Shown one piece after another: positions 1 to 64,000 of a stretch of 64,000 nucleotides of DNA. The notes beneath the pieces are model-generated. The model had not been told where the DNA came from. It did no database searches and saw only the letters and a list, made by a program, of their open reading frames with translations. The DNA lies in contig NZ_AP028634.1 in the NCBI RefSeq assembly GCF_033097485.1, positions 983,126 through 1,047,125 of the forward strand. Reading direction: 5' to 3'. Position numbers and translations under genes: made by a program. The stretch is from Pyrofollis japonicus. GTDB lineage: Archaea > Thermoproteota > Thermoprotei_A > Sulfolobales > Pyrodictiaceae. Position 1 is the stretch's first letter. Each line of letters starts with the position of its first letter.

Positions 1-77
1 CCGACATGTTAGTTCCCCTTTAAGCTAGTTTATTCGCCATTTTTGATAATATGGTTAGACTATTTATTATCTTTTTC

Positions 78-632
78 TCAACTAGTTACTAACGCAGCGA
101 TTATTGGCGTAATAAAAGCTTCAACAAAGGCCGCGATGAAAAGTAACACGGAAACTGTAAGGAGACCTTTTAACGTCTTGGCTAAAAGCGTTTTTCCGGC
201 CCTATTTTTCTTATTAATAGAGAAAGGTAATTGAATTCCGAGAAAGGCGGCATAGAGCATTGCTGGTATCTCTATTACTCCGTGCGGTAGGAGGAGAGAT
301 AGTACTGTAAGGATAGGTATATTATTCTTAAGTGCAAGCGCTATTACCGTGCCAACTGCGTAGCCGTTTATCCAGACCTGGTAGAATCCAAGCAGTATAG
401 TTAAAGAAAATATAAAGATAATTAACGATACTACTATATTATTTAAATATATTGATATAAATTCCCAAAATGCGGGTAAGGTGTTAACTATGTTTAGGTA
501 TTTGTTTTCTTTAATAAGCTCAGCATAGGGATGCGAAAGCCCCATTATTGCTCCGATTATGTAGGCTAACGTTATAGAAGCCGCCAATAGTACTTTAAAA
601 ATGGCGCTACTTGGCTTCATGTGTTTTGGCAC
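78..632 (-). CDS. SpoIIM-family (DUF95) integral membrane protein
   Basis: The 184-residue product is almost entirely hydrophobic, with about five membrane segments (roughly residues 9-33, 60-82, 88-130 as two passes, 155-183). The motif LPHGVIEIPA at residues 115-124 is the hallmark of the SpoIIM/DUF95 family. The archaeal members have no established function; bacterial SpoIIM is part of an engulfment complex, which cannot be its role here. The longest start is GTG at 632, and an ATG at 620 (MKPSS) is equally possible. It stands alone, divergent from the 1001 gene. Family assignment is firm, role unknown. Confidence 0.82.
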   Translation of the reverse strand: MPKHMKPSSAIFKVLLAASITLAYIIGAIMGLSHPYAELIKENKYLNIVNTLPAFWEFISIYLNNIVVSLIIFIFSLTILLGFYQVWINGYAVGTVIALALKNNIPILTVLSLLLPHGVIEIPAMLYAAFLGIQLPFSINKKNRAGKTLLAKTLKGLLTVSVLLFIAAFVEAFITPIIAALVTS

Positions 633-717
633 CGCAAGAATACAGAATAAACTCGCAACATAATATAGTATTTACCAGGACCTATCATAAGAAGAGAATA
701 TGAGAAGCTAAGCAGCC

Positions 718-776
718 GTGATGAACGATTCCGGGCCGAGGATCAACATTCCTATGAAGAACCGTGTGAGGACTGA
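718..776 (+). ncRNA. Box C/D sRNA candidate
   Basis: C box GTGATGA at 718-724. A 12-nt stretch follows, ending at a degenerate D' (CGAG 737-740, or CCGA 736-739). A short AGGA/TCCT hairpin lies in the spacer. C' is ATGAAGA (754-760), followed by exactly 12 nt (ACCGTGTGAGGA) and the D box CTGA (773-776). A TATA-like CATAAGAA at 685-692 sits about 25 nt before the expected 5' end. No terminal stem is obvious. Such RNAs guide 2'-O-methylation by the aFib-Nop5-L7Ae complex. The target was not identified. Confidence 0.5.
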
Positions 777-876
777 TTCATATCTTCATTACTTCCATGC
801 ATATCTTCGGAACTCTATAGCCAAAAAAGTAGTCTAAAATGACGCGCTGGCATGGAAATGGAATAATGCTTGTCTT

Positions 877-942
877 GTGATGATGCCCCTACACTTATTG
901 ACCCTGGGTGCTCCAGGGTATGATGAAGTGGTCCTTCGCTGA
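877..942 (+). ncRNA. Box C/D sRNA candidate with hairpin spacer
   Basis: Exact C box GTGATGA (877-883), a D'-like TTGA (898-901), a spacer that folds as CCCTGG/CCAGGG, an exact C' ATGATGA (920-926), a 12-nt guide AGTGGTCCTTCG (927-938) and D box CTGA (939-942). CTT before C pairs with AAG after D, and a longer ATGCTT/AAGCAT pairing (866-871 with 943-948) is also possible. The motif CTAAAATGA at about 835-843 could be the promoter. The long hairpin spacer is unlike the usual 3-8 nt. Target unknown. Confidence 0.55.
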
Positions 943-1000
943 AAGCATGAAGCGGGGGTAGCCGTACCATAGTCTTGAAGGTGTTGGAAGGGTGACAGTC

Positions 1001-1873
1001 ATGTCTGGACTCATGTTTGCTGATGCACATGCACATTTCTCTCCAAAGGGGTTAGGTGCATTTAATATAGCTAAGAAGTTTAAGGAGAAAAACGGCTGGT
1101 TCATTGCATTTATTGCGCTCTCGCCATGGCACTATGGAATAAATATTACGCCAAGAACAGCCTTTGACGCGTATATTAGGTCCATAGAGATTTTCTTAAA
1201 GGGATGTGCCGAGGCACGGCAAGCAGGAATACGCGTATCATGTCTTGCAGGCTTTCATCCAGCTGATGTTGATAAGCTTATAAGCATTGGTATGGCGCCA
1301 GAGGAGGTTCTGGATGTAGGCATTAAGGTTGTAGAGTACGAGGTAGAGCTTTGCGAAAAGGGAATTATTAACGGAATCGGCGAAGTTGGCCGTCAACATT
1401 ATAAGACGATGCCGGAGCGCTTAGCTATAGCGTCAACAATAATGCTAAGAGCATTCGAACTCGTAAGCGGCGGGTGTCGCATACATCTTCATCTTGAGAA
1501 CTCCGGCGCAGCAACAGTAAAGACTGTTGAGAAGCTCGTAGAGCTAGCTAAAGCGCCCCGACACCTCATATTATTTCATCATGCGTCGACACGCGTAGCA
1601 GACATTGCGACACAAAGCGGTTTCTGGGCAACTCTGCCTGGTAAGAAAGAGCTCTTACGAAAAGCGCTTCAGCAGATAAGGAGAATTGATAGAGTGCTTA
1701 TTGAGTCGGACTACATAGATGACCCTAAAAGGCCTTGCGTCTCTTCATGCCCGTGGGAAATCGTGGATAATCAATTAGCTCTACTACAGGAAGGCATAAT
1801 AGACGAGGAAGTCGTTGCTAAAATAAATATTGATAACATTATAGCTTTCTATGATGTTGAGGCGCCTAGCTAA
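1001..1873 (+). CDS. TatD-like TIM-barrel metal-dependent hydrolase (COG1099 type)
   Basis: About 290 residues with an N-terminal metal motif DAHAH (residues 8-12), then GIGEVGRQHY, HLHLENSG and a late IESDYIDDP. This ordered set of His/Glu/Asp ligands is typical of the TatD/amidohydrolase superfamily, most like the archaeal COG1099 group. ATG at 1001 is preferred to GTG at 992 because GGTGA lies 5 nt upstream of it. The 3' end overlaps the convergent VWA gene by 8 nt. The substrate is unknown; nuclease activity is known for some relatives but is not implied here. Confidence 0.8.
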   Translation: MSGLMFADAHAHFSPKGLGAFNIAKKFKEKNGWFIAFIALSPWHYGINITPRTAFDAYIRSIEIFLKGCAEARQAGIRVSCLAGFHPADVDKLISIGMAPEEVLDVGIKVVEYEVELCEKGIINGIGEVGRQHYKTMPERLAIASTIMLRAFELVSGGCRIHLHLENSGAATVKTVEKLVELAKAPRHLILFHHASTRVADIATQSGFWATLPGKKELLRKALQQIRRIDRVLIESDYIDDPKRPCVSSCPWEIVDNQLALLQEGIIDEEVVAKINIDNIIAFYDVEAPS

Positions 1874-3179
1874 TAGAAATGACTTTCAGTGCCTCATATT
1901 TGTCAAGTTTTGTTGCAACCATGTAGCTATCAGAGATAGCTCTTAGGTCCGGATTGTTGCCGTGGATCATAACTGTGTGCAACCTTGCGTTTGCGCGCGC
2001 GAGCCCCCGTTTTACCATATCTATAGCTACCCGGTCTTCACCATCAGTTATCAGTATTATGTCAGAGACCCGGTTCCCGGAAGTTGTTGACGCTATATCG
2101 TCGGTCGCGGTCAGTATTGCTCTCGTTATATCGGTTCCGCCATTGGCCCTTATGCGTGCAAGATACTCTAGTAGCTTTACTACGTCCCTTCCATGAATTC
2201 TCTTAGAGATTCGGATTGGCGGGTAAGGTATGCTGTCGAAGAAGCGTACAAAGAATTCTCTTCTCTCCCTAACTGCTCGCTGTGCTAGCGCGAGTGCGAC
2301 TGCCTTTGCCCATACAATTTTAAGCCCCATCATGCTGCCGCTCTTGTCTAGGAGAATGTAGAATTTACCGTAATCCCTTGTGACGACTTTTCGGTATAGA
2401 AGCAGGTTTCGCTCGGCAAACTTGATAAGAAATAGCTCTTTTGGTAGAGCAAGCTCACTTGGCACTATCTTCTCAACGTCGTTGCCGAGTTCATAGCCTT
2501 CTAATTCGCCTCGAGGGCTCGGAACCTTTTTAAGCCGTATATACATGTTCGCCTCGTCTTCAACTAGCTTAAGTACCTCAAAGATTGCTTTTACATTAGT
2601 GTTTTTAGCCAAGTTGATAACGTCTTGGATAACGTCGTCAAGTGAGAGCATAGATGCGTTTCCAGCTGCAAATTTCATAGCAAGACTTGATATTTCTTTG
2701 GCTTGTCTAGCAACATCTTGAACCGACTCTAGAGCTTTGTCAACTATGTTGTTAAGCTCCTCGTTACTCTGTCCAGCGCTTGGTGCTTGCATTTGTTCAT
2801 CTGCTTTCGCGTCTCCGCCTTGGTGCTGGTTTAGCCTCCTAAGCTCTTCAGCTATAGTTTCCATTAGTACTGCTGATACGACGGTACTAGTGGTTGAATC
2901 AGCCACAGTATAGCGCTTAACGTTTCTCAACTGGTTTGAGGACAAAAGCGCGGAGAGCAGAGCATACTTTGTCAATTCTTTTTGATCCTTCTTTTCTGGC
3001 TCTCTTAGAATGGGGAATGGAAGAAAGAGTGCATAGTATATTGATATTGAGAGTTTCTCGTCAAAGAAATCCGGCTTATGGGCCGGGTTTGGAAGAAGCT
3101 TATGAAGTATGGATATTATTCTCTCGGCTCGATACTTTGTCGGAGGATCATCTAGGCTTACGCCTTTAATATATGGCAT
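1866..3179 (-). CDS. VWA-domain protein (CoxE/YehP-like) paired with a MoxR ATPase
   Basis: 437 residues from ATG 3179, with GGGGAT upstream. A longer form from 3215 would overlap the ATPase gene by 32 nt. The C-terminal third is a von Willebrand A domain with a complete MIDAS: DKSGS (about residues 278-282), a downstream NGGTDI threonine, and ITDGED. The middle contains a Gln/Ala-rich linker and helical segments. MoxR-VWA pairs form ATPase/adaptor complexes that insert cofactors or remodel proteins. The 4-nt spacing to the MoxR gene implies co-transcription. The client is not evident. Confidence 0.85.
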   Translation of the reverse strand: MPYIKGVSLDDPPTKYRAERIISILHKLLPNPAHKPDFFDEKLSISIYYALFLPFPILREPEKKDQKELTKYALLSALLSSNQLRNVKRYTVADSTTSTVVSAVLMETIAEELRRLNQHQGGDAKADEQMQAPSAGQSNEELNNIVDKALESVQDVARQAKEISSLAMKFAAGNASMLSLDDVIQDVINLAKNTNVKAIFEVLKLVEDEANMYIRLKKVPSPRGELEGYELGNDVEKIVPSELALPKELFLIKFAERNLLLYRKVVTRDYGKFYILLDKSGSMMGLKIVWAKAVALALAQRAVRERREFFVRFFDSIPYPPIRISKRIHGRDVVKLLEYLARIRANGGTDITRAILTATDDIASTTSGNRVSDIILITDGEDRVAIDMVKRGLARANARLHTVMIHGNNPDLRAISDSYMVATKLDKYEALKVISIS

Positions 3180-3183
3180 CTGG

Positions 3184-4338
3184 CTATATCCCCAGTTTAT
3201 ATGAGATTTTTTCAAGCAGTTTATCTATTTCCTCAAGTGTCTGCTCGGCGAGCTTTTTCACGCTCTGATTATCGGTTTCCTTTAATATGTTCAATATTCT
3301 ACTCTTAGCTATCTTTAAGCTCCTAAACAAGTCAACGAGTCTCGGATCATAGCTCCGCATCGTGTCGACAAGGTGGTACGTTTCCCTGACATTGGCCCTT
3401 ATGTCGTTGAGTTCTTTTATGAAGCGCTCTGGCATCTTGAGCTCTTCAGACAGTATTATATGTACTTTCTCGAAGTCCTCTATATCTCTCGGTGCTACGT
3501 ATTTTAGTGCAACTAGGTCTTTCTCCTGCGCAACAATTCTCCCCTCTAGCAATGCGTGTGCAGCAACTACCTTCAGCGCCTTTGTCTTCCTTCGATCTGT
3601 TAGGTGTATACCTCTTTCCTCGAATATTGCGTAAAGCCTTAGCAGCTTCGGCTTTACCTGTGAGAGATCAACGTTGAACACTAGCTTGTGAACCTGCATG
3701 AGGGTGTTCATGTCTAGCACTGGCTCGGCCGGCGGGACCTTACCAGACTCTATTCTCCACCCAGCATCCAGTAGCTCGCTCCACTTGTTCTCGGGCACGG
3801 GCTTAGCATATTGCCTTATGAGGAAGCGGTCATAGATAGCCTCTAGCTCTGGCTCCTCGGGCACACGGTTGGTTGCACCTATAAGAGTCCATAGAGGTAC
3901 GTGAATCTCTGTGTAACCATCATACCATATACGTTCCTGCATAATGCTTAGGAGTGCGTTTAACACTGCAGAGTTAGCGTTGAACACCTCGTCGAGGAAC
4001 ACTATTTCGGCTTCCGGCATCTTGCCCTTAGTAATCCTAACGTATTTGCCTTCGTGGAGAGCATTGAGGTCCAGAGGCCCAAACAGTTCACTGGGCTCTG
4101 TGTACTTGGTTAAGAGGTACTTGAAGAATCTTGCATTAATGAGTTCAGCAGCTCTCCTAGCTATGGCTGATTTAGCTGTGCCCGGCTCACCAATCAGAAT
4201 AACATGCTCCCTAGCCATCAGTGCGAGGGTCAGCGCTTCTACCTCCTCGTCTCGAGCTACGAAGGGCTCTCTCAGTGCTTTATAGAACGCCTGGACTTTT
4301 TCTAAGAGTCCTTCAACACCTTTATCGACTAGCTTCAA
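3184..4338 (-). CDS. MoxR-type AAA+ ATPase
   Basis: 384 residues. Walker A is GEPGTAKS (residues 50-57), Walker B is FLDEV (about 114-118), followed by ALLSIMQER, and the sensor-1 region has GATNRVPEEPELEAIYDRF, all diagnostic of the MoxR/RavA AAA+ family. A helical C-terminal lid follows. The start is TTG at 4338; an upstream ATG is out of frame. It is the first gene of a two-gene operon with the VWA protein. The long upstream gap (4339-4873) probably contains its promoter, for example a CTATAA-like element near 4410. Confidence 0.88.
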   Translation of the reverse strand: MKLVDKGVEGLLEKVQAFYKALREPFVARDEEVEALTLALMAREHVILIGEPGTAKSAIARRAAELINARFFKYLLTKYTEPSELFGPLDLNALHEGKYVRITKGKMPEAEIVFLDEVFNANSAVLNALLSIMQERIWYDGYTEIHVPLWTLIGATNRVPEEPELEAIYDRFLIRQYAKPVPENKWSELLDAGWRIESGKVPPAEPVLDMNTLMQVHKLVFNVDLSQVKPKLLRLYAIFEERGIHLTDRRKTKALKVVAAHALLEGRIVAQEKDLVALKYVAPRDIEDFEKVHIILSEELKMPERFIKELNDIRANVRETYHLVDTMRSYDPRLVDLFRSLKIAKSRILNILKETDNQSVKKLAEQTLEEIDKLLEKISYKLGI

Positions 4339-4465
4339 CCTTGTGCAGCCCCATAACCAGTATTACACAAGCCTTTGCTAGGGAATATATCTTACCTCCT
4401 ATCTATGATAGCATGGTTATAGAGCTAGTCAATAATATATCTGACAAGGACTTGTTATAAAACCG

Positions 4466-4528
4466 AGGATGAGCCCGGTTTTCAGCTGACCCCTGGCTAC
4501 CAGGGATGAAGACGAGTTGCTCAGCTGA
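4466..4528 (+). ncRNA. Weak box C/D-like element with two hairpins
   Basis: C-like AGGATGA (one mismatch), 13 nt, CTGA (4486-4489), a spacer folding as CCCTGG/CCAGGG, C' ATGAAGA (4506-4512), 12 nt CGAGTTGCTCAG, then CTGA (4525-4528). It resembles the element at 877-942. Against it, a perfect AAAACCG/CGGTTTT inverted repeat (about 4460-4482) overlaps the C box, and TTATAAAA (4455-4462) is too close to serve as its promoter. It may instead be a folded 5' leader. The rest of 4339-4873 shows no gene I can support. Confidence 0.25.
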
Positions 4529-4873
4529 CAACTAACTACTCACTTAAACATTTTGATAATAGCGTCATAGCGAGCAATCGTATCTCGTCTACTGCCTTCT
4601 TCTTATCGTAGGATCGGTAACCGGTGCACTCATCACAGCCCGTGCTCATGAGACGGGGTTTCTCCTCATCTCCTACGTGCTAAAAACGTGTTGCTAGCAT
4701 TATTTCTATTACCGGTACTACAGATAGGGAATAATAACAAGGGCGATGAAGAGGATTGCACGTCGGCGATTCCTGATGAGCGCCCTCCACCGGCTCTGAG
4801 CCTAATTCTTGAAGCACGGCAACTGAAACACTTACTAAGGGGCATAATAGTATGCATCAGACGGAGGCTCTCA

Positions 4874-5224
4874 ATGCACGCGGAAGATATTGTAAAAGAA
4901 TTAGAGAATTGTCTAAGCTATAAGCAGGAAGACTCTCAAATAGTTATAACCAATAAGTGTGATAAGCAGTTAAACCTAAAGGCCATAGAAGTCGAGTACT
5001 TCGTATACATAGCGCGATCCGGTATGGAATCAACGGAGCGCGTTGAGCTCGGACACCTACGGAAACGCGTTACAGAGAGAATAACTATAGACCAAGCCCT
5101 AGCTCCAAAGTCGTCGCTAAGCATATACTTCGGCATTATTCGTAACCTTGAAGCAGTATATGCGATTGTAGAGATAGGTGGAAAAGAGTATCGAATAGAG
5201 GCTCAGAAGGAGGAATCACAGTAG
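4874..5224 (+). CDS. Conserved-looking hypothetical protein
   Basis: 116 residues, mixed alpha/beta in character, rich in charged residues, with no recognised domain. I start it at ATG 4874 because GGAGG (4863-4867) lies 7 nt upstream. The frame stays open back to TTG 4688, and that extension would begin with a hydrophobic stretch resembling a signal sequence, so a secreted form cannot be excluded. It is convergent with marC, 33 nt away. No function is proposed. Confidence 0.6.
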   Translation: MHAEDIVKELENCLSYKQEDSQIVITNKCDKQLNLKAIEVEYFVYIARSGMESTERVELGHLRKRVTERITIDQALAPKSSLSIYFGIIRNLEAVYAIVEIGGKEYRIEAQKEESQ

Positions 5225-5257
5225 CCTTTTTCCTGCTATAGTTTTTAGCTAAGAATG

Positions 5258-5899
5258 CTAGGTTGTTGTCTTGCTCTTAGCCGTTGCTATAGCCTCAACT
5301 ATGCCCGCCCTTATCATCGACACAGCTATCGCTGCTAGTAGGATTGACATTATCTTAGAGAGTGCGAGTGCACCGTTCTCGCCTAGAAGTTCTAATAATT
5401 TCTCGCTATAGGCAAGCATTGCATAGGTTATGGCTGTGTTTACAGCTATGCTTATAATCGCGTACAGTATGCCGTAAATCGCCTTTATATATAGCACAGT
5501 GGCTATGGCTGCGGGGCCAGCTAGAAGAGGTGTAGCAAGCGGCACTATTGCTATCGCTTCAGCCTCTTCTGGATGGCGTATTCCTGTTGCCTCGGTCCAG
5601 CCGAAGATACCGGCAATTCCGTAGATTAGCAGTATTATTCCGCCAGCTATGCGGAAGTCTGCGAGGGATAAGCCGAAATAATATAGCAATAGGTCGCCCA
5701 CAAGTGCAAAGATTAACAGTATTATTGTTGCAACCACGCAGCTGTCCTTAACTATTTTTTGGCGTTTTTCGTCAGAGAGCATTGATGTTAACCCATAGAA
5801 TAGGGGGGCATTGCCTACGGGGTCTATGGCTATGAATAATATTGTTAGTGAATGAATCATGTACGTTAGATTAATGCTTGCGTTTAATGCGTTCGGCAT
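5258..5899 (-). CDS. MarC-family integral membrane protein
   Basis: 213 residues with about six membrane helices in two homologous halves. The N-terminal FIAIDPVGNAPLF is the family signature, and GLSLADFRIAGGIILL and IVPLATPLLAGPAAI in the second and third segments match MarC/UPF0056 proteins. Members were once called multidrug-resistance proteins, but no transport substrate is established. The gene start overlaps the upstream 115-residue gene by 29 nt, so the two are likely translated from one message. Confidence 0.88.
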   Translation of the reverse strand: MPNALNASINLTYMIHSLTILFIAIDPVGNAPLFYGLTSMLSDEKRQKIVKDSCVVATIILLIFALVGDLLLYYFGLSLADFRIAGGIILLIYGIAGIFGWTEATGIRHPEEAEAIAIVPLATPLLAGPAAIATVLYIKAIYGILYAIISIAVNTAITYAMLAYSEKLLELLGENGALALSKIMSILLAAIAVSMIRAGIVEAIATAKSKTTT

Positions 5900-6218
5900 A
5901 CCTATTTAGCGCCTCCACGACCTTGTCTATGAGCTCCTTCCTGCAATCCTCTAAGCATTTCTCTTTGCAAATGTCATCGTCTTCTGGGCAGCCAGAGCTG
6001 TGCGCGCATTGTACTTGGCATCGCTTATCGTTAAGCAGGAGTGCATAAATCCTTTGCCTTCTATCAATCACAACCGTGTTGAGAAGAAAGGCAAGACCAG
6101 CTTCTCTGACAACGCTCATAACGTCCTCGTGTCTATCCAGCGAATCCTGGTAAACAAAGCCGCCAAAGTACTTCAGAGCATCAGCAATCCTTTGTGCAAT
6201 TCTAGCCTTATCCTCCAC
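5871..6218 (-). CDS. Cys-rich small hypothetical protein upstream of marC
   Basis: 115 residues from GTG 6218. The N-terminal 60 residues are helical and carry repeated basic/aromatic positions. The C-terminal half has six cysteines spaced as C-x3-C-x5-C-x8-C-x3-C-x3-C (from RCQVQC to CLEDC), suggesting a metal site or disulfides. There is no signal peptide. Its 3' end overlaps marC by 29 nt. I do not recognise the family. Confidence 0.65.
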   Translation of the reverse strand: MEDKARIAQRIADALKYFGGFVYQDSLDRHEDVMSVVREAGLAFLLNTVVIDRRQRIYALLLNDKRCQVQCAHSSGCPEDDDICKEKCLEDCRKELIDKVVEALNRYAERIKRKH

Positions 6219-6308
6219 CTACAGCACCTATTCTAGACCAGTAATGAATCAGTATAAAACCTTCTAAAGCAAAGCCTAAAGGGAGTAGAGGTTAAGCAGG
6301 GCGAGGAA

Positions 6309-6491
6309 ATGTCGCTCGGCGTTTACCTGGTCTTCGCGGCACTCTTGGCAGGATTATTCCTAGTAGAGATAAAGGCGAGGGAAAACAGTGCTGAGAACAA
6401 GCACCTCATAATGGTGAACCACGGTGCGCTCCTCCTATTAATCATTTCCTTTGCAATCTACGTTGTTGTCTGCGGCATGTCCACTAATTAA
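6309..6491 (+). CDS. Small two-helix membrane protein
   Basis: 60 residues: a hydrophobic helix at about 4-20, a charged loop (EIKARENSAENKH), and a second helix at about 37-55. GAGGA just upstream of ATG 6309 supports the start. It is followed in the same direction by two further small genes. The family was not recognised; size and topology are all that can be stated. Confidence 0.6.
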   Translation: MSLGVYLVFAALLAGLFLVEIKARENSAENKHLIMVNHGALLLLIISFAIYVVVCGMSTN

Positions 6492-6544
6492 ACCTTGTTG
6501 AAAACAGTTATTGCTCCGGGTGTCCTCAGGCAAACGGAGAGGCG

Positions 6545-6838
6545 ATGAGTATGGCACACTATCCTCGTATTCCAGTGGCTCACCTGGAGGGCCTAGTTGC
6601 AGTTGGCTTAGCCAAAAGGTATTGGTGGGAAAAATGCGATACTCCCGGCATGACCCGCTTCTTTGTTGAGACAAAGGATGGGAAAATATATGAGACCAAG
6701 TGCGTCGACGACAGAGGTGCGAGAAAGGTTATTACGTACCTATCGTTCATATCGCGTCATAACAAGGACCTTGTACTAGACATAGTGGTTGACAAGGAGG
6801 AAGTATTTGTCCCCGAAGAGGACGAGCAACAGCAATAG
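6545..6838 (+). CDS. Hypothetical protein, 97 aa
   Basis: The product begins MSMAHYPRIP and ends in an acidic tail (PEEDEQQQ). A purine-rich GGAGAGGCG lies directly before ATG 6545. The predicted fold is alpha/beta with two cysteines (KCDTPG and TKCVDD). It is 53 nt after the small membrane protein and may share its transcript. No family was recognised. Confidence 0.6.
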   Translation: MSMAHYPRIPVAHLEGLVAVGLAKRYWWEKCDTPGMTRFFVETKDGKIYETKCVDDRGARKVITYLSFISRHNKDLVLDIVVDKEEVFVPEEDEQQQ

Positions 6839-6982
6839 CGCGTTCAACGGGGTCCCATAGTGATAACTAGATCTTAGCACCACTTTTGTTCATAGCCGGT
6901 CCGGACGTAAACGCTAAGCTAATTAATACTATTCGGGCATACTCCTCAAACGCCTGGCGTTGGATAAGAGAGGTGGAGCAGT

Positions 6983-7333
6983 ATGGGTAAGCGTATGAGG
7001 ATGACGCTACCAAAGAAGGAGGAGGACCTTCAAAAAGTCGTAGAGGAAGTCCAGGAAACACACGACCATCACCACCATCACCATGAACATGTGGAGGGCC
7101 TTGACGAGATCCTCCACACAATAGACGTCTTAATGGACGTTATGAACACGAGGATAAGTGACCTAGAAGAGAAAGTAGAGTTTCTGAGGGACGAATTACT
7201 TGACCTCTACCGCTTATTTGGAGCAATAGTTGAAGCATTAGCGGCAGAGACGCCAGAAGCAAAGAAGACAGCTCTAAGCAAAGCCTATGAGATACTAAGC
7301 AAATCAGTAGGAAAAACGCTGGAAAAAGCCTAA
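6983..7333 (+). CDS. Coiled-coil protein with a natural polyhistidine tract
   Basis: 116 residues. Residues 27-36 read HDHHHHHHEH, a natural metal-binding tract, preceded by a charged helix and followed by a long heptad-patterned helix (about 38-85) and an Ala/Lys-rich C-terminal helix. GGTGGAG is well placed before ATG 6983. Its stop region overlaps the convergent nucleotidyltransferase gene by 4 nt. A metal-binding or metal-storage role, or an oligomerising scaffold, is inference only. Confidence 0.7.
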   Translation: MGKRMRMTLPKKEEDLQKVVEEVQETHDHHHHHHEHVEGLDEILHTIDVLMDVMNTRISDLEEKVEFLRDELLDLYRLFGAIVEALAAETPEAKKTALSKAYEILSKSVGKTLEKA

Positions 7334-8364
7334 GATAAAGGCTCAACAAATGTAGATGCCTCAGCAACCCCCACAGCTATAGCATCAACCGAGTCGCCGC
7401 CTCCTAAGACAATCCTAGCTTTTAGCCCTCTCACACGGAACCTGCCTCCCTCGAAGAGAGCAGGAACATAGAACCCATCAAAAACAACGATATAGCCTTC
7501 CTTCGTCTCAACGATTCCCGGAAAATCCCCAAGCCTTGCATCGTATGGCTCAACACTAACCCGCGTCTCAGTAACCTCGCTGGTAATAATCCATACTCTT
7601 CTCTCCTCCTCGGTTCTGCGCTGCGAGTCGAGAACAGAGATGCTAGCCTCGCGGCCGGCTAAGCGGAGCCTCGTCCACGGCCTCAAGACCCTCCTAGCAA
7701 CCCCTAAGGGTATATGTCTACTAGAAGCCTCATGCAAAACATACTCCTCTGACAAGAACCTCTCGCCAACAGGAACGCGCTTCTCCTCCGCAGCTTCAAC
7801 CAGCTCTATAAGGCGCTCATAGCACCAGGGAGAAGCAATATCAAACACGACATCTATGTCAGAGAACTCCATAAAACTCCCCATAAGAAGAGAACCCGTC
7901 GGTCTCAAGCACTCGATAACACCGGAGCCGACTAAGTCCCGGAGCTCAGATACTGCTTCAATCCATACCTCAAGGTAATCAAGACCCCGTATACGGTAAA
8001 ACATATCAGCAAACAACTTGCCACTACAAACAATCACATTCCTCTCACAAGGCCCTACCGATATAAGCGGCACATCCCTACCATACTGAGCTACATATGA
8101 CAAGAAACCGGATCTACGTGCAGCACGATAAACCTCGCCAGGTGCATAACTAGAAAGTAGCCGCTCAAGACTTTCTCCAAGAAACCTCCAAGGCCCCTGG
8201 CCGAAAACGTACTTAGGAACAACAAGATAGAATCCACCAATAACACGCCTAACGACAGCAGAAACACCACCATTGCTTATATTAATAACGATATCGCCCG
8301 GAAGCACAGTTGTTGTATTTAAAGCCGGTTTACACCAAGAAGGTATTCTCATCATTTTGGTCAT
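7330..8364 (-). CDS. Nucleotidyltransferase-fold (DNA polymerase beta superfamily) protein
   Basis: 344 residues. The core motif GSLLMGSF followed by SDIDVVFD (residues 157-174) matches the hG[GS]-x(9-13)-DhD signature of Pol beta-type nucleotidyltransferases. The N-terminal 150 residues and C-terminal 120 residues match nothing I know. The C-terminal part looks beta-rich. No partner antitoxin-like gene is adjacent, and the neighbours are a convergent small gene and a tRNA. It could act on RNA, protein or a small molecule. Confidence 0.7.
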   Translation of the reverse strand: MTKMMRIPSWCKPALNTTTVLPGDIVINISNGGVSAVVRRVIGGFYLVVPKYVFGQGPWRFLGESLERLLSSYAPGEVYRAARRSGFLSYVAQYGRDVPLISVGPCERNVIVCSGKLFADMFYRIRGLDYLEVWIEAVSELRDLVGSGVIECLRPTGSLLMGSFMEFSDIDVVFDIASPWCYERLIELVEAAEEKRVPVGERFLSEEYVLHEASSRHIPLGVARRVLRPWTRLRLAGREASISVLDSQRRTEEERRVWIITSEVTETRVSVEPYDARLGDFPGIVETKEGYIVVFDGFYVPALFEGGRFRVRGLKARIVLGGGDSVDAIAVGVAEASTFVEPLS

Positions 8365-8510
8365 CTCTTCCCTATACTCTAGTAGTACTCTCCCCTAGAA
8401 GCAAGTAGATTAAGATATAACAGAGAAGGAGCTTCCGACCAAGAAACACATCTTAATTGTTGCTGCATTTTTACAAAAAGATAGAAACAATTTTTAGATA
8501 AAAGAGGTTG

Positions 8511-8588
8511 GCGGGCCCGCGGGGATTTGAACCCCGGACCTCCGGCTCCGAAGGCCGGCGCCCTATCCTGGCTAGGCTACGGGCCCGC
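8511..8588 (-). tRNA. tRNA-Arg (UCG)
   Basis: A 78-nt cloverleaf on the minus strand. The acceptor stem GCGGGCC/GGCCCGC is perfect, the anticodon stem CCGGC/GCCGG holds the loop CTTCGGA (anticodon TCG, reading CGA), and the T arm CGGGG-TTCAAAT-CCCCG is canonical. There is no intron and no encoded CCA. It lies 44 nt downstream of the argS stop in the same orientation, so it may be processed from the argS transcript. Confidence 0.95.
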
Positions 8589-8632
8589 CTGGTTCCCGTG
8601 TTGTCTGTTAGATTGGTAAGGGTAGGGTGTTT

Positions 8633-10627
8633 TTACATTCTTTCGAGGGGTTTTATGCCAAGCACTTTGAGCGCGTTTGCTATCACGGTTTTAGCTGTGT
8701 ATACCAGTGCTAGCTTGTAGTTCCTCTTGGCTGGGTCGGGCTCGTTTATTGCGCTGTCGCCGCTTGTGTACCACTTGTTAAAGGTGTCTGCTAGGTTGTT
8801 GAGATACGCTACTATTAGTTCTGGTTTGAGCTCGTCGGCTGCTTTTGCAAATATATATGGATAGTTGAGCAGTTGTAGTACGAGTTTTCTTCTCAAGGGG
8901 TTCTCGTTTGCTGCGTTGTAATCTATGTTGTTCCACTCTATGCTTATTGCTCTCTCCGCTGCTTTTGCGAGTATATTTGCTGCTCTGGCATGCGTATAGA
9001 GTATGTAGGGTGCGCTGTTCTGCTCGAAGTTGAGCGCTTCTTCGATGTTGAACGTCATTGGCTTCGTTGCTGAGACTGAGACTAGTGTGTAGCGTATTGC
9101 CGCTGTTCCTACTGCTTCTGCTATCTTTTGCTTCTCTTCTTCGGGTAGGTTGGGTGAGCGCTTCTCAACCTCTGCTCGTGCTCTCGCGACAGCCTGGTCT
9201 ATGAGCTCGTCCAGTGTGACGTACTCGCCTCTCCTGCCGCTCATTCGGCGCCCCGGTAGGTGAACCATTTCATAGGCGTAGTGGTGCATGTTGAGGCCTT
9301 CACGTCGGTAGCCGAGTGCTACGAGTGCGAGCCTTATCTGGAGCTGGGGGAGCCTTTGCTCTGCCGCGATCACGTTGTACACTTTGTCTGCGTTGAATTC
9401 TCTGAACTTCTTTATGCTATACGCTATGTCTCTTGTAGTGTAGAGCGTTGTGCCATCGCTTCTCTGTAGGATAAGTGGTGGGACTTCATAGTTCTCTGGT
9501 ACTCCTAGCGCCTGGCGTACGACGGGGTCGTCGAGGATTGGTTGGAGGTTTAGTGCTAGTGCTCCCTTATAGGTCGTTGCATAGGGGCTTTTGCGCGCCT
9601 CTTCAAGGATTCGGCCTACAAGGCTGCTCCATACTAGGTCGCTTTCCCAGTCCCACTGGTCAAAGCCAATGCCGAGCCTTGCGAGTGTCTCCCTAAAACC
9701 TTTTAGACACTCTTCTACAACGCCTCGCGTAAGCTTTACTATTTCCTCGTCTCTGCGAAACTCGTAGCTCTTCATTATCTCCGATATATCTTTGTCTGGA
9801 TCCCTGCCCTTCACGGCCTCTGCGAGCTTCTCGAAAAGCTCTGGAGCCTTCTCTCTTAGCCTCGAGGCTGCTGCTACAAGCTCGTCGAGCTCCCTTAGCC
9901 TCTCCCTATACTTCTCTTCCTCACCCTGCTCTTTCAGCTGCTCGAGTTCTTTCTTCAGAGACTCTATATCTGCAAGGGTATGAGTAAGCGCATAGACAAG
10001 GCCTATCCAGTGATCAGGCTTAACATTCCCTGGTATAGATAAGCCGCCGAGAAGCTTAACCCCATAAACAAGCACTGCTACTTGGCGCCCCATATCATCG
10101 ATATAGAACCTAGTTTGCACAACGTGTCCTCTCTCTCTAAGCATCCTTGCAAGTGTGTCTCCCAGTGCAGCATTACGTGCATGGCCTATGTGTAGAGGAT
10201 GTACTGGGTTCGCACTCGTATGCTCAACGACTATTCTAAGAGGCTTATCTACCTTCAAGTGCCCAAAGCTCTCACCGTCCTCGAGCACCGCCCTGAAGAG
10301 CTCCTTCGAGATCACCGAAGCATCTAGAACTATGTTAACATAGCCCGCAACTTGTTTCACATCTGCAACGTGCTCTATCTTCCTCAGCCTCTCCGCAACA
10401 CTTTGAGAAAATAGCTTGAAGTCCACGCCGTGCTTCTTAGCGAAGCGTGCCACAGGGATGCCGTAGTCCCCTAGCTCTGGCCGAGGTGACTCAGAAACAA
10501 TGAACTCAACCTCTTTTTCCTCCACCGTGGTGCCCATTGCCCGCAGTGTCTCTGCAACAGCGCGTGCAAGGACACGATAAGGCGTAAGCTCATATATTCT
10601 TCGTGTCGCCTGCAAGGCCTCCAACAC
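8633..10627 (-). CDS. argS: Arginyl-tRNA synthetase
   Basis: 664 residues of a class I synthetase charging tRNA-Arg. An N-terminal Arg-tRNA-synthetase-specific domain precedes HIGHARNAALGD (HIGH at residues 146-149). The second signature is the KMSKS-equivalent RRMSGRRG, followed by the DALR anticodon-binding domain that ends VLGIKPLERM. Length fits archaeal ArgRS. The start is GTG 10627. The insertion between the two catalytic motifs is rich in Glu/Lys/Arg. The next gene downstream is tRNA-Arg(UCG), its own substrate. Confidence 0.95.
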   Translation of the reverse strand: MLEALQATRRIYELTPYRVLARAVAETLRAMGTTVEEKEVEFIVSESPRPELGDYGIPVARFAKKHGVDFKLFSQSVAERLRKIEHVADVKQVAGYVNIVLDASVISKELFRAVLEDGESFGHLKVDKPLRIVVEHTSANPVHPLHIGHARNAALGDTLARMLRERGHVVQTRFYIDDMGRQVAVLVYGVKLLGGLSIPGNVKPDHWIGLVYALTHTLADIESLKKELEQLKEQGEEEKYRERLRELDELVAAASRLREKAPELFEKLAEAVKGRDPDKDISEIMKSYEFRRDEEIVKLTRGVVEECLKGFRETLARLGIGFDQWDWESDLVWSSLVGRILEEARKSPYATTYKGALALNLQPILDDPVVRQALGVPENYEVPPLILQRSDGTTLYTTRDIAYSIKKFREFNADKVYNVIAAEQRLPQLQIRLALVALGYRREGLNMHHYAYEMVHLPGRRMSGRRGEYVTLDELIDQAVARARAEVEKRSPNLPEEEKQKIAEAVGTAAIRYTLVSVSATKPMTFNIEEALNFEQNSAPYILYTHARAANILAKAAERAISIEWNNIDYNAANENPLRRKLVLQLLNYPYIFAKAADELKPELIVAYLNNLADTFNKWYTSGDSAINEPDPAKRNYKLALVYTAKTVIANALKVLGIKPLERM

Positions 10628-10705
10628 GCCCTTATAGCTAAAATACTTGACTAAGGGTACTGTTTTGTTTTATGCTAAAAACGCTATATTCCTTTTCCGC
10701 GCAGA

Positions 10706-11032
10706 CTAGGCTCTAGCCTCGGTTTCCCGAAGCGCCTCAATAATTTTCTCTATGACTTGGTCAGCGGTCACACCGTGTATCCTAATCTTCTTTGTCCTCG
10801 AGCGCGCGCCGTAGACTATCTCTACCCTCGATGTCGGCACCTTCAGCAACCTGGCGAAGAACCTTACAAGGCTTGCATTCGCTCTCCCCTCTATTGGAGG
10901 CTCATCTGTGTAGAATACCAGCTCGCCGGTCTCCATTTTGAGCCCCGTGAATCTAGCCTCCGGCTTAACGTAGAGAGTTACATCGACGTAGTTCTCTCCT
11001 TCCTGAATTAGCTTTCTCAGTGCTTCCTCCAT
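10706..11032 (-). CDS. DUF167/YggU-family protein
   Basis: 108 residues. The core VDVTLYVKPEARFTGLKM, the central PPIEGRANASLVRFFARLL and the following RVEIVYGARSRTKKIRI are the conserved blocks of the DUF167 (YggU) family, a small alpha/beta fold of unknown function found in all domains. It lies 78 nt upstream of argS in the same orientation and may be co-transcribed. Confidence 0.85.
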   Translation of the reverse strand: MEEALRKLIQEGENYVDVTLYVKPEARFTGLKMETGELVFYTDEPPIEGRANASLVRFFARLLKVPTSRVEIVYGARSRTKKIRIHGVTADQVIEKIIEALRETEARA

Positions 11033-11208
11033 GCTAGTTCACCTCTACGAGAGAACGCCATCTTCACATCCATATAACCTTGTGGATGCTGTGGGCAAAA
11101 AGAGTATTCTAGGAGAAGCATACACTATGCTAGAAGGGGGGTGCCTAAGGCCTGCACAGATTCTATGAGATAGTTGATACCGGTACACCGATAAGCAAGG
11201 CCATAAGA

Positions 11209-11943
11209 TTGTTTGCTACGCGCGGCATAGGCCATGCAGCAGTTGTTGATGAAAACAATATCCTCGTAGGTATACTATCCGTAAAGGATATTGCAAAGTA
11301 TGTTGTAGAAGCCTTTGAGAATGCAGGAACAGTAGAGCAAGCAACCATGGAGGCAGTGCTTGACACGGCTGTGGCCGAGATATCGACAAAACCCCCTATC
11401 GTGATACGTGAGCCGGATCTATGCAAGGCAGCAGAGCTAATAGTGACTCGAAACATAGGATTCGTGCCCCTCGTGGACGATAATGGCAAGTTCCTAGGAG
11501 GCTACGCGGAGCTGGATACTGCCTTCGAGCTACTTGATTCAGAAAAGCCTGCAAGAAGATACGCAACAAATAATGTAGTCGTAGGAGAGCCTGAACAACC
11601 GCTCATAGAAGCGCTCGGATTCATGCTTGAGCAAGGCTTTAGACGAATGCCATTCAAGTACGACGAAGACTACTATATTTCAACAATGTCTTCGCTTCTG
11701 CGAGCAATAGTCCGAAAGCCGAGAGCAGAAACCCTTCTACGACCAGTGGCCGAGTACGCATCACCAGCAGCAGTACTCAACTATGACGAAGCCCGGGTCA
11801 GCGATGTGGCAGAAATAATCCTTGCTATTACTGAGAGAGCTGTCCTCTTACTCGAGGACCACGATCTTAAGGCAATTATGACCGAGAGGGACCTAGTCAG
11901 AGCATACATGGATGAAAAAGAATGCAGCCGAATGAAATACTAA
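11209..11943 (+). CDS. Four-CBS-domain protein with an apparent 5' frameshift
   Basis: Four CBS motifs (two Bateman modules) fill the whole product; such modules bind adenosyl ligands and regulate partner proteins. The only start in this frame is TTG 11209, which would remove the first strand and helix of CBS1. The frame is open back to 11149 and reads FYEIVDTGTPISKAIRL, exactly what a CBS start should look like. The missing first residues appear in another frame (ATG 11127, MLEGGCLRPAQIL), ended by TGA at 11166-11168. One base change would join them. Either a frameshift mutation, a sequencing error or recoding is implied. Confidence 0.7.
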   Translation: MFATRGIGHAAVVDENNILVGILSVKDIAKYVVEAFENAGTVEQATMEAVLDTAVAEISTKPPIVIREPDLCKAAELIVTRNIGFVPLVDDNGKFLGGYAELDTAFELLDSEKPARRYATNNVVVGEPEQPLIEALGFMLEQGFRRMPFKYDEDYYISTMSSLLRAIVRKPRAETLLRPVAEYASPAAVLNYDEARVSDVAEIILAITERAVLLLEDHDLKAIMTERDLVRAYMDEKECSRMKY

Positions 11944-11988
11944 TGGCCCTATCATTGCTTTTCGCAGCACTAAGCTTAGTAACCGTAC

Positions 11989-12252
11989 TTGCAAGAAGAC
12001 TCATTTGCAGGGGACGCCGGATTGAACGAGCTCTTCGAAAAAAGACCTAAAAAGCTATGTATAAAAGATATCGAGAAGTTGTACATCGAGTATGATAAGC
12101 AAAGCGACACACTATATATCCACTTTGCTGACCCGGAGGAAGAAGCTGAAGAAGCCATGCTTATAGGCGATAACATAGTAGTAAGAATACGAGATGGGGA
12201 AATTCTAGGAATAACTGTTATGGAATTTATGAGGCATGTAGAGCAACAATAA
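11989..12252 (+). CDS. DUF2283-family protein
   Basis: The C-terminal 50 residues (EYDKQSDTLYIHF followed by a strand-turn-strand, then GEILGITVMEF) match the DUF2283 fold seen in short archaeal and bacterial proteins of unknown function. The start is uncertain: TTG 11989 gives 87 residues. TTG 12022, which has AGGGG 8 nt upstream, gives 76. It follows the CBS gene by 45 nt and may be in its operon. Confidence 0.65.
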   Translation: MQEDSFAGDAGLNELFEKRPKKLCIKDIEKLYIEYDKQSDTLYIHFADPEEEAEEAMLIGDNIVVRIRDGEILGITVMEFMRHVEQQ

Positions 12253-12405
12253 TCCTTAATGCTCCCATCTAGTGTGTCTGCATACTGGCTGAGAATCCGA
12301 GCCTCCTATAACGTTTATAACGTTTTAGAGGCAAGTCATACCAAAATGATTACCATGAAGAACTTGCTCAGCATTGGGTTGTATTATGTTAAGCAGCATT
12401 CTAGA

Positions 12406-12480
12406 CAGAGACGGCCGATGAAGAGCCGTGTTTCATTGAGCCCTAGAATATGGGCTATGAGATTGCCGTGGCCGTCTCTG
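12406..12480. repeat. Long inverted repeat at a convergent gene junction
   Basis: An 11-bp perfect inverted repeat (CAGAGACGGCC at 12406-12416, GGCCGTCTCTG at 12470-12480) encloses a 53-nt loop. The loop contains a second hairpin (AGCCC/GGGCT with flanking TCAT/ATGA). The right arm lies inside the last codons of the decarboxylase gene. The position between the DUF2283 gene and the convergent decarboxylase gene suggests a bidirectional 3'-end structure. The loop also contains weak C/D-like boxes. The rest of 12253-12454 shows nothing else. Confidence 0.55.
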
Positions 12481-12901
12481 AGGCATCTTCCTCCGAGATG
12501 CTGCTTCTATCGGCATAGTGTACTCGATACTTCCTTGGGCGCAGCCTTGCAACTATGTAGTTGAATGCTTTCCATGGATCGCCTCTTTCGCCGCATGTAT
12601 AGACGTCAACTGTTGCGTAACCGTAGTCCGGCCATGTGTGTATCGACACATGGCTCTCAAGGACAAGAGCTATGACAGAAACCCCGCCATGGTGGCCTTG
12701 GAACTTCCAGACCTTTAGATCAACTAGATGCATGTCTCCCGCCTTGGCGGCATCAACTACAAGCTTTCGCAGGAAATCCTCGTTCTCTAGGAGCTCGCGC
12801 TTAACCCCATATAGGTTGCCATACACGTGTCTGCCTATGATGAAATCCTCGTTGCCCTTTTCTGTACCATCGGCCTGCATCTTACTAACCAGCTGGGCCA
12901 C
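12455..12901 (-). CDS. Pyruvoyl-dependent decarboxylase: archaeal arginine decarboxylase or AdoMet decarboxylase proenzyme
   Basis: 148-residue proenzyme of the class 1b AdoMetDC fold. LESHVSIHTWPDYG carries the self-cleavage site Glu82-Ser83, whose Ser becomes the pyruvoyl group, with His88 and Cys103 as processing and catalytic residues. IGRHVYGNLYGV is the conserved N-terminal block. In Thermoproteota, a paralogue of this family is an arginine decarboxylase starting polyamine synthesis. The PDYG-YATVDVYTCGERGDPW segment resembles that paralogue as I remember it, but the sequence alone does not settle the substrate. GTG start at 12901. Confidence 0.85.
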   Translation of the reverse strand: MAQLVSKMQADGTEKGNEDFIIGRHVYGNLYGVKRELLENEDFLRKLVVDAAKAGDMHLVDLKVWKFQGHHGGVSVIALVLESHVSIHTWPDYGYATVDVYTCGERGDPWKAFNYIVARLRPRKYRVHYADRSSISEEDASETATAIS

Positions 12902-12941
12902 TATTCTGCACCTCTTTGACTATGCAATTGTGCATCGAAGT

Positions 12942-12970
12942 TTGTACCGTTATACCTTATTGTACCGTTT
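12942..12970. repeat. Tandem direct repeat upstream of the decarboxylase gene
   Basis: TTGTACCGTT occurs at 12942-12951 and again at 12960-12969, an 18-bp period, 41-69 bp upstream of the decarboxylase start. An imperfect palindrome TGCAATTGTGCA lies between them and the gene. The placement on promoter DNA suggests operator sites, but no regulator is known. Confidence 0.35.
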
Positions 12971-13092
12971 AGGGAACCTCGCCATAAGGGAGTTTTTATA
13001 GATTTAGGTTAAATAAGTGTAGAGAAAACCGTATAGAAACAGAGATAATAAAACATTTGATTGTTTCTATCATAGCTGCTAGAAGGCATTGC

Positions 13093-13305
13093 CTAACACT
13101 TAAAGTTCTCAACTATCAAGTTTAGCCTCTCAGCCAGCGTACATACTTCGTCACGCGGAACAACTGCTATAGAGCCATCCTCTCCTCGGAGTACCACGAG
13201 GCCTTCCAGCTCTTCTGCTCGAACTCTGAGAGGTTGCTTTGGCCGTGCCAGTAGCAATATTTCCGGAAGCCGTGCCTTCTTCTTTTCGCCAGCCTTAGCC
13301 GGCAT
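13093..13305 (-). CDS. Small basic hypothetical protein
   Basis: 70 residues beginning MPAKAGEKKKARLP. The N-terminus is very basic, followed by a compact beta-rich segment (LRVRAEELEGLVVLRGEDGSIAVVPRDE) that could be a small OB- or SH3-like fold. It is transcribed in the same direction as the next gene upstream (13411-13806), with 105 nt between. Family not recognised. Confidence 0.55.
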   Translation of the reverse strand: MPAKAGEKKKARLPEILLLARPKQPLRVRAEELEGLVVLRGEDGSIAVVPRDEVCTLAERLNLIVENFKC

Positions 13306-13410
13306 ACATACATCGACCTAGTCTTGTATTATACAGAACTAGGATTAGTGAAAAAGCTTGGCCCTATTCAGAGTATAGCAATATTATTCAGCGGTAAGTT
13401 GCGGTGTGTC

Positions 13411-13806
13411 TCAGTTTGTTTGCGTCGTTGCTGAGGCTGCTGAGGCTGCCTTTGTCCTCTTTTTTCCGAACTTAATACCCCATTCAAGGCTTAGTGCTTC
13501 TCTTAGGACTCTTCTCCTACGTCTCTCTTCTAGTTCCTCTAGCACGCCAGGCATGTCAGGGGTTGCGTACCTTCCGCCTCGGAGTTCGACTATTTTGCCG
13601 GCTTGTCTTAGCTTTATCAATGCCCTTCTTAGCCTGTCCTCGCCCGCCGTACCACTGAATACTTCTCTGAGCTCTTTCCAAGTTACTGGCCGGCCCTTAG
13701 TTCTAATGTACTTGTAGACTAGGTCCATTAGCTCTTCGTCTGTTGGTGCCTTCATTACTACGAGTTCTTCGTCTTCGTATAGTACTTTGAGTTCTAGCTC
13801 GCTCAT
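13411..13806 (-). CDS. Winged-helix-like hypothetical protein
   Basis: 131 residues from ATG 13806, chosen because GGTGA lies 5 nt upstream. Residues 20-90 have a winged-helix pattern (TDEELMDLVYKYIRTKGRPV, then a recognition-like helix and the GGRYATPD wing). The C-terminus is basic (EERRRRR) and ends in an Ala/Thr tail encoded by a GCTGAGGCTGCTGAGGCT direct repeat. A nucleic-acid-binding role is likely but not demonstrated. Confidence 0.6.
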   Translation of the reverse strand: MSELELKVLYEDEELVVMKAPTDEELMDLVYKYIRTKGRPVTWKELREVFSGTAGEDRLRRALIKLRQAGKIVELRGGRYATPDMPGVLEELEERRRRRVLREALSLEWGIKFGKKRTKAASAASATTQTN

Positions 13807-13982
13807 ATGTCTCACCCATATAAGTTTTACTATGTGTGTTCTTGATAAGTATTACCGTTGAGGAAAAGCTATAGGCTTAGATTTTTGGGTAGCCTTTCTG
13901 AATAGTGTTATAAACGTGTGTAAAAATACCTTTTTGACGGAAATCTTATAAATCCACTAATCGAAGCAACTACTATTAACTA

Positions 13983-14558
13983 TTACTGCTCCTTGAAGCC
14001 CAGACTTCGTACAACATGGAGAACCCGGGCGTCTATACGTGCAAGCACAGCGATTATTGCAGTACTAAGACCGGTAATGTACATGTGAATAGGAATATAG
14101 AGGGGGGCAAGGCTTGGCTCCTCGATATATGATTCAACAAGTCCAATAGTGCTCGCCATGCTGGTTGCAAGATTGGCTACAATATCGTTCTCCGTAGCCG
14201 TCCCGTCAAGCACACTATAGGTAAATGAGCGAAGGCTTTCAACGAACTCGACAAGGGCGGAAGCCATTTCAAAGCCAATTTGTGTTAATGAACAGGTTTT
14301 CTCGTTCTCTTTTCCACTGCAGCTCACAAAATCGTAGAAAATAAGCATGTTGATAACTTTTCCTAGTGAGCGGCACTGAAACCCCCTGCTCTCAATCATA
14401 GTATTTAGATCCGAGATACTAGTTGGGCCATGGACGAGTTGGCGCAGCACAAGTATTGCACAACGATATGTTGGCGCAAGTGACCTTAGTACACGTTTAT
14501 CGGCCCTCATGAGCAATGTTTCAACGTACTCTTCAAGGTCTCTTCTGGTAGTATCCAT
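13983..14558 (-). CDS. HTH-containing hypothetical protein
   Basis: 191 residues from ATG 14558 with GGAGAG upstream. The N-terminal half (about 20-100) resembles a winged-helix domain: a helix, SISDLNTMIESRGFQCRSLGKVINML as the putative recognition helix, then a short beta wing with SCSG and TCSLTQIG. The C-terminal half is alpha-helical and hydrophobic and may bind a ligand or dimerise. Likely a transcription regulator; the target is unknown. Confidence 0.6.
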   Translation of the reverse strand: MDTTRRDLEEYVETLLMRADKRVLRSLAPTYRCAILVLRQLVHGPTSISDLNTMIESRGFQCRSLGKVINMLIFYDFVSCSGKENEKTCSLTQIGFEMASALVEFVESLRSFTYSVLDGTATENDIVANLATSMASTIGLVESYIEEPSLAPLYIPIHMYITGLSTAIIAVLARIDARVLHVVRSLGFKEQ

Positions 14559-14683
14559 GCTTAACTCTCCGTATAGCACCGAGTATCTGTACCATGTACT
14601 TGTGCGTTGCTATGCGGTCAGCGGCAGCAATATGTTTGCAACGCCATCGATAAGCCATGTAGTTAATAAAAATACATGATCGT

Positions 14684-14738
14684 TCAGTGGCGCCCAAATT
14701 CTTCATCGCTAATGGCTCGCAGGTGGACGGTTCATCAT
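14684..14738 (-). ncRNA. Box C/D sRNA candidate in the 3' region of the ferredoxin gene
   Basis: On the minus strand the C box ATGATGA (14738-14732) starts directly after the ferredoxin stop codon. Twelve nt follow (ACCGTCCACCTG), then a degenerate D' CGAG. The C' box ATGAAGA (14706-14700) follows, then 12 nt ATTTGGGCGCCA and D box CTGA (14687-14684). TCGT before C pairs with ACGA after D. It would be released from the glcD-ferredoxin message. Target unknown. Confidence 0.45.
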
Positions 14739-15044
14739 CTACGAGGAATCATTGAGCTCGTTTAGTATAAATGAGCGAGTATATCTAATAATCTCCACTA
14801 TGTTTATGGCTGCAGGGCATTTAAGGACGCATGCTCCACATAGAGTACAAGTAAAGAGCGAGTCAAGAACGTTCTTCGTCTCTTCAATGCCTCCTTCGAG
14901 GACAAGCTTGGCCAGTGCTACTCTGCCCCTTGGCCCGTATCCCCTGTGGTCGCCATGGGGCTGGGTAGGGCAGACCGCCTCGCAAAAACCGCAATACATG
15001 CATTTCTCTGCTTCCTTGATTATAGCAGACGGGTCGCTGGTCAT
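14739..15044 (-). CDS. Short 2x[4Fe-4S] ferredoxin-like partner of the FAD oxidase (GlcF N-domain)
   Basis: 101 residues with two cluster motifs, CMYCGFCEAVCP and CTLCGACVLKCP, spaced as in the N-terminal domain of GlcF/LutA-type iron-sulfur subunits. The intervening HGDHRGYGPRGRVALAK is also typical. The two CCG (heterodisulfide-reductase-like) domains that normally follow are absent, and the gene after it is unrelated. It starts 3 nt after the GlcD-like gene stop, so the two form an operon. It presumably carries electrons from the flavoprotein. Confidence 0.82.
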   Translation of the reverse strand: MTSDPSAIIKEAEKCMYCGFCEAVCPTQPHGDHRGYGPRGRVALAKLVLEGGIEETKNVLDSLFTCTLCGACVLKCPAAINIVEIIRYTRSFILNELNDSS

Positions 15045-15047
15045 TGC

Positions 15048-16511
15048 TTATATCACCTTGCCGGGATTGAGTATATTCTTAGGATCAAATGCTTCCTTAA
15101 TCTTTCGCATGATTTCAAGAGCCTTGATAGCATTATTGGCCTTGAGTTCCATTACGAGGCCCTCCTTCTTTAGCAAGCCTATTCCGTGTTCTGCGCTAAT
15201 GGTTCCTCCAAGCCTTATTGCTAGTCTCATTAGCTCCGTAGCCCATTCGTGCACCCTTCTTACTTGAGCTTGATCAGAGGGGTCGAATCCTACCGCTGGG
15301 TGAAGGTTTCCATCACCTATATGGCCGCCCATTATGGTTTGGAGACCGTATTTTTCCTCAAGCATTCTTATCTCGTTTACCGCTTCTATAAGCCTGCTTG
15401 GAGGCACGGCTATATCTTCAATCAATACCTGGACCTTGTTCTTCCCGAGAATTTGGCGTGAAAGAGCTATTTGGACGGGAAAGAGGCTTTTACGAAGTGC
15501 TAGGAATCCCTTCTTCTCGGCTTCTTCGAGACTTGACGCAGTATATATATTTGAGGCACCATGTTCGCGCATAATGCTCGATATTTCTTCCTTTACTCTG
15601 CTAGCAGCTTCTCTCGCTGTATCAACCGTGACAAGAAGCATGTTCCCCTTAGCCTTTATAGGAGTGTTGATAAGCTCGGATGCCTTACTAACTGTTTTTG
15701 CATCGAGGAACTCCATGAGCAATGGCTGTATAGCTCTCTCCTTTATGTCTTGAACAGTATTGACAAGGTCTTCTAGATTATCAAAAAATGCTAGTACTGT
15801 TGGTGTTGCCTCTGGTAGGGGCGTTATGCGCAGATATGCCTCGGTAACTACGGCCAGTGTGCCCTCACTGCCAACGATAAGCCTTACAAGGTCGTACCCT
15901 TGTCTGCACTTGAGTGTACGGCACCCAATCCTCATTATAGTTCCTTTTTCATCGGGTAACACGATTTCTAAACCTAGAACCCAGTCACGCATAGTTCCAT
16001 ACTTGGCTCCACGCATGCCACCGGCTCCAGTGTTTATAGCGCCGCCGATTGTCGCGACAGACGAGCTTGCCGGGTCAACTGGAAACATGTGCCCGTGTTT
16101 TGCGAGAACGAGATTCAGTTCGTCAATTCTTAACCCTGGTTCGGCTCTAACGATGGAATCAACTATTCTAATCTCTTTTAGTGAACGCATCCGCTCTGTA
16201 CTGAGCACTATTCCCTTGTTGATGGGGACGGCGGAGCCAGAGAGGCTAGTAGAGGAGCCGACAGGGAACACTTTGATATCGTGTTTATATGCGTAAGAGA
16301 GTAGAACCGAGACATCTTTGGCCGACTCTGGGAAAACAACTGCTAACGGTAACTCTTTCGAAGAAAGACCGCTAGCTTCTCGTATATATAACGAGACCAC
16401 GGCAGAGTCATCGTAGACTTTTTCCTTGCCTAAGACATCCTTAAGTAATTGTGCAATGCCTCGCAATAGAGCTTCACACCTAGCAGCAAGTACGATACGA
16501 TGAAATAACAC
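15048..16511 (-). CDS. GlcD/D-lactate dehydrogenase-type FAD oxidase
   Basis: 487 residues. The N-terminal FAD-binding-4 domain shows PVGSSTSLSGSAVP and TIGGAINTGAGGMRGAKYG. The C-terminal FAD-oxidase domain ends with GGHIGDGNLHPAVGF, ISAEHGIGLLKK and a final FDPKNILNPGKV. These are the signatures of glycolate oxidase GlcD and D-lactate dehydrogenase. The 2-hydroxyacid substrate cannot be told from sequence. GTG start at 16511. It lies upstream of the Fe-S partner. Confidence 0.9.
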   Translation of the reverse strand: MLFHRIVLAARCEALLRGIAQLLKDVLGKEKVYDDSAVVSLYIREASGLSSKELPLAVVFPESAKDVSVLLSYAYKHDIKVFPVGSSTSLSGSAVPINKGIVLSTERMRSLKEIRIVDSIVRAEPGLRIDELNLVLAKHGHMFPVDPASSSVATIGGAINTGAGGMRGAKYGTMRDWVLGLEIVLPDEKGTIMRIGCRTLKCRQGYDLVRLIVGSEGTLAVVTEAYLRITPLPEATPTVLAFFDNLEDLVNTVQDIKERAIQPLLMEFLDAKTVSKASELINTPIKAKGNMLLVTVDTAREAASRVKEEISSIMREHGASNIYTASSLEEAEKKGFLALRKSLFPVQIALSRQILGKNKVQVLIEDIAVPPSRLIEAVNEIRMLEEKYGLQTIMGGHIGDGNLHPAVGFDPSDQAQVRRVHEWATELMRLAIRLGGTISAEHGIGLLKKEGLVMELKANNAIKALEIMRKIKEAFDPKNILNPGKVI

Positions 16512-16592
16512 GCTCTATTAGATAAGCAAGCCCGGGCTCAATGTAAAATTTTACCGTTACTTAATACAATAGCTTGTCTCACGGGCGAGTAG

Positions 16593-16931
16593 ATGAAATG
16601 TGACATTAGGATCGAGGCAGTACTCTATATTAGTTGTGGAGGAGCAATAATTGGAGGTAAAGGCCTAGTTGAATCCCTTAAAGCCATAGAGGAGGCTGGA
16701 AGTATACGTGCAGCAGCAGAAAAGCTTGGAATAAATTATCGCAGACTCTGGACGCGCATAAAACATGCAGAGACCATACTCGGTGCCCGCTTAGTTGAAA
16801 CGGATAGGAAAGGCTCAAAGCTTACACCCTTGGCGAGAAGGATAATCGCTGCATATGAACTCATGGAGCATATTCTTAAAAAGCATGGAATTGAATCTTT
16901 CAATATTACAGACGCCGAGTGCGAGGCCTAA
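16593..16931 (+). CDS. ModE/LysR-type helix-turn-helix regulator
   Basis: 112 residues. Residues 25-90 form the ModE-type winged helix (LVESLKAIEEAGSIRAAAEK, then GINYRRLWTRIKHAE, and GSKLTPLARRII). No molybdate-binding TOBE domain follows, so ligand binding is not predicted. It is divergent from the glcD-like gene across 81 bp, making that pair a plausible target. Four cysteines (2 early, 1 in the first strand, 1 at the C-terminus) are unusual. Confidence 0.78.
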   Translation: MKCDIRIEAVLYISCGGAIIGGKGLVESLKAIEEAGSIRAAAEKLGINYRRLWTRIKHAETILGARLVETDRKGSKLTPLARRIIAAYELMEHILKKHGIESFNITDAECEA

Positions 16932-17029
16932 TTTTTAACATGTTGATTGTTTATGTTACTATACTAAGGTTGTTGATAATAAGCGGGATACTTGTTTAAA
17001 CCTAGGAAGACATAAGCTAATGCATAGGG

Positions 17030-17821
17030 ATGACCTGCTTGCATAGATTCATCTTATTCCTAAGCTTCGACCTAGATGTTGACTCTGCTGAAGCGCGTAA
17101 AGGGGCTGACCCCGTAGCGAGAAGCCGGGGGCGCTTTGCAGCTCGGCGTGGCTTGTTTAAGGTTCTTGATGTCCTTCGAAAGCATGGCATAAGGTCAACA
17201 TTCTTTGTTCCAGGGTGGGTCGCGGAACAATACCCAGAGCTAGTGGCAAGAATTATTGACGAAGGCCATGAAGTAGCAGCGCATGGGTATATGCATGAGC
17301 GATTAGATGAACTATCGTGGGAAGAGGAGAGAAAGGTATTTGAAAGCATGGTCTCAGCGCTCCGAAAGGTAGTAGGGTCAAACCTCTATGGTTTTAGGGC
17401 GCCATACTGGAAGTGGAGCAGTCACACATTAGGCTTTATCACGAGCTATGGCTTTGTTTATGATAGTAGTTTGATGGACGATGAAGAGCCATACATAATT
17501 AGCAGGAATGGTATAAGGCTTGTCGAGCTCCCGGTTGATTGGAGACTCGATGACTGGCCTTATTTGGAGTACTATCGCTCGCTTACTCCTAGTCAGCTTC
17601 TTGACATGTGGCTTGAGGAGATAAGGTATGCTTCAGAGAATAACGGGTACCTTTCACTGACTATGCATCCTCAATGTATTGGGAGGGGTAGCAGGATACG
17701 CGTACTCGAGGAGGTAATTAGTGAGGCAAAGAAGCTAGGTGCATGGCTGCCCACAGGCTCCGAGCTAGCTAAGAATGTTCTACATAACCAGGAACGCGTT
17801 AAGGAGCATCTGGAGGGATAG
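17030..17821 (+). CDS. Polysaccharide deacetylase (NodB domain)
   Basis: 263 residues of a carbohydrate esterase 4 fold. The metal/catalytic motif 1 is SFDLDVDSAE, motif 2 is HEVAAHGYMHE (H-x3-H type zinc site), and GFRAPYWKW is motif 3. The C-terminal LSLTMHPQCIGRGSR supplies the last histidine. The family removes N-acetyl groups from glycans, or hydrolyses related amides. No signal peptide is present, so it probably acts on cytosolic or lipid-linked precursors. It is 4 nt before the peptidase-like gene. Confidence 0.85.
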   Translation: MTCLHRFILFLSFDLDVDSAEARKGADPVARSRGRFAARRGLFKVLDVLRKHGIRSTFFVPGWVAEQYPELVARIIDEGHEVAAHGYMHERLDELSWEEERKVFESMVSALRKVVGSNLYGFRAPYWKWSSHTLGFITSYGFVYDSSLMDDEEPYIISRNGIRLVELPVDWRLDDWPYLEYYRSLTPSQLLDMWLEEIRYASENNGYLSLTMHPQCIGRGSRIRVLEEVISEAKKLGAWLPTGSELAKNVLHNQERVKEHLEG

Positions 17822-17825
17822 TGAT

Positions 17826-19448
17826 ATGAACCTAGGTCAGCTTTTTACCGCGGTTGCTAGGAGCGTAGACGAGCTTCGCGGATACGAGCTACTAGCATCG
17901 CTCTCTAGGTTCCATAGATTACAGGGTAGTGATGAGCTGGTTATTGCTGCAGAGCATGTTGCCCAACTATTCGATGAACTAGGAATAGAATATAGATTTG
18001 AAAGCCTCCAAGGGCCCCTGGGGTTACATGAATATTGGGGGTTCTGGGAGCCTCGGGGATGGCGACTCGAGTCAGCTACAATTGAAGCCCGCGGAGAAAA
18101 TGGAGAGTGGCATGAAGTACTAAGTAATCTCGACACCCCTCTTATAGCTATGGCTGGCTCGCCTCCCGGAGAAGAAGAGGGCATATTGCGCTTCGAAGAA
18201 GGCAATATACGGCTTGTCCGAAAATTTAACACTGTAGAATACTATGAAGCTGACGAAGAAGGTGTTAACGCTGTTATAGGCTTGCACAAAGGGCCCGGGA
18301 TAAGATATTGGGGGCTTTTTCCACCACACTTCCGTGACCCGCCGAGAACACTCGCCGCAAGTATAAACTATGAACAAGCCCTTCTCCTCGTAGGAAAAAA
18401 AGTTAGAATACGAATCGATAGCAGTTATGACGTGTTATCTAAGACACCAATCCTCCGAGCAAGTATAGGTGATGGTGCCGCTTCAATAGTCCTCGTAGCC
18501 CACATATGTCACCCGCGCCCAGGAAGCCACGACAATGCAAGTGGAGTGGCAGTACTAGTAGAGGCTCTTGCTGCCTTACAGCATTACAGCGAAAAACTAT
18601 CCAACGCAGGCATAAGGGTAGAAGCGTTCTTCGTTCCAGAATGGACAGGACTTGCTGCCGCAGACATCCACGGCATATTAAATACAGAGGAGGCTTTACT
18701 AGGGCTTAGTGTTGACATGGTTGCTGCAAATCTAGCTATAACTGGAGGAAGGTTGAGGTTAGTTGCTAGTCCGCCACCCCTCATCAACCCGTTTGATATT
18801 GTTCTCGACGAGGTGCTTGGACGGGTTGATGCAGAAAACTATGGCGGGATAGTACCCTATGAGCCTGGAAGTGATCATGATATACTGGTATCGCTTGGGG
18901 TACCTGGCTCGATGCTTAATGAGTGGCCTGATGCCTATTATCATACGAGCCTCGATACCCCTGACCACGTATCAGTCACTAGAATAAAGAAGATATCAGC
19001 GGCGATTGCTTCGTCGATAATATTGTTTACGGAGAAAATACGTGATATTGGCTCCCTAGTAAAGAGATCAATCGCACCATATTATAGTACAGTAGAGGAG
19101 GGTCTTCTAAGTGAGTTCGAGAAATACGCCGTGCAGAGGCTAAAGAAGCTCTTACGAGGCTCGGCAGCTGAGCCACAGTGGAATAATGATATAACCGTTG
19201 TGAAGAGGGGTGCTCCAACGCTTGCGTATCTTTACTTGAGCGGCGAAAAGAGTCTTGCAAAACGGCTTGCCAATAATAGAGATATGTATGAAGCTATGCT
19301 TCGTCTTGGAGTACTAGCGTCAGGCGTATCTAGCTTAGAGGTTGCCGTGAAAATCCTGCAAAGTATTGGACTGAGACTTGACGAAGAAGTTGTGGGTGTT
19401 GTTCGAAAGCATTTGGCTGGCGAACTGGATCCTGCTAGAAAACACTAG
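17826..19448 (+). CDS. M28-like zinc aminopeptidase (DUF4910/DUF2172 type)
   Basis: 540 residues from ATG 17826; a longer form from 17775 would overlap the deacetylase gene. The peptidase core shows LVAHICHPRPGSHDNASGVAVL (first metal His and bridging Asp), VPEWTGL and, late, PGSDHDILVSLGVP with YYHTSLDTPDH. The N-terminal inserted domain matches the DUF4910 aminopeptidase-like family, whose members are found in polysaccharide biosynthesis loci. The C-terminal 100 residues are a helical addition. The 3' end overlaps the convergent deacetylase gene by 114 bp. Confidence 0.8.
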   Translation: MNLGQLFTAVARSVDELRGYELLASLSRFHRLQGSDELVIAAEHVAQLFDELGIEYRFESLQGPLGLHEYWGFWEPRGWRLESATIEARGENGEWHEVLSNLDTPLIAMAGSPPGEEEGILRFEEGNIRLVRKFNTVEYYEADEEGVNAVIGLHKGPGIRYWGLFPPHFRDPPRTLAASINYEQALLLVGKKVRIRIDSSYDVLSKTPILRASIGDGAASIVLVAHICHPRPGSHDNASGVAVLVEALAALQHYSEKLSNAGIRVEAFFVPEWTGLAAADIHGILNTEEALLGLSVDMVAANLAITGGRLRLVASPPPLINPFDIVLDEVLGRVDAENYGGIVPYEPGSDHDILVSLGVPGSMLNEWPDAYYHTSLDTPDHVSVTRIKKISAAIASSIILFTEKIRDIGSLVKRSIAPYYSTVEEGLLSEFEKYAVQRLKKLLRGSAAEPQWNNDITVVKRGAPTLAYLYLSGEKSLAKRLANNRDMYEAMLRLGVLASGVSSLEVAVKILQSIGLRLDEEVVGVVRKHLAGELDPARKH

Positions 19449-20156
19449 TTTAACAAACTCTCTAAAGGTCATGAAAACGGCTCCTTTTTCGCGGTGGAAT
19501 TGTATAAGTCTTTGCAGATTCTTTAAAGCGTGTTCACCGGTGCCAAACTTGCAGTCAAAACGTACCTTTTTCTTCCGCATATCAACATATTCCCATGGGT
19601 GTGCAAAGTATACTATTGGCGATTTAAGCCTGGAATGAATTGCTTTCTGGATTCTCCATGGAAGCCTTAGTACGGATGAAGTAACAGATGCAGGCACACG
19701 TATAATTCCTTCCTCGAATATCTCTAGCCCTCTAGGGAAAGGAGGTTTATACTTAGCATTAGATGAGTCACTCATATAATTATTATCAATTAGTATTCTA
19801 ATGTAATGTTCCGGAAACATTAAATTAGGTGCTCTAAATGAAATGACATCGCCGAAGCGTCTCAGTAGCGTGGTTGCCTTCTCAATAGCCTTGCGCGCCT
19901 CGTCGTAACTAAGCTTGTCAAACCTTTCATGTCTATATCCATGGCAGCCTAGTTCATGCCCTTCATCCACTATTCTTTTAACTATTTTTGGGAACTTTTC
20001 AGCTATAACCGCAGTGGTGAAGAACGTAGCCCTCACATTCTCCGTGCTAAGAAGTTCAAGGATCAGGGGCATTCCCTGTTCTATCCCTGTAGTGCTGCTT
20101 AGATAGGGAGGGCAGTCTGGCTCAACATCAAAGCTTATTAAGACTATCTTTTCCAT
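19335..20156 (-). CDS. Second polysaccharide deacetylase (NodB domain)
   Basis: 273 residues. Motif 1 is ISFDVEPDCPP, motif 2 is HELGCHGYRHERF, and the third motif is SFRAPNLMFPEHY. PIVYFAHPWEYVD supplies the last histidine. It is distinct from the first deacetylase in sequence, so the two probably act on different glycans. The C-terminal 38 residues are encoded antisense to the peptidase gene. The start overlaps the glycosyltransferase end by 13 nt. Confidence 0.83.
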   Translation of the reverse strand: MEKIVLISFDVEPDCPPYLSSTTGIEQGMPLILELLSTENVRATFFTTAVIAEKFPKIVKRIVDEGHELGCHGYRHERFDKLSYDEARKAIEKATTLLRRFGDVISFRAPNLMFPEHYIRILIDNNYMSDSSNAKYKPPFPRGLEIFEEGIIRVPASVTSSVLRLPWRIQKAIHSRLKSPIVYFAHPWEYVDMRKKKVRFDCKFGTGEHALKNLQRLIQFHREKGAVFMTFREFVKLVFSSRIQFASQMLSNNTHNFFVKSQSNTLQDFHGNL

Positions 20157-21403
20157 AGCTTGCTCAGCCTCAGCCAGCCCTTATAAAGTAGGAATAGTTT
20201 CTCTTCGGGGTCACTTGAATCGAGCACTGACTTGTATATCTCAAGTATCTCGTAGACTATCTTATTCCAGGAAAAGTTGCGTGCAACATGATAGGGAGCA
20301 TGTTCCCTCATTTTTGCGCGAATATCATCACTCTCTGCGAGGAACACTAAGCGGTTAACAGCTTCTTCATCATCTTTTACAAGGAATCCCGTCACGCCAT
20401 CAACGACTACATCTTCGATGCCGCCGCCGCGATAGCCGAGAACCGGTGTGCCACAAGCCATGGACTCGAGTGCTGTTATTGAGAACGCCTCAATAGGCGA
20501 TGGCACGATTGTTAAGTCGGCTGCCCAGTAATATTCTCGCAGCATTTTCCTTTCAACAAATCCGTTCATATAGGCTTTGAATAGTTCTTTAGCCTTATAC
20601 TGGCTTATCTCGTTCTCGATAACCGGTCTATAAGGGCCATCGCCAACTATCACTAGGTATAGTCGCTTGTGCTTAGTACGGCTCAGCGACTTCGAGGCCT
20701 CGGCAACAATCCTTGGAACAACGTGTATTCGTTTCCGTTCGGTAAAGCGACCTGGTGCAAAGATTACGACATCGTTCTGAGAGGCGCCGATAGCTGCTCT
20801 GGCCCTCATTCTTTCTTCATGATCTGGTGGTCTCCAAAAACTCGTGTCAACGGCGTTAGGTACTATATGGAGTGGTCGAGGATCATTTTTGAGTAGTTTT
20901 CTCGTATCTCTAGCTACGGCTCTGCTCACAGCAATAAAAGCATCTACACGTTTTAACGCGTACCTTAGTATGGGTAACCATAGCTTCCATCGACGTCGTT
21001 TCCACTCAAAGAATGAATGGTTTGTAGCGACTACAGGTACTCCTCTAAGTCCTCGCGAAATATTCGCAATTATTATGCCCAATGGTGAGTAAATACTATG
21101 TATGTGTGTTAAATCAAACCTCTCTTTCTTATAGAGCTTATTAGCTTCATATATTGTTCTTATACCGAGAGATATATGTTCTTGAGAATTGTATATTTCG
21201 CCGTGGAGCCTGTGAACCTTAAACGGAAAATTATCTTGAAACTTTGAGCCAAATTTCCTATAATCGTGAGTAATCACGTGGGGTTCATGACCTAAGCGGA
21301 GTAGATTTAACGCTAACTCTTGCACATGGGTCTCAATACCGCCTATTTTTGGGTAGAACCAGTCTGACGCCAGCGCGATCTTAAGAGTCTCCAAGCATGC
21401 CAT
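20144..21403 (-). CDS. GT4-family glycosyltransferase
   Basis: 419 residues of a GT-B fold. The N-terminal YPKIGGIETHVQELALNLL is the acceptor-side glycine-rich loop. The C-terminal Rossmann domain has IFAPGRFTERKRI and the nucleotide-sugar motif PSPIEAFSITALESMACG (E-x7-E), followed by GYRGGGIEDVV. It transfers an activated sugar, probably to a lipid-linked or surface glycan. It overlaps the membrane protein gene by 61 nt. Confidence 0.9.
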   Translation of the reverse strand: MACLETLKIALASDWFYPKIGGIETHVQELALNLLRLGHEPHVITHDYRKFGSKFQDNFPFKVHRLHGEIYNSQEHISLGIRTIYEANKLYKKERFDLTHIHSIYSPLGIIIANISRGLRGVPVVATNHSFFEWKRRRWKLWLPILRYALKRVDAFIAVSRAVARDTRKLLKNDPRPLHIVPNAVDTSFWRPPDHEERMRARAAIGASQNDVVIFAPGRFTERKRIHVVPRIVAEASKSLSRTKHKRLYLVIVGDGPYRPVIENEISQYKAKELFKAYMNGFVERKMLREYYWAADLTIVPSPIEAFSITALESMACGTPVLGYRGGGIEDVVVDGVTGFLVKDDEEAVNRLVFLAESDDIRAKMREHAPYHVARNFSWNKIVYEILEIYKSVLDSSDPEEKLFLLYKGWLRLSKLWKR

Positions 21404-22206
21404 CCTCCAGTAACGGTCGCCACAACGCCCCCGAGTAGCGTAGCTATTGCATAAGATATAAGCCTCTCCATAATCATTATTGTGACAGCCTTGTTTGGAG
21501 GAGCACCAAGGGCAACGAGAAGCGCTGTAAGCCCGCCCTCCACTATTCCTAGTCCGCCGGGAGTTATTGCAAACAAGCTTACCGCTAGATAACCTATGGA
21601 CAATAAGATAAATCTTAAGAGGGGTGCCTTCCAGCTTACTGCCAAGCCGATAACATATAGTCTCATAACGTCTAGGATCCAGACGAATGAGCTTATGGCA
21701 ATACTTATTGCGAGGATCTTTTTATCTGAAATCATCTCCCTTAGCGATGCTATCTCGGCGTCTCCGTTTAGTAATTGAATCCCTCTCTCTGCCATCTTTT
21801 CAATCGCATAGTTCATGAGTCTATCCCAATATCTTACTCCAATGTATATTCCAACTATAGGTAATATGGCTGCAGCAATAACGTATATGGTCAAGTTGCC
21901 AGACATTAGCTCCATATAGAGTCCTACAATCGCCATGGCTATGACGGGGAAAGCTTCAGAAAACCGTTCAAAAGCTATGGCAGTGACAATATTGACGAGA
22001 GGGGCCTTTGTCTTAAAATATACATAAGCAGCCCTTGCAAGTTCCCCACCTGTTTTCGCGCTAGGCGTTAGGTTATTTACGACGATTGTTAGCATATGTG
22101 CAGCAACGGCATCTTTTATGCTTATCTCGATACTCACTTTTCTTAAAACAAGTTGCAAACGGAGCGCGTAAAGAAGCACGGATAAATAGTAAAGGCCTAA
22201 GGCCAA
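21343..22206 (-). CDS. Lysylphosphatidylglycerol-synthetase-like/AglD-type (UPF0104) membrane protein, 5' end uncertain
   Basis: 287 residues from TTG 22206 with 6-7 membrane helices. AAHMLTIVVNNLTPSAKTGGE and FAITPGGLGIVEGGLTALL are the hallmarks of the UPF0104/LPG-synthase membrane domain (AglD, TagF-like flippases). The frame is open upstream to 22305 without a usual start and encodes family-like residues (LYRWKTLEIELLRYLSEGV). The expected first helix appears in another frame at about 22300-22337 (LFLASIVVLGKAG). A one-base frameshift near 22303 is likely, or a nonstandard start. Confidence 0.75.
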   Translation of the reverse strand: MALGLYYLSVLLYALRLQLVLRKVSIEISIKDAVAAHMLTIVVNNLTPSAKTGGELARAAYVYFKTKAPLVNIVTAIAFERFSEAFPVIAMAIVGLYMELMSGNLTIYVIAAAILPIVGIYIGVRYWDRLMNYAIEKMAERGIQLLNGDAEIASLREMISDKKILAISIAISSFVWILDVMRLYVIGLAVSWKAPLLRFILLSIGYLAVSLFAITPGGLGIVEGGLTALLVALGAPPNKAVTIMIMERLISYAIATLLGGVVATVTGGWHAWRLLRSRWRQTGSTQK

Positions 22207-22292
22207 AAGGATGTAGTATAGGTTAACCGTTGCTAGGTCCTTAACCCCTTCCGAAAGATACCGGAGAAGCTCTATCTCCAGGGTTTTCCACC

Positions 22293-22310
22293 GGTAAAGC
22301 CCGCTTTACC
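22293..22310. repeat. Perfect 8-bp inverted repeat
   Basis: GGTAAAGC and GCTTTACC are separated by only two bases (CC). It lies 84 nt downstream of the coiled-coil gene stop and exactly where the reading frames of the UPF0104 gene appear to switch. It may be an operator, a transcript hairpin, or a site of slippage. Confidence 0.45.
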
Positions 22311-22393
22311 TAATACTACTATACTGGCTAGGAACAAACCTTGCCAGTAAAGCCTTATTGGATAGCTCCCAGCATAGTCTCTGTGAAGCGAGT

Positions 22394-22819
22394 CTAGAAC
22401 CGTATTATTATTGATGTCGGGACATCGTCTACCAAGATTACTTCAAGCTTAGCTTCAAGCCCTATCTCTGCTAGTTTTTCGACACCTTTTCGAGCTGTCT
22501 GAAGCTTGGCTATCTTTTTGTTAATAGACTCAGCCAGGTCTTCAAGATAACGAAGCTCCACAGATGGCGGCGGGTTGATGATAAGCTCCATACCCTCCTC
22601 AAGCTTTATTATATCTTGTCTTTCAGATTGCACAGATTCCCTTTTAGCACCGAGCCTCATGACTAATTCCCTAATCTTTTTATCAAGCTCGCTCTTTGCC
22701 CGCAGCTCCTCTATTATGCGCAGGAGCTCGCCAAGAGTTTTTCTAAGATCTGTTAATTGTAGGTCTATAAATCGTAGTAGCTCCTGTGCAGAAGAGAATT
22801 CTTTTATGCCTGTAGCCAC
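22394..22819 (-). CDS. Coiled-coil protein (prefoldin-like pattern)
   Basis: 141 residues from GTG 22819. Two long heptad-repeat helices (about 8-65 and 85-115) are joined by a short hydrophobic segment (GMELIINPPPSVELRYL), with beta-like residues at the C-terminus (LEVILVDDVPTSIIIRF). This helix-hairpin-helix arrangement resembles prefoldin-alpha-like proteins, but no diagnostic motif is seen. It sits 86 nt downstream of the giant surface protein gene in the same orientation. Confidence 0.6.
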   Translation of the reverse strand: MATGIKEFSSAQELLRFIDLQLTDLRKTLGELLRIIEELRAKSELDKKIRELVMRLGAKRESVQSERQDIIKLEEGMELIINPPPSVELRYLEDLAESINKKIAKLQTARKGVEKLAEIGLEAKLEVILVDDVPTSIIIRF

Positions 22820-22905
22820 CTTTCTCCCCCACGCATGTAGAAGCTTTTATACCAAACAATTTATTTTCAACGTACATTAAAACGTGTTTTCAAGTATGTC
22901 TAGGT

Positions 22906-25900
22906 TTAGAACTCTTCTGTTGATAGCCGTTCTAGGACGCGTTTGAAGTACATGCGTACAGCAACTATCAGTATAGCACCAACTATTGCTATTGTTATCG
23001 GTATTATATACTTCTTTATAAGAGTTGCTGGTGTTGGCTTAAGTTTTACAATATAGCTTGCTGATGCATGGATAGTTGATACGAGGCATTTTAAGTAATA
23101 ACCAGGCGAACTAGCGCAAACCTTGTAAGTGCCGTAAGGAATGTTTATGCTTACTTGTCCGTTTTCATCGCTAACATACTTTAAGTTTAGTATGTTGTCA
23201 ATGCCGGTTATTGTCACAGTTGCACCAGTTATTTTCTCGCCCTCTGTGCTCATAATTACTAATGTGTACTTGTATGAATTTCTTACGAGCTTTAAAACAA
23301 TGTCTTTTTTCTGTGGTTTAACTTTTTTCTCTAAATTCTTATAAACGTTGTTAGCTGACTTAATACTTATAGTTGAACCATTTATCAATATGGGTAAGGC
23401 TAGCCGGTGAACTTTGCCCTTAGCAAGACTTGCTACTTCTTTGCCGTCAAGGACAACAGTGATATTATCAATTATTTTCCCTCCCTTTGAAATAGAATCA
23501 ACTATTATAATGTTGCTTATTTTTCTGCCACGCTTAACAAGGATACTAATGTTCTCTCTATCAATGCCCTTAACTTCAAAGCATGTCTTATTAGTCATGT
23601 ATAGCTTAAACCCTAGGTACTCTTCCAGCGGTATGGCCTCAAGACAATATTTTCCTTTAATTAACTCGATACTTATTTTTCCATTCATTGATTCAGATGT
23701 AATAACGGGTTTTGTTGCATTCACATAGTAGATTTTAATCAGTGTCTTAACGGGTTTTTCGCCTTCCGAATACGTCTCTATACTTACAGGATGCTTCATT
23801 GGGACAAGCCTTACAGTTATCATTGTAGTTGGCTTGTCTAGTGGAATATGTACGTTGTACTTTATGTCGGCAAATAGCTTTCCATAGCCAGTAGGAGGTA
23901 GGTCAATAATTTCTATAATTGCGTCCCCTCTATAGAGGGTTGTAAAACTTATATCTGTTGGTTGTAATGGCGCTTTTACATGGTACTCGAAGAGCTTTTC
24001 CCCATTCTTGCCATAAACCTTAACTAAGAGAATATCTAGGTTCGTGGTATCGACAAGCGCTTTCTTAACATCTTGGCTCGGCGATAATCGTACTATTGTC
24101 GTTATAGGTCTTCTATTAACTTCTATACTTATGTTCAATTCTTGAGGAATTAGTGCTGACGTTGCTGATTCGCGATATAATATACCAGAAGGGTCAAGGA
24201 CACGTATTGTATAGTTTCCTGGAATAAGGTGCTTAAGACTAATCACTGATACATTAGCCGGATAGTGATATACATAGGTTTTATTCCTCTTTATGTCGTG
24301 GACATAAACCTCTAGATCGACTAGAGGAGGTGCCTTGGTATAGGAGTCCCTAATGGATAATGAGACGTTGTATTTCTTATATGGAATCTTTATTATGATG
24401 TCGTCGTAGGTAATTGATGTGCTACTACAATTAATAGTTTTTACTATGTTCTCGTATTTTTCTTTTTCAAAAGGCTCTATAATTACTTGTGTGAACGCGT
24501 ACTTGAAGCAAGGCACATCGGCTATATTTGTCTCTGATACTACCTCCCTTTGCAGTACCGTTGTATTGCCGAGCAGTATTTTCGTTATTGCTTTAAATCC
24601 CTTTATGGGCTCGTTATCCTCGTTTATGACCGTTATCCTAGCTGTTCCGACAATGAAATCGTTAAAACTCTTTATAGTTACTCCTTTATCTATAACCTTG
24701 TTAACATTTGTTAGTACTGTAAGACCTTTTACTGTCGGAATAACAGCATAGAGCGTATTGTTGAATGATTTTTCAATAAAGAATGCCTGCAAGCCGTTGA
24801 AGTATACGAAGGGCTCATTATTTGTAGAGATTGTGTAAATTCTTGGAGGCTTATCCCCGGTTATTACAGCTAATGCTACGTTACCTTTACTATCCGAGCC
24901 GGAGAGAATGTACTCGTTCCTTGCCTTCACTAGACTAATTGTTCTAATTTGTGATAATAATGGTAGAGACCACTTGAGAGCATAGGAGCCGTTTTCGGTT
25001 TTCTCTGCAATATAGATATCGCCGCTACTAGTCCCTATTGCGACGAGCTTTGTATCAGTACTAACAGCTACATATGTGGCCTTTATGCCTGCATAGTACC
25101 GCCATAGCTGAATTAGTGGGCTAAAGTCCTTTCTAGCAAAGACTAGTATTGCGATAAAGTCTTCGGTCGTGAATACCTTTGATCTCGAGCCGGATATCCA
25201 TAGGTAGATTCTATCACTATCCATATATGCTAATAGCACATTTATATTTCCTAATGTGTTCGTGGTTGTGCGTTGCAGGGGATATTCCTTTAACGTAAGA
25301 TTACCTTCCGGGCTTAGAATGGCTAGATAATTCTGTTTTGAAAACATGGTTAATAATTGACAGGGTACTGTCATATTTGGCTCAATTAAAAGAGGCTTGC
25401 TAATGTTCTGGGATATAAGCTGGTCTAGGGGGACTACTATTGGACCATAGCATCTTTTGTCTATTTTAGCGTAAAACATGAGCTTGGGCTGCGACTTTGG
25501 AATAGCTATCATAGTAGAGCCATTAGTGATAGTAGCTTCTGAGACGAGTGTATGGCTTACAACAAGGTACAATAAGCCGCTATTAACTAGGGAGCCGTTT
25601 GCCCAAAGAACCTCTATTGGTACTTGTATTGTAGCTGCAGGTGCAACCTCTTCTTTGGCTACTAGCAAGTAAGTATATTCAAGGCTGCTATTCCTCGATA
25701 TGAGTACAGGAATTATATCATCTATCTTAACTCCTTCTCTTTTCTTCTCAAGAAGCGTTCCTATGACTGGACGGGCTTCGAACCATGTATCCTTATAAGA
25801 CCTTATTGCGAAAACTCCTTTGTCAGTCAATACTATATATGCGCGGGGCCCATATGGATATATTTTATGAATGTTGCCCAATACAGCGAAAAATGTTGTA

Positions 25901-26316
25901 GTATTTTGCGCCAAATCTATTATCAGAACCTTATTTGCAAAACCGATTGCTACTGATAAAGGGTCCAAAAGGCTGTCAAGGGCTACAGCTGATACTCTTG
26001 AAGGAATACTTATGTTCTTTATTATTTCGTAGCGTGGAGGAGCTGAAGGCTTAATTTTCATCAGTACAACATAGTTTGTATTGTTATTCTCAATAGCGAA
26101 TAAGTACAAGTCCTTCGATAAGTGTTGCGACAAGTAAACAGACCCAAGCCTCCAGGTTAGCCCAAAGGGAATATCCATCGAAGAATTGCTATCTTCTGCA
26201 GATGCCACGGTATGTATAATTACCAGGCTTGTTACGAGTGCTAGGAAAAGTACGGTCACTAATACATGGTTAATTCTGAGGCTGCGGCGGGCTTCGACAA
26301 AGCTAAACAAGTTCAC
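22906..26316 (-). CDS. Giant membrane-anchored surface protein with propeller and Ig-like domains
   Basis: 1136 residues from GTG 26316. A signal or anchor helix spans about 16-40 (VLVTVLFLALVTSLVIIHTV), and a C-terminal helix (about 1102-1122) is followed by a basic tail, so the bulk is extracellular. Residues 45-540 show repeated strands and short motifs like those of WD40/PQQ propellers. Residues 560-1095 contain four to five carboxypeptidase-regulatory or Ig-like repeats (GNYTIRVLDP, GKYCLEAIP, GTYKVCASSPGY). Many N-x-S/T sequons suggest glycosylation. It is divergent from the secretion ATPase gene across 118 bp. Exact fold and role unknown. Confidence 0.75.
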   Translation of the reverse strand: MNLFSFVEARRSLRINHVLVTVLFLALVTSLVIIHTVASAEDSNSSMDIPFGLTWRLGSVYLSQHLSKDLYLFAIENNNTNYVVLMKIKPSAPPRYEIIKNISIPSRVSAVALDSLLDPLSVAIGFANKVLIIDLAQNTTTFFAVLGNIHKIYPYGPRAYIVLTDKGVFAIRSYKDTWFEARPVIGTLLEKKREGVKIDDIIPVLISRNSSLEYTYLLVAKEEVAPAATIQVPIEVLWANGSLVNSGLLYLVVSHTLVSEATITNGSTMIAIPKSQPKLMFYAKIDKRCYGPIVVPLDQLISQNISKPLLIEPNMTVPCQLLTMFSKQNYLAILSPEGNLTLKEYPLQRTTTNTLGNINVLLAYMDSDRIYLWISGSRSKVFTTEDFIAILVFARKDFSPLIQLWRYYAGIKATYVAVSTDTKLVAIGTSSGDIYIAEKTENGSYALKWSLPLLSQIRTISLVKARNEYILSGSDSKGNVALAVITGDKPPRIYTISTNNEPFVYFNGLQAFFIEKSFNNTLYAVIPTVKGLTVLTNVNKVIDKGVTIKSFNDFIVGTARITVINEDNEPIKGFKAITKILLGNTTVLQREVVSETNIADVPCFKYAFTQVIIEPFEKEKYENIVKTINCSSTSITYDDIIIKIPYKKYNVSLSIRDSYTKAPPLVDLEVYVHDIKRNKTYVYHYPANVSVISLKHLIPGNYTIRVLDPSGILYRESATSALIPQELNISIEVNRRPITTIVRLSPSQDVKKALVDTTNLDILLVKVYGKNGEKLFEYHVKAPLQPTDISFTTLYRGDAIIEIIDLPPTGYGKLFADIKYNVHIPLDKPTTMITVRLVPMKHPVSIETYSEGEKPVKTLIKIYYVNATKPVITSESMNGKISIELIKGKYCLEAIPLEEYLGFKLYMTNKTCFEVKGIDRENISILVKRGRKISNIIIVDSISKGGKIIDNITVVLDGKEVASLAKGKVHRLALPILINGSTISIKSANNVYKNLEKKVKPQKKDIVLKLVRNSYKYTLVIMSTEGEKITGATVTITGIDNILNLKYVSDENGQVSINIPYGTYKVCASSPGYYLKCLVSTIHASASYIVKLKPTPATLIKKYIIPITIAIVGAILIVAVRMYFKRVLERLSTEEF

Positions 26317-26434
26317 TATACCCGTGGCTTCATGTCCTCATCCTTAAAACTTAAAAATATTATTGCTTATTCTACCTATCCGGAGCCTAGCAAAGGTTCT
26401 TAGAGTAATGCAGCAAAATATTCCGGGGATCTAG

Positions 26435-28081
26435 GTGCCAAAAATACGATTGAATATAAATTTAGGAAAAATACGGCTCAGAAAACACAAAAAGGCAAAG
26501 ACCGAGGATAGCGAAGAACACAAGATACCTGTTGAGAAAATTGAAAAAGCAGAACATGTTACTTCGATTATGATAAGCTACAGAGATTATAAAGAGTTAG
26601 AGTCGTATCCTCTTGAAGAACCCTGGGCCTACGCACGCATATTGCAGCACAAGAAAACAAGCGAAATAATCTACTATATCGATGAAGTTCCTCTTTCTCC
26701 CAAAGAAAAGGAGGTCTATGAACAAATAATGGACATACTTTATTGGGAACTAGAACCCCCTCCTTCCGATAAGGAGATTGTCTCCTATTTTACTGCTGAG
26801 GCAAAAAGAATTGTAAATACTTTCCAGATAAGAATGGGGAGAACCCCTGGTATATCTTGGAGCAAGATACTCTATTATGTACTTAGAGATGCTGTGGGTT
26901 TCGGTCCTATCGACCCGCTTATGAAGGATCCCTTTGTAGAAGATATTTCATGTAGCGGTGTGCGCAAGCCAGTCTATGTTTGGCACTCGCGCTACGAGTA
27001 CATACCCACATCTTTGATATTCTCGGACGAGGACGAGCTTGACAACCTTGTTATAAAGCTGGCCCATATGGCTGGAAAACACGTTTCAGTAGCTTTTCCA
27101 GTAGTAGACGCTATACTGCCAGGCGGTCATCGACTGGCCGCAACTTACCGTAGAGAGGTGTCAACCTCTGGTTCAACATTCACTATTAGAAAGTTCCGCG
27201 AGGAACCTCTAACAATTGTTGATTTGCTTGAATTTGGGACCTTGAGCCCGCGCCTAGCCGCATACTATTGGTTGCTCATGGAGTTTAAGCGTCCTGGAAT
27301 GATAATGGGTGTGACGGGCTCAGGTAAAACCACATCCCTTAACGCTCTTCTCACAATGTTGAAGCCGTCAGTCAAGGTTGTAACCATTGAAGATACACCG
27401 GAGCTCAGGCTACCGCTTGAGAACTGGACGCAACTTGTTCCCCGAATGAGCTATGGTCTTGGCGGAGAGCGTATAGGTGAAATCACGCTTTACGATCTTG
27501 TACGTATAAGTCTAAGATACAGACCAGACATAATTGTTGTCGGAGAAGTCCGTGGTGAGGAAGCGTATGTATTATTCCAGGCAATGGCCACTGGGCACGG
27601 CGGAATGACGACCCTGCACGCCGAGAACATAGATGCAGCAATTAAGAGGCTTACGAGCCCGCCAATGAACATACCGAAGGGTTATATACCCCTAATGAAC
27701 TTTGCTGCCCTCATCAGAAGGGTAGAGATGATAGATAAGAGGACAGGAAAACCTATTGTAACGAGAAGAATAACAAACACATGGGAAATAGCCGATGCGG
27801 ATACCTTTGTTGATGTGCATAAATGGGATCCAAAAGAGGATGAACACAACTTATTCCTCGAAAAGAGTGGGCTCTTAAAGCTCATAGCCGAGTTACGTGG
27901 CTGGGACATTGAACAAATATATGAAGAGCTAGATAGGCGAGCAACGGTAATGGAGTGGATGAGGCTGAAAGGGCTTAGAGGTTATAAGGAAGTTGCCCGT
28001 ATTATTAGGGAGTACTATCTTGAGCCCGAAAGAATCTACCAGCGCGTCGTCAACGAGCTAGGGCCCAGTAATCCAGGCTAG
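26435..28081 (+). CDS. Type II/IV secretion ATPase (GspE/TadA/ArlI family)
   Basis: 548 residues from GTG 26435. Walker A is GVTGSGKTT (about residues 292-300), Walker B is DIIVVGEVRGEEA, and the His box is ATGHGGMTTLHAEN, the set for archaeal secretion ATPases. An N-terminal 200 residues with a basic beginning matches the archaeal ArlI/AapE architecture. It powers assembly of a type IV pilus-like filament. The TadC-like gene follows after 33 nt. No prepilin with a class III signal peptide is adjacent. Confidence 0.93.
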   Translation: MPKIRLNINLGKIRLRKHKKAKTEDSEEHKIPVEKIEKAEHVTSIMISYRDYKELESYPLEEPWAYARILQHKKTSEIIYYIDEVPLSPKEKEVYEQIMDILYWELEPPPSDKEIVSYFTAEAKRIVNTFQIRMGRTPGISWSKILYYVLRDAVGFGPIDPLMKDPFVEDISCSGVRKPVYVWHSRYEYIPTSLIFSDEDELDNLVIKLAHMAGKHVSVAFPVVDAILPGGHRLAATYRREVSTSGSTFTIRKFREEPLTIVDLLEFGTLSPRLAAYYWLLMEFKRPGMIMGVTGSGKTTSLNALLTMLKPSVKVVTIEDTPELRLPLENWTQLVPRMSYGLGGERIGEITLYDLVRISLRYRPDIIVVGEVRGEEAYVLFQAMATGHGGMTTLHAENIDAAIKRLTSPPMNIPKGYIPLMNFAALIRRVEMIDKRTGKPIVTRRITNTWEIADADTFVDVHKWDPKEDEHNLFLEKSGLLKLIAELRGWDIEQIYEELDRRATVMEWMRLKGLRGYKEVARIIREYYLEPERIYQRVVNELGPSNPG

Positions 28082-28114
28082 GAGCGAGTTGCGCCAATAC
28101 TAGGTGGTTAGAGC

Positions 28115-29923
28115 TTGTCGGACAGCAAGGCTGTGGGCGAGATAAAAAGTACTACATCGTTACTTCTCATATTTGATAGTGTAGCGCTTCTGCTGTTTCG
28201 GAAACAAGCAGAGGCTATAGTCAAACGGTTTAGGCTCAGCGAGGAAATAGAGAAGGCAGGGCTTACTGTCTTCCCAACTCTCTATGTCGCACGACTGTTG
28301 TTCGCAATACTCATCTTAAGCATAGTGCTGGGTATAACTGATATAATTGTTCTCCTCGTAGCTGAGTCACTGATAGCAAAAGTCATCATGTTGTTGGTAT
28401 CGTTCTTAGTGCCTTTAATCTTGTTCAGTGTAGGACTTGCCTATCCAAGTATAAAGGCCTCGTCACGAGCAGATGCTGTGGACAAAGAGTTCCCATTTTT
28501 CGCGGCTTACATGACCGCAATGGCCTATGCAGGTGTTGCACCTGAGAAGGTAATAGAGCGTTTAGCCAATCTCAAAGTTTTTAAGGCTCTGCGCAAGGAA
28601 GCCCTAAGGATACTAAGAGATGTAAAAATCTTTGGAAAAGATATTCTTACAGCCCTTGAGAAGAACGCAGCCACTCATCCCTCAAGGCTTTACCGTGACT
28701 TCATGCTCGGCTACCTTACTACTATAAGGACTGGTGGAGATGTGCGTCATTACTTGGAGATAAGGACGCAAGAAGTCTTTGCAGCCCGCATGGAGGATTT
28801 GAGAAACCGTGCAGAAAAAGTAGGTCTTGTCGTAGAGGCTTATGCTGCAGTAGCTATTCTTGGCACGCTGTCTTTCTACATCTTCTTTATTGTGAGCGGC
28901 CTTGTTGGAGGAGGAGGCGGCTTTGCAGGCATTAACGGTATAATGTTATACACCTTTGTAGCTCTTCCGGCAATAACAGCGGCAATAATTTCAATGCTTG
29001 ATAGCCTTATACCTGGACAAGAGGGAATACGTGAGCCCTACGCATATTTACTGGTATCTGGTGTGGCGGGTTTTCTCGTCACCGGTATCATGTTTAGCCT
29101 TACTGGTGCGCTTAGCGATGTCCTAACAAACAAGATTACAAGGAGCACTATAATCTGGCTAACCTCGTCATTAGCTGCAGGGCTATTTACAACATCTATT
29201 ATCCCAGGCATAGTGTTTGTGAGAAGAGTGAGAAGAGAGAGGGCTGTACTGCGCGCTGTTTCCTCCTTCTTTAGGGATCTCTCGGAGATAAGAAGGACAG
29301 GACTTAGCCCCGAGAAAAGCCTCATCGTTTTAGCGAAGAGGAACTATGGTGAGCTAAACAACATTGTTAAGAGAATAGCTGGCGCAGTTTCAATCGGTCT
29401 CCACATAGAGAGAGCTGCACGTAGGGCACTTAGAGGCTATACTAGCTGGATACTTAGAGTAAGTATGAGGTTCCTTGTTGACGCGATAGACGTTGGCGGC
29501 GGCTCTGCGACGACAATAGATGCTATCGCGCGGTTTATTGCAAGCCTAATAGATATACATGAATCCCTAAGAAAGAGACTGAGACCCTACATAGTTATGC
29601 CGTACTTTGGTGCTATACTTGTAGCTGTGTCAAGCGTTCTTACTCTTCTAATGCTGTCGCAAGCAGTGAGCAATGTAGTCATAGGCGGGGCCGCATACCA
29701 GGCAAGAATCTCGCCTGAAACCATTAACATGTTGCTACTGATAGCTTCACTAGGCTCCATAGTCAATGCTTGGCTAAGTGGCCTTGTAGCAGGCAAGATA
29801 CAGGATCAGAGCCTCGCTTCTGGATTCTTCCATGCGTCGCTGCTTACGGTACTGACGTTGCTCTCGCTACTAGCCGTCATAAACATGGCGCCATCCTTTG
29901 CCCCATCAGCGCCTCCTGGATAA
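28115..29923 (+). CDS. TadC/ArlJ-type polytopic platform protein
   Basis: 602 residues from TTG 28115. Two T2SSF domains are joined by long hydrophobic stretches. The first half has EFPFFAAYMTAMAYAGVAPEKV and later FMLGYLTTIRTGGDV; the second half has SSFFRDLSEIRRTGLSPEKS and DAIDVGGGS. About nine membrane segments are predicted. It is the membrane core that partners with the ATPase in archaeal pili and archaella. Small Gly-rich loop GGGGGF around 265. Together with the ATPase it forms a two-gene assembly unit. Confidence 0.9.
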   Translation: MSDSKAVGEIKSTTSLLLIFDSVALLLFRKQAEAIVKRFRLSEEIEKAGLTVFPTLYVARLLFAILILSIVLGITDIIVLLVAESLIAKVIMLLVSFLVPLILFSVGLAYPSIKASSRADAVDKEFPFFAAYMTAMAYAGVAPEKVIERLANLKVFKALRKEALRILRDVKIFGKDILTALEKNAATHPSRLYRDFMLGYLTTIRTGGDVRHYLEIRTQEVFAARMEDLRNRAEKVGLVVEAYAAVAILGTLSFYIFFIVSGLVGGGGGFAGINGIMLYTFVALPAITAAIISMLDSLIPGQEGIREPYAYLLVSGVAGFLVTGIMFSLTGALSDVLTNKITRSTIIWLTSSLAAGLFTTSIIPGIVFVRRVRRERAVLRAVSSFFRDLSEIRRTGLSPEKSLIVLAKRNYGELNNIVKRIAGAVSIGLHIERAARRALRGYTSWILRVSMRFLVDAIDVGGGSATTIDAIARFIASLIDIHESLRKRLRPYIVMPYFGAILVAVSSVLTLLMLSQAVSNVVIGGAAYQARISPETINMLLLIASLGSIVNAWLSGLVAGKIQDQSLASGFFHASLLTVLTLLSLLAVINMAPSFAPSAPPG

Positions 29924-29952
29924 GCAACAATGAGTCTCAGCAACTATGCAAG

Positions 29953-30804
29953 TTATTTCTCCTTTCTAGTTCCGCCAAAATACTCTAGTAGAGATTTTGA
30001 AGCTCTTGGCCTCTTTTTGCTCCTTATATCCCGGTATATCCTTACTATGTCTATTTGTTTGAATTCGAGACCAAGGCTTTGAGCAAGAATCACTGCATCC
30101 TTCGTAGCTGAAGGTGCAACGAGAATGCCTCTTACAGGTGCATTAGGATTTGCCTTCCGAAGCTCTTCGACGTAACTAAATAATTGTTTGACGGCATCCT
30201 TTGTGGCGGTAACTCTCTTAACCTCTATGACCACATAGTTGCCTTTCTTGTCTCTCGCAATTATGTCTGCGTAGCCTTCTCCTATACGGCGCTCACGTGA
30301 AATCACGTGCAAACCTTCCTCGATTATGTCGGGGTTTTCCGCTATGTAATCAGAGATCTCTCTTTCATCTAGATACTCTATGAAATCGGCGTCGTCAATG
30401 AGCTCCTTGGCTCTGGCAACGAGGTATACCTTATGAATGAAAATAGTCAGTATCTCTTTCGGCCTCTTCCTTATACTTCTAACTATCATTATATCCTTAT
30501 CCATGTCTATATTTATTACATGGCTCTCGGGTTGCCAGTTAACTGGAGAGTAACCCGTCGGTCTATGAACTAATACTGCCCCGTCACGCTTTATTATAAC
30601 TAATCTATCGCCCTGTCCAAGCCTGCTTGCGCCTCTGCCCTCGTATTCAACACTACACGATGCAAGCAGTAATACGGTGTCTTTTTGCTTAATGGCGTCT
30701 TTTAGAAATTCGTAGGCTTCTTTGGGCTCGGGGTAAAGCCTAATATCTATGCTTGGCTGATGATCCACCCTTTTCATCCCTCTAGGATAGGAGACTAATC
30801 TCAT
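29953..30804 (-). CDS. nucS: Endonuclease NucS (EndoMS), mismatch-specific
   Basis: 283 residues. The C-terminal nuclease domain holds ADIIARD (Asp180) and VIEVKR (Glu194, Lys196) of the RecB-like fold. The N-terminal beta domain has the DNA-binding block SPVNWQPESH. NucS/EndoMS cuts double strands at mismatches in archaea and actinobacteria. The C-terminus SKSLLEYFGG resembles a PCNA-interacting (PIP) box, with Ser in place of the usual Gln. The gene is divergent from priL. Confidence 0.93.
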   Translation of the reverse strand: MRLVSYPRGMKRVDHQPSIDIRLYPEPKEAYEFLKDAIKQKDTVLLLASCSVEYEGRGASRLGQGDRLVIIKRDGAVLVHRPTGYSPVNWQPESHVINIDMDKDIMIVRSIRKRPKEILTIFIHKVYLVARAKELIDDADFIEYLDEREISDYIAENPDIIEEGLHVISRERRIGEGYADIIARDKKGNYVVIEVKRVTATKDAVKQLFSYVEELRKANPNAPVRGILVAPSATKDAVILAQSLGLEFKQIDIVRIYRDIRSKKRPRASKSLLEYFGGTRKEK

Positions 30805-30909
30805 ATGCCATAAGTCTATTTACGCTAATACCGTATCTGAGATAGTATGTAGTGGCTTTGCTTTTTGTTTTAGCACTCTTACAGCTAGCTAGCTGTAGGG
30901 CTGGTAACA

Positions 30910-32025
30910 ATGAGTACTGCTGCTGCAATAGTTGACCTAAGGCTTTATCCGTTCCTAGCTGATGCTGGCGAGGTTGCTTACCGTCGATACGGGCTCGATT
31001 TAGCAAAGCTCGCCGAGATTAAGAACGATTTCCTTGACCTCGCAAGATCGCGTGTTGAGAAAATAATCAAGTCGGGGCACAGCACTAAACCGCTCGAGCA
31101 ACCCGATGAAGAAATCCTGGTATTCCATTATGCGGCAGCTATGGTCGCAGCTATAAGAGATAAATGGCTTTCATCCAGATTCGCGCTAGCAGAAGCCGAT
31201 AGGGCATACAATGGCCTAAAAGATGAAAGAGACGAAGTTCTAGCGCATATAGCCAGACTAGTTGGTATCTCTACACTACAGTACCGCAAGGGCCTCTATA
31301 AGTCGCCTATAGGCCTTGTGAGAGGCATAATAGTCTACGATATATACGACTACTCTGTAAGATTTGCAGAGTATGTTACGTTTGCACGTAGGCTCATCGG
31401 CGACCCTGCATGGAAGCCGGTCAACCTTCCCGTTCTGCGCGGTTATGTCTTTCTCAAAAAAGACCAGGTGGCACGATTAGCTAAAGAAGCCATAACGCTG
31501 TATATTGAAAACTATGTTGCGAATATTGCATCGAAAACAGCGTATCAGATCAAAGAGAAAATAAGAGAGCACATTGATGCCTTACGCAAGGTTCTCGCAG
31601 AAAGATATAAGCCAAGGATAGACAGCAAGGGCGCAATTTCCATTCCTAGAGGCGTTGTAATGGAGGAAGCTTTTCCACCCTGCATATCTGACCTAGTTGA
31701 ACGTGCAAGACGTGGGGAGAACCTCAGCCATCACGAACGCTTTGCCCTTGCAACATTCATGCTAAACATCGGTGCTGATATAGAGACGGTTGTAGACCTA
31801 TTTAGAAACATGCCAGATTTCAACGAAAAAATAACTAGATACCAAGTCGAACACTTGGCAGGACTTCGGGGCTCAGGTAAGAAGTACCTAGTTTATAGTT
31901 GTGAAAAAATGAAAACGCTCGGAATTTGTAAGGCAGAATGCGGTACCAGAAGCCCTCTTCAAGCATATTATAAAAACTTGAAAAAGATCTATAGATTGTC
32001 TAAAAACAAATCCCGGAATAAATAA
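30910..32025 (+). CDS. priL: DNA primase large subunit
   Basis: 371 residues. The C-terminal domain has four Cys at 258 (PPCIS), 331 (YSCEKM), 340 and 344 (GICKAEC), the [4Fe-4S] ligand set of the archaeal/eukaryotic PriL family. FALATFMLNIG and IETVVDLFRNMPDFN are conserved helices. It works with PriS to make RNA/DNA primers; PriS is not in this window. Divergent from nucS across 105 bp, so both may share regulatory DNA. Basic C-terminal tail. Confidence 0.93.
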   Translation: MSTAAAIVDLRLYPFLADAGEVAYRRYGLDLAKLAEIKNDFLDLARSRVEKIIKSGHSTKPLEQPDEEILVFHYAAAMVAAIRDKWLSSRFALAEADRAYNGLKDERDEVLAHIARLVGISTLQYRKGLYKSPIGLVRGIIVYDIYDYSVRFAEYVTFARRLIGDPAWKPVNLPVLRGYVFLKKDQVARLAKEAITLYIENYVANIASKTAYQIKEKIREHIDALRKVLAERYKPRIDSKGAISIPRGVVMEEAFPPCISDLVERARRGENLSHHERFALATFMLNIGADIETVVDLFRNMPDFNEKITRYQVEHLAGLRGSGKKYLVYSCEKMKTLGICKAECGTRSPLQAYYKNLKKIYRLSKNKSRNK

Positions 32026-32062
32026 AAGCTTTAACGATCTTGTTCAAAGATACTATTATCAC

Positions 32063-32072
32063 TTTATAAAAT
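32063..32072 (+). promoter_or_regulatory. TATA box for the 32144 HTH gene
   Basis: TTTATAAAAT lies about 72-81 nt upstream of ATG 32144, so transcription should start near 32094 with a roughly 50-nt leader. GGGGGTGAGAA before the ATG is the likely ribosome-binding site. Assignment rests on sequence similarity to archaeal TATA elements only. Confidence 0.5.
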
Positions 32073-32143
32073 ACTTAAAACCTAGTGCATTGTATTATTT
32101 TAATTGAGGATAGTATAAGCGGTGACCAGGGGGTGAGAAAGAT

Positions 32144-32365
32144 ATGGCGACTCGCTCAGAACTAGATGAGATTGACATGGCGATACTGCGCGCTATGAAG
32201 GCAATAGGAAAGCCCACTAGGCCTAAAGAAATAGCTGCACAGGCAGGCCTTGATGCCCGAAGAGTGGCAGCCAAGATGAGAAAACTAGTCCGTCTCGGGC
32301 TTGTTGAGAGAGTTGAAGAAGGCGTCTACAAGCTTACCGAGGAAGGAGAAAAGATAGCTGGCTAG
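32144..32365 (+). CDS. Small winged-helix DNA-binding protein
   Basis: 73 residues. The HTH pattern is TRPKEIAAQAGLDARRVAAKMRKL, then a wing GVYKLTEEG. Size and pattern resemble single-domain archaeal winged-helix regulators of MarR/ArsR-like type. The promoter is a strong TATA element at 32063-32072. Probably a chromatin-associated or transcription factor; target unknown. Confidence 0.75.
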   Translation: MATRSELDEIDMAILRAMKAIGKPTRPKEIAAQAGLDARRVAAKMRKLVRLGLVERVEEGVYKLTEEGEKIAG

Positions 32366-32521
32366 CGGCGAACAGAAGCTGACATGGCGTCTTGCTACAT
32401 TGTTTTGCCCTTACGTGGTTTTTGTATTCTCCCAATACGGTTTCACGCAAGCAGTCCGAATATTGTGCATTAACCTTTAATACTATGTTTTCTAGAAGCC
32501 CTCTTGATGCGGGGTAGCGGG

Positions 32522-32761
32522 ATGGCGGAAAGGTCGGCGAGGGAATATACGGCCTACGTCCCAGAGGATTTGTATAAACGGATAACCAGAGATATTCGAA
32601 GAGAAAAATACCTCACACCTTACATGCTTGCAGAAAAGTACAACATGACAGTAAGCCTTGCTAAGAAAGTCCTCAAGAGGCTTGAAAGAGAAGGCCTCGT
32701 TGAGCTCTATGCGCCTAATCGTCGTGCAGCAATATATCTCGTGAAGAAAGCGTCTAAGTAA
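32522..32761 (+). CDS. rps25e: Small ribosomal subunit protein eS25
   Basis: About 79 residues from ATG 32522. The core YLTPYMLAEKYNMTVSLAKKVLKRLE, followed by GLVELYAPNRRAAIYLV, matches eS25, a winged-helix ribosomal protein of archaea and eukaryotes. ATG 32507 and TTG 32504 lie in frame upstream. The TATA-like CCTTTAATAC near 32475 would start a very short leader. Archaeal members often lack the long basic N-terminus. Confidence 0.88.
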   Translation: MAERSAREYTAYVPEDLYKRITRDIRREKYLTPYMLAEKYNMTVSLAKKVLKRLEREGLVELYAPNRRAAIYLVKKASK

Positions 32762-32931
32762 AACTGCTTTTCTTTAAGCATTGCGTCTAGCTATACGGAA
32801 AATAGATGCATGTACCTTCTTTTAGCCATTATGTGTAGAATCTGTCTATACGTGTAGCATCGCGGCTCCCATGCATTGTCTAGAACTTGTGCCATACTAG
32901 CTTACGAGACACCTCGTAGGGAACAAGGGCC

Positions 32932-34968
32932 TTGATAAAGCAGAAGAAATCAATGACGAGTTTCGATATAGTTGCAGTTGTAAATGAGCTTAATACGAGG
33001 CTAAGGAGTGTACGCTTAAACAATATATATGCTTATGGAAAGGGTCTTATGCTTCGATTCAAGGGCGGCGGTGTTGATGCTCGGGTCGTTGCAGTGCCCG
33101 GAGAACGTGTTCATTTAACTCGATACGACATTGCCGAGAAATCGATGCCGCCCCCCTTCATAATGGGGCTAAGAAAGTATCTGAGAGGACTTGTACTGGA
33201 TGGTGTCCAACAACTTGATTTTGATAGAATCGTTGAATTCGTGTTTAAAAAAGGCGACCAGGTTTATCGCCTCATAGTTGAGGTGCTTCCTCGGGGCATT
33301 ATAGCATTACTCGATGAGAATGGAATCATTATCCAAGTAAATACCGCTATGAAGCTAAAGGATAGGGAAATAAGGCGCGGCGTGCGGTACCAGCCTCCTC
33401 CAAGCAGTAGTATATCGCCTGCAGAGCTAAGTAAAGAACATGTGCTATCAGGTTTAGCGGCAGCAGAAAAGGACAATGAGTGTAATGCTGTTAGATTCTT
33501 GGTCAGACTGCTTGGGTATCCCGGCGAGGCTGTAGAGGAGGCATTATTACGTGTAGGCTTATCGCCTGATACAAGTTGTATTGAGGTCGCTAAAGTTGTA
33601 GATGATCTTGTAGAGAGTTTTAGGGAAATCTATACTGAGTCGCTGAGTTCAAGAGGCTATATAGTATATGACAATAATGCCCCATTAACTATTGTGCCTT
33701 TTAAGCCAAGAATGCTTGTTGAGTATTATGGTTTCGGAGTTGAGGAGTTTAGCAGCTTTAGCGATGCGGCAGACGAGTATTTCGTTGAAATACTTAAAGC
33801 AGTGGAAGAGGAGAAGAAAGCAAGCCGTGTTGAAGCCGAGAGGGCAAAGCTTCTCTCATCGCTTGAGAAGGCGAGGAGGAGCCTTGAAGAACTTAAAGCT
33901 AAGATGGAGAAAGCTGAGAAGAAGGCGCAGCTTATTGCTGAAAACATATCGCTTCTCTACGAAGCACTAGAATGTGCTAGGCGCTACCGAGAAACAGCTG
34001 GCTGGGAGTATATTCCCGGGAATTGTCCAGGCGTTGTGGATGTTAGGCCCTCAGAAGGAAAAATACTTGTAAACATAAACGGCATTGTCGTTGATATCGA
34101 TATTCGTAGCGATCCAAGTCAACTAGTCGTGGACCTGTATAAACGCGTTGGCGAAATTCGTGCAAAAGTTGAGCGCGGAAGGAAGGCAGTAGAAGAGCTC
34201 GAAAGGAAGTTGAAAGAACTTGACGCGTTGCAGAAAAGCATAAGGGTTGAAGCAAGGGCGAAGATCAGGAGAAAAGAATGGTATGAGAGGTATCACTGGC
34301 TTGTTACCAGTAATGGATTCTTAGCCATAGGTGGGCGTGACGCAGACCAGAACGAGTCAATAGTGAAGCGTTATCTTAATCCGCGTAGAATATTCATGCA
34401 CGCGGATATACATGGCGCGCCCGCAGTTGTCGTGTTTGCAGAGGGGCATGAGCCACCAGAGACTGATCTCCGCGAGGCAGCACTGTTAACAGCGGCTTAC
34501 TCAAAGGCGTGGAAGAGTGGTGTAGGAAGTGTAGATGTTTACTGGGTTTGGGGTAACCAGGTATCGAAGTCTCCTCCACCCGGCGAGTACATCTCAAAGG
34601 GAGCATTCATGGTTTATGGAAAGCGCAACTATATCCGAGGTGTTGAGCTTAGGCTCGCCCTAGGCGTTGGAAAGGAAAATGACTATCCAGTCGTAATAAT
34701 TGGTCCCGAGTATCTTGTGAAGAGGAGGAGCCTTGTTTATGCGGTACTTATACCAGGAGACGAGGATCCCTCACTGCTTGCAAAAAGCCTTAAGAAGCGC
34801 TTCTACAAAAACGCCAGTGATGAACACCGAGAGCTAATTAGTGCTCTTAGTGTTGAAGACATTCGCGAGAGGATACCTGGACGTTCACGCCTCCTCAGCA
34901 TAGCTAAGGGGGATGCGCTTGAGCCGCCAAGACCCATTAAGTACATATTTCGAGAAGAGAATGGCTAG
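32932..34968 (+). CDS. NFACT-family Rqc2/NEMF homologue
   Basis: 678 residues (start TTG 32932, or ATG 32953). The N-terminal NFACT-N domain begins MTSFDIVAVVNELN. A coiled coil covers about 290-350 and 400-450 (KKASRVEAERAKLLSSLEK and similar). The C-terminal NFACT-R domain shows GRDADQNESIVKRYL, FMHADIHGAPAVVV and DVYWVWGNQVSKSPPPGEY. Archaeal members act in ribosome-associated quality control by binding stalled 60S/50S subunits and recruiting tRNA. It overlaps the following small gene by 8 nt. Confidence 0.92.
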   Translation: MIKQKKSMTSFDIVAVVNELNTRLRSVRLNNIYAYGKGLMLRFKGGGVDARVVAVPGERVHLTRYDIAEKSMPPPFIMGLRKYLRGLVLDGVQQLDFDRIVEFVFKKGDQVYRLIVEVLPRGIIALLDENGIIIQVNTAMKLKDREIRRGVRYQPPPSSSISPAELSKEHVLSGLAAAEKDNECNAVRFLVRLLGYPGEAVEEALLRVGLSPDTSCIEVAKVVDDLVESFREIYTESLSSRGYIVYDNNAPLTIVPFKPRMLVEYYGFGVEEFSSFSDAADEYFVEILKAVEEEKKASRVEAERAKLLSSLEKARRSLEELKAKMEKAEKKAQLIAENISLLYEALECARRYRETAGWEYIPGNCPGVVDVRPSEGKILVNINGIVVDIDIRSDPSQLVVDLYKRVGEIRAKVERGRKAVEELERKLKELDALQKSIRVEARAKIRRKEWYERYHWLVTSNGFLAIGGRDADQNESIVKRYLNPRRIFMHADIHGAPAVVVFAEGHEPPETDLREAALLTAAYSKAWKSGVGSVDVYWVWGNQVSKSPPPGEYISKGAFMVYGKRNYIRGVELRLALGVGKENDYPVVIIGPEYLVKRRSLVYAVLIPGDEDPSLLAKSLKKRFYKNASDEHRELISALSVEDIRERIPGRSRLLSIAKGDALEPPRPIKYIFREENG

Positions 34969-35203
34969 GTCAAAGCTAGCCCTAGTAAGAGTGCTCTCGG
35001 GCTTTATCTTAGGCCTAATTGCGGGGAAGCTTGACGCAAGCCTCTGCTGGGTCTCAGCACTAATATTCGTGATAATCTACATAGCCACCATATATGTTTG
35101 GCCGCGTGGCGATACACTTGGGAGAAACGATGTTGTCTCCGCTGGAATAATTAGCAGCCCTGCAGCACTTATGCTTGGATACTTTATCGGCTCAGTGCTC
35201 TGA
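34961..35203 (+). CDS. Small three-helix membrane protein, possibly EMC6-like
   Basis: 80 residues from ATG 34961, which overlaps the NFACT stop and is preceded by GAGAAGAGA. Three hydrophobic segments (about 8-25, 27-47, 56-78) flank a short basic loop. The arrangement VRVLSGFILGLIAGKL recalls the EMC6/Rab5-interacting membrane insertase family, but the resemblance is weak. Translation coupled to an Rqc2-like protein would fit a role at the membrane-translocon. Function inferred only. Confidence 0.6.
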   Translation: MARSKLALVRVLSGFILGLIAGKLDASLCWVSALIFVIIYIATIYVWPRGDTLGRNDVVSAGIISSPAALMLGYFIGSVL

Positions 35204-35225
35204 ACTCCAAAATACACTTATCTGT

Positions 35226-35906
35226 TTATCCTCTATTTAGTTCTCTATACTCTTCCAGCCCTAACCCTCTAGCCAAGAGTTCTACGACCTCTCTAGATAT
35301 CAGTGGTTTCCCATCCACAGCTGGATACGAGAATGGAAGTTCTATTTCAACTTCCACTAGCCCGAGATTAACTGTTATTCGGGGCCTATGTACGAGGGGA
35401 ACATCGGAGGGATTAGCGCCCTCTATGACACGAAGGGCGACGTATACGGCGCCATCAATGCTTAGCTGATACGGGCCCAGGCTCCTTGACCGCATACCGG
35501 GCGCACGCGAAGTTAGAAGCTTTCTTGTCCTCGCCCGGGGCGGGTGATCGCCTAGAATACCCCCTATAACTATCGCTTCTGCCCTAGCAGCCTCTGCTGG
35601 CTCTAAGACCTTTTCCGCAAAGGGATCAAGGATTATTACATGTCCGGGATCAGAGTAAAGCACATCCCTAAGTTCAAGTACTGACTCTCCAAAACAACTA
35701 CAAGTATTACCACATAGTCCGTGTCTTCTTGCCTCCGTGAGGTACCGGCCAAGATTAGTTATGACTAGTCTTTCGCCCGCGATGTTTTTCGCATGCTGGT
35801 ATTCTGCCCTAATCCACTTCGAGAAATGATTCTCCAGATGCTCTATCACTATTAGCGGCTTTCTCTTTTTTCCACAGTTCTTTTCTCCGTGCCTCAAGAA
35901 GTTCAA
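35226..35906 (-). CDS. SPOUT-type methyltransferase of the Sfm1/PF04252 family
   Basis: 226 residues from TTG 35906; a GTG at 35849 would remove the first strand. The N-terminal LIVIEHLENHFSKWIRAEY and later AIVIGGILGDHPP followed by a basic TRKLL match the Sfm1/DUF431 family, whose yeast member methylates an arginine of uS3. The last 120 residues hold the SPOUT knot. The 5' end overlaps the upstream UPF0282 gene by 98 nt on this start. Target in archaea is not established. Confidence 0.78.
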   Translation of the reverse strand: MNFLRHGEKNCGKKRKPLIVIEHLENHFSKWIRAEYQHAKNIAGERLVITNLGRYLTEARRHGLCGNTCSCFGESVLELRDVLYSDPGHVIILDPFAEKVLEPAEAARAEAIVIGGILGDHPPRARTRKLLTSRAPGMRSRSLGPYQLSIDGAVYVALRVIEGANPSDVPLVHRPRITVNLGLVEVEIELPFSYPAVDGKPLISREVVELLARGLGLEEYRELNRG

Positions 35907-36729
35907 TAGGGTAGCCCATATATTCAGCCGCCGACATTACCCGCTTATTAATACTCCTTAGCTCCTCTAGGTAAGAAGGATAGTTTAGATCTCGTGCAAA
36001 GTGATGATCGACTATAACGGTATCAACGCTTTCCACGAGTTTTCTCAGATTGCTGAGGCCCTGGTTTACCTTGTCCTCCTCAACCTTTATTCCTGCAAAG
36101 TAGGTCGGAGGCCCACTTATGATTACGAGTGATGGTTTCCAAGAAAGAATGACATCTAGTGCTTTTCTGGACATAGGGCCTTGGACATCAGATGCATGAA
36201 CTATTTTTTCGCCGCAACAACTTATCAAAACCATTACCACGTAGCCAAGCTTGGAGCCTTCAGCACCATGAGGGACTGGCGGTGAGCCAACAACTACGAA
36301 GTCTTTATCAACAATGTATGTGCTAGAGTCTAGAATATTAATAGACTTTGCTATCTCGCTAACCTTGTTCGTTTTAAGTAGTCTATGAGCCCTTATGCGC
36401 TGACTAACATTTATGTTTGACGAAGGGTCTTTTATAAGAAGTACTTTACCCCTATAGTACTCTACGTCCTCTGGCTTGTAGAGATAATGATCATAGTGAT
36501 AATGTGTTATGATAACTATGTCTGCATCACTGATCTCTCCTAGTATTCTCTCCTTGATTTCGTTCAGCCTAGCTATTTCAACAGGATGAGGAGGTAACCC
36601 ATATCTGCGAGGAGCGTAACTCACGCCTGGATCAATAAGTATCTTGACGCCGCCAACTTCTAAGCTCGTGGCCATAGATCTTGAGCCAAAGCTGTCCGCG
36701 CCAAGTATCTTGACTTTTACCTCTACCAA
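35809..36729 (-). CDS. UPF0282 metallo-beta-lactamase-fold protein
   Basis: 306 residues. GADSFGSRSMATSLEVGGVKILIDPG is split by family-specific residues; the HTHYHYDHY-type metal motif reads ITHYHYDHYLY, and further ligands are in VHASDVQGP and DHHFARDL. This is the UPF0282 family of MBL-fold proteins restricted mainly to archaea. It probably is a hydrolase, of unknown substrate. A hairpin at 36797-36818 precedes its gene, and the SPOUT gene overlaps its 3' end. Confidence 0.85.
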   Translation of the reverse strand: MVEVKVKILGADSFGSRSMATSLEVGGVKILIDPGVSYAPRRYGLPPHPVEIARLNEIKERILGEISDADIVIITHYHYDHYLYKPEDVEYYRGKVLLIKDPSSNINVSQRIRAHRLLKTNKVSEIAKSINILDSSTYIVDKDFVVVGSPPVPHGAEGSKLGYVVMVLISCCGEKIVHASDVQGPMSRKALDVILSWKPSLVIISGPPTYFAGIKVEEDKVNQGLSNLRKLVESVDTVIVDHHFARDLNYPSYLEELRSINKRVMSAAEYMGYPIELLEARRKELWKKEKAANSDRASGESFLEVD

Positions 36730-36796
36730 GACTAATCGCCTATTGATTATGTATCGGTGGCGGCCGCATCTTCTTCATCGCATCCGGCTCTGATGA

Positions 36797-36818
36797 GGGG
36801 AAGGCTCCTCACTTCCCC
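36797..36818 (-). terminator. Intergenic hairpin between metG operon and UPF0282 gene
   Basis: GGGGAAG and CTTCCCC form a perfect 7-bp stem with an 8-nt loop. It lies 68 nt downstream of the 147-residue gene stop and 68 nt upstream of UPF0282. No U-rich tract follows, so a terminator role is uncertain; an mRNA processing or leader hairpin is equally possible. The flanking 36730-36885 has no other feature. Confidence 0.35.
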
Positions 36819-36885
36819 CGTACATTGCTTGAATCTATAATGCTAGGGTGCATAATTCTTACGCTAAGTACCGGAGCACGCAAGC

Positions 36886-37329
36886 TTATTGCGAGTCGCC
36901 TGCTAGAATTGATTGTTCGAAAAGCCAGCGGTATTTTCGTAGAGTTTTCTCGTCAATAAGCACATCGTTTCCATCAATAACGACCTTTAAGCCAGCTAGC
37001 GGGTGATAGGGTGGATCCGGGTAGTCCTTGAGCTCAGCTGGCTTCTCCTTGCCTACATATATCCATTTAATTCTTGAGGTTCTCCCCCTCTTTCCAACGT
37101 ATTTTATCTTCCACCAATACCTGCCTATGTAGATGTAGGTCTTCTTGCCCTCGTTCGTCTTCTTCGTTACAATGTGCACTGGTTTGAGATAGTAACCTGT
37201 CTCGCGGATGAGCGTATTGTATCTATAGATCATTCTAATGTATTCTTCAAGAGCTTTTTCGAAATAAAAACGCCCATTCTTTATACGTATTAGTTTCGCC
37301 AAGTTTATCCAAGGCCTCTCGTTTACCAC
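36886..37329 (-). CDS. Hypothetical protein downstream of metG
   Basis: 147 residues, basic and aromatic-rich. The middle ([26 protein letters not shown]) resembles short beta-strand motifs in nucleic-acid-associated proteins, followed by [19 protein letters not shown]. It overlaps the metG stop by 7 nt, indicating coupled translation. A tRNA- or DNA-related role can only be guessed. I recognise no family. Confidence 0.65.
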
Positions 37330-39044
37330 CTAAGCAGTGGCGGCCTCTTCTCCATTACTTTCCTACGTGCTTCTTCTAATAGCTTTGGAGCCTTATTCTC
37401 GAAGTCTGCAGGCAGTTTCTTGAAGAGGGGTTCAGGTTTTCCTATCTTGTGCCCTGGCTTTACTATGAAAGTGCTAGCAACCTTGCTCCAAATTCCTTTT
37501 TGGTGTACGCTGCCCTCCAGGTTGAGCATGCGCCATAGTTTTTCCGCAGATACTGGTGTGAAGGGTGCCAGGAGCACGGCGAGTGTTGCCACGGCGTTAA
37601 TTGCTATGTATATTGTTGTTGCAGCATCTTCTGGATTAGTCTTTATTGCGTCCCAGGGAGCTTTGGCGTTTAAGTACTGGTTTCCTCTACGTGCAAGCTC
37701 TATTGTCTCTTCAAGTGCTTGTTTGAGTCTAAAAGCTTCGAATTGCTCGGCTACTCGGCTGGAGGCAGACTTTACATATTCTGCATATTCTCTATCGATG
37801 TCCGTATATTCTCCAGGCTCTGGCACTATCCCTTTGAATCTACTCTCCGTGAACTTTAGCACCCTATGCACAAAGTTGCCAATATCATCGTTCATATCCT
37901 TATTAACTATCTTCACGAGCTCCTTCCACGTAAAGTCTGTGTCCTTTGTCTCAGGCCTTATCTTAATAAGGACAAACCTCCAATAATCTGCTGGCAGAAG
38001 CTCAAGTGCTTCGTCGATCCAAATACCCCAACGCCTACTCTTTGAGAACTGCTCGCCCTCAAAGAGTAGGTACTCAGTAGCAGATATATACCACGGGAGG
38101 ACGTATGGCTCTCCACTTGCCATAAGCATTGCTGGGAATATTATTGCGTGGAATGGAATATTGTCCTTGCCTATAAAGTAGACTGTTCGAGTCTCTTTAT
38201 CAAACCAGTACCTCTTCCAGAGATCAGGGTCGCCGTGCTTTTCACCGAACTCCTTTGTTGCTGAGATATATCCCAGTAGCGCATCAAACCATACGTAGAT
38301 TGTTTTGCCTTCAGCCCCAGGGAATGGTGCTGGTATTCCCCACTTGTTGTCTCGCGTGATGCTCCTAGGCTTAAGCCCCTCCTTTACCCAGTTAAGGCTA
38401 TAGTTTTTGACCTTGGCGGGTAAGTTGCTCTCTTCAAGCCACTTCATTAGTTTATCTTGTAGCTTTGGTAAATCGAAGAACCAATGCTTGCTTTTACGGA
38501 ACTCTACTGGCCCACCACATATAGCGCATCTCGGATTTATTAACTCGGTTGGGTGTAGTAGCCTACCACAGTTATCGCACTGGTCTCCATGGGCTTTAGG
38601 GTAGCCGCAGTAAGGACATGTTCCGATAACAAATCTGTCTGGTAGGAACATTTTATCGCGAGGACAATAGGGTAATATCTCGTCCTGTGTAAATACATAT
38701 CCGTTGTTGTAGAGCTTCATCATGAATTCTCGCACGAATTCCTTATGGGTCTCGCTCTCCGTCCTCGTATAGTTATCAAAGCTTATACCGTACTCCTTAA
38801 ACAGCTTTGTTATATATTCGTGAGCCTGATCTGTTAATTGTTTCGGGTGTACACCTCTCTTTATTGCCTCTATTTCGATCGGTGTACCGTGTTCATCGCT
38901 TCCGCTGACAAATACAACATCTTCTCCCTTAAGTCTGAGATAGCGTGCAAAGACGTCAGCGGAAAGTATTGAACCTATTAGGTTTCCTAGATGCGGTACG
39001 TTGTTAACGTATGGCCATGCTGACGCGACAACCCACTTTGCCAT
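37323..39044 (-). CDS. metG: Methionyl-tRNA synthetase
   Basis: 573 residues from ATG 39044, preceded by AGAGGTG. The class I signature is [11 protein letters not shown], the zinc knuckle pair is [18 protein letters not shown] followed by CAICG, the connective peptide has [19 protein letters not shown], and the KMSKS equivalent is [12 protein letters not shown]. The anticodon domain ends at about residue 560 without the C-terminal EMAP-II-like tRNA-binding domain present in many bacterial enzymes. It heads the metG-147 aa operon. Confidence 0.95.
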
Positions 39045-39141
39045 TGCCGGCACCTCTGGATAGAGAATGGCCGGGCAAGGCAAGTAATAAGATTTCTATA
39101 TGAATAGAGGCCTTACCGGGCATTTTTGGGGGCTTAGGGGA

Positions 39142-40068
39142 ATGAACACCTATAAACACATATCTATTGGAAACATAAATCTAGATATTTATGTCCTCGT
39201 AGAGAACATACCTGGACCCGACGAAGATACGACAGCGAAAGAACTCTATATAGGCCCCGGTGGTGCAGCATCTAATTATGCAGTGACCGTTGCAAGGTTT
39301 GGTCATGTGTCTTTCCTCGTTGGGCATCTAGGTGCGCGTGGTCTCGGAGCCTACTTATTAGACTCTTTGAGAAAAAGTGGAATTCGTACTGACTATGTAG
39401 TTGTACACCATGATCGGGACCCAGGTATTGTAGTGATACTTGTAGCGCCGGGCGGCGAGCGAGCAATGGCGACAATGAGGGGGGCAAATACATTGCTTAG
39501 AGGCGATGAAGCCGAGGGTGCTGAATCGGATATACTACACGTTGCTAGTAGAGAGCCAGAGATAGTTGCGCGTGCAACTGCTACAATAAACGCGAGATTC
39601 GTCACCTATGATCCCGGCGGACGTGTAGCTAAGAAGTATGGGCCCACGCTGTTGGAGCAGATAGTTGATAGAGTTGACCTTATTGCAGTTAACCGTGTTG
39701 AAGCAAGCCTTATCTTTGGTAGCAGAGACCCTGCACTAATAGCTTCAAAGCTTAGTGGAAGACTTAGGTTTGTTTTGCTGAAGAAAGGGGGAGAAGGTGC
39801 CTCATTAATTACCCGCGAAGGTGTATATGATGTCGAAGCATATAAGGAAGGCGAGGTCGTCGACACAACCGGTGCTGGCGACGTCTTCATAGCAGTGTTT
39901 AACACGTATTTCGTTGAGGGACATAGTATGGAAGAGGCGCTACGTGCAGCAAGCATTGCTTCAGGGCTCAAGGTGCAGAGGCGTGGGGCGCAAAGTATCC
40001 CTGGCAGAGAAGAGGTCGAAGAGAGACTCAGGGGGGGAAGCATCAAAGTCACCTACATCAAGCATTGA
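39142..40068 (+). CDS. PfkB-family carbohydrate kinase
   Basis: 308 residues from ATG 39142. PfkB motif 1 GPGGAASNYAVTVARFG (substrate-binding) and motif 2 DTTGAGDVFIAVF (with catalytic Asp) are intact. It is a ribokinase-like sugar or nucleoside kinase; substrate cannot be assigned from sequence. Start upstream at 39100 is disfavoured because it would overlap the divergent metG promoter region. The 3' end overlaps the Cys-cluster gene start. Confidence 0.88.
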   Translation: MNTYKHISIGNINLDIYVLVENIPGPDEDTTAKELYIGPGGAASNYAVTVARFGHVSFLVGHLGARGLGAYLLDSLRKSGIRTDYVVVHHDRDPGIVVILVAPGGERAMATMRGANTLLRGDEAEGAESDILHVASREPEIVARATATINARFVTYDPGGRVAKKYGPTLLEQIVDRVDLIAVNRVEASLIFGSRDPALIASKLSGRLRFVLLKKGGEGASLITREGVYDVEAYKEGEVVDTTGAGDVFIAVFNTYFVEGHSMEEALRAASIASGLKVQRRGAQSIPGREEVEERLRGGSIKVTYIKH

Positions 40069-40474
40069 CAGTGTTCCTGCTTTCCCGGTTGATTGCCGGC
40101 TACGTGATGGAAGGTTTTGTGCAAAGTGTTGCTATGACACGGAAATGCCGCTTACCGAGGAGGACATAAAGCGTATAGAAAGACTAGGCTATAGGAGAGA
40201 AGAGTTCGTCGTCATCGGCCCAGACGGGATTCCCAGATTACGCAATATTAATGGCCACTGTTTCTTCCTTGATCCATCCACGGGAAGGTGTAAGATATAC
40301 GCCTACAGACCCGTAGGATGTAGACTTTATCCGCTCGTATATGCGCCTGGAAAAGGAGTTGTAGTTGACCCTTATTGTCCTAGAGCAAGATCTATCCCGA
40401 AGACTCTTATAAAAAAGTATGAAAAATATGTTATTGAGCTCATAAAGAAAATTTATGGGAAAAATGTGTTATAA
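39983..40474 (+). CDS. YkgJ-type cysteine-cluster (zinc- or Fe-S-binding) protein
   Basis: The conserved part carries FCAKCCYDTEM and then HCFFLDPSTGRCKIYAYRP followed by GCRLYPL and PYCPRA, the C-x(n)-C-C pattern of the YkgJ/UPF0153 family. The 5' end is uncertain: the frame is open from TTG 39914 and a GTG occurs at 39983, both inside the kinase gene. No ATG precedes the first Cys. Translation is probably coupled to the kinase. Metal identity and role unknown. Confidence 0.75.
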   Translation: MGRKVSLAEKRSKRDSGGEASKSPTSSIDSVPAFPVDCRLRDGRFCAKCCYDTEMPLTEEDIKRIERLGYRREEFVVIGPDGIPRLRNINGHCFFLDPSTGRCKIYAYRPVGCRLYPLVYAPGKGVVVDPYCPRARSIPKTLIKKYEKYVIELIKKIYGKNVL

Positions 40475-40495
40475 TAAGCTCTTTTATTTAGATAT

Positions 40496-42058
40496 TTAGA
40501 GCACTAGCTGCTCGCCGTGCATTCTTCTCAATAGGACCCTATAGGTCGGTGTGACCGACTTCGGGTGATTAGCATAGACATCGTCGAGCCTTCCAACGCT
40601 TGTGTTACGTGGCGAGGACTTGACACTATTGGGATCCCTGTACGCAGTTTCAGCTATTTCTTTGAGCACTTCTGCATAACGCTCTATTTCTCTCCTAGGT
40701 TCGGACTCAGTGAACTCGATCATCAAGGCCTCCTCAACTATTAGGGGGAAGTATATTGTTGGTGCATGTAACCCTCTATCAAGTAAGGCCTTTGCGACAT
40801 CTAGTGCTGTTACACCAGTATCGTGTGCCAGCGGCTTTGCTGAGAAAACTACTTCGTGCTTTCTAGGCCTATCAGGGTCGTATGGAAGCTCGTAGCCCTT
40901 TACATCCCGCATTAATGCTATAAAGTAATTGGTGTTTATTACGCTCTGTATTGCGGTTTCCCTCAGCCCTTTCCCGCCAAGAGCAGCAATATACAGGTAT
41001 GCTTTCACTAAAGGAATAATATTTCCATAGTATGCACGGATTCTGCCAATACATCTCTCGCACTTGTAATCCCAGTAGTACTTGCCATTCTTCTTACCTA
41101 TGAGGGGCCTCGGCAAATAATCAACAAGTTCTCCTTTGGCGCAGACAACTCCTGCCCCAGGTCCTCCTCCGCCATGTGGTGCAGAGAAGGTCTTGTGAAG
41201 ATTTAGATGAACAATGTCGAACCCCATATCGCCTGGTCGTACAATACCCATTATACCGTTAAGGTTCGCGCCATCATAGTAGAGAAGCGAGCCATTCTCG
41301 TGAAGAATCTCTGCAACTTCAAGTATGCGGTCCTCGAATATTCCCAGGGTGTTTGGATTAGTAAGCATTATGCCAGCAGTCTTGGCACTCAGAACAGCCT
41401 TTATTGCGTCAAGATCGACAGTCCCATGCTCCGTTGACGGTATTCTTATAACACGGAAGCCCGCCATAGCCGCGCTTGCTGGGTTAGTTCCGTGGGCCGA
41501 ATCTGGTATCAGCATTTCATCCCTATTCTCCCTCTTATCAATGAAGTATTTACGTATCATTAGCGCACCGGCGAGTTCTCCTGCAGCCCCTGCAGGAACC
41601 TGGAGACTACAACGATCCATACCAGTAAGCTCTGCGAGCCACTTCTCAAGCTCGTATAGCATTTCAAGGAGGCCTTGGACAGTCTCCTCGTCCTGATAGG
41701 GATGTAGGAATGCTATCCTAGGGTCGCGTGTAAGGACCTCATTGATCTTTGGATTATACTTCATTGTGCACGAGCCTAGGGGGACAGGGCCAACGTCCAC
41801 ACCATAGCTCATCTGACTTAGCCTAGTAAAGTGGCGTGTGACTTCTACCTCGCTCGCACCCGGTATGTTTGGCATCTCTTCTCTCAAGAGGCCACGCTTT
41901 GCTAGCTCTGATTCAGGTGTTGTTCCAAGGCTCTCTCTAATTACGTCATCTTCTTCTCTAAAAGGTATTATGTAGCCGCTTCGCTGAGGACCGCCTATAT
42001 CGTATATAAGTGGTTCAGGCCATTTGGCTTGTCTCCATCCCCTCCGAAGGACAGTCAC
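40496..42058 (-). CDS. gcvPB: Glycine dehydrogenase (decarboxylating) subunit 2
   Basis: 520 residues of the PLP-dependent P-protein C-terminal half. The PLP lysine lies in HLNLHKTFSAPHGGGGPG, with LTNPNTLGIFE and YYDGANLNGI upstream. The glycine cleavage P-protein is split in archaea and many thermophiles. GTG at 42058 overlaps the gcvPA stop by 4 nt. H- and T-proteins are not in this window. Both subunits form an alpha2beta2 complex. Confidence 0.95.
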   Translation of the reverse strand: MTVLRRGWRQAKWPEPLIYDIGGPQRSGYIIPFREEDDVIRESLGTTPESELAKRGLLREEMPNIPGASEVEVTRHFTRLSQMSYGVDVGPVPLGSCTMKYNPKINEVLTRDPRIAFLHPYQDEETVQGLLEMLYELEKWLAELTGMDRCSLQVPAGAAGELAGALMIRKYFIDKRENRDEMLIPDSAHGTNPASAAMAGFRVIRIPSTEHGTVDLDAIKAVLSAKTAGIMLTNPNTLGIFEDRILEVAEILHENGSLLYYDGANLNGIMGIVRPGDMGFDIVHLNLHKTFSAPHGGGGPGAGVVCAKGELVDYLPRPLIGKKNGKYYWDYKCERCIGRIRAYYGNIIPLVKAYLYIAALGGKGLRETAIQSVINTNYFIALMRDVKGYELPYDPDRPRKHEVVFSAKPLAHDTGVTALDVAKALLDRGLHAPTIYFPLIVEEALMIEFTESEPRREIERYAEVLKEIAETAYRDPNSVKSSPRNTSVGRLDDVYANHPKSVTPTYRVLLRRMHGEQLVL

Positions 42059-43431
42059 ATCAACTCACCTATAGCTTCTACGAGTCTATCAATATCTTTC
42101 TTACTATGGGCCTCTGTTACACAGAAAAGGGCTGAGTACTCGTCTCTGAGAGGAGGTTTGTCCCTGAGATCAAGGCCGCCCATTATGCCCTTTGCTAGAA
42201 GTCGGCGGTGTATCTCTCTGTAGGGCTTGGGAAAGCGGGCAACGAACTCCTTGAAAAACTCTGCATCAAATAGTGGCGCCTTTACTCCGATTTCATTTAG
42301 CCTTTTTGCAGTATAGTGGCTCCTAATCCATATGGTCTTTGCTAACTCTCTTATACCGCGGCCTCCGAGAAGAGACAAGTACGCTGCTGCAGCAACAGCG
42401 AGGAGTGCCTCATTACTAGTTATATTGGATGTTGCCTTCTCTCTACGTATGTGTTGTTCACGCGTTTGAAGTATCATTACAAAGCCTTGTTCCGTTCCAT
42501 CAATTGTCCGCGTAAGGCCGATGAGCCGGCCCGGCATCTGCCTTACAAGCTTCCTATCCCACTTAGTAGCAAATATGCCTAGAAGCGGGCCACCGTAGTT
42601 AAGTCCTATCCCAAGCGGTTGCGCATCACCAACAACTATGTCTGCACCGTACCTTCCAGGCGGCTTAACTATACCTAGACTGAGAGGCTCTATCCCTACA
42701 ACAAACAAGGCTCCATGCTCATGCGCCTTATCAGCTATTGCTTCAAGATTCTCCTCAAGTACTCCAAAGAAGTTTGGTGTCTCGACATAAATAGCGGCTG
42801 TCTCGTTATCAATCTTTTTCTCAACTTCATTGATATCTATTTTGCCGCTTTCTTTCTCAAAACCTACTTCCTCTATTTTGACGTTCTTACCTATAAGCCA
42901 TGTCCTAATTACCTCCATGTGCTCCGGATTAATATTTGAAGAAACAAGTAGCTTACGGCGACGAGTAACCCTCATAGCTGCTAATAAGGCCTCAGCTGCC
43001 GCAGTGCTCCAATCATACATAGAGACGTTCACAACATCCATTTCAAGGAGATCCGCCATGAGGCTCTGGTACTCAAAGAATGCTTGTAGAAGACCTTGGT
43101 TAATTTCAGGCTGATAAGGCGTATACGCGGTATAGAACTCGCTTCTCGAAATAATTGCGTCAATTACGGCAGGCACGTAGTGAAAACATATGCCTCCGCC
43201 GAGGAAAGGCGGTGGATCGGCGAAGTACTTGTTTCTTGAAAGTTTCTCGTCAATTATTCTCCTAAGCTCCCACTCTGAGAGCATCCTGCCAAAACCAACG
43301 CTTGGCGGCTCCTTGAGAGTGACCTCTCTCGGCACGTCACGATAAAGATCCATTGGGTCCCTTACTCCTATGCGTCTAAGCATTTCCTCTCTATCGCGGT
43401 TATTGGCTGAAGGTGCCCAGGGATATGTCAC
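42055..43431 (-). CDS. gcvPA: Glycine dehydrogenase (decarboxylating) subunit 1
   Basis: 458 residues of the P-protein N-terminal half. GGGICFHYVPAVIDAI, AYTPYQPEINQGLLQ and NVSMYDWSTAAAEA are characteristic. YVETPNFFGVLEE is also conserved. No PLP lysine is expected in this subunit. The start is GTG 43431; the 276 nt upstream to the tRNA hold a GGGC/GCCC-flanked hairpin region but no convincing gene. The downstream partner overlaps by 4 nt. Confidence 0.95.
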   Translation of the reverse strand: MTYPWAPSANNRDREEMLRRIGVRDPMDLYRDVPREVTLKEPPSVGFGRMLSEWELRRIIDEKLSRNKYFADPPPFLGGGICFHYVPAVIDAIISRSEFYTAYTPYQPEINQGLLQAFFEYQSLMADLLEMDVVNVSMYDWSTAAAEALLAAMRVTRRRKLLVSSNINPEHMEVIRTWLIGKNVKIEEVGFEKESGKIDINEVEKKIDNETAAIYVETPNFFGVLEENLEAIADKAHEHGALFVVGIEPLSLGIVKPPGRYGADIVVGDAQPLGIGLNYGGPLLGIFATKWDRKLVRQMPGRLIGLTRTIDGTEQGFVMILQTREQHIRREKATSNITSNEALLAVAAAAYLSLLGGRGIRELAKTIWIRSHYTAKRLNEIGVKAPLFDAEFFKEFVARFPKPYREIHRRLLAKGIMGGLDLRDKPPLRDEYSALFCVTEAHSKKDIDRLVEAIGELM

Positions 43432-43707
43432 GGCCTGCCTCCACTAAGCCTACTTGAAAGACGTGGGGCTAAAACTATAGCACCGCCAGTGTTAAGCCTT
43501 GATATCCCCAGTCTGCTCTAAGAGTACCTGGGCTATGAAGAGAGTCATGCCAAAGGAACCCATAGTGGGATGTCTCCCTCCGGGGTAGCTGAGCCCCATT
43601 AAGATGAAATAAAACAATAGCTATATAGTGCCAGGTTGTGAATAGTTACGACTTAACCATTTAAAGATTTGAAAGAGGCTGGGAAGGCCCGCAGCGATGG
43701 ATTTGGA

Positions 43708-43810
43708 GCCGCCGCCGGGATTTGAACCCGGGACCCCCGGCTCCCTCGGAACCCGCGGACACGTGCGGGCGCTTACGAGGCCGGTGCTCTGCCCGCTGAG
43801 CTACGGCGGC
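43708..43810 (-). tRNA. tRNA-Thr (CGU) with a 31-nt intron
   Basis: Minus-strand tRNA of 103 nt. The acceptor stem GCCGCCG/CGGCGGC, D arm, and T arm CCGGG-TTCAAAT-CCCGG are perfect. The anticodon loop is CTCGTAA, anticodon CGT. The intron lies at 43773-43743, after position 37. It is bounded by a canonical bulge-helix-bulge: outer stem CCGGC/GCCGG, central helix CTCG/CGAG, bulges TAA and GGA. Mature length is 72 nt. No encoded CCA. Confidence 0.95.
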
Positions 43811-43835
43811 GCCCTCCACGTCTCCAGTACTTTTG

Positions 43836-43845
43836 CTATATTTTC
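43836..43845 (-). promoter_or_regulatory. TATA box of tRNA-Thr
   Basis: On the minus strand GAAAATATAG is centred about 30 nt upstream of the mature tRNA 5' end, the expected spacing for archaeal RNA polymerase. A second TATA-like TTATAAA at 43859-43865 lies farther upstream and could serve a longer leader. Confidence 0.5.
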
Positions 43846-44012
43846 ATGACGCAGTGGCTTATAAAGGGATTCCTTCATTCATATAAAAACGGGCCTAATA
43901 GCCGATGAGGTGACACGCAGGCCTAGTACAGCCCCATACCGGGGGCAATGATAGAGCCCGTCCACGGCCGAGGCGATGTAGCTAGCGTAGCGTTGTGTTT
44001 TCCTTAGTGAAC

Positions 44013-44071
44013 TCAGCGCTCAGCCATGCTCCTCATAGCACTTGCTAACTCGGTTTCCCTCTTTTCATCAC
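44013..44071 (-). ncRNA. Box C/D sRNA candidate
   Basis: Minus strand: C box GTGATGA (44071-44065), 12 nt AAAGAGGGAAAC, degenerate D' CGAG, an 11-12 nt spacer, C' ATGAGGA (44036-44030), 13 nt GCATGGCTGAGCG and D box CTGA (44016-44013). TTTAAAAA (44112-44105) upstream is a well-placed TATA element. The same element, read on the plus strand, may be the promoter of the DUF2208 gene. The plus-strand region 43881-43990 also has a TATA-like motif but no supported gene. Confidence 0.5.
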
Positions 44072-44129
44072 AGTTATCTACGTTATACCTGCTATTTTAC
44101 TTAGTTTTTAAAGGGGTTGTGACTAAGCC

Positions 44130-44879
44130 TTGCTCCGGGGACTTGGAGTGCTCTCACAGAGAACAATGATGATAATAAGCCAGATCTACATCGTGGTATT
44201 ATCATATGCTTTTGCTGCTTTTCCGCGTTACGTCTGGTTGTTGTTCCTAGTATACCTAGGGCTCATGATAGGGATAAGTACCTATAGCGCTAGAAGTAGC
44301 GGTGGCGTTAGTGTATCGAGACAAGACATTGAGCGTGCGCGGCAGTTATTACGGGAAGAGAATGCGTTACAGCTAGCTATGGAGGACGAAGAGTTATTAG
44401 ACTTATACTCTAAGCAAATGAAGGCTTCAATGATATCATTTGCAATAGTGTTCCTGTATCTGCCACTGTTCTGGGTTATCCGAGGTAATTATCAGAGTCT
44501 AGTGGATGGTCTCCGCGGGCTTGGTGTCCGCAGTGAAGTTATTGCAGGCTTTATAATATGGCTTAGTGTGTTTGAGGCTATGACTCTTTTGAACTTCCTA
44601 GTTCAGCGAAGACTAGGCCTTAAGGCTGGAAAGCCGCTTGCACCAATGGTGCCTAAGGGCTTCGTTGTAACAGATAAAGGTATTATGCTCAGAGGTTCTC
44701 TTGGGAAGGTTATTGGCTTTCCTCTTCCCGAGGGTACGAAAGTCGTTCTTAACGAGGAGAGGAACTATGTCGAAATAGAGGAGCCTAAGGGTGGGAAGAT
44801 AAGACTGTATACGATGAAGGCTCGGAGGCTCTATGAGATTCTAATGAGGTATGGGCTAAGAAAGAAGGAAAAACAATAA
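44130..44879 (+). CDS. DUF2208 archaeal membrane protein
   Basis: 249 residues from TTG 44130 (ATG 44166 is also possible). Two N-terminal helices (about 14-50), a charged linker SRQDIERARQLLREENALQL, then two more helices (about 95-160) and a soluble beta-rich tail with VPKGFVVTDKGIMLRGSLGKVIGFPLP. This matches the archaeal DUF2208 family. It is convergent with taw1, 5 nt apart. Role unknown; an enzyme or scaffold at the membrane is possible. Confidence 0.78.
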   Translation: MLRGLGVLSQRTMMIISQIYIVVLSYAFAAFPRYVWLLFLVYLGLMIGISTYSARSSGGVSVSRQDIERARQLLREENALQLAMEDEELLDLYSKQMKASMISFAIVFLYLPLFWVIRGNYQSLVDGLRGLGVRSEVIAGFIIWLSVFEAMTLLNFLVQRRLGLKAGKPLAPMVPKGFVVTDKGIMLRGSLGKVIGFPLPEGTKVVLNEERNYVEIEEPKGGKIRLYTMKARRLYEILMRYGLRKKEKQ

Positions 44880-44884
44880 GCCTC

Positions 44885-46030
44885 TCATATCTTATTCTCG
44901 GTAACCATTCTGTATTCAAGCTCATCGAGGTTTTCATGTTGCTTTAGCTCTTCAAGCATCTGTTCGAGCCTTTCTTTTTCACGGCGCCATCCTTCAGGGC
45001 ATCCTTCACCGACACGTACCGGTTTTTCGAGCCTGGACAGCAGTACTACTCTGCTCTCTATCTGCTGGGATACTATGTTGTAACCTGTCATTTCGGCAAA
45101 CTTCTTGGCAATGCTTAGTACCTCAATGTGTTTTAGCATGTCATCTCTTCTAAGTCTTTGCCTTGAGGCGCCAACATACATGTAGGATTTCAGCTCAATA
45201 TAGGTTGGCTGTGAAATCTCCACCATCTTTGCCCACGCCTTAAGAGCCTCTTCGTGTATATTGAAGCTGCGGACAAGCGTGAATCGTATTACGGTTGGGC
45301 TAGAGAAACTTGGTAGAAGCTCTAGAGTCTTCATTGTTAGTTCCCAGGCTCTTGGTACAAGTGGTCTATTGAACTTCTCATAGCTCTTCTTATCCCAGGC
45401 CTCAATGCTTATATAGAGCTGTGTTGGCTCTTCCTCAAGGTTTGCTAGGACATCCGGCCTTACACCTCTCGTGACAAGAAATGTTGTTATTCCGCGCTTA
45501 TGGTACTCTTGTATGAGTTCTCCTAGGCGTGGATATAGTGCGGGTTCGCCGGTTAGACTTATAGCTGCGTGGTGCGGGCTCATTGCTTCTTCTATTCTCT
45601 TCCGCATGGCGTCATCCAGCTTTGGGTGTCCTAGGTACCCCATAACGGCTTCTCTGTGCGCCTCGATACTTCCTTCAACAATTAGGTCAGGGTCGTCGAC
45701 CCATGGAAGCTTAGTCTCGTCAAAGGACAGGGTATCTGTGGGGCGTAGGCGCCAGCAGTGTAGACATGCGTTCCAGCACCATAGCGCTGAAGGGGTCATT
45801 TGTATACATCTATGGCTTGCTATTCCGTAGAACTTGCACTTATAGCAATACCTATTTTCAACTATTGCTGCATGGGTCCAATGACATTTCTTGTACGCGC
45901 TATGTCTGCCTATTATTATATAGCCCTGTTTCTCCAGTATACGGTAAAGTGTGCGATAAGGCTCCGGAAAGTCTTCTACTCGGTATCTCCACCTCTTGTT
46001 GCGAACTGTTCTAAGTCTCGCTTCCTGCAT
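44885..46030 (-). CDS. taw1: tRNA 4-demethylwyosine synthase (Taw1/TYW1)
   Basis: 381 residues of radical SAM type. The SAM-cluster triad CWNACLHCWR and an additional Cys-rich KCKFYGIASHRCIQM upstream fit the two-cluster archaeal Taw1. SLTGEPALYPRLGEL and YISIEAWDKKSYEKFNRP are family blocks. It forms the tricyclic base at position 37 of tRNA-Phe from m1G with pyruvate. No fused flavodoxin domain is present, as usual in archaea. Starts at ATG 46030. Confidence 0.93.
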   Translation of the reverse strand: MQEARLRTVRNKRWRYRVEDFPEPYRTLYRILEKQGYIIIGRHSAYKKCHWTHAAIVENRYCYKCKFYGIASHRCIQMTPSALWCWNACLHCWRLRPTDTLSFDETKLPWVDDPDLIVEGSIEAHREAVMGYLGHPKLDDAMRKRIEEAMSPHHAAISLTGEPALYPRLGELIQEYHKRGITTFLVTRGVRPDVLANLEEEPTQLYISIEAWDKKSYEKFNRPLVPRAWELTMKTLELLPSFSSPTVIRFTLVRSFNIHEEALKAWAKMVEISQPTYIELKSYMYVGASRQRLRRDDMLKHIEVLSIAKKFAEMTGYNIVSQQIESRVVLLSRLEKPVRVGEGCPEGWRREKERLEQMLEELKQHENLDELEYRMVTENKI

Positions 46031-46254
46031 AGTAGTATTTCCCCTCTCTACCCGTATTCGCGTGTTAAAATCATGAAAGCATAGTATAAGGCTAACGCAT
46101 ATCCGAGCGCCAAGTGCTTAGAAAATATGTGCTTCATAGTCACTTAATAATGTCTCTTGGCTTAGACTTAGCTCGGGATGAGGATCACACCCTTTAACTG
46201 AGCGATAATGGATAGATGATAGAAGTGGCCAGGACCGACCCGCTATTCATAGAC

Positions 46255-46303
46255 TCAGTATTCCGCCGTCACATCACCACTCGGCTCCAAAGGTCCTCAT
46301 CAT
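46255..46303 (-). ncRNA. Box C/D sRNA candidate, divergent partner
   Basis: Minus strand: C box ATGATGA (46303-46297), 12 nt GGACCTTTGGAG, D' CCGA (46284-46281), 3-nt spacer, C' GTGATGT (46277-46271), 12 nt GACGGCGGAATA, D box CTGA (46258-46255). Both guide lengths are exactly 12. No TATA is seen; it may be cut from the ogt transcript. It begins 5 nt from the plus-strand candidate that follows. Target unknown. Confidence 0.6.
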
Positions 46304-46308
46304 GCAAC

Positions 46309-46364
46309 ATGCTGAGCCAACACCTAGCTGAAGAAGCGGAGGTGATGAATTCCCTGTGGACTGA
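46309..46364 (+). ncRNA. Box C/D sRNA candidate with 16S-like D' guide
   Basis: Plus strand: C box ATGCTGA (46309-46315, one mismatch), 12 nt GCCAACACCTAG, D' CTGA (46328-46331), 10-nt spacer, exact C' GTGATGA (46342-46348), 12 nt ATTCCCTGTGGA and D box CTGA (46361-46364). The D' guide complements CTAGGTGTTGGC, which resembles a 16S rRNA segment of about position 820 (from memory). The element ends 7 nt from the ogt stop. The remainder of 46031-46371 shows no coding gene. Confidence 0.65.
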
Positions 46365-46371
46365 GAAAGAG

Positions 46372-46749
46372 TCAGGGGTCATCTATTACTGTCACTACTT
46401 CTCCTGCTTCTTCCACGACACGCCAAAATTGGTCAACACTTCTTATTACATGTGTGAGTCCGTTATCAGTAATTGCGCCCTCGATTTTTAGTAATTTTTT
46501 CTTAAACTCTAAGCCCCTGCTATAACCACCAAGCCCTGTCTTTGATACGACACGGTGGCATGGAACAACGACTATATCCTTGTTGGCGCGCATATAGGCA
46601 CCTATAGCCCGGGGTGAAGTCCCAGTAAGCTCGGCCAGCACAGAGTAGGTAACAGTATGACCCACAGGGACCAGCATGGTTAGCAAATATACAATTTCTC
46701 TACGAGAATGGGGGTCCTTCCAGCTCACCCTTTCAGCACCCTTAAACAT
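46372..46749 (-). CDS. ogt: Methylated-DNA-protein cysteine methyltransferase
   Basis: 125 residues holding only the C-terminal MGMT domain. VVPCHRVVSKTGLGGYSRG contains the alkyl-acceptor Cys (PCHRV), and PVGHTVTYSVLAELTGTSPRAIGAYMR is the helix-turn-helix that flips the base. It repairs O6-alkylguanine by a suicidal transfer. Short forms like this occur in thermophiles. An additional 35-residue C-terminal helix is not part of the family core. Confidence 0.9.
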   Translation of the reverse strand: MFKGAERVSWKDPHSRREIVYLLTMLVPVGHTVTYSVLAELTGTSPRAIGAYMRANKDIVVVPCHRVVSKTGLGGYSRGLEFKKKLLKIEGAITDNGLTHVIRSVDQFWRVVEEAGEVVTVIDDP

Positions 46750-46891
46750 AGTCAGCTCATCTGCGGGGAGGTCAAGTCATCCCCATATCTTTTCACAGTA
46801 TTCTGGGCACAGGTTTAATCTCTTCACGCAAGGTCCTACCCTTGGCTCCATAGCGTAAAGTATATAGAGGAGGGACCATACTTAGTACCTT

Positions 46892-46899
46892 CATAAAAC
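46892..46899 (+). promoter_or_regulatory. TATA box of the initiator tRNA
   Basis: CATAAAAC is centred about 26 nt upstream of the tRNA 5' end at 46922, the standard spacing for an archaeal TBP site. The assignment is by position and composition. Further downstream GGAGGATGG is G-rich but not a known element. The region 46750-46891 holds no supported gene. Confidence 0.55.
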
Positions 46900-46921
46900 A
46901 TGGAGGATGGCGGGGTAACAT

Positions 46922-46998
46922 AGCGGGGTAGGGTAGCCTGGTAGCCCGCGGGGCTCATAACCCCGAGGTCGGTGGTTCAAATCCACCCCCCGCTACCA
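46922..46998 (+). tRNA. Initiator tRNA-Met (CAU) with encoded CCA
   Basis: 77 nt. Acceptor AGCGGGG/CCCCGCT with an A1-U72 pair, anticodon stem CGGGG/CCCCG with three G-C pairs next to loop CTCATAA, and T arm GGTGG-TTCAAAT-CCACC. These are the initiator features in archaea, distinguishing it from elongator tRNA-Met. The 3' end ACCA is encoded. A GCCCGC/GCGGGC hairpin (47002-47016) directly follows and may aid 3' end processing. Confidence 0.95.
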
Positions 46999-47143
46999 AG
47001 AGCCCGCACCGCGGGCCCCCCGCCACCATTTCCTGTTACAATATCTGTTTGTCTTAATGATGATAGGTCTTCTACAAGTAGATAACATTTACGCGTACAG
47101 TTGTCTTGTGAAATAGTGTCAGAGGGCTCTGCTACACTGTATT

Positions 47144-49294
47144 ATGCTGAAGCATAATATATGGGTGTTCTTGTACTTTCGAAGGAAAATGATGGTTTAT
47201 GAGCTGCCTTTTAAAATAATTAATTCGTTAACTATAAGTAATGGCGCTACCTATAGTGTTGCTATGTATAAAAATGCCTATGGAATTGAAATAAGCTCGA
47301 AAGGGGGCATACAGTTCGTAAAACTAGGAACGGGCAATGATAGAAATGAAGTAGACATGGGTAAGTGTAATAAGCTAGCAACTGATTATAGAGGTGTTCG
47401 CGCCCTATATCGTGTCGCAAAGAACAGGTTTTACTCATCGATCACAATATATCCAAGAATCACTGGATGCGTTAGCAGCGAAGCAATACACAATATAAAA
47501 ATAATCAATGTTTTTAAGGAAGCTGATACGTTTGCCGTTGTCTACAAGAAGGGCAACGAGTACTTCGCTATTATCGACGATATTGGAGGCTTTTTGCATA
47601 CGCGGATATCATCAATAAAACCTAAAACAATACTCTACGAAGGCGGGGTAATTGCTGTAAGATTTGACGATTTCGTTCGAGTTGTCTCCCCGGTTACCGG
47701 GATAGTTGATATACCCCTAAGAGAGAATATAGAGCCTTTAGGATACGATACTTCGACAAATACAGCAATCCTAGTTAGCCATGACACCGGTATAGTTTTC
47801 TCGGTAGATTCTTCGGGCTACATAGAGATACTAGCATCCTGTACAAATATGGCTAAAGGTAGAAGCATTAAGGGTGATACATATGTGCTTTGCGACCTGG
47901 AACCAATTAATTCCTCATTCTTTCCATTCTATTCGGCGAAGGTATTCCTCGATGTGTTTAAGAGTACTGAAAACATAGATTTACTTCACCCATACATATT
48001 GTCAGTTGTAAAGCTAGATTCAGGGAAAGAATTAATAATAGCACAAATTTTGTCATCAAAAGTATACGTAGATATAGAGTATAATAGTTTCGGTAAAATT
48101 CCTCTAGCAAAGACGTCTATATACATTAGCCGGCGAATAGGAAACAATAGTGAGTTCGAGATAGATTCGCGTATCAATAATATTATTCAAGAATTGTTTG
48201 GACAGTATTATCAGTCAGACGAGCATAGTACTGACATATACATGAGAATCAGCGTCTTTTTAGCTAGCAATGAAATATGTTATGGAGTGCAGTGCGGGAA
48301 GTGCATTGTCAGTATTAGCGCGATACCGGGAGAGATCCTTGAGCCCTATGGTGAAATAAACGCAAATTTAGTGATAGGAAATAAGGTACTTAAAGAAGTT
48401 GTATTTCAGGGAGATAAAGCGATAACAGCAATTAAAAATGTGGATGAATGCAATGCGCTTATTAACAGTAAAGATGTCTACATATGCATAAATGAAAATG
48501 AGAAATGCTATAGATCTACAGCATTGAATGTATTCAAGATAGATGATGAGGTAAAATGCAAACTAGATGGAGTAGAAGGTATAGATTTACTCCGTATAAA
48601 GTGCTCCTTGGGCGACAACTACTATAAAATTGTTAGCCAAGATTGTGTACTAGCTAAACACTCCACTAGCCGAGAACAAGTTCTAAGATTAGTAATAAGG
48701 CGAGATCAACCCTGTTTACTAGGCCTTGTTAACACGGATGGGTTCTTATTGAGGAAAAGAGTAAGTCCTAAGTCTTACTTCGAAGATGTAGAGTCGAAGC
48801 TCGCAAAAATAGATGATTTCGACATAGAGGAGACAAGGAATGGTTACGTACTGCTTGTTAAGGCAACGATGCATCCAGGCCTTGTAGTACTTGAGCTTGA
48901 CGATATACCTCATATTGTCCAAGCCGGAATTGTTGCGCTACGAGCTAGCGGTAAGCACGTACTACGACTATGGTCTAGGAACGGGGTCATCGAGGATAGC
49001 CCAGCATTCCCTGAAACGGAGAAAATTGTTCTCTTCGAATCGTGTGGTCGTGAAGAGAACTGTCTGTATAGGATAGTTTGTCCCAAAGAATGCAGCTGTA
49101 CATTTACATGCAACGGAGTAGTGTCGAGTGGCTCAGAAATATTGGTTAATGGTGACGACTTTAGCGCTGAATGCAAGTTGCTGCTAACGTGTAGAGGGAT
49201 GTCGAAGCTGCTCAGGTTTAGTAATAGAGAAATAATGTTAAATCTTGCAGTACTTGAGGGAAGAAAGCTAGCTGGAGTTGCCAATCTCCTTTAG
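47144..49294 (+). CDS. 716-residue hypothetical protein, no recognised family
   Basis: The product lacks an obvious signal peptide. An internal start at 47192 (MMVYELPF) would remove a 16-residue N-terminus. Most of the protein has alternating beta-strand patterns (for example [17 protein letters not shown]) suggesting a propeller-like or multi-domain beta structure. The last 350 residues hold many Cys, often in C-x2-C or C-x4-C pairs, for example [11 protein letters not shown] and [25 protein letters not shown]. This is unusual for a cytosolic hyperthermophile protein. Codon choice is AT-rich compared with the neighbours. The 3' end overlaps pncB by 27 nt. Confidence 0.6.
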
Positions 49295-50467
49295 CTGTGA
49301 CAGTACGTAGCTTCTTATCTGCTCAAGGCTCGGTAAGTCCCTGACAAGCTTGCCTCTTTCGATATAGAGTTGTAGCAGGGGCTTTGGTGGCTTGCCGTTG
49401 CTGCACATGGTCTTTGGTTCCTCTTGCCAGGGGATTACTATGTCTTCGAGTGTTTTGCACCGATAAACCTTCTTTGCTCCAGGGAGCTTTCCGCGCTTAG
49501 AAATGGGTATCCATTTACCCTCTTTATGCACCTCCACTATGTCCATGCTTATATCTATGCTGGGTGGAAACGCTATAGAAGTTCCAACTCCGAATGCGTC
49601 AGCTACGTCTCGTAGCTCTCTTATTTTCTCCTCGTCAAGCCCTCCACTCACTATTATCTTAACATTCTTGTATCCGTGTAGGTCTAGCGTCCATCTTACT
49701 TCCTCAACTATTTGGCGCATGTTGCCTCTCCTACTGCTCGGGGTATCAAGCCTTACGGCAGCTAGTCTCTCGCCAAGCGTTCTCGCGGCCAAGAGTGCTT
49801 CATAGCGCTCATCGTAAAACGTGTCTACAAGCGCTACACGAGCCACATCGCTCTCAACAACTTCGTCAAAGGCCTTCCAAGCCTCAACGGGGTTGCCGAA
49901 CACAATTATTAGTGCATGGGGCATAGTTCCCTGTGGTTTAAGTCCAAGAGCCTTTTCCGAATAAGTTCCGGAGACAGCATCACAACCACCAAGATAGGCT
50001 GCCCTATCAGCCATAGGGGCAACTGCTGGATGGAGTGCGCGAAGCCCGAAGAAGAGAACAGGCTTGTCTCCTGCAGCCAGCTTCATACGGGCAGCTTTTG
50101 TTGCAATACTCGATTCGTGCCGTAGCACACCGAGGATTGCGGTCTCGAACTCGGCGAACTCGCAGTACGGCCCCTCAATGATCATTAAGGGAATTCGTGG
50201 CTGAAATATCGTTCCTTCTGGTAAAGCGTAGACATTAATGTCCTTGCCTTTTAAAATTGCTAATGCCTCTTCCAGCCCAGCAAAAACAGCCCATTCATAT
50301 CCCTTAGGAAGACTATATGCGTGAAGTTCTGCCCTAACCAGTACATCACATAAGCCTTTTTCCTCCAAAATCTTCCTAGTACGCCTAAAGTATACATCAG
50401 TGACTTCTCCCTTGATTATATCTTCGGGAGACGCGACATAGAGCCTAGGTTGAGCCAATTTACTCAC
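49268..50467 (-). CDS. pncB: Nicotinate phosphoribosyltransferase
   Basis: 399 residues from GTG 50467. [20 protein letters not shown], the phosphoribosyl loop [36 protein letters not shown] and late [12 protein letters not shown] match archaeal NAPRTase. It makes nicotinate mononucleotide for NAD salvage. The C-terminal region contains two Cys (RCKTLED and MCSNGKPP) that can form a zinc site in this subgroup. It overlaps the next gene YjbQ by 8 nt. Confidence 0.93.
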
Positions 50468-50873
50468 CCAAAACCTCTACTATTATTCTCCTAGAGCTAC
50501 GAGGACCGTCAAGCTCTAGGAGAATAATTTCTTGCCATGTTCCACGTACAAGTCTACCGTCTTTTACAGGGAAAATGCGTGAAGGCCCTATCACGGCAGA
50601 TGCTAGATGTGCGTGAGCATTGTTATCTATAAGGTTGTGTTTCCATCTATAATCTGGTTTAAAAACTTGTTTAATGAATTCTATGTAATCATCTATGAGT
50701 CCGGGCTCAAACTCATTTGCTATTATTGCCGCTGTAGCATGTGGTGCAAATACTAAGCAAATGCCATTTTGTATTCCGCTTTCGCGTACAGCCTCCTCGA
50801 CGTAGCGAGTTATGTTTATTGCCTCGAGTCTTTTTGATGTATTTATCACGATTTCTTTGAAGAAGGTTTTCAA
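50460..50873 (-). CDS. YjbQ/UPF0047-family protein
   Basis: 137 residues from TTG 50873. [41 protein letters not shown] and [20 protein letters not shown] are the UPF0047 signature, with His residues grouped at one face. Some members have thiamine-phosphate synthase activity, but this is not a general assignment. It is the first gene in an operon with pncB (overlap 8 nt). Confidence 0.9.
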
Positions 50874-50958
50874 TACCTAGAACCCCGTTCTGATAACTCT
50901 AAGGCAGTGAATTAAAGGGTGTAGCTCTGGCAGAGTAAGGAAGAGGGTGTATAGCTGA

Positions 50959-51378
50959 ATGAGCGAGGATGTTGAAAAACTAAAAATGCTTATCAACGAA
51001 AAAATAAAGATTATTGAGAAGGAGCTTGGAGACCCACTTATCTATGCAACAAAGGACGATTTTGATAGGATCTTGTCAAAATATAAAGTAGTTGTAGTAG
51101 AGTTTTCAGCACCTTGGTGCAATCCGTGCAAAGCCTATACGCCTGTATTCAAAAGAGTTGCACGAAAGCTGGCGAATCCTGAGAAAGGAATAGTCTTTGT
51201 CTACCTAGATACTGACCAAGCACCTGAAATAGCTGATAGATACTCGGTTGACAATATACCAACGACCATAATTTTCGTAAATGGACATGTAGCTGACGTA
51301 ATCATGGGAGCTACTCAGGAATCTCGACTAGAAGAGCGCATACTCAACATAGTTAAAGAGGTTTTTAAGGAACAATAG
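50959..51378 (+). CDS. Thioredoxin-like protein
   Basis: 139 residues with a single thioredoxin domain. The redox motif is WCNPC (Cys54, Cys57), with cis-Pro DNIPTTIIFVNG. The first 30 residues form a charged helix before the fold. CNPC is unlike the CGPC of typical thioredoxins, suggesting a somewhat different redox potential or partner. No signal peptide: cytosolic. Divergent from YjbQ across 85 bp. Confidence 0.9.
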   Translation: MSEDVEKLKMLINEKIKIIEKELGDPLIYATKDDFDRILSKYKVVVVEFSAPWCNPCKAYTPVFKRVARKLANPEKGIVFVYLDTDQAPEIADRYSVDNIPTTIIFVNGHVADVIMGATQESRLEERILNIVKEVFKEQ

Positions 51379-51562
51379 GACCTTACCAAGCAGCGTCGGC
51401 AAAGGGGGAGGAGCTTCATCCCTCGAGGGTCGCCTCGGGGACAGCGTCTCCTCATAACGCCAAGTTGATGTGAATATTTGTAAGGCTTAATATTGGTTTA
51501 ACGAGTATGGGTGCCTATCAGAACGGCAACGTACTTGAAAACGTATTAAGAGGCGCTTAGGC

Positions 51563-52387
51563 ATGCGATCAGAGTATCGCATTCCGGGTTTTGGACTCAA
51601 GCCTTTGATCGGAGTTGTCCATTTACCACCTTTACCTGGCTCAATTATAGGTTATTCGGGTATTGATAGAGTAATAGAATATAGTGTTGCCGAGGCAAAG
51701 AAGCTTGAAGAAGCCGGTTTCGACGCTGTAATACTTGAAAATTATTCTGATAATCCCTATTCAGTCAGAGTAAATGACCTTGTTCTATCATCTATTACAG
51801 TGATTGCACGAGAAGTCATACGTGAAACTGGGCTAAAAGTCGGAATAAGCTTATTACGAAATGCCGGGCTCCAAGGCCTTGCAGCAGCTTATGCTGCTGG
51901 CGCCCACTTTGTGAGAATAAACGCGTACTGCGAAGTAAGAGTGTCCGGCGAGGGCTTGCTGATGCCGATATCTCATGAGCTTGAGAAATTAAGACAAAGA
52001 CTCGATAGACATGTTGCCGTCTTTGCCGACGTAGATGTAAAACATAGTAGTCCTTTAGGAGAGAGGCCACTTAGCGACGTAGTTCATGACTGCGTATCCC
52101 GAGGGAGAATGGATGCAATCATAGTAACAAGTCGTGCCACCTCGGAAGCCCCAAGCCCAGGCTACGTTGCAGCAATACGTCAACTAGCTAAAACAAAGCC
52201 AATAATAATAGGCAGTGGTATAACAGCCGAAAATATAAAGGCTTACTGGAACCTCGCAGACGGCTTCATAGTCGGCACATACATAAAGCACGGCGGCTCA
52301 ACAAAAATGCCTATTGATCCGCAACGTGCAGCCAAATTGGCCTCAGTAGTCAGAGAGCTAAGAATAACAGCAAAGATAGCGAACTAA
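51563..52387 (+). CDS. BtpA-family TIM-barrel protein
   Basis: 274 residues. LIGVVHLPPLPGS at the N-terminus, FDAVILENYSDNPY, and at the C-terminus GSGITAENIKAYWNLADGFIVGTYIKHGG are the BtpA/SgcQ family blocks. Cyanobacterial BtpA aids photosystem I assembly, a role impossible here; archaeal members probably are enzymes acting on phosphorylated sugars. The upstream interval 51379-51562 has a CCCTCGAGGG palindrome but no supported gene. Confidence 0.88.
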   Translation: MRSEYRIPGFGLKPLIGVVHLPPLPGSIIGYSGIDRVIEYSVAEAKKLEEAGFDAVILENYSDNPYSVRVNDLVLSSITVIAREVIRETGLKVGISLLRNAGLQGLAAAYAAGAHFVRINAYCEVRVSGEGLLMPISHELEKLRQRLDRHVAVFADVDVKHSSPLGERPLSDVVHDCVSRGRMDAIIVTSRATSEAPSPGYVAAIRQLAKTKPIIIGSGITAENIKAYWNLADGFIVGTYIKHGGSTKMPIDPQRAAKLASVVRELRITAKIAN

Positions 52388-52414
52388 ACAAGTAGCACAG
52401 TAAACTCTAGTCAC

Positions 52415-52711
52415 TTATTCCTCAACGGTTCTAGGCGCTACTATGAACTTCTCCTCAGTGCGTGCCGCATTCTTCAAAGCAGTGTCGAGGTCAAAATCAC
52501 GGCTGCTGGGTTCATCCCTTCTAAGGAACCCGGCTTGCCCCTCTTGTGGGTGATAAAGAGGCTCTATACCCTCAACGTTCGCCTGGAGGAGCCTGTCAAC
52601 AATTTTCCTAGCGGCATTCATCCTCTCGGTGATACGCTTTCTAGTATCATCATCAAGTGTTATTCGGCTTAACCATGCAAGACGAGTAATCTCGTCGTCT
52701 TCTTTGCTCAC
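52415..52711 (-). CDS. gatC: Asp-/Glu-tRNA amidotransferase subunit C
   Basis: 98 residues from GTG 52711, selected because GAGGGGTGAT lies 6 nt upstream; a start at 52723 is also possible. LAWLSRITLDDDTRKRITERM and IEPLYHPQEGQAGFLRRDEP are the GatC conserved blocks. The subunit belts GatA and GatB together for making Asn-tRNA or Gln-tRNA. gatA and gatB are not in this window. It follows the MBL-fold gene in the same orientation. Confidence 0.88.
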   Translation of the reverse strand: MSKEDDEITRLAWLSRITLDDDTRKRITERMNAARKIVDRLLQANVEGIEPLYHPQEGQAGFLRRDEPSSRDFDLDTALKNAARTEEKFIVAPRTVEE

Positions 52712-52733
52712 TCCAACGATCACCCCTCAAGGC

Positions 52734-53759
52734 TTAAGGCATAGCTAGGGCCTCTATTCCAAGACGCTTAGAGACATAGGAGGCAAAATAATATGCTGAA
52801 CGTCCTCCGCGATATGCATCGACAATGAGTAATCTTGGTTTTGCTTCTTCGACGTAATTAACTAGCTGACGGAAATCTGCATGATCACTAAACGAAACTA
52901 TCCACTCATTTGGAGAAATTTGGCGATACGGTTCGCGTAGCTCCCATCCCGTAAGAAGTATATGTGTTCCTCTGTACTGTCTACGTCTACTCCACCACGA
53001 AGAATAGTGGTGGAATTGTACGTAGTATCCGTACTGTTGCGCTTCTTCAGCCGCCTTGGATCGAGCGATATACACGTCATTTATACAATAGCCGTGTTTG
53101 CAGAGCACTTTTGTCGTATTGTAAACGCGTCTACTCACTATGAAGGGTGCATCTATGTCAAATCTTCGTAGAATAAGCATGACTTCTTCTACTTTACCAT
53201 TATACGCATATAGATGAACTGGGCCATGTATGAGTCCCTCTCTGACGATATCGCTTAAGATGTATTCCATTTCATCTTGCCAAGGCCGTATGTGTTCTTC
53301 AAGCCCATAGGTAGCGTCTATTACAAGGACGTCTAATCCCTTCAGTATCTCAGTGCCTGGTAGTTTAAAGTCCCCAGTATAACCTACTTGAAGACCATTT
53401 CTAAGCTCAACTATTACTTCAGCAGCACCGGGTATGTGGTTAGCCTTTCTAAGCTCAACTATATCATCTTCTATACGCACTCTAACCCCGTACGGCATTT
53501 CTAGCTTCTTGGCTGGAGGCACTCTCTTCCCTAATGCCTCGAGCAAGTCAAGCGTAAGCGGTGTCGCTGCAATGAAGTCTGACTCACGTATGCTTTGCGC
53601 AAGACCTCTAGTATGATCCTCATGTATGTGAGTAACAATACGTATCCTTCTTCTCGGATAATAACCGTCTACCGCAATGTAACTGCCGAGCAATATTGCG
53701 CCAGTCTCGGCAACTATTGCTGGTATATCGTAGCCCAAGGTACTGGCTGCCCCAAACAC
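52734..53759 (-). CDS. Metallo-beta-lactamase-fold RNA/DNA nuclease-like protein
   Basis: 341 residues from GTG 53759. The metal motif THIHEDHTRG, then HIPGAAEVI, YTGDFKLPG, DATYGLE and late SFSDHADFRQL follow the order of beta-CASP/SNM1-type MBL nucleases. A canonical beta-CASP domain is only partly evident in the middle (HLYAYNGKVEEVMLILRRF). It may process RNA 3' ends or DNA. It lies 22 nt upstream of gatC, in the same orientation, with likely co-transcription. Confidence 0.8.
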   Translation of the reverse strand: MFGAASTLGYDIPAIVAETGAILLGSYIAVDGYYPRRRIRIVTHIHEDHTRGLAQSIRESDFIAATPLTLDLLEALGKRVPPAKKLEMPYGVRVRIEDDIVELRKANHIPGAAEVIVELRNGLQVGYTGDFKLPGTEILKGLDVLVIDATYGLEEHIRPWQDEMEYILSDIVREGLIHGPVHLYAYNGKVEEVMLILRRFDIDAPFIVSRRVYNTTKVLCKHGYCINDVYIARSKAAEEAQQYGYYVQFHHYSSWWSRRRQYRGTHILLTGWELREPYRQISPNEWIVSFSDHADFRQLVNYVEEAKPRLLIVDAYRGGRSAYYFASYVSKRLGIEALAMP

Positions 53760-53973
53760 TGGATGCTATGGTATTACACTTATCTTTTGGGCTCAAATCC
53801 TTGGCCAAGCTCTACTTAGAATTTAAGGAGGCTAGAGATCTAGCATAACGGCTATGTTATAATTATTCATGCGTTAAATCAACCGAGAAGAAAGACATGA
53901 CACAAGCATATGTGTTAAAAAGATAACTTGGGGGTTATATCATGCGGCTTCACAATTCTTAAGAGCGCATACT

Positions 53974-54984
53974 TTACTTTGTAAAGCCGAACGTTAGGTT
54001 GAAGAGCTGCTCTAGCTCCTTCTTAATGTCGTCACGCTTCTCCTTTACCGCCTTTGCTACCGCTTCAAGGGCTGTGTATGCTCTGCTGGGTATCTTTCCT
54101 CTGAACCACGAGATGTCCTTGGCCATTCCGACGCCGAGCTTCTCGTACTTTACGCCTACGACGGGGTCTTCTTCCCGCTCATTTATCAGCTTGTCCAGCT
54201 CTAGTACCAGTGTGCCGCGTGCCAGCATGTAGTCGCCATAGGGGTCAACGAGCTTCAGTACTTGCTTCTTTATCTTGCTGAGCACACGTATGCCAAGTAT
54301 CTTGTCAGGAGACGGCCTTATCTTGGCTACTTGTAGTGCGCCAAGCAATGCTACTATTCCGCTGAGGTCGCTGAAGGGCTCGTACCATGGTCTTCCCCTG
54401 CCGCCTGCAACCATTTGTTCTGCCGACGCCCTCATCAGTACTTGACCGCTGAGTACGGTGTTGTAAGCGTATGCTTTCTTGAAGCGCTCGTCAAGAGCGA
54501 TGTCTACAATGCTTTCGGCCTCGCTTCCAACGAATAGTGTGTGTCTTGCAGGGGTGTCAAATACTACGCCCATGTAGAAGCCCAGCATTGCTGCCGCTTC
54601 TGGTCTATCGGCGGCCTTTACCACCGTGTCGCCTAGTAGTGTTCTCTGAAGCGCTACGTCACTTAGTCTTCTCGGCGCCTCCGTATACGCTATTACTCTG
54701 ACTAGTCCAAAGCTCTGGAGCATTCTCAGATAGTATAGAAGGTCGTTCATGCTGAAGTTCTTAAGGGCGACGTACTTCTCGCCTAGCATCTCAACTCTCA
54801 CAATGCCGCCGACGATCTCGCTAACCTTCTTCGGGGCCTGGCCTGGCTCGGCTGCACCCGTTAGCATGTCCTTATAGAACTCTATTAGCCCGGAAATACC
54901 GCCTAGCTTACCCTGCGCTGCAGCGGCTAGCTCTTTGAACCTTCTAGGTACTCTAGCCTCTAGAGTCAGAGGTGGTAACAGCAT
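53974..54984 (-). CDS. 336-residue hypothetical protein, likely well expressed
   Basis: The product is Ala/Leu/Lys-rich, mixed alpha/beta, with no signal peptide, membrane helix or catalytic motif recognised. Segments such as SGQVLMRASAEQMVAGGRGRP and VDPYGDYMLARGTLVLELDKL look well folded. The start ATG 54984 has GGTGGGAGC just upstream. It stands alone with over 200 nt free on both sides. Codons favour GC-rich, strongly repeated choices, as in highly expressed genes. No family assigned. Confidence 0.7.
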   Translation of the reverse strand: MLLPPLTLEARVPRRFKELAAAAQGKLGGISGLIEFYKDMLTGAAEPGQAPKKVSEIVGGIVRVEMLGEKYVALKNFSMNDLLYYLRMLQSFGLVRVIAYTEAPRRLSDVALQRTLLGDTVVKAADRPEAAAMLGFYMGVVFDTPARHTLFVGSEAESIVDIALDERFKKAYAYNTVLSGQVLMRASAEQMVAGGRGRPWYEPFSDLSGIVALLGALQVAKIRPSPDKILGIRVLSKIKKQVLKLVDPYGDYMLARGTLVLELDKLINEREEDPVVGVKYEKLGVGMAKDISWFRGKIPSRAYTALEAVAKAVKEKRDDIKKELEQLFNLTFGFTK

Positions 54985-55205
54985 GCTCCCACCACTCCAA
55001 CTACCAGATAGTATAGGGTCAGAGAGTTAAAAATTACCCTCTTCAACACCTCAATACCGATTATCGCACTTTAGTATTATTAAGATGTTATATTCCGATT
55101 ACAAAATCCCTAGGAATTATTATACATCAACATAGTAACTGAATAATAGCGCGAAATGAGCCTAATCAACTATACACATAATAAGAGTGTAAAGGTGGTT
55201 TTGGG

Positions 55206-55264
55206 TCAGGGCGCGAAACCCTCATCAAGTCTCAGAGGGCAACCGCAAGGACCCAGCTCATCAT
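55206..55264 (-). ncRNA. Box C/D sRNA candidate guiding 16S rRNA methylation
   Basis: Minus strand: C box ATGATGA (55264-55258), a 22-nt segment, D' CTGA (55235-55232), 3-nt spacer, C' TTGATGA (55228-55222), 12 nt GGGTTTCGCGCC and D box CTGA (55209-55206). The D guide complements GGCGCGAAACCC, matching the conserved archaeal 16S rRNA GGCGCGAAA stretch as I remember it. By the N+5 rule the C in GGCG-C-GAAA would be methylated. The rest of 54985-55450 shows only a G-C hairpin near 55380. Confidence 0.7.
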
Positions 55265-55298
55265 ACCCTCATGTGTTCTTATCGGTACAATTGTAGCT

Positions 55299-55304
55299 AT
55301 ATAT
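55299..55304 (-). promoter_or_regulatory. TATA box of the 55206-55264 sRNA
   Basis: On the minus strand CGATATATAGC has its TATATA at 55304-55299, so the transcript should begin near 55278, about 14 nt before the C box. This spacing is usual for independently transcribed archaeal C/D RNAs. Confidence 0.5.
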
Positions 55305-55450
55305 CGTCAAGGTGCTATAGCATAGTCTAATAAGTGTGTAGCAGTGAAAAGGGTCGGTGATGGGACTACACTTCACAGCCCTCTCGGGCTCGTGGAGCCC
55401 CCAGGCCTCATCCCCGTACTATTAACTAGTTCAAAGCGGTGCATAAAGCT

Positions 55451-56317
55451 ATGTCTACGTCTACTAGTGATCTAGACTATATGAATTGGTTATTAGGATC
55501 TCTTCGAAAGTGCTTTGGCGAGCAAAAGACAAAAGAAATCAATAACTTGGTCAAGGAATGCCTAATTGGCGAACGTAGCGAAATAAACCTAGGAGTCCAA
55601 GTACAAAACAATATGTTAAAGCTCATTATTCCATGCACTCAGGTACCAGAAGCTATAGCTAATATTCTCCACGTGGTTTGCTTTGATGACTACCTGGTAA
55701 ATACAGTGCTCCTAGGCACTGTGATTCCCAGTTCAATCGTGGTTGATGTGGGCGCCTTTCTCGGGTTCTTTACCCTCTATGTTGGACTCCTAATGAAGAG
55801 AGAAGGACTAATTGTAGCTGTTGAACCCAATCCTTATGCAAGGAATTATTTATATAAGAATTTGCTAGAGAATGGCTTTGAAAACATGGCTCGTGTTGAT
55901 CCTCGCCTTATTTGTGCGTCAAGTGGTTGGAAAAAGCTATACTTGACGCAATATTGGGCGCTTTCATCCACAAACCCTGCATACATTAAAGAAATGAATG
56001 AAGAGATTGTGGCTGAACTCCGTCTACCATGTATTACGCTCAGACAACTTCTCGGCTCACATAAACTGGATCGAATTGATCTACTTAAGATAGACATTGA
56101 GGGATTAGAAGCAAATGTGCTGGAACAAGCACTTAAAGATAATATGCTTGAAAAGAACCGTGTAAGAGCTATTATCGTTGAGACACATTATCCCAGAGAC
56201 AATGTCGCGAGGACGCTTTCTGCTTTGTTAAGGGCTGTTAGAGACAAGGGGTATGAAGTAATTGAGATAAATCCTCTAATTCCTGCTTGGAAACAAGTAA
56301 TTGTCGTGGTAAAATGA
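55451..56317 (+). CDS. FkbM-family methyltransferase
   Basis: 288 residues from ATG 55451 (GGTG 9 nt upstream; GTG 55439 also possible). The SAM-binding motif VVDVGAFLGFFTLYVG, the acidic loop VAVEPNPYARNYLYKNL and the late LLKIDIEGLEANVL followed by IIVETH fit FkbM. Such enzymes O-methylate sugars or lipids, commonly in surface glycan synthesis. The N-terminal 80 residues have no family match. Its substrate could be a surface glycan, but no glycan genes are adjacent. Confidence 0.85.
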   Translation: MSTSTSDLDYMNWLLGSLRKCFGEQKTKEINNLVKECLIGERSEINLGVQVQNNMLKLIIPCTQVPEAIANILHVVCFDDYLVNTVLLGTVIPSSIVVDVGAFLGFFTLYVGLLMKREGLIVAVEPNPYARNYLYKNLLENGFENMARVDPRLICASSGWKKLYLTQYWALSSTNPAYIKEMNEEIVAELRLPCITLRQLLGSHKLDRIDLLKIDIEGLEANVLEQALKDNMLEKNRVRAIIVETHYPRDNVARTLSALLRAVRDKGYEVIEINPLIPAWKQVIVVVK

Positions 56318-56417
56318 GTCGTCAGTCCGGCCTCCGCGCTCACAGCCCTTATACATGGCATGAAGGGCTCGCAGGGGGTTCTAGGAAGAAATACATCATC
56401 CTAACTACTATACTTTC

Positions 56418-57623
56418 CTAGCTCCTCTTAACAAGCCGTTCGGGACTATAGACTTTCGCCGACCCTATTAAAGCTAAAATAGTTAACACCAAAAGCACTA
56501 AAAGATATAATATGGTCTGCGTTACAGCTCCAAGGGCATATGATTTAATTGCTGCAACAACATACGTGTAAGGTATCATGTAGAATGCTAGTCGTATTGA
56601 TAGCGGTAGTGTTGAATAGTCAACAAAGAGCGCTGAGAGGAATATTATGGTTGCGAATCCTGTTATCATGCTTGCGGTAAGCGTTGCTGCTCTTTGGCCT
56701 GGAACGAGCAAAGTGATAAGCATTGTGAACGCCGCAGTGACCAGTACGGCGAGCAAAACTCCGGTGACATGTACAGCTACAAGTCCAGCGTCAAGTCCTC
56801 CGAGAACCAGGGAGGTGTACGCTATCGCGGCCAAAGCATCTATTCCTCCAGCTATTGACGCTGCTACGAGAGCGCCAGCAGTCTTGCCAAGTAGTAGCTC
56901 AAAGCCCGTTACTGGCGTAATAGCGAGTAATTCTCCGGTGCCGCTTTCCCGCTCCCTCGCGATGGCGTCAGCGATAGCTATGGCTGCGGGGTTTAAGACA
57001 AAGAAAACTGAGAATGCAAGGAACCTGGCAGTATTTGCCTTTGCAACTATCTCCGGAGAAACCGGTGCTCCGCCTGCACTAACGCTCTCAGATACTATGT
57101 AAACGGGGTTTCTGATATAGTCCGGATTAACAGTAATGCCTGCTTTTTTTGCCAGGACTCTTATGCGGCTAATTGATATGTTATGAGCGAATTCTGCTGC
57201 AATATTATTTAGAATAGTTGCTGCCTGGTCTGCTGCAGCCTTGCCAACTACTCTGTAGAAGTAAATGTAGACTGGCTTGTTTATGTCTGAGGCATTTACT
57301 CCAAACCCTCTTGGAATAAGTATTCCGGCAACTACATTGCTTGGTAAGCTACAATTATTTGTAACCGAGCCATTGACTAGAACCGGTTCTAGACCAGGAG
57401 TTACAACAATTGCGTGTACAAGCTTATTAGCGAACATATTTGCAAGCCTAGACTTATCGCAAACTAGTACTGCTATGGGGGCCTCTTGATGCGTTTGTAG
57501 CCCTGTTACTACAAGGCCAAGGATAGGAAATAGGAAAGCCGAAATAATCATCAATGCTATGCTCTTTTTATCCCTTAAGAATTCTAGGACCTCTTTCCAC
57601 GCTATTGTAGTTGCCCGCTTCAA
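56418..57623 (-). CDS. ABC-2 type transporter permease
   Basis: 401 residues from TTG 57623. One N-terminal helix (about 23-41), a large extracellular domain (about 42-205), then five to six C-terminal helices. AIARERESGTGELLAITPVTGFELLLGKTAGAL is the ABC-2 conserved loop. It resembles NatB/YhaP exporters. The 2-nt spacing to the upstream ATPase gene defines an operon. Substrate unknown: sodium, lipid or peptide export are possibilities. Confidence 0.88.
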   Translation of the reverse strand: MKRATTIAWKEVLEFLRDKKSIALMIISAFLFPILGLVVTGLQTHQEAPIAVLVCDKSRLANMFANKLVHAIVVTPGLEPVLVNGSVTNNCSLPSNVVAGILIPRGFGVNASDINKPVYIYFYRVVGKAAADQAATILNNIAAEFAHNISISRIRVLAKKAGITVNPDYIRNPVYIVSESVSAGGAPVSPEIVAKANTARFLAFSVFFVLNPAAIAIADAIARERESGTGELLAITPVTGFELLLGKTAGALVAASIAGGIDALAAIAYTSLVLGGLDAGLVAVHVTGVLLAVLVTAAFTMLITLLVPGQRAATLTASMITGFATIIFLSALFVDYSTLPLSIRLAFYMIPYTYVVAAIKSYALGAVTQTILYLLVLLVLTILALIGSAKVYSPERLVKRS

Positions 57624-57625
57624 CG

Positions 57626-58387
57626 CTATGGACCCTCCTTACTCCTCCACGACTTGACCGCATTGACGAAAGCTTCTTCGAGATCACGTCCACCATATTT
57701 TTCTATAAGATTTCCCGGTTTATCTATGTCAATAATTTTCCCTTCGGATATGAAAGCAACTCTGTCAGCTATGCGTTCAACTTCAAGCATGTTATGACTT
57801 GTAAGCAAGACAGCACGTCCAGATCTGGCAGCATCAACAATCAGTTTACGGACTTCAACAGAACTATATACGTCGAGCCCCGAAGTAGGCTCGTCAAGAA
57901 TTAGGAGAGGTGTTTCAAGTGCAAGAGCAAGCGCCACAAGGAGCCTCCTCTTCATGCCTTTACTGTATTCACTAACCTTCCTTCTCAAATTATCTCCTAG
58001 GCCGGATATCTTTGCAGCCTTCTCTACAATTGATTGGACTCTACGGGGATCACTATAGTATAGCCTCGTATAGAATAACAGATGCTCGTAGCCTGTTAGT
58101 CGCGGATAAACAGCTGATTCCTCAGGGACGAATGCTATAAGCCCTTGCCGTCTCTCCGTCCCGCATATCTTAACCTCCCCGCTATCCGGCCTATATATGC
58201 CGGCAATCATCCTAATTGTTGTAGTCTTGCCGGCGCCATTAGGCCCTATAAGTGCGAAAACTTCTCCACTATTAATGCTAAACGTGATGGGACCTATTAT
58301 TGGCCCTTTTTTAAACTTCTTTAACACAGAGTTAACAACGAGGACAGGATCACCGCAATGTGGCTGCAGCATAGTAGGACCCTGCAA
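57626..58387 (-). CDS. ABC transporter ATP-binding protein
   Basis: 253 residues from TTG 58387, or ATG 58372. Walker A GPNGAGKTT (about 48-56), signature SEYSKGMKRR (about 138-147), Walker B LLILDEPTSGL (160-170), and the switch His in LLTSHNMLEVERI. This is the ABC-2 exporter (CcmA/NatA) subfamily. It drives the permease encoded 2 nt downstream. It lies 12 nt from the end of the gene coding for an MBL hydrolase in the same orientation, so a three-gene operon is possible. Confidence 0.93.
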   Translation of the reverse strand: MQGPTMLQPHCGDPVLVVNSVLKKFKKGPIIGPITFSINSGEVFALIGPNGAGKTTTIRMIAGIYRPDSGEVKICGTERRQGLIAFVPEESAVYPRLTGYEHLLFYTRLYYSDPRRVQSIVEKAAKISGLGDNLRRKVSEYSKGMKRRLLVALALALETPLLILDEPTSGLDVYSSVEVRKLIVDAARSGRAVLLTSHNMLEVERIADRVAFISEGKIIDIDKPGNLIEKYGGRDLEEAFVNAVKSWRSKEGP

Positions 58388-58399
58388 TAAGATACGCGT

Positions 58400-59074
58400 T
58401 TAGAACCGCGGCGGACTTAGTACTAGTATCGTCTTATGCTCTGGTAGGTCTCCCTTACTCAGTACTATAGTATTAGCGTCATGTCGCACAACGCGCCACT
58501 TCTTAGCATAGCGCAGCAACACGTCTAGAGGATCTAGAGGCAACTGCATGCCAGGAAGCCAATAATGTATAGGCACCACAACTTTCGCGCCAAGTGTATC
58601 AGCAGCCTCAAGAGCCCTCTTAGGATGCAACGTATAGACATTTCCTGCAGGAACAAATGCGACATCGGCTCTCAGTTTCTCAGCCTCATTACTTGTAAGA
58701 GGCCTACCTAGGTCACTCAGATGTGTAAGTTTTAATTCGTCAACTTCAATACGGTATGCAACCACGTATCCTCTTAGCCTCCCCTCAAACTCGTCATGAG
58801 GGAGCCTTAGACCTGTTATACGAAAAGGCCCTAGTTCAAAACTACCAATACGCTCACGCACCACTATAGTATCGCTACGGGCAACAGCCTCCACTGCATT
58901 GTGATCATAGTGTTCATGCGTAACTAGAATGTAATCGGGGCTTGTACTAGGCGGCTTGAAAACGGGGCCTAAACTGCCACCGTCATGGGGATCTATGAGG
59001 AGGCTTTTCCCGCAACATTTAATCTCCACACACGCATGTGCCCACCAAACTATCTCTACCCTTTTCTCCATCAT
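58400..59074 (-). CDS. UPF0173-like metallo-beta-lactamase-fold hydrolase
   Basis: 224 residues from ATG 59074, with GGTGG upstream; a form from 59137 would add an unlikely N-terminus. WWAHACVEI, LLIDPHDGGSLGP, VTHEHYDHNAVEAVA, then HLSDLGRP and PIHYWLPG supply the metal ligands in the order of the UPF0173 family. Probably a hydrolase of a phosphoester or lactone; substrate unknown. It is the first gene of the possible three-gene operon with the ABC transporter. Confidence 0.82.
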   Translation of the reverse strand: MMEKRVEIVWWAHACVEIKCCGKSLLIDPHDGGSLGPVFKPPSTSPDYILVTHEHYDHNAVEAVARSDTIVVRERIGSFELGPFRITGLRLPHDEFEGRLRGYVVAYRIEVDELKLTHLSDLGRPLTSNEAEKLRADVAFVPAGNVYTLHPKRALEAADTLGAKVVVPIHYWLPGMQLPLDPLDVLLRYAKKWRVVRHDANTIVLSKGDLPEHKTILVLSPPRF

Positions 59075-59208
59075 TGTCCACCGATTACGATGATATAGTT
59101 CGTTATTGCTGAGATTGTATTTAATAAAGGCGAACAAGTAAAAACATCTTCAATCCCGAAACTTCTGACTGGGTAGGTATAAGAGCCTCGTAAGCCTGAA
59201 AACACTAT

Positions 59209-59787
59209 TCACTTCATTAGTGCATCAAAGACTCCCCTTATCTGGGCCTTTGCTTGACCGCGTTCACAGTTAGCAACGATGTATCTACATGCAAGGTTCC
59301 CATCGCGGTATATGCATGCTATATTATCACTGGGAAGTTTTGCTAAATTCTCGGTATTTACGCTGAATTCAGCTTTAATTGCTTTTGAAATCTTATGTTC
59401 ATACGTTTTCTGGCTAAGCGCTGAGGATGCTACGTAAATGTTTGCGGCGTCCTGTGGATTACTAAAGCTTACTATCCCGCTACGCCAAAGGAAGGCTAAA
59501 TACGCAGCAGCGGCCTTGTAGTCTCCAACGCTTTTAGCAAAGTCTTCAAACACTGGTTTCTTCCCGTCCCTAATTGCCTTCAATACTGTATAAACAAGAG
59601 CATATTCTAGTCGATTAAGTTTACCCTCATCGATGCTTACTAGTCTCTTCTTTGTGCTTCTAATCTTGAGCTTAGGTCTCGGAAGCGCATAGGTTTTGAA
59701 GATAGCCTCTCCTGCTTCAATCGCTTTTCTGGCTTCTTCTAGGCCTTCGCCTGCTAGTAGTTTAGCCACATCAATTGTTTCAGGCAT
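59209..59787 (-). CDS. Hypothetical helical protein
   Basis: 192 residues from ATG 59787, preceded by GGAGGGG. Predominantly helical, with a basic motif KIRSTKKRLVSIDEGKLNRLEYALVYTVL. A Cys-containing C-terminal part (IACIYRDGNLACRYIVANCERG) follows. No family was recognised. It is divergent from the ClC gene across 87 bp; shared regulation is possible. Confidence 0.6.
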   Translation of the reverse strand: MPETIDVAKLLAGEGLEEARKAIEAGEAIFKTYALPRPKLKIRSTKKRLVSIDEGKLNRLEYALVYTVLKAIRDGKKPVFEDFAKSVGDYKAAAAYLAFLWRSGIVSFSNPQDAANIYVASSALSQKTYEHKISKAIKAEFSVNTENLAKLPSDNIACIYRDGNLACRYIVANCERGQAKAQIRGVFDALMK

Positions 59788-59874
59788 ATCGCGCCCCTCC
59801 TCCACTCTTTTCCTGACGGAGATGTACTTATTCTACCTCCTTCTTCAAGTTAGCGGTTATCACGGGGCGTACAA

Positions 59875-61791
59875 GTGAGCGTCCAGCAAGAAAATGCTGC
59901 GCGTATATCATCGCTGCAAGGCAGAAACTATAGGGTTATTAATTGGCTCATAGAAGCTATTGGTCGACTGAGCTATGTTGAGAAGTGGATATTCATAAGC
60001 ACTGTTACCGCAATAACGTCATCCCTCGTCATCGGTTTATTCTACATCATGCTTCGATTAGTTATAAAGATAAGCGCCATGCTCCATGGCGTACACGTAG
60101 AGACTGGTTTAACCGATTACTCTGTGCTGGCAATTCATTCACACAATAAGTTCATGATTGTGGTCACGCTCCTACTTGGAGCAGCTATCTCTTCAATAAT
60201 TGTCTACAAATTAGAACCGGAGGCTGAAGGAGCTGGTGCAGAAAGCGTTGTAGAGGCTTATCATTTTAGAGCTGGTAGTCTTCGAGCCCGCATAGCAGCC
60301 GTAAAGACTGTTGCATCTGCGCTTGTACTCGGTATGGGTGGAAGCGCTGGCCCTGAGGGACCCTCGGTCCAGATAGGTGGCTCAGTTGGCGCATTCACAG
60401 CTTCAATTTTAAAGCTCGGCATAGAGGAGAGGCGTCTTGCTCTAATTGCTGGTGCAGCTGCGGCACTCTCATTTATATTCCAGAGCCCTATAGGAGCAGC
60501 AGTCTTTGCAGCCGAAATTCTCTATGAGGAAGTTCTCGAAGCCTCTGCACTGCCCCCCGCATTGTTATCATCGGCTATAGCGTACGCGTTATCCTTGCAT
60601 ATTCTGGGCCCAGAATATAAGCTGCCCTCGATTCTCATCAATGACCTATTATCGCTGTATAGCCCGGCGGCGCTTGGCGCATATATATTGCTTGGCCTAA
60701 TCGAAGCAGTATTCGCGTATGCTTTTGTTAAAATATTTTACGCGATAAAAGAAAGAATTGATCGCTTAGTAGAGAAAGGTGTAATAAATGTTTACACGAA
60801 GACCATAGTTGGTGCTTCCCTAGCCAGCCTTATAGGCCTAGGTGTGCCGGCAGTCCTCGGTACCGGCGAAGAACTCCTAGGCGAAATGCTTAGTGCATTT
60901 GGCGCGCAAGAAGGAGTGGGGCAACTCGTAGGGCTGCATGGCTCAATCTTAGCGATTCTAATACTGCTTGCAGTTATGAAGATGCTAGCCACAAGCCTTA
61001 CAGTAGGTAGCGGGCTAAGCGGCGGCCTCCTTACGCCAAGCCTCTTTATAGGAGCAATGGTTGGACAAGTAACAGGTATTATAATTGGCCCTCATATAGG
61101 TCTTCAACCAGCGGTCCTAGCGTATGTAGGTATGGCTTCGCTGGCGGGTGCGGCCTTTAAAGCTCCAATAGGTTTGGCGTTCTTTGTCGCCGAGATAGGT
61201 GGTACGCCAGCACTCATAGTTCCAGGCCTTGTCGCGTCTCTTACAGCTTCGCTAGCAACTCGGAGAGTTACATTCATAAAATCAGCGCTTCGCAAGCCTC
61301 TACCGCCTTCAACTTTTACTGCTGAATCGCTGCTTAACATATTGAGACGCATGGGGGCCAAAAACATTAATATAACTATACCTAGTATCGCGAAGAGATT
61401 TACAGCTATTGACTGGCATGCTTCCCTTCGTGATGCCGCAGCGATTATAATGAGAACAGGCCAAAGAATAGTACCGATTATCGATGAAAATAGACGCGTT
61501 GTAGGTGTGCTTGACCCGGCCTATATAGGTCTTGATCTTAGCTATATGATTAAGTCCAGCCAGCCGGTAATAGAGGTCTCTCTCATTAACGCACCTATAG
61601 TGAGGGAGACTGATCCGCTTATACGCGTATTAGAGGAAATGGTTGCCCACGGAGTGGACTATGTAATAGTTGTTGATAAGCAGTATCGCTACCTCGGGGT
61701 CATAATGTTTACCGATCTATTAAACGCTGTATTGCCCTATATCGCGACATCTCTCCAACAGAATAGTCTAAGCAGTAGAGGAGTAAAATGA
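59875..61791 (+). CDS. ClC-family chloride channel/transporter with C-terminal CBS pair
   Basis: 638 residues from GTG 59875. A ClC core of about 10-12 helices (residues 45-460): MGGSAGPEGPSVQIGGSVGAF corresponds to the GxEGP filter, and GSGLSGGLLTPSLFIGAMVG to the GxFxP motif. The first filter motif, usually GSGIPE, reads GAGAES here. The C-terminal CBS pair (about 490-635) includes IIDENRRVVGVLDP and IVVDKQYRYLGVIMFTDLL. Ion selectivity cannot be told; a regulatory ligand likely binds the CBS pair. Confidence 0.92.
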   Translation: MSVQQENAARISSLQGRNYRVINWLIEAIGRLSYVEKWIFISTVTAITSSLVIGLFYIMLRLVIKISAMLHGVHVETGLTDYSVLAIHSHNKFMIVVTLLLGAAISSIIVYKLEPEAEGAGAESVVEAYHFRAGSLRARIAAVKTVASALVLGMGGSAGPEGPSVQIGGSVGAFTASILKLGIEERRLALIAGAAAALSFIFQSPIGAAVFAAEILYEEVLEASALPPALLSSAIAYALSLHILGPEYKLPSILINDLLSLYSPAALGAYILLGLIEAVFAYAFVKIFYAIKERIDRLVEKGVINVYTKTIVGASLASLIGLGVPAVLGTGEELLGEMLSAFGAQEGVGQLVGLHGSILAILILLAVMKMLATSLTVGSGLSGGLLTPSLFIGAMVGQVTGIIIGPHIGLQPAVLAYVGMASLAGAAFKAPIGLAFFVAEIGGTPALIVPGLVASLTASLATRRVTFIKSALRKPLPPSTFTAESLLNILRRMGAKNINITIPSIAKRFTAIDWHASLRDAAAIIMRTGQRIVPIIDENRRVVGVLDPAYIGLDLSYMIKSSQPVIEVSLINAPIVRETDPLIRVLEEMVAHGVDYVIVVDKQYRYLGVIMFTDLLNAVLPYIATSLQQNSLSSRGVK

Positions 61792-61871
61792 TACAAGCAA
61801 AAGATAATTAGGTTCAGCTCCATGTTCGTGTAGGATTTATGAGGGATTGCTAGTAATAGGATAAAAGGAGC

Positions 61872-61935
61872 ATGATGTGGAATCCGGGAGCCTAGGCGCC
61901 ATACCGGCGCTGATGAAGACCGCATACTTAACTGA
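61872..61935 (+). ncRNA. Box C/D sRNA candidate
   Basis: C box ATGATGT (61872-61878), 12 nt GGAATCCGGGAG, degenerate D' CCTA, a GCGCC/GGCGC hairpin spacer, C' ATGAAGA (61913-61919, overlapping TGATGA), 12 nt CCGCATACTTAA and D box CTGA (61932-61935). A TATA-like GATTTATGAG near 61836 is about 25 nt before the expected 5' end. It ends 32 nt before the next gene start. Target not identified. Confidence 0.5.
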
Positions 61936-61967
61936 ACATTTATGATTCGCCGGGTGGTAAAAACTAT

Positions 61968-62837
61968 ATGACCATATACTTTGCGTACAATGAGCCCATG
62001 TCTGAAGTCGCAAGAAAGGCAGACACCGTGCTCCTAGTTATGGATTCCTATACAGCCTCTAATAGAGCACATTTCTATAGCTCGCTAGGCATCACGACAG
62101 AAATATATCCTCTTGATATGCGTGATTCACCCACAATATTCTCTCTCCTAGGCATACTTGCTTGGATAAACGAGGAGGGTCGAGGAAAAAGCATCGTAGT
62201 TGAGGGGCTCGGTCAACAAAGCCTACTCGAAGAAGCATTCAAAATAGTCTACATGGGGTACGATATAAGCGAAATTAATACAAATAAGCTCGTCTCGCCC
62301 CTGCATTTCCGCTCAATAATACATCTCTACGAACTTAGAAAGGCTGGAATAGTCCTCGAAGATGAGGCAAGAAGGTATATTGATGCAGCGTTTAGCGGCG
62401 GCGACGCCCATAAATCGAGCATCATAGAGCTTAGCCTTGACTTAATAATACAGCTCGAGAACAGAGGAGCCCCCATAGGCAATTTGTGCTCACTTGACAT
62501 ATTTCGAGCAGTGACAAAGAACCGAGAACCGCTAGAAAGATGCAAGCTCTACTTCGAGGCTGCAAAGCTTCTAGATGAATACAATACTGGCGCTGTGAAA
62601 ACAGTAGCCCTTAGCCCGGCGGGCGGCAATAAGGTAGACGCGCTTGTTGGTTGCAAACTCATGTTCAGCGATGAGGAGTGTTGGCCAGAGGCCCTATCTG
62701 CCCAGAATGTGATAAGGATGCTACTAGATAGGAAAGCATTACTGCTAAATGATATAAGGATGGTGTTCCCAGAAGAAGCGGCATGTCTAGCCTATGATAA
62801 GAAAGGCATGGTGTGTACATTTGACCGAGAAGTGTAA
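61968..62837 (+). CDS. Hypothetical protein overlapping rnhB
   Basis: 289 residues. The N-terminal 120 residues suggest an alpha/beta phosphatase-like or Rossmann-like fold (KADTVLLVMDSYTASNRAH, then SIVVEGLGQQSLLEEAF where a nucleotide or phosphate loop might be). There is no catalytic Cys. The C-terminal 170 residues are largely helical. It overlaps rnhB by up to 44 nt, so the two are co-translated. No family match. Confidence 0.6.
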   Translation: MTIYFAYNEPMSEVARKADTVLLVMDSYTASNRAHFYSSLGITTEIYPLDMRDSPTIFSLLGILAWINEEGRGKSIVVEGLGQQSLLEEAFKIVYMGYDISEINTNKLVSPLHFRSIIHLYELRKAGIVLEDEARRYIDAAFSGGDAHKSSIIELSLDLIIQLENRGAPIGNLCSLDIFRAVTKNREPLERCKLYFEAAKLLDEYNTGAVKTVALSPAGGNKVDALVGCKLMFSDEECWPEALSAQNVIRMLLDRKALLLNDIRMVFPEEAACLAYDKKGMVCTFDREV

Positions 62838-63579
62838 GGGCTTTGCTGTAGGCGTTGATGAGGCTGGTCGTGGCCCCCTAATCGGCCCTATGGTACTTGC
62901 TCTTGTTGTTATTAAATGTGAAGACTTAGACGCTCTGGCTGAAACCGGTATTCGGGACAGCAAGGACTTAGAGCCCTATACGCGTAGAAGACTATTTGAA
63001 ACTATACTTAGTAGTTCAAACTATGTGATTTACACCATTATTCCACCAGCCGTCATTGATTCCTTTAATCTCAATCAGCTTGAATACGAGACAATCGCAT
63101 ATATGCTTAAAAGACTACGTGAAGCAACGAGGATCGAGCCCTCCTTCTTATCAATATATATTGATGCTGTAGGTCCCGTGAATAAGATGAGGAACGAACT
63201 CCGGAAAAGGCTGCCATGGCTACGCTACTCAAGGCTTATTGTGGAGCCAAAAGCTGACTCAAAATATGTTGTTGTCGGGGCTGCGAGTATTATTGCAAAA
63301 GTAGTGCGTGATAAAGAGATTGAAAAGCTCAGAGAACTCTACGGAATAAGAGGATCTGGATACCCTACTGATCAGCGAACCATAGATTGGCTGCGCGAAG
63401 CATATGAAATGAACCCAGATAATCCTCCATGGTTTGTGAGGCGGACTTGGAGCACATTGAGGCAGCTTGCTCCTAAGTGGTACATAGAGAAGCGTAAGGA
63501 ACTGTCAGCCTTAGGACCTAGGCAGCGGACTCTAACAGAGTTCCTCGGGGCCAATAAGCCTCGCCAAAAGCAGGGATGA
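62821..63579 (+). CDS. rnhB: Ribonuclease HII
   Basis: About 252 residues from TTG 62821; ATG 62794 lies in frame upstream. The catalytic residues appear in VGVDEAGRGPLIGP (Asp/Glu), DSKDLEPYTRRRLFE, SIYIDAVGP and PKADSKYVVVGAASIIAKV. It cleaves RNA in RNA-DNA hybrids, including single ribonucleotides. The C-terminus ends QRTLTEFLG, a canonical PCNA-interacting (PIP) box. It is followed by a C/D RNA candidate on the opposite strand. Confidence 0.94.
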   Translation: MTEKCKGFAVGVDEAGRGPLIGPMVLALVVIKCEDLDALAETGIRDSKDLEPYTRRRLFETILSSSNYVIYTIIPPAVIDSFNLNQLEYETIAYMLKRLREATRIEPSFLSIYIDAVGPVNKMRNELRKRLPWLRYSRLIVEPKADSKYVVVGAASIIAKVVRDKEIEKLRELYGIRGSGYPTDQRTIDWLREAYEMNPDNPPWFVRRTWSTLRQLAPKWYIEKRKELSALGPRQRTLTEFLGANKPRQKQG

Positions 63580-63587
63580 GTACGTTG

Positions 63588-63648
63588 TCAGTTACGGCCA
63601 CACTCTTCATCGCTACACATGTGCTCCGGTAAGCCCACCTATCATCAT
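63588..63648 (-). ncRNA. Box C/D sRNA candidate with upstream TATA
   Basis: Minus strand: C box ATGATGA (63648-63642), 12 nt TAGGTGGGCTTA, degenerate D' CCGG, spacer, C' ATGAAGA (63610-63604), 12 nt GTGTGGCCGTAA and D box CTGA (63591-63588). TTATA (63677-63673) lies 25-29 nt upstream of the C box, giving the expected start next to C. Targets of the guides would be TAAGCCCACCTA and TTACGGCCACAC, not located here. Confidence 0.6.
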
Positions 63649-63672
63649 ATTTTTGCACAAGGCGCATATTTG

Positions 63673-63677
63673 TATAA
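63673..63677 (-). promoter_or_regulatory. TATA element of the 63588-63648 sRNA
   Basis: On the minus strand GCTTATACAAATATG contains TTATA at 63677-63673. Transcription should start near 63651, three nt before the C box. This spacing supports an independent promoter. Confidence 0.45.
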
Positions 63678-63802
63678 GCCCAGCTAATAATAATGAGATT
63701 TTCAAGGAGATTATTAGGGTATTGTCCTGGAGCGCTGTATAGATAGAGGGTAGTGCGAAATCCATAGCACCGAACGGATTAATGCCCAGGGTGTAGAGGC
63801 TG

Positions 63803-64000
63803 CATGGATAAGAAAGTCCGATATCTCATAGACTTTGTGGCTAAAACACTCTATGTGGTCATGGAGAAGAAGATTAGCCATGATAGGGCTTTTCAAATGG
63901 TGCTAAGAGAGTATAAGAAGGCTGCTAACGAGCTTCCACTCAAGATCCTCTACAAAGCTTCAAGAGACGTTGTGAACGACTACTATACGCTGCGCTATGC
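63803..64000 (+). CDS. NOL1/NOP2/Sun-family RNA m5C methyltransferase (5' part)
   Basis: Partial gene, cut by the window end after 66 codons. The visible N-terminus (MDKKVRYLIDFVAKTLYVVM then AFQMVLREYKKAAN and LYKASRDVVNDYYTLRY) resembles the NusB-like RNA-binding domain that precedes the methyltransferase domain in archaeal RsmB/NSUN-type enzymes. The catalytic Cys motifs lie beyond the window. The ATG 63803 has a weak purine-rich GAGGCTGC before it. Confidence 0.6.

Follow-up and report, generated by a model that had tools for sequence, protein, structure and literature searches.

The 64,000-nucleotide stretch of Pyrofollis japonicus DNA analysed in this work, referred to as the window, contains between the ogt and taw1 genes a compact cluster that probably consists of three double-guide box C/D sRNAs on alternating strands, aimed at six rRNA targets and released from two precursor transcripts. 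The true unit is an interleaved triplet, sR-A (+), sR-M (-) and sR-B (+), rather than a pair. By every feature tested its members are ordinary double-guide C/D sRNAs, and only their packing is unusual.

Organization of the cluster

The gap is arranged in the order taw1 (-), sR-A (+), sR-M (-), sR-B (+) and ogt (-) (Table 1), and the three sRNA genes span about 190 bp. The first-pass annotation of this DNA had described two C/D sRNAs on opposite strands between taw1 and ogt, with four guides of 12 nt and with C boxes 5 nt apart. All the boxes of both sRNAs were found again, the guide length was verified box by box and positions 46304-46308 indeed separate the two C boxes. However, the pair was incomplete, as a third C/D sRNA, sR-A, had been missed, the D box of which is separated by 16 nt from that of sR-M. 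It became apparent as one more conserved block when the gap was compared among relatives. About 7-8 nt lie between sR-B and the ogt stop codon, and in the window 70 nt separate sR-A from sR-B, a space that includes the entire antisense of sR-M. The sR-M/sR-B pair is also unusual in its own genome, these being the only opposite-strand neighbours among the confident predictions of the scored scan described below.

Table 1. Features of the sRNA cluster and of its flanking genes in the window
Feature	Position	Strand	Evidence
taw1/TYW1, 4-demethylwyosine synthase, downstream minus-strand neighbour	44885..46030	-	TIGR03972 equivalog, 417.6 bits
TATA-like element TTAATAA, putative promoter of the A-B transcript	46144..46150	+	tRNA-trained matrix, 99.93 percentile
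sR-A, third box C/D sRNA	46178..46238	+	scan score 41.3, rRNA pairing, conservation (alignment A3)
sR-M, box C/D sRNA	46255..46303	-	scan score 40.2, rRNA pairing, order-wide family
Gap GCAAC, 5 nt, between the sR-M and sR-B C boxes	46304..46308	none	1-9 nt in relatives
sR-B, box C/D sRNA	46309..46364	+	scan score 45.5, rRNA pairing, conservation
ogt, O6-methylguanine-DNA methyltransferase; probable source transcript of sR-M	46372..46749	-	TIGR00589 and PF01035 above cut-off
Promoter-like sequence GAAGAGATTAAACCT upstream of ogt	46811..46825	-	99.92 percentile with the full tRNA promoter matrix; consensus match only

Box motifs, guides and predicted rRNA targets

The archaeal C/D box order (C RUGAUGA, D', C' and D CUGA) was identified in all three sRNAs. 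In sR-M the C box ATGATGA (46303-46297) is followed by the guide GGACCTTTGGAG, the D' box CCGA, the C' box GTGATGT, the guide GACGGCGGAATA and the D box CTGA (46258-46255). In the same way, sR-B is formed by the C box ATGCTGA (46309-46315), the guide GCCAACACCTAG, the D' box CTGA, the C' box GTGATGA, the guide ATTCCCTGTGGA and the D box CTGA (46361-46364), and the boxes of sR-A are ATGAGGA (C), CTGA (D'), ATGATAG (C') and CCGA (D). Variants of one or two bases are the C box of sR-B and the C' box of sR-A. The former is non-canonical, since C replaces A in the second tandem G.A pair, and a weaker k-turn is expected from this change. A C occurs at this position (ATGCTGA or GTGCTGA) in 9 of 9 g1 and g2 genomes and an A in G013, G015, G007 and G010, and TGCTGA is also present in three other predicted sRNAs of the genome (contig positions 463169, 927821 and 1309901).

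All six guides pair over 8-11 bp with rRNA of this genome. The two targets of each sRNA are 25-33 nt apart in a single rRNA, with a Watson-Crick pair at the N+5 position. The D' guide of sR-B forms 11 bp with positions 783-793 of the genome's own 16S and would direct 2'-O-methylation of G787. This 16S target had been noticed earlier, from the similarity of the guide complement to a 16S stretch; the target stood, and the match is 11/12, since the 16S stretch ends GTTGGG and not GTTGGC. The D guide of sR-B forms 10 pairs, one of them G.U, within 16S 816-827, from which methylation of C820 is predicted. By alignment, the sR-B sites fall in the neighbourhood of E. coli 16S positions 830 and 859. 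As regards sR-M, its D' guide forms 9 bp within positions 2470-2481 of the genome's own 23S. Its D guide forms 8 bp (12 bp in a relative) within 2497-2508, and the residues to which 2'-O-methylation would be directed are A2474 and C2501, near E. coli 23S positions 2286 and 2313. Finally, sR-A would direct the same modification of 23S A2015 (10 bp) and G2040 (11 bp).

The D guide of sR-M is the weakest of the six, and one 16S site is marginally better than its 23S target (8.6 vs. 8.4). One apparent compensatory change between this guide and 23S, ACGG/CCGT in G000 and ATGG/CCAT in G004, supports that the guide is a working one. The sR-M guides match the 23S of G017 poorly, and no good match for the D guide of sR-B was found at the expected 16S site of G007. 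Targets in tRNAs were considered and discarded, because no guide paired better with a tRNA than with its rRNA target and the sole strong match of this kind came from an erroneous tRNA prediction that extends across 16S. Thus, the comparison of the guides with 16S, 23S and tRNAs that the first-pass annotation had proposed gave rRNA targets for both of its sRNAs. From these sequence features we infer that RNA would be produced from sR-A, sR-M and sR-B and that the six residues would be methylated.

Two other predicted sRNAs of G000, at contig positions 1816994-1817049 and 1978847-1978909, are aimed at the 23S region of sR-M, with targets at 2502, which adjoins the 2501 of sR-M, and at 2483 and 2512. 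Judging from the predicted sites, this region may be a methylation-dense spot.

Statistical support and searches for known families

The arrangement of sR-M and sR-B is more than chance: both were found de novo above decoys and they are conserved in three genera. The scored scan covered 2.0 Mb of genome and asked for all four boxes (C, D', C' and D) together with two guides whose rRNA targets were no more than 100 nt apart. With a cut-off score of at least 40, 19 matches were obtained with the real rRNA, whereas three decoy rRNAs yielded 0, 1 and 0, and the three sRNAs were all recovered de novo with the scores listed in Table 1. A scan restricted to Watson-Crick pairs was abandoned, as it yielded 39 matches with the real rRNA and 19-21 with decoys; sR-B was missed by it because of its G.U pair.

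In Rfam the three sRNAs were under every gathering score, the best value being 28 bits (sR33) against 37. This search, also suggested previously, was favourable as far as the best full-length matches of each sRNA are archaeal C/D families (sR33 for sR-M, with those 28 bits, and snoPyro_CD for sR-B), but all of them are sub-threshold. As most sR families represent one guide set each, this failure counts against the families and not against the class. Alignments of the three sRNAs (A1, A2 and A3) showed conservation of boxes and guides and drift in the D'-C' spacer. On these sequence grounds, the predicted sRNAs are three new members of the ordinary archaeal double-guide C/D class. In g2 (L004, L008, L009 and L010), sR-M has a D'-C' spacer of about 30-40 nt, compared with 3-10 nt elsewhere.

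Other predictions were obtained in the window. Further double-guide C/D sRNAs are predicted at 4466-4528 (+) and 51396-51455 (-), with scan scores of 41.0 and 39.3, and also at 12418-12481 (+) and 718-776 (+), with scores of 36.9 and 36.5, a range where decoys also score. In addition, 43707-43810 (-) is a tRNA according to Rfam, but not to ARAGORN with default settings; it is 104 nt long and perhaps has an intron.

Distribution among related genomes

Related genomes were searched with models for every one of the three sRNAs. The complete A-M-B cluster is intact in at least 10 Pyrodictiaceae genomes of three genera, five belonging to the genus of the window (G000-G004), four to g2 (G005, G011, G014 and G016) and one to g8 (G013). 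In every intact cluster sR-A is upstream of sR-B on the same strand. As regards the box spacing in relatives, on which the earlier description had staked its pair, the head-to-head position of sR-M and sR-B is kept in 11 genomes, including G015, where the contig ends, with C-to-C gaps of 5, 5, 5, 5, 4, 4, 4, 1, 1, 4 and 9 nt. In g8, ogt and taw1 are divergent, yet the cluster is still at the 3' end of ogt.

Separated by sRNA, sR-A is conserved in g1, g2, g8 and g5 genomes. Named records with the sR-B pattern belong to Pyrodictiaceae, Pyrolobus and one unplaced Thermoproteota assembly, and no copies of this pattern were detected in viral contigs. The sR-M family is wider, with matches across the order and partial ones in family f11. 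Incomplete or dispersed arrangements were also identified. In G007, sR-B and sR-M are about 540 kb apart; G008 has an A-B same-strand tandem, with 18 nt between both, without sR-M; in G010 sR-B is alone and adjoins taw1; and in G017 and G018 sR-A and sR-M are present and sR-B is missing. The sR-B loci of g4 (G007 and G012) adjoin neither taw1 nor ogt. In view of the variants in G007, G008, G010, G017 and G018, A-B and ogt-M seem to be two units, later interleaved.

Proposed transcription and release of the sRNAs

Upstream of 516 divergent ORF starts, the base composition showed a ribosome-binding signal and no TATA position and, as a consequence, the TATA matrix was trained on 47 tRNA upstream regions of this genome. 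The TTAATAA element is 34 nt before the sR-A C box, and a score as high as its own has a chance level of about 1 in 16 over the approximately 90 positions scanned. Although the TATA assignment is weak in any single genome, a TATA-like site of 97.6-99.9 percentile is present in the same zone before sR-A in 11 of 11 genomes tested. No TATA-like sequence was found at the expected place before sR-B or sR-M, the best one on either strand being about the 94th percentile, in agreement with the previous claim that the space between them leaves no room for separate promoters. The ogt gene had also been pointed out as the likely source of RNA on the minus strand, and its stop codon is inside sR-M in G017 and G018: the ogt frame crosses the sR-M C box and the first guide, and stops in the D' box. 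The ogt protein of these two genomes ends in ...DLWG, encoded by the sR-M C box and first guide (L081 3698-3720 and L203 1635-1657), so that the same DNA serves there as coding sequence and as guide. In the window the ogt frame does not overlap the sRNA, its stop codon being 68 nt before the sR-M C box.

On sequence evidence, the most likely origin of sR-B is processing of an A-B transcript, and that of sR-M processing of the 3' end of the ogt mRNA. The origin from a longer transcript proposed at first, by readthrough of ogt, is suitable for sR-M but incomplete for sR-B, upstream of which, on its own strand, lies sR-A with the TATA-like element. As the arrangements in relatives suggest, the plus strand would give an A-B precursor from a promoter upstream of sR-A, and the minus strand an ogt mRNA with sR-M at its 3' end. 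From published biogenesis work, assembly of L7Ae, Nop5 and fibrillarin on the k-turn and trimming of the flanks would then free each sRNA, and with such a release neither of the head-to-head sRNAs would need a promoter of its own. In archaea, a TATA-like motif is present upstream of only about 20% of C/D genes, most C/D sRNAs are either excised from a longer transcript or overlap the end of an ORF, and maturation needs intact box motifs only, in any transcribed context (PMC7994747; see also PMC3491384).

The same three sRNAs could also be expressed in a different manner, with sR-A on a transcript of its own and sR-B coming from pervasive antisense transcription or from a weak nearby start. The 70-nt distance with the antisense of sR-M, longer than in a usual dicistron, the persistence of sR-B without sR-A in G010 and the g4 sR-B loci away from taw1 and ogt are compatible with this. 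However, the A-B tandem of G008 and the constant position of sR-A before sR-B in intact clusters argue for a shared precursor, and we consider separate expression unlikely. Less probable still is that the antiparallel packing was itself selected, the two strands titrating or gating each other's k-turn assembly and so coupling methylation of both ribosomal subunits, which would be 16S through sR-B and 23S through sR-A and sR-M. The A-B and ogt-M precursors would be complementary to each other along a large part of the cluster, and there is an inverted repeat at the head-to-head C boxes; as a hairpin, the facing C boxes are unremarkable (-2.7 kcal/mol, z -0.5).

Archaeal TATA boxes are located about 25 nt upstream of the start. 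Each of the head-to-head sRNAs could therefore physically have its own promoter inside the body of the other, as the TATA position would fall there, but the lack of TATA-like sequences in either zone already mentioned makes this improbable. Moreover, before sR-B in the clusters of most relatives the TATA scores are lower (86-99 percentile) versus 99.6 for the TATA-like site of the lone sR-B of G010. Finally, that only one strand encodes a functional C/D sRNA, the other being a chance motif or a decayed gene, was already raised in the first-pass annotation and could be suspected from the non-canonical C box of sR-B and the weak D guide of sR-M in this genome, but it is the least credible option and was rejected, since sR-M and sR-B both score far above decoys, each is conserved alone at unlinked places (both in G007, and sR-M in numerous genomes across the order) and the two guides of each sRNA match neighbouring rRNA sites.

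Comparison with known C/D sRNA systems

The Pyrodictiaceae are among the highest-temperature organisms known, and the cluster adds to their repertoire three guide RNAs and six 2'-O-methylation sites, all of them predicted. The gap has no room for conventional promoters of both sR-M and sR-B, and yet both are conserved, so that the cluster also offers a compact natural test of whether a C/D sRNA can be made by its boxes alone and with no promoter. In addition, the relatives show separate and partial arrangements, from sR-M at the ogt 3' end and the A-B tandem to full interleaving. In the literature searched, with partial coverage, no antiparallel interleaving was found in which 1-9 nt separate the C boxes, and an earlier report is possible.

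The three sRNAs resemble the archaeal double-guide box C/D sRNAs (snoPyro_CD and sR families; Dennis 2015, PMC4644070; Breuer 2021, PMC7994747) in their boxes, guides of about 12 nt, N+5 rule, targets within 100 nt, hyperthermophilic host and absence of their own promoter, and differ from the Rfam archaeal C/D families in guide sequences, all below the gathering scores. According to the part of Tripp 2017 reported in PMC7994747, 25% of C/D genes overlap an ORF 3' end, with the stop codon in the sRNA and often in a box motif. As far as that account goes, sR-M is similar to these genes because of its position at the ogt 3' end and, in G017 and G018, of the stop in the D' box; unlike them, in the window the opposite-strand sR-B lies between the ogt stop and sR-M. 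The cluster is also like those of two or three C/D genes (PMC7994747) in its three clustered genes and in the same-strand order of sR-A and sR-B, but its middle gene is on the opposite strand and, for this reason, its precursors would be mutually complementary.
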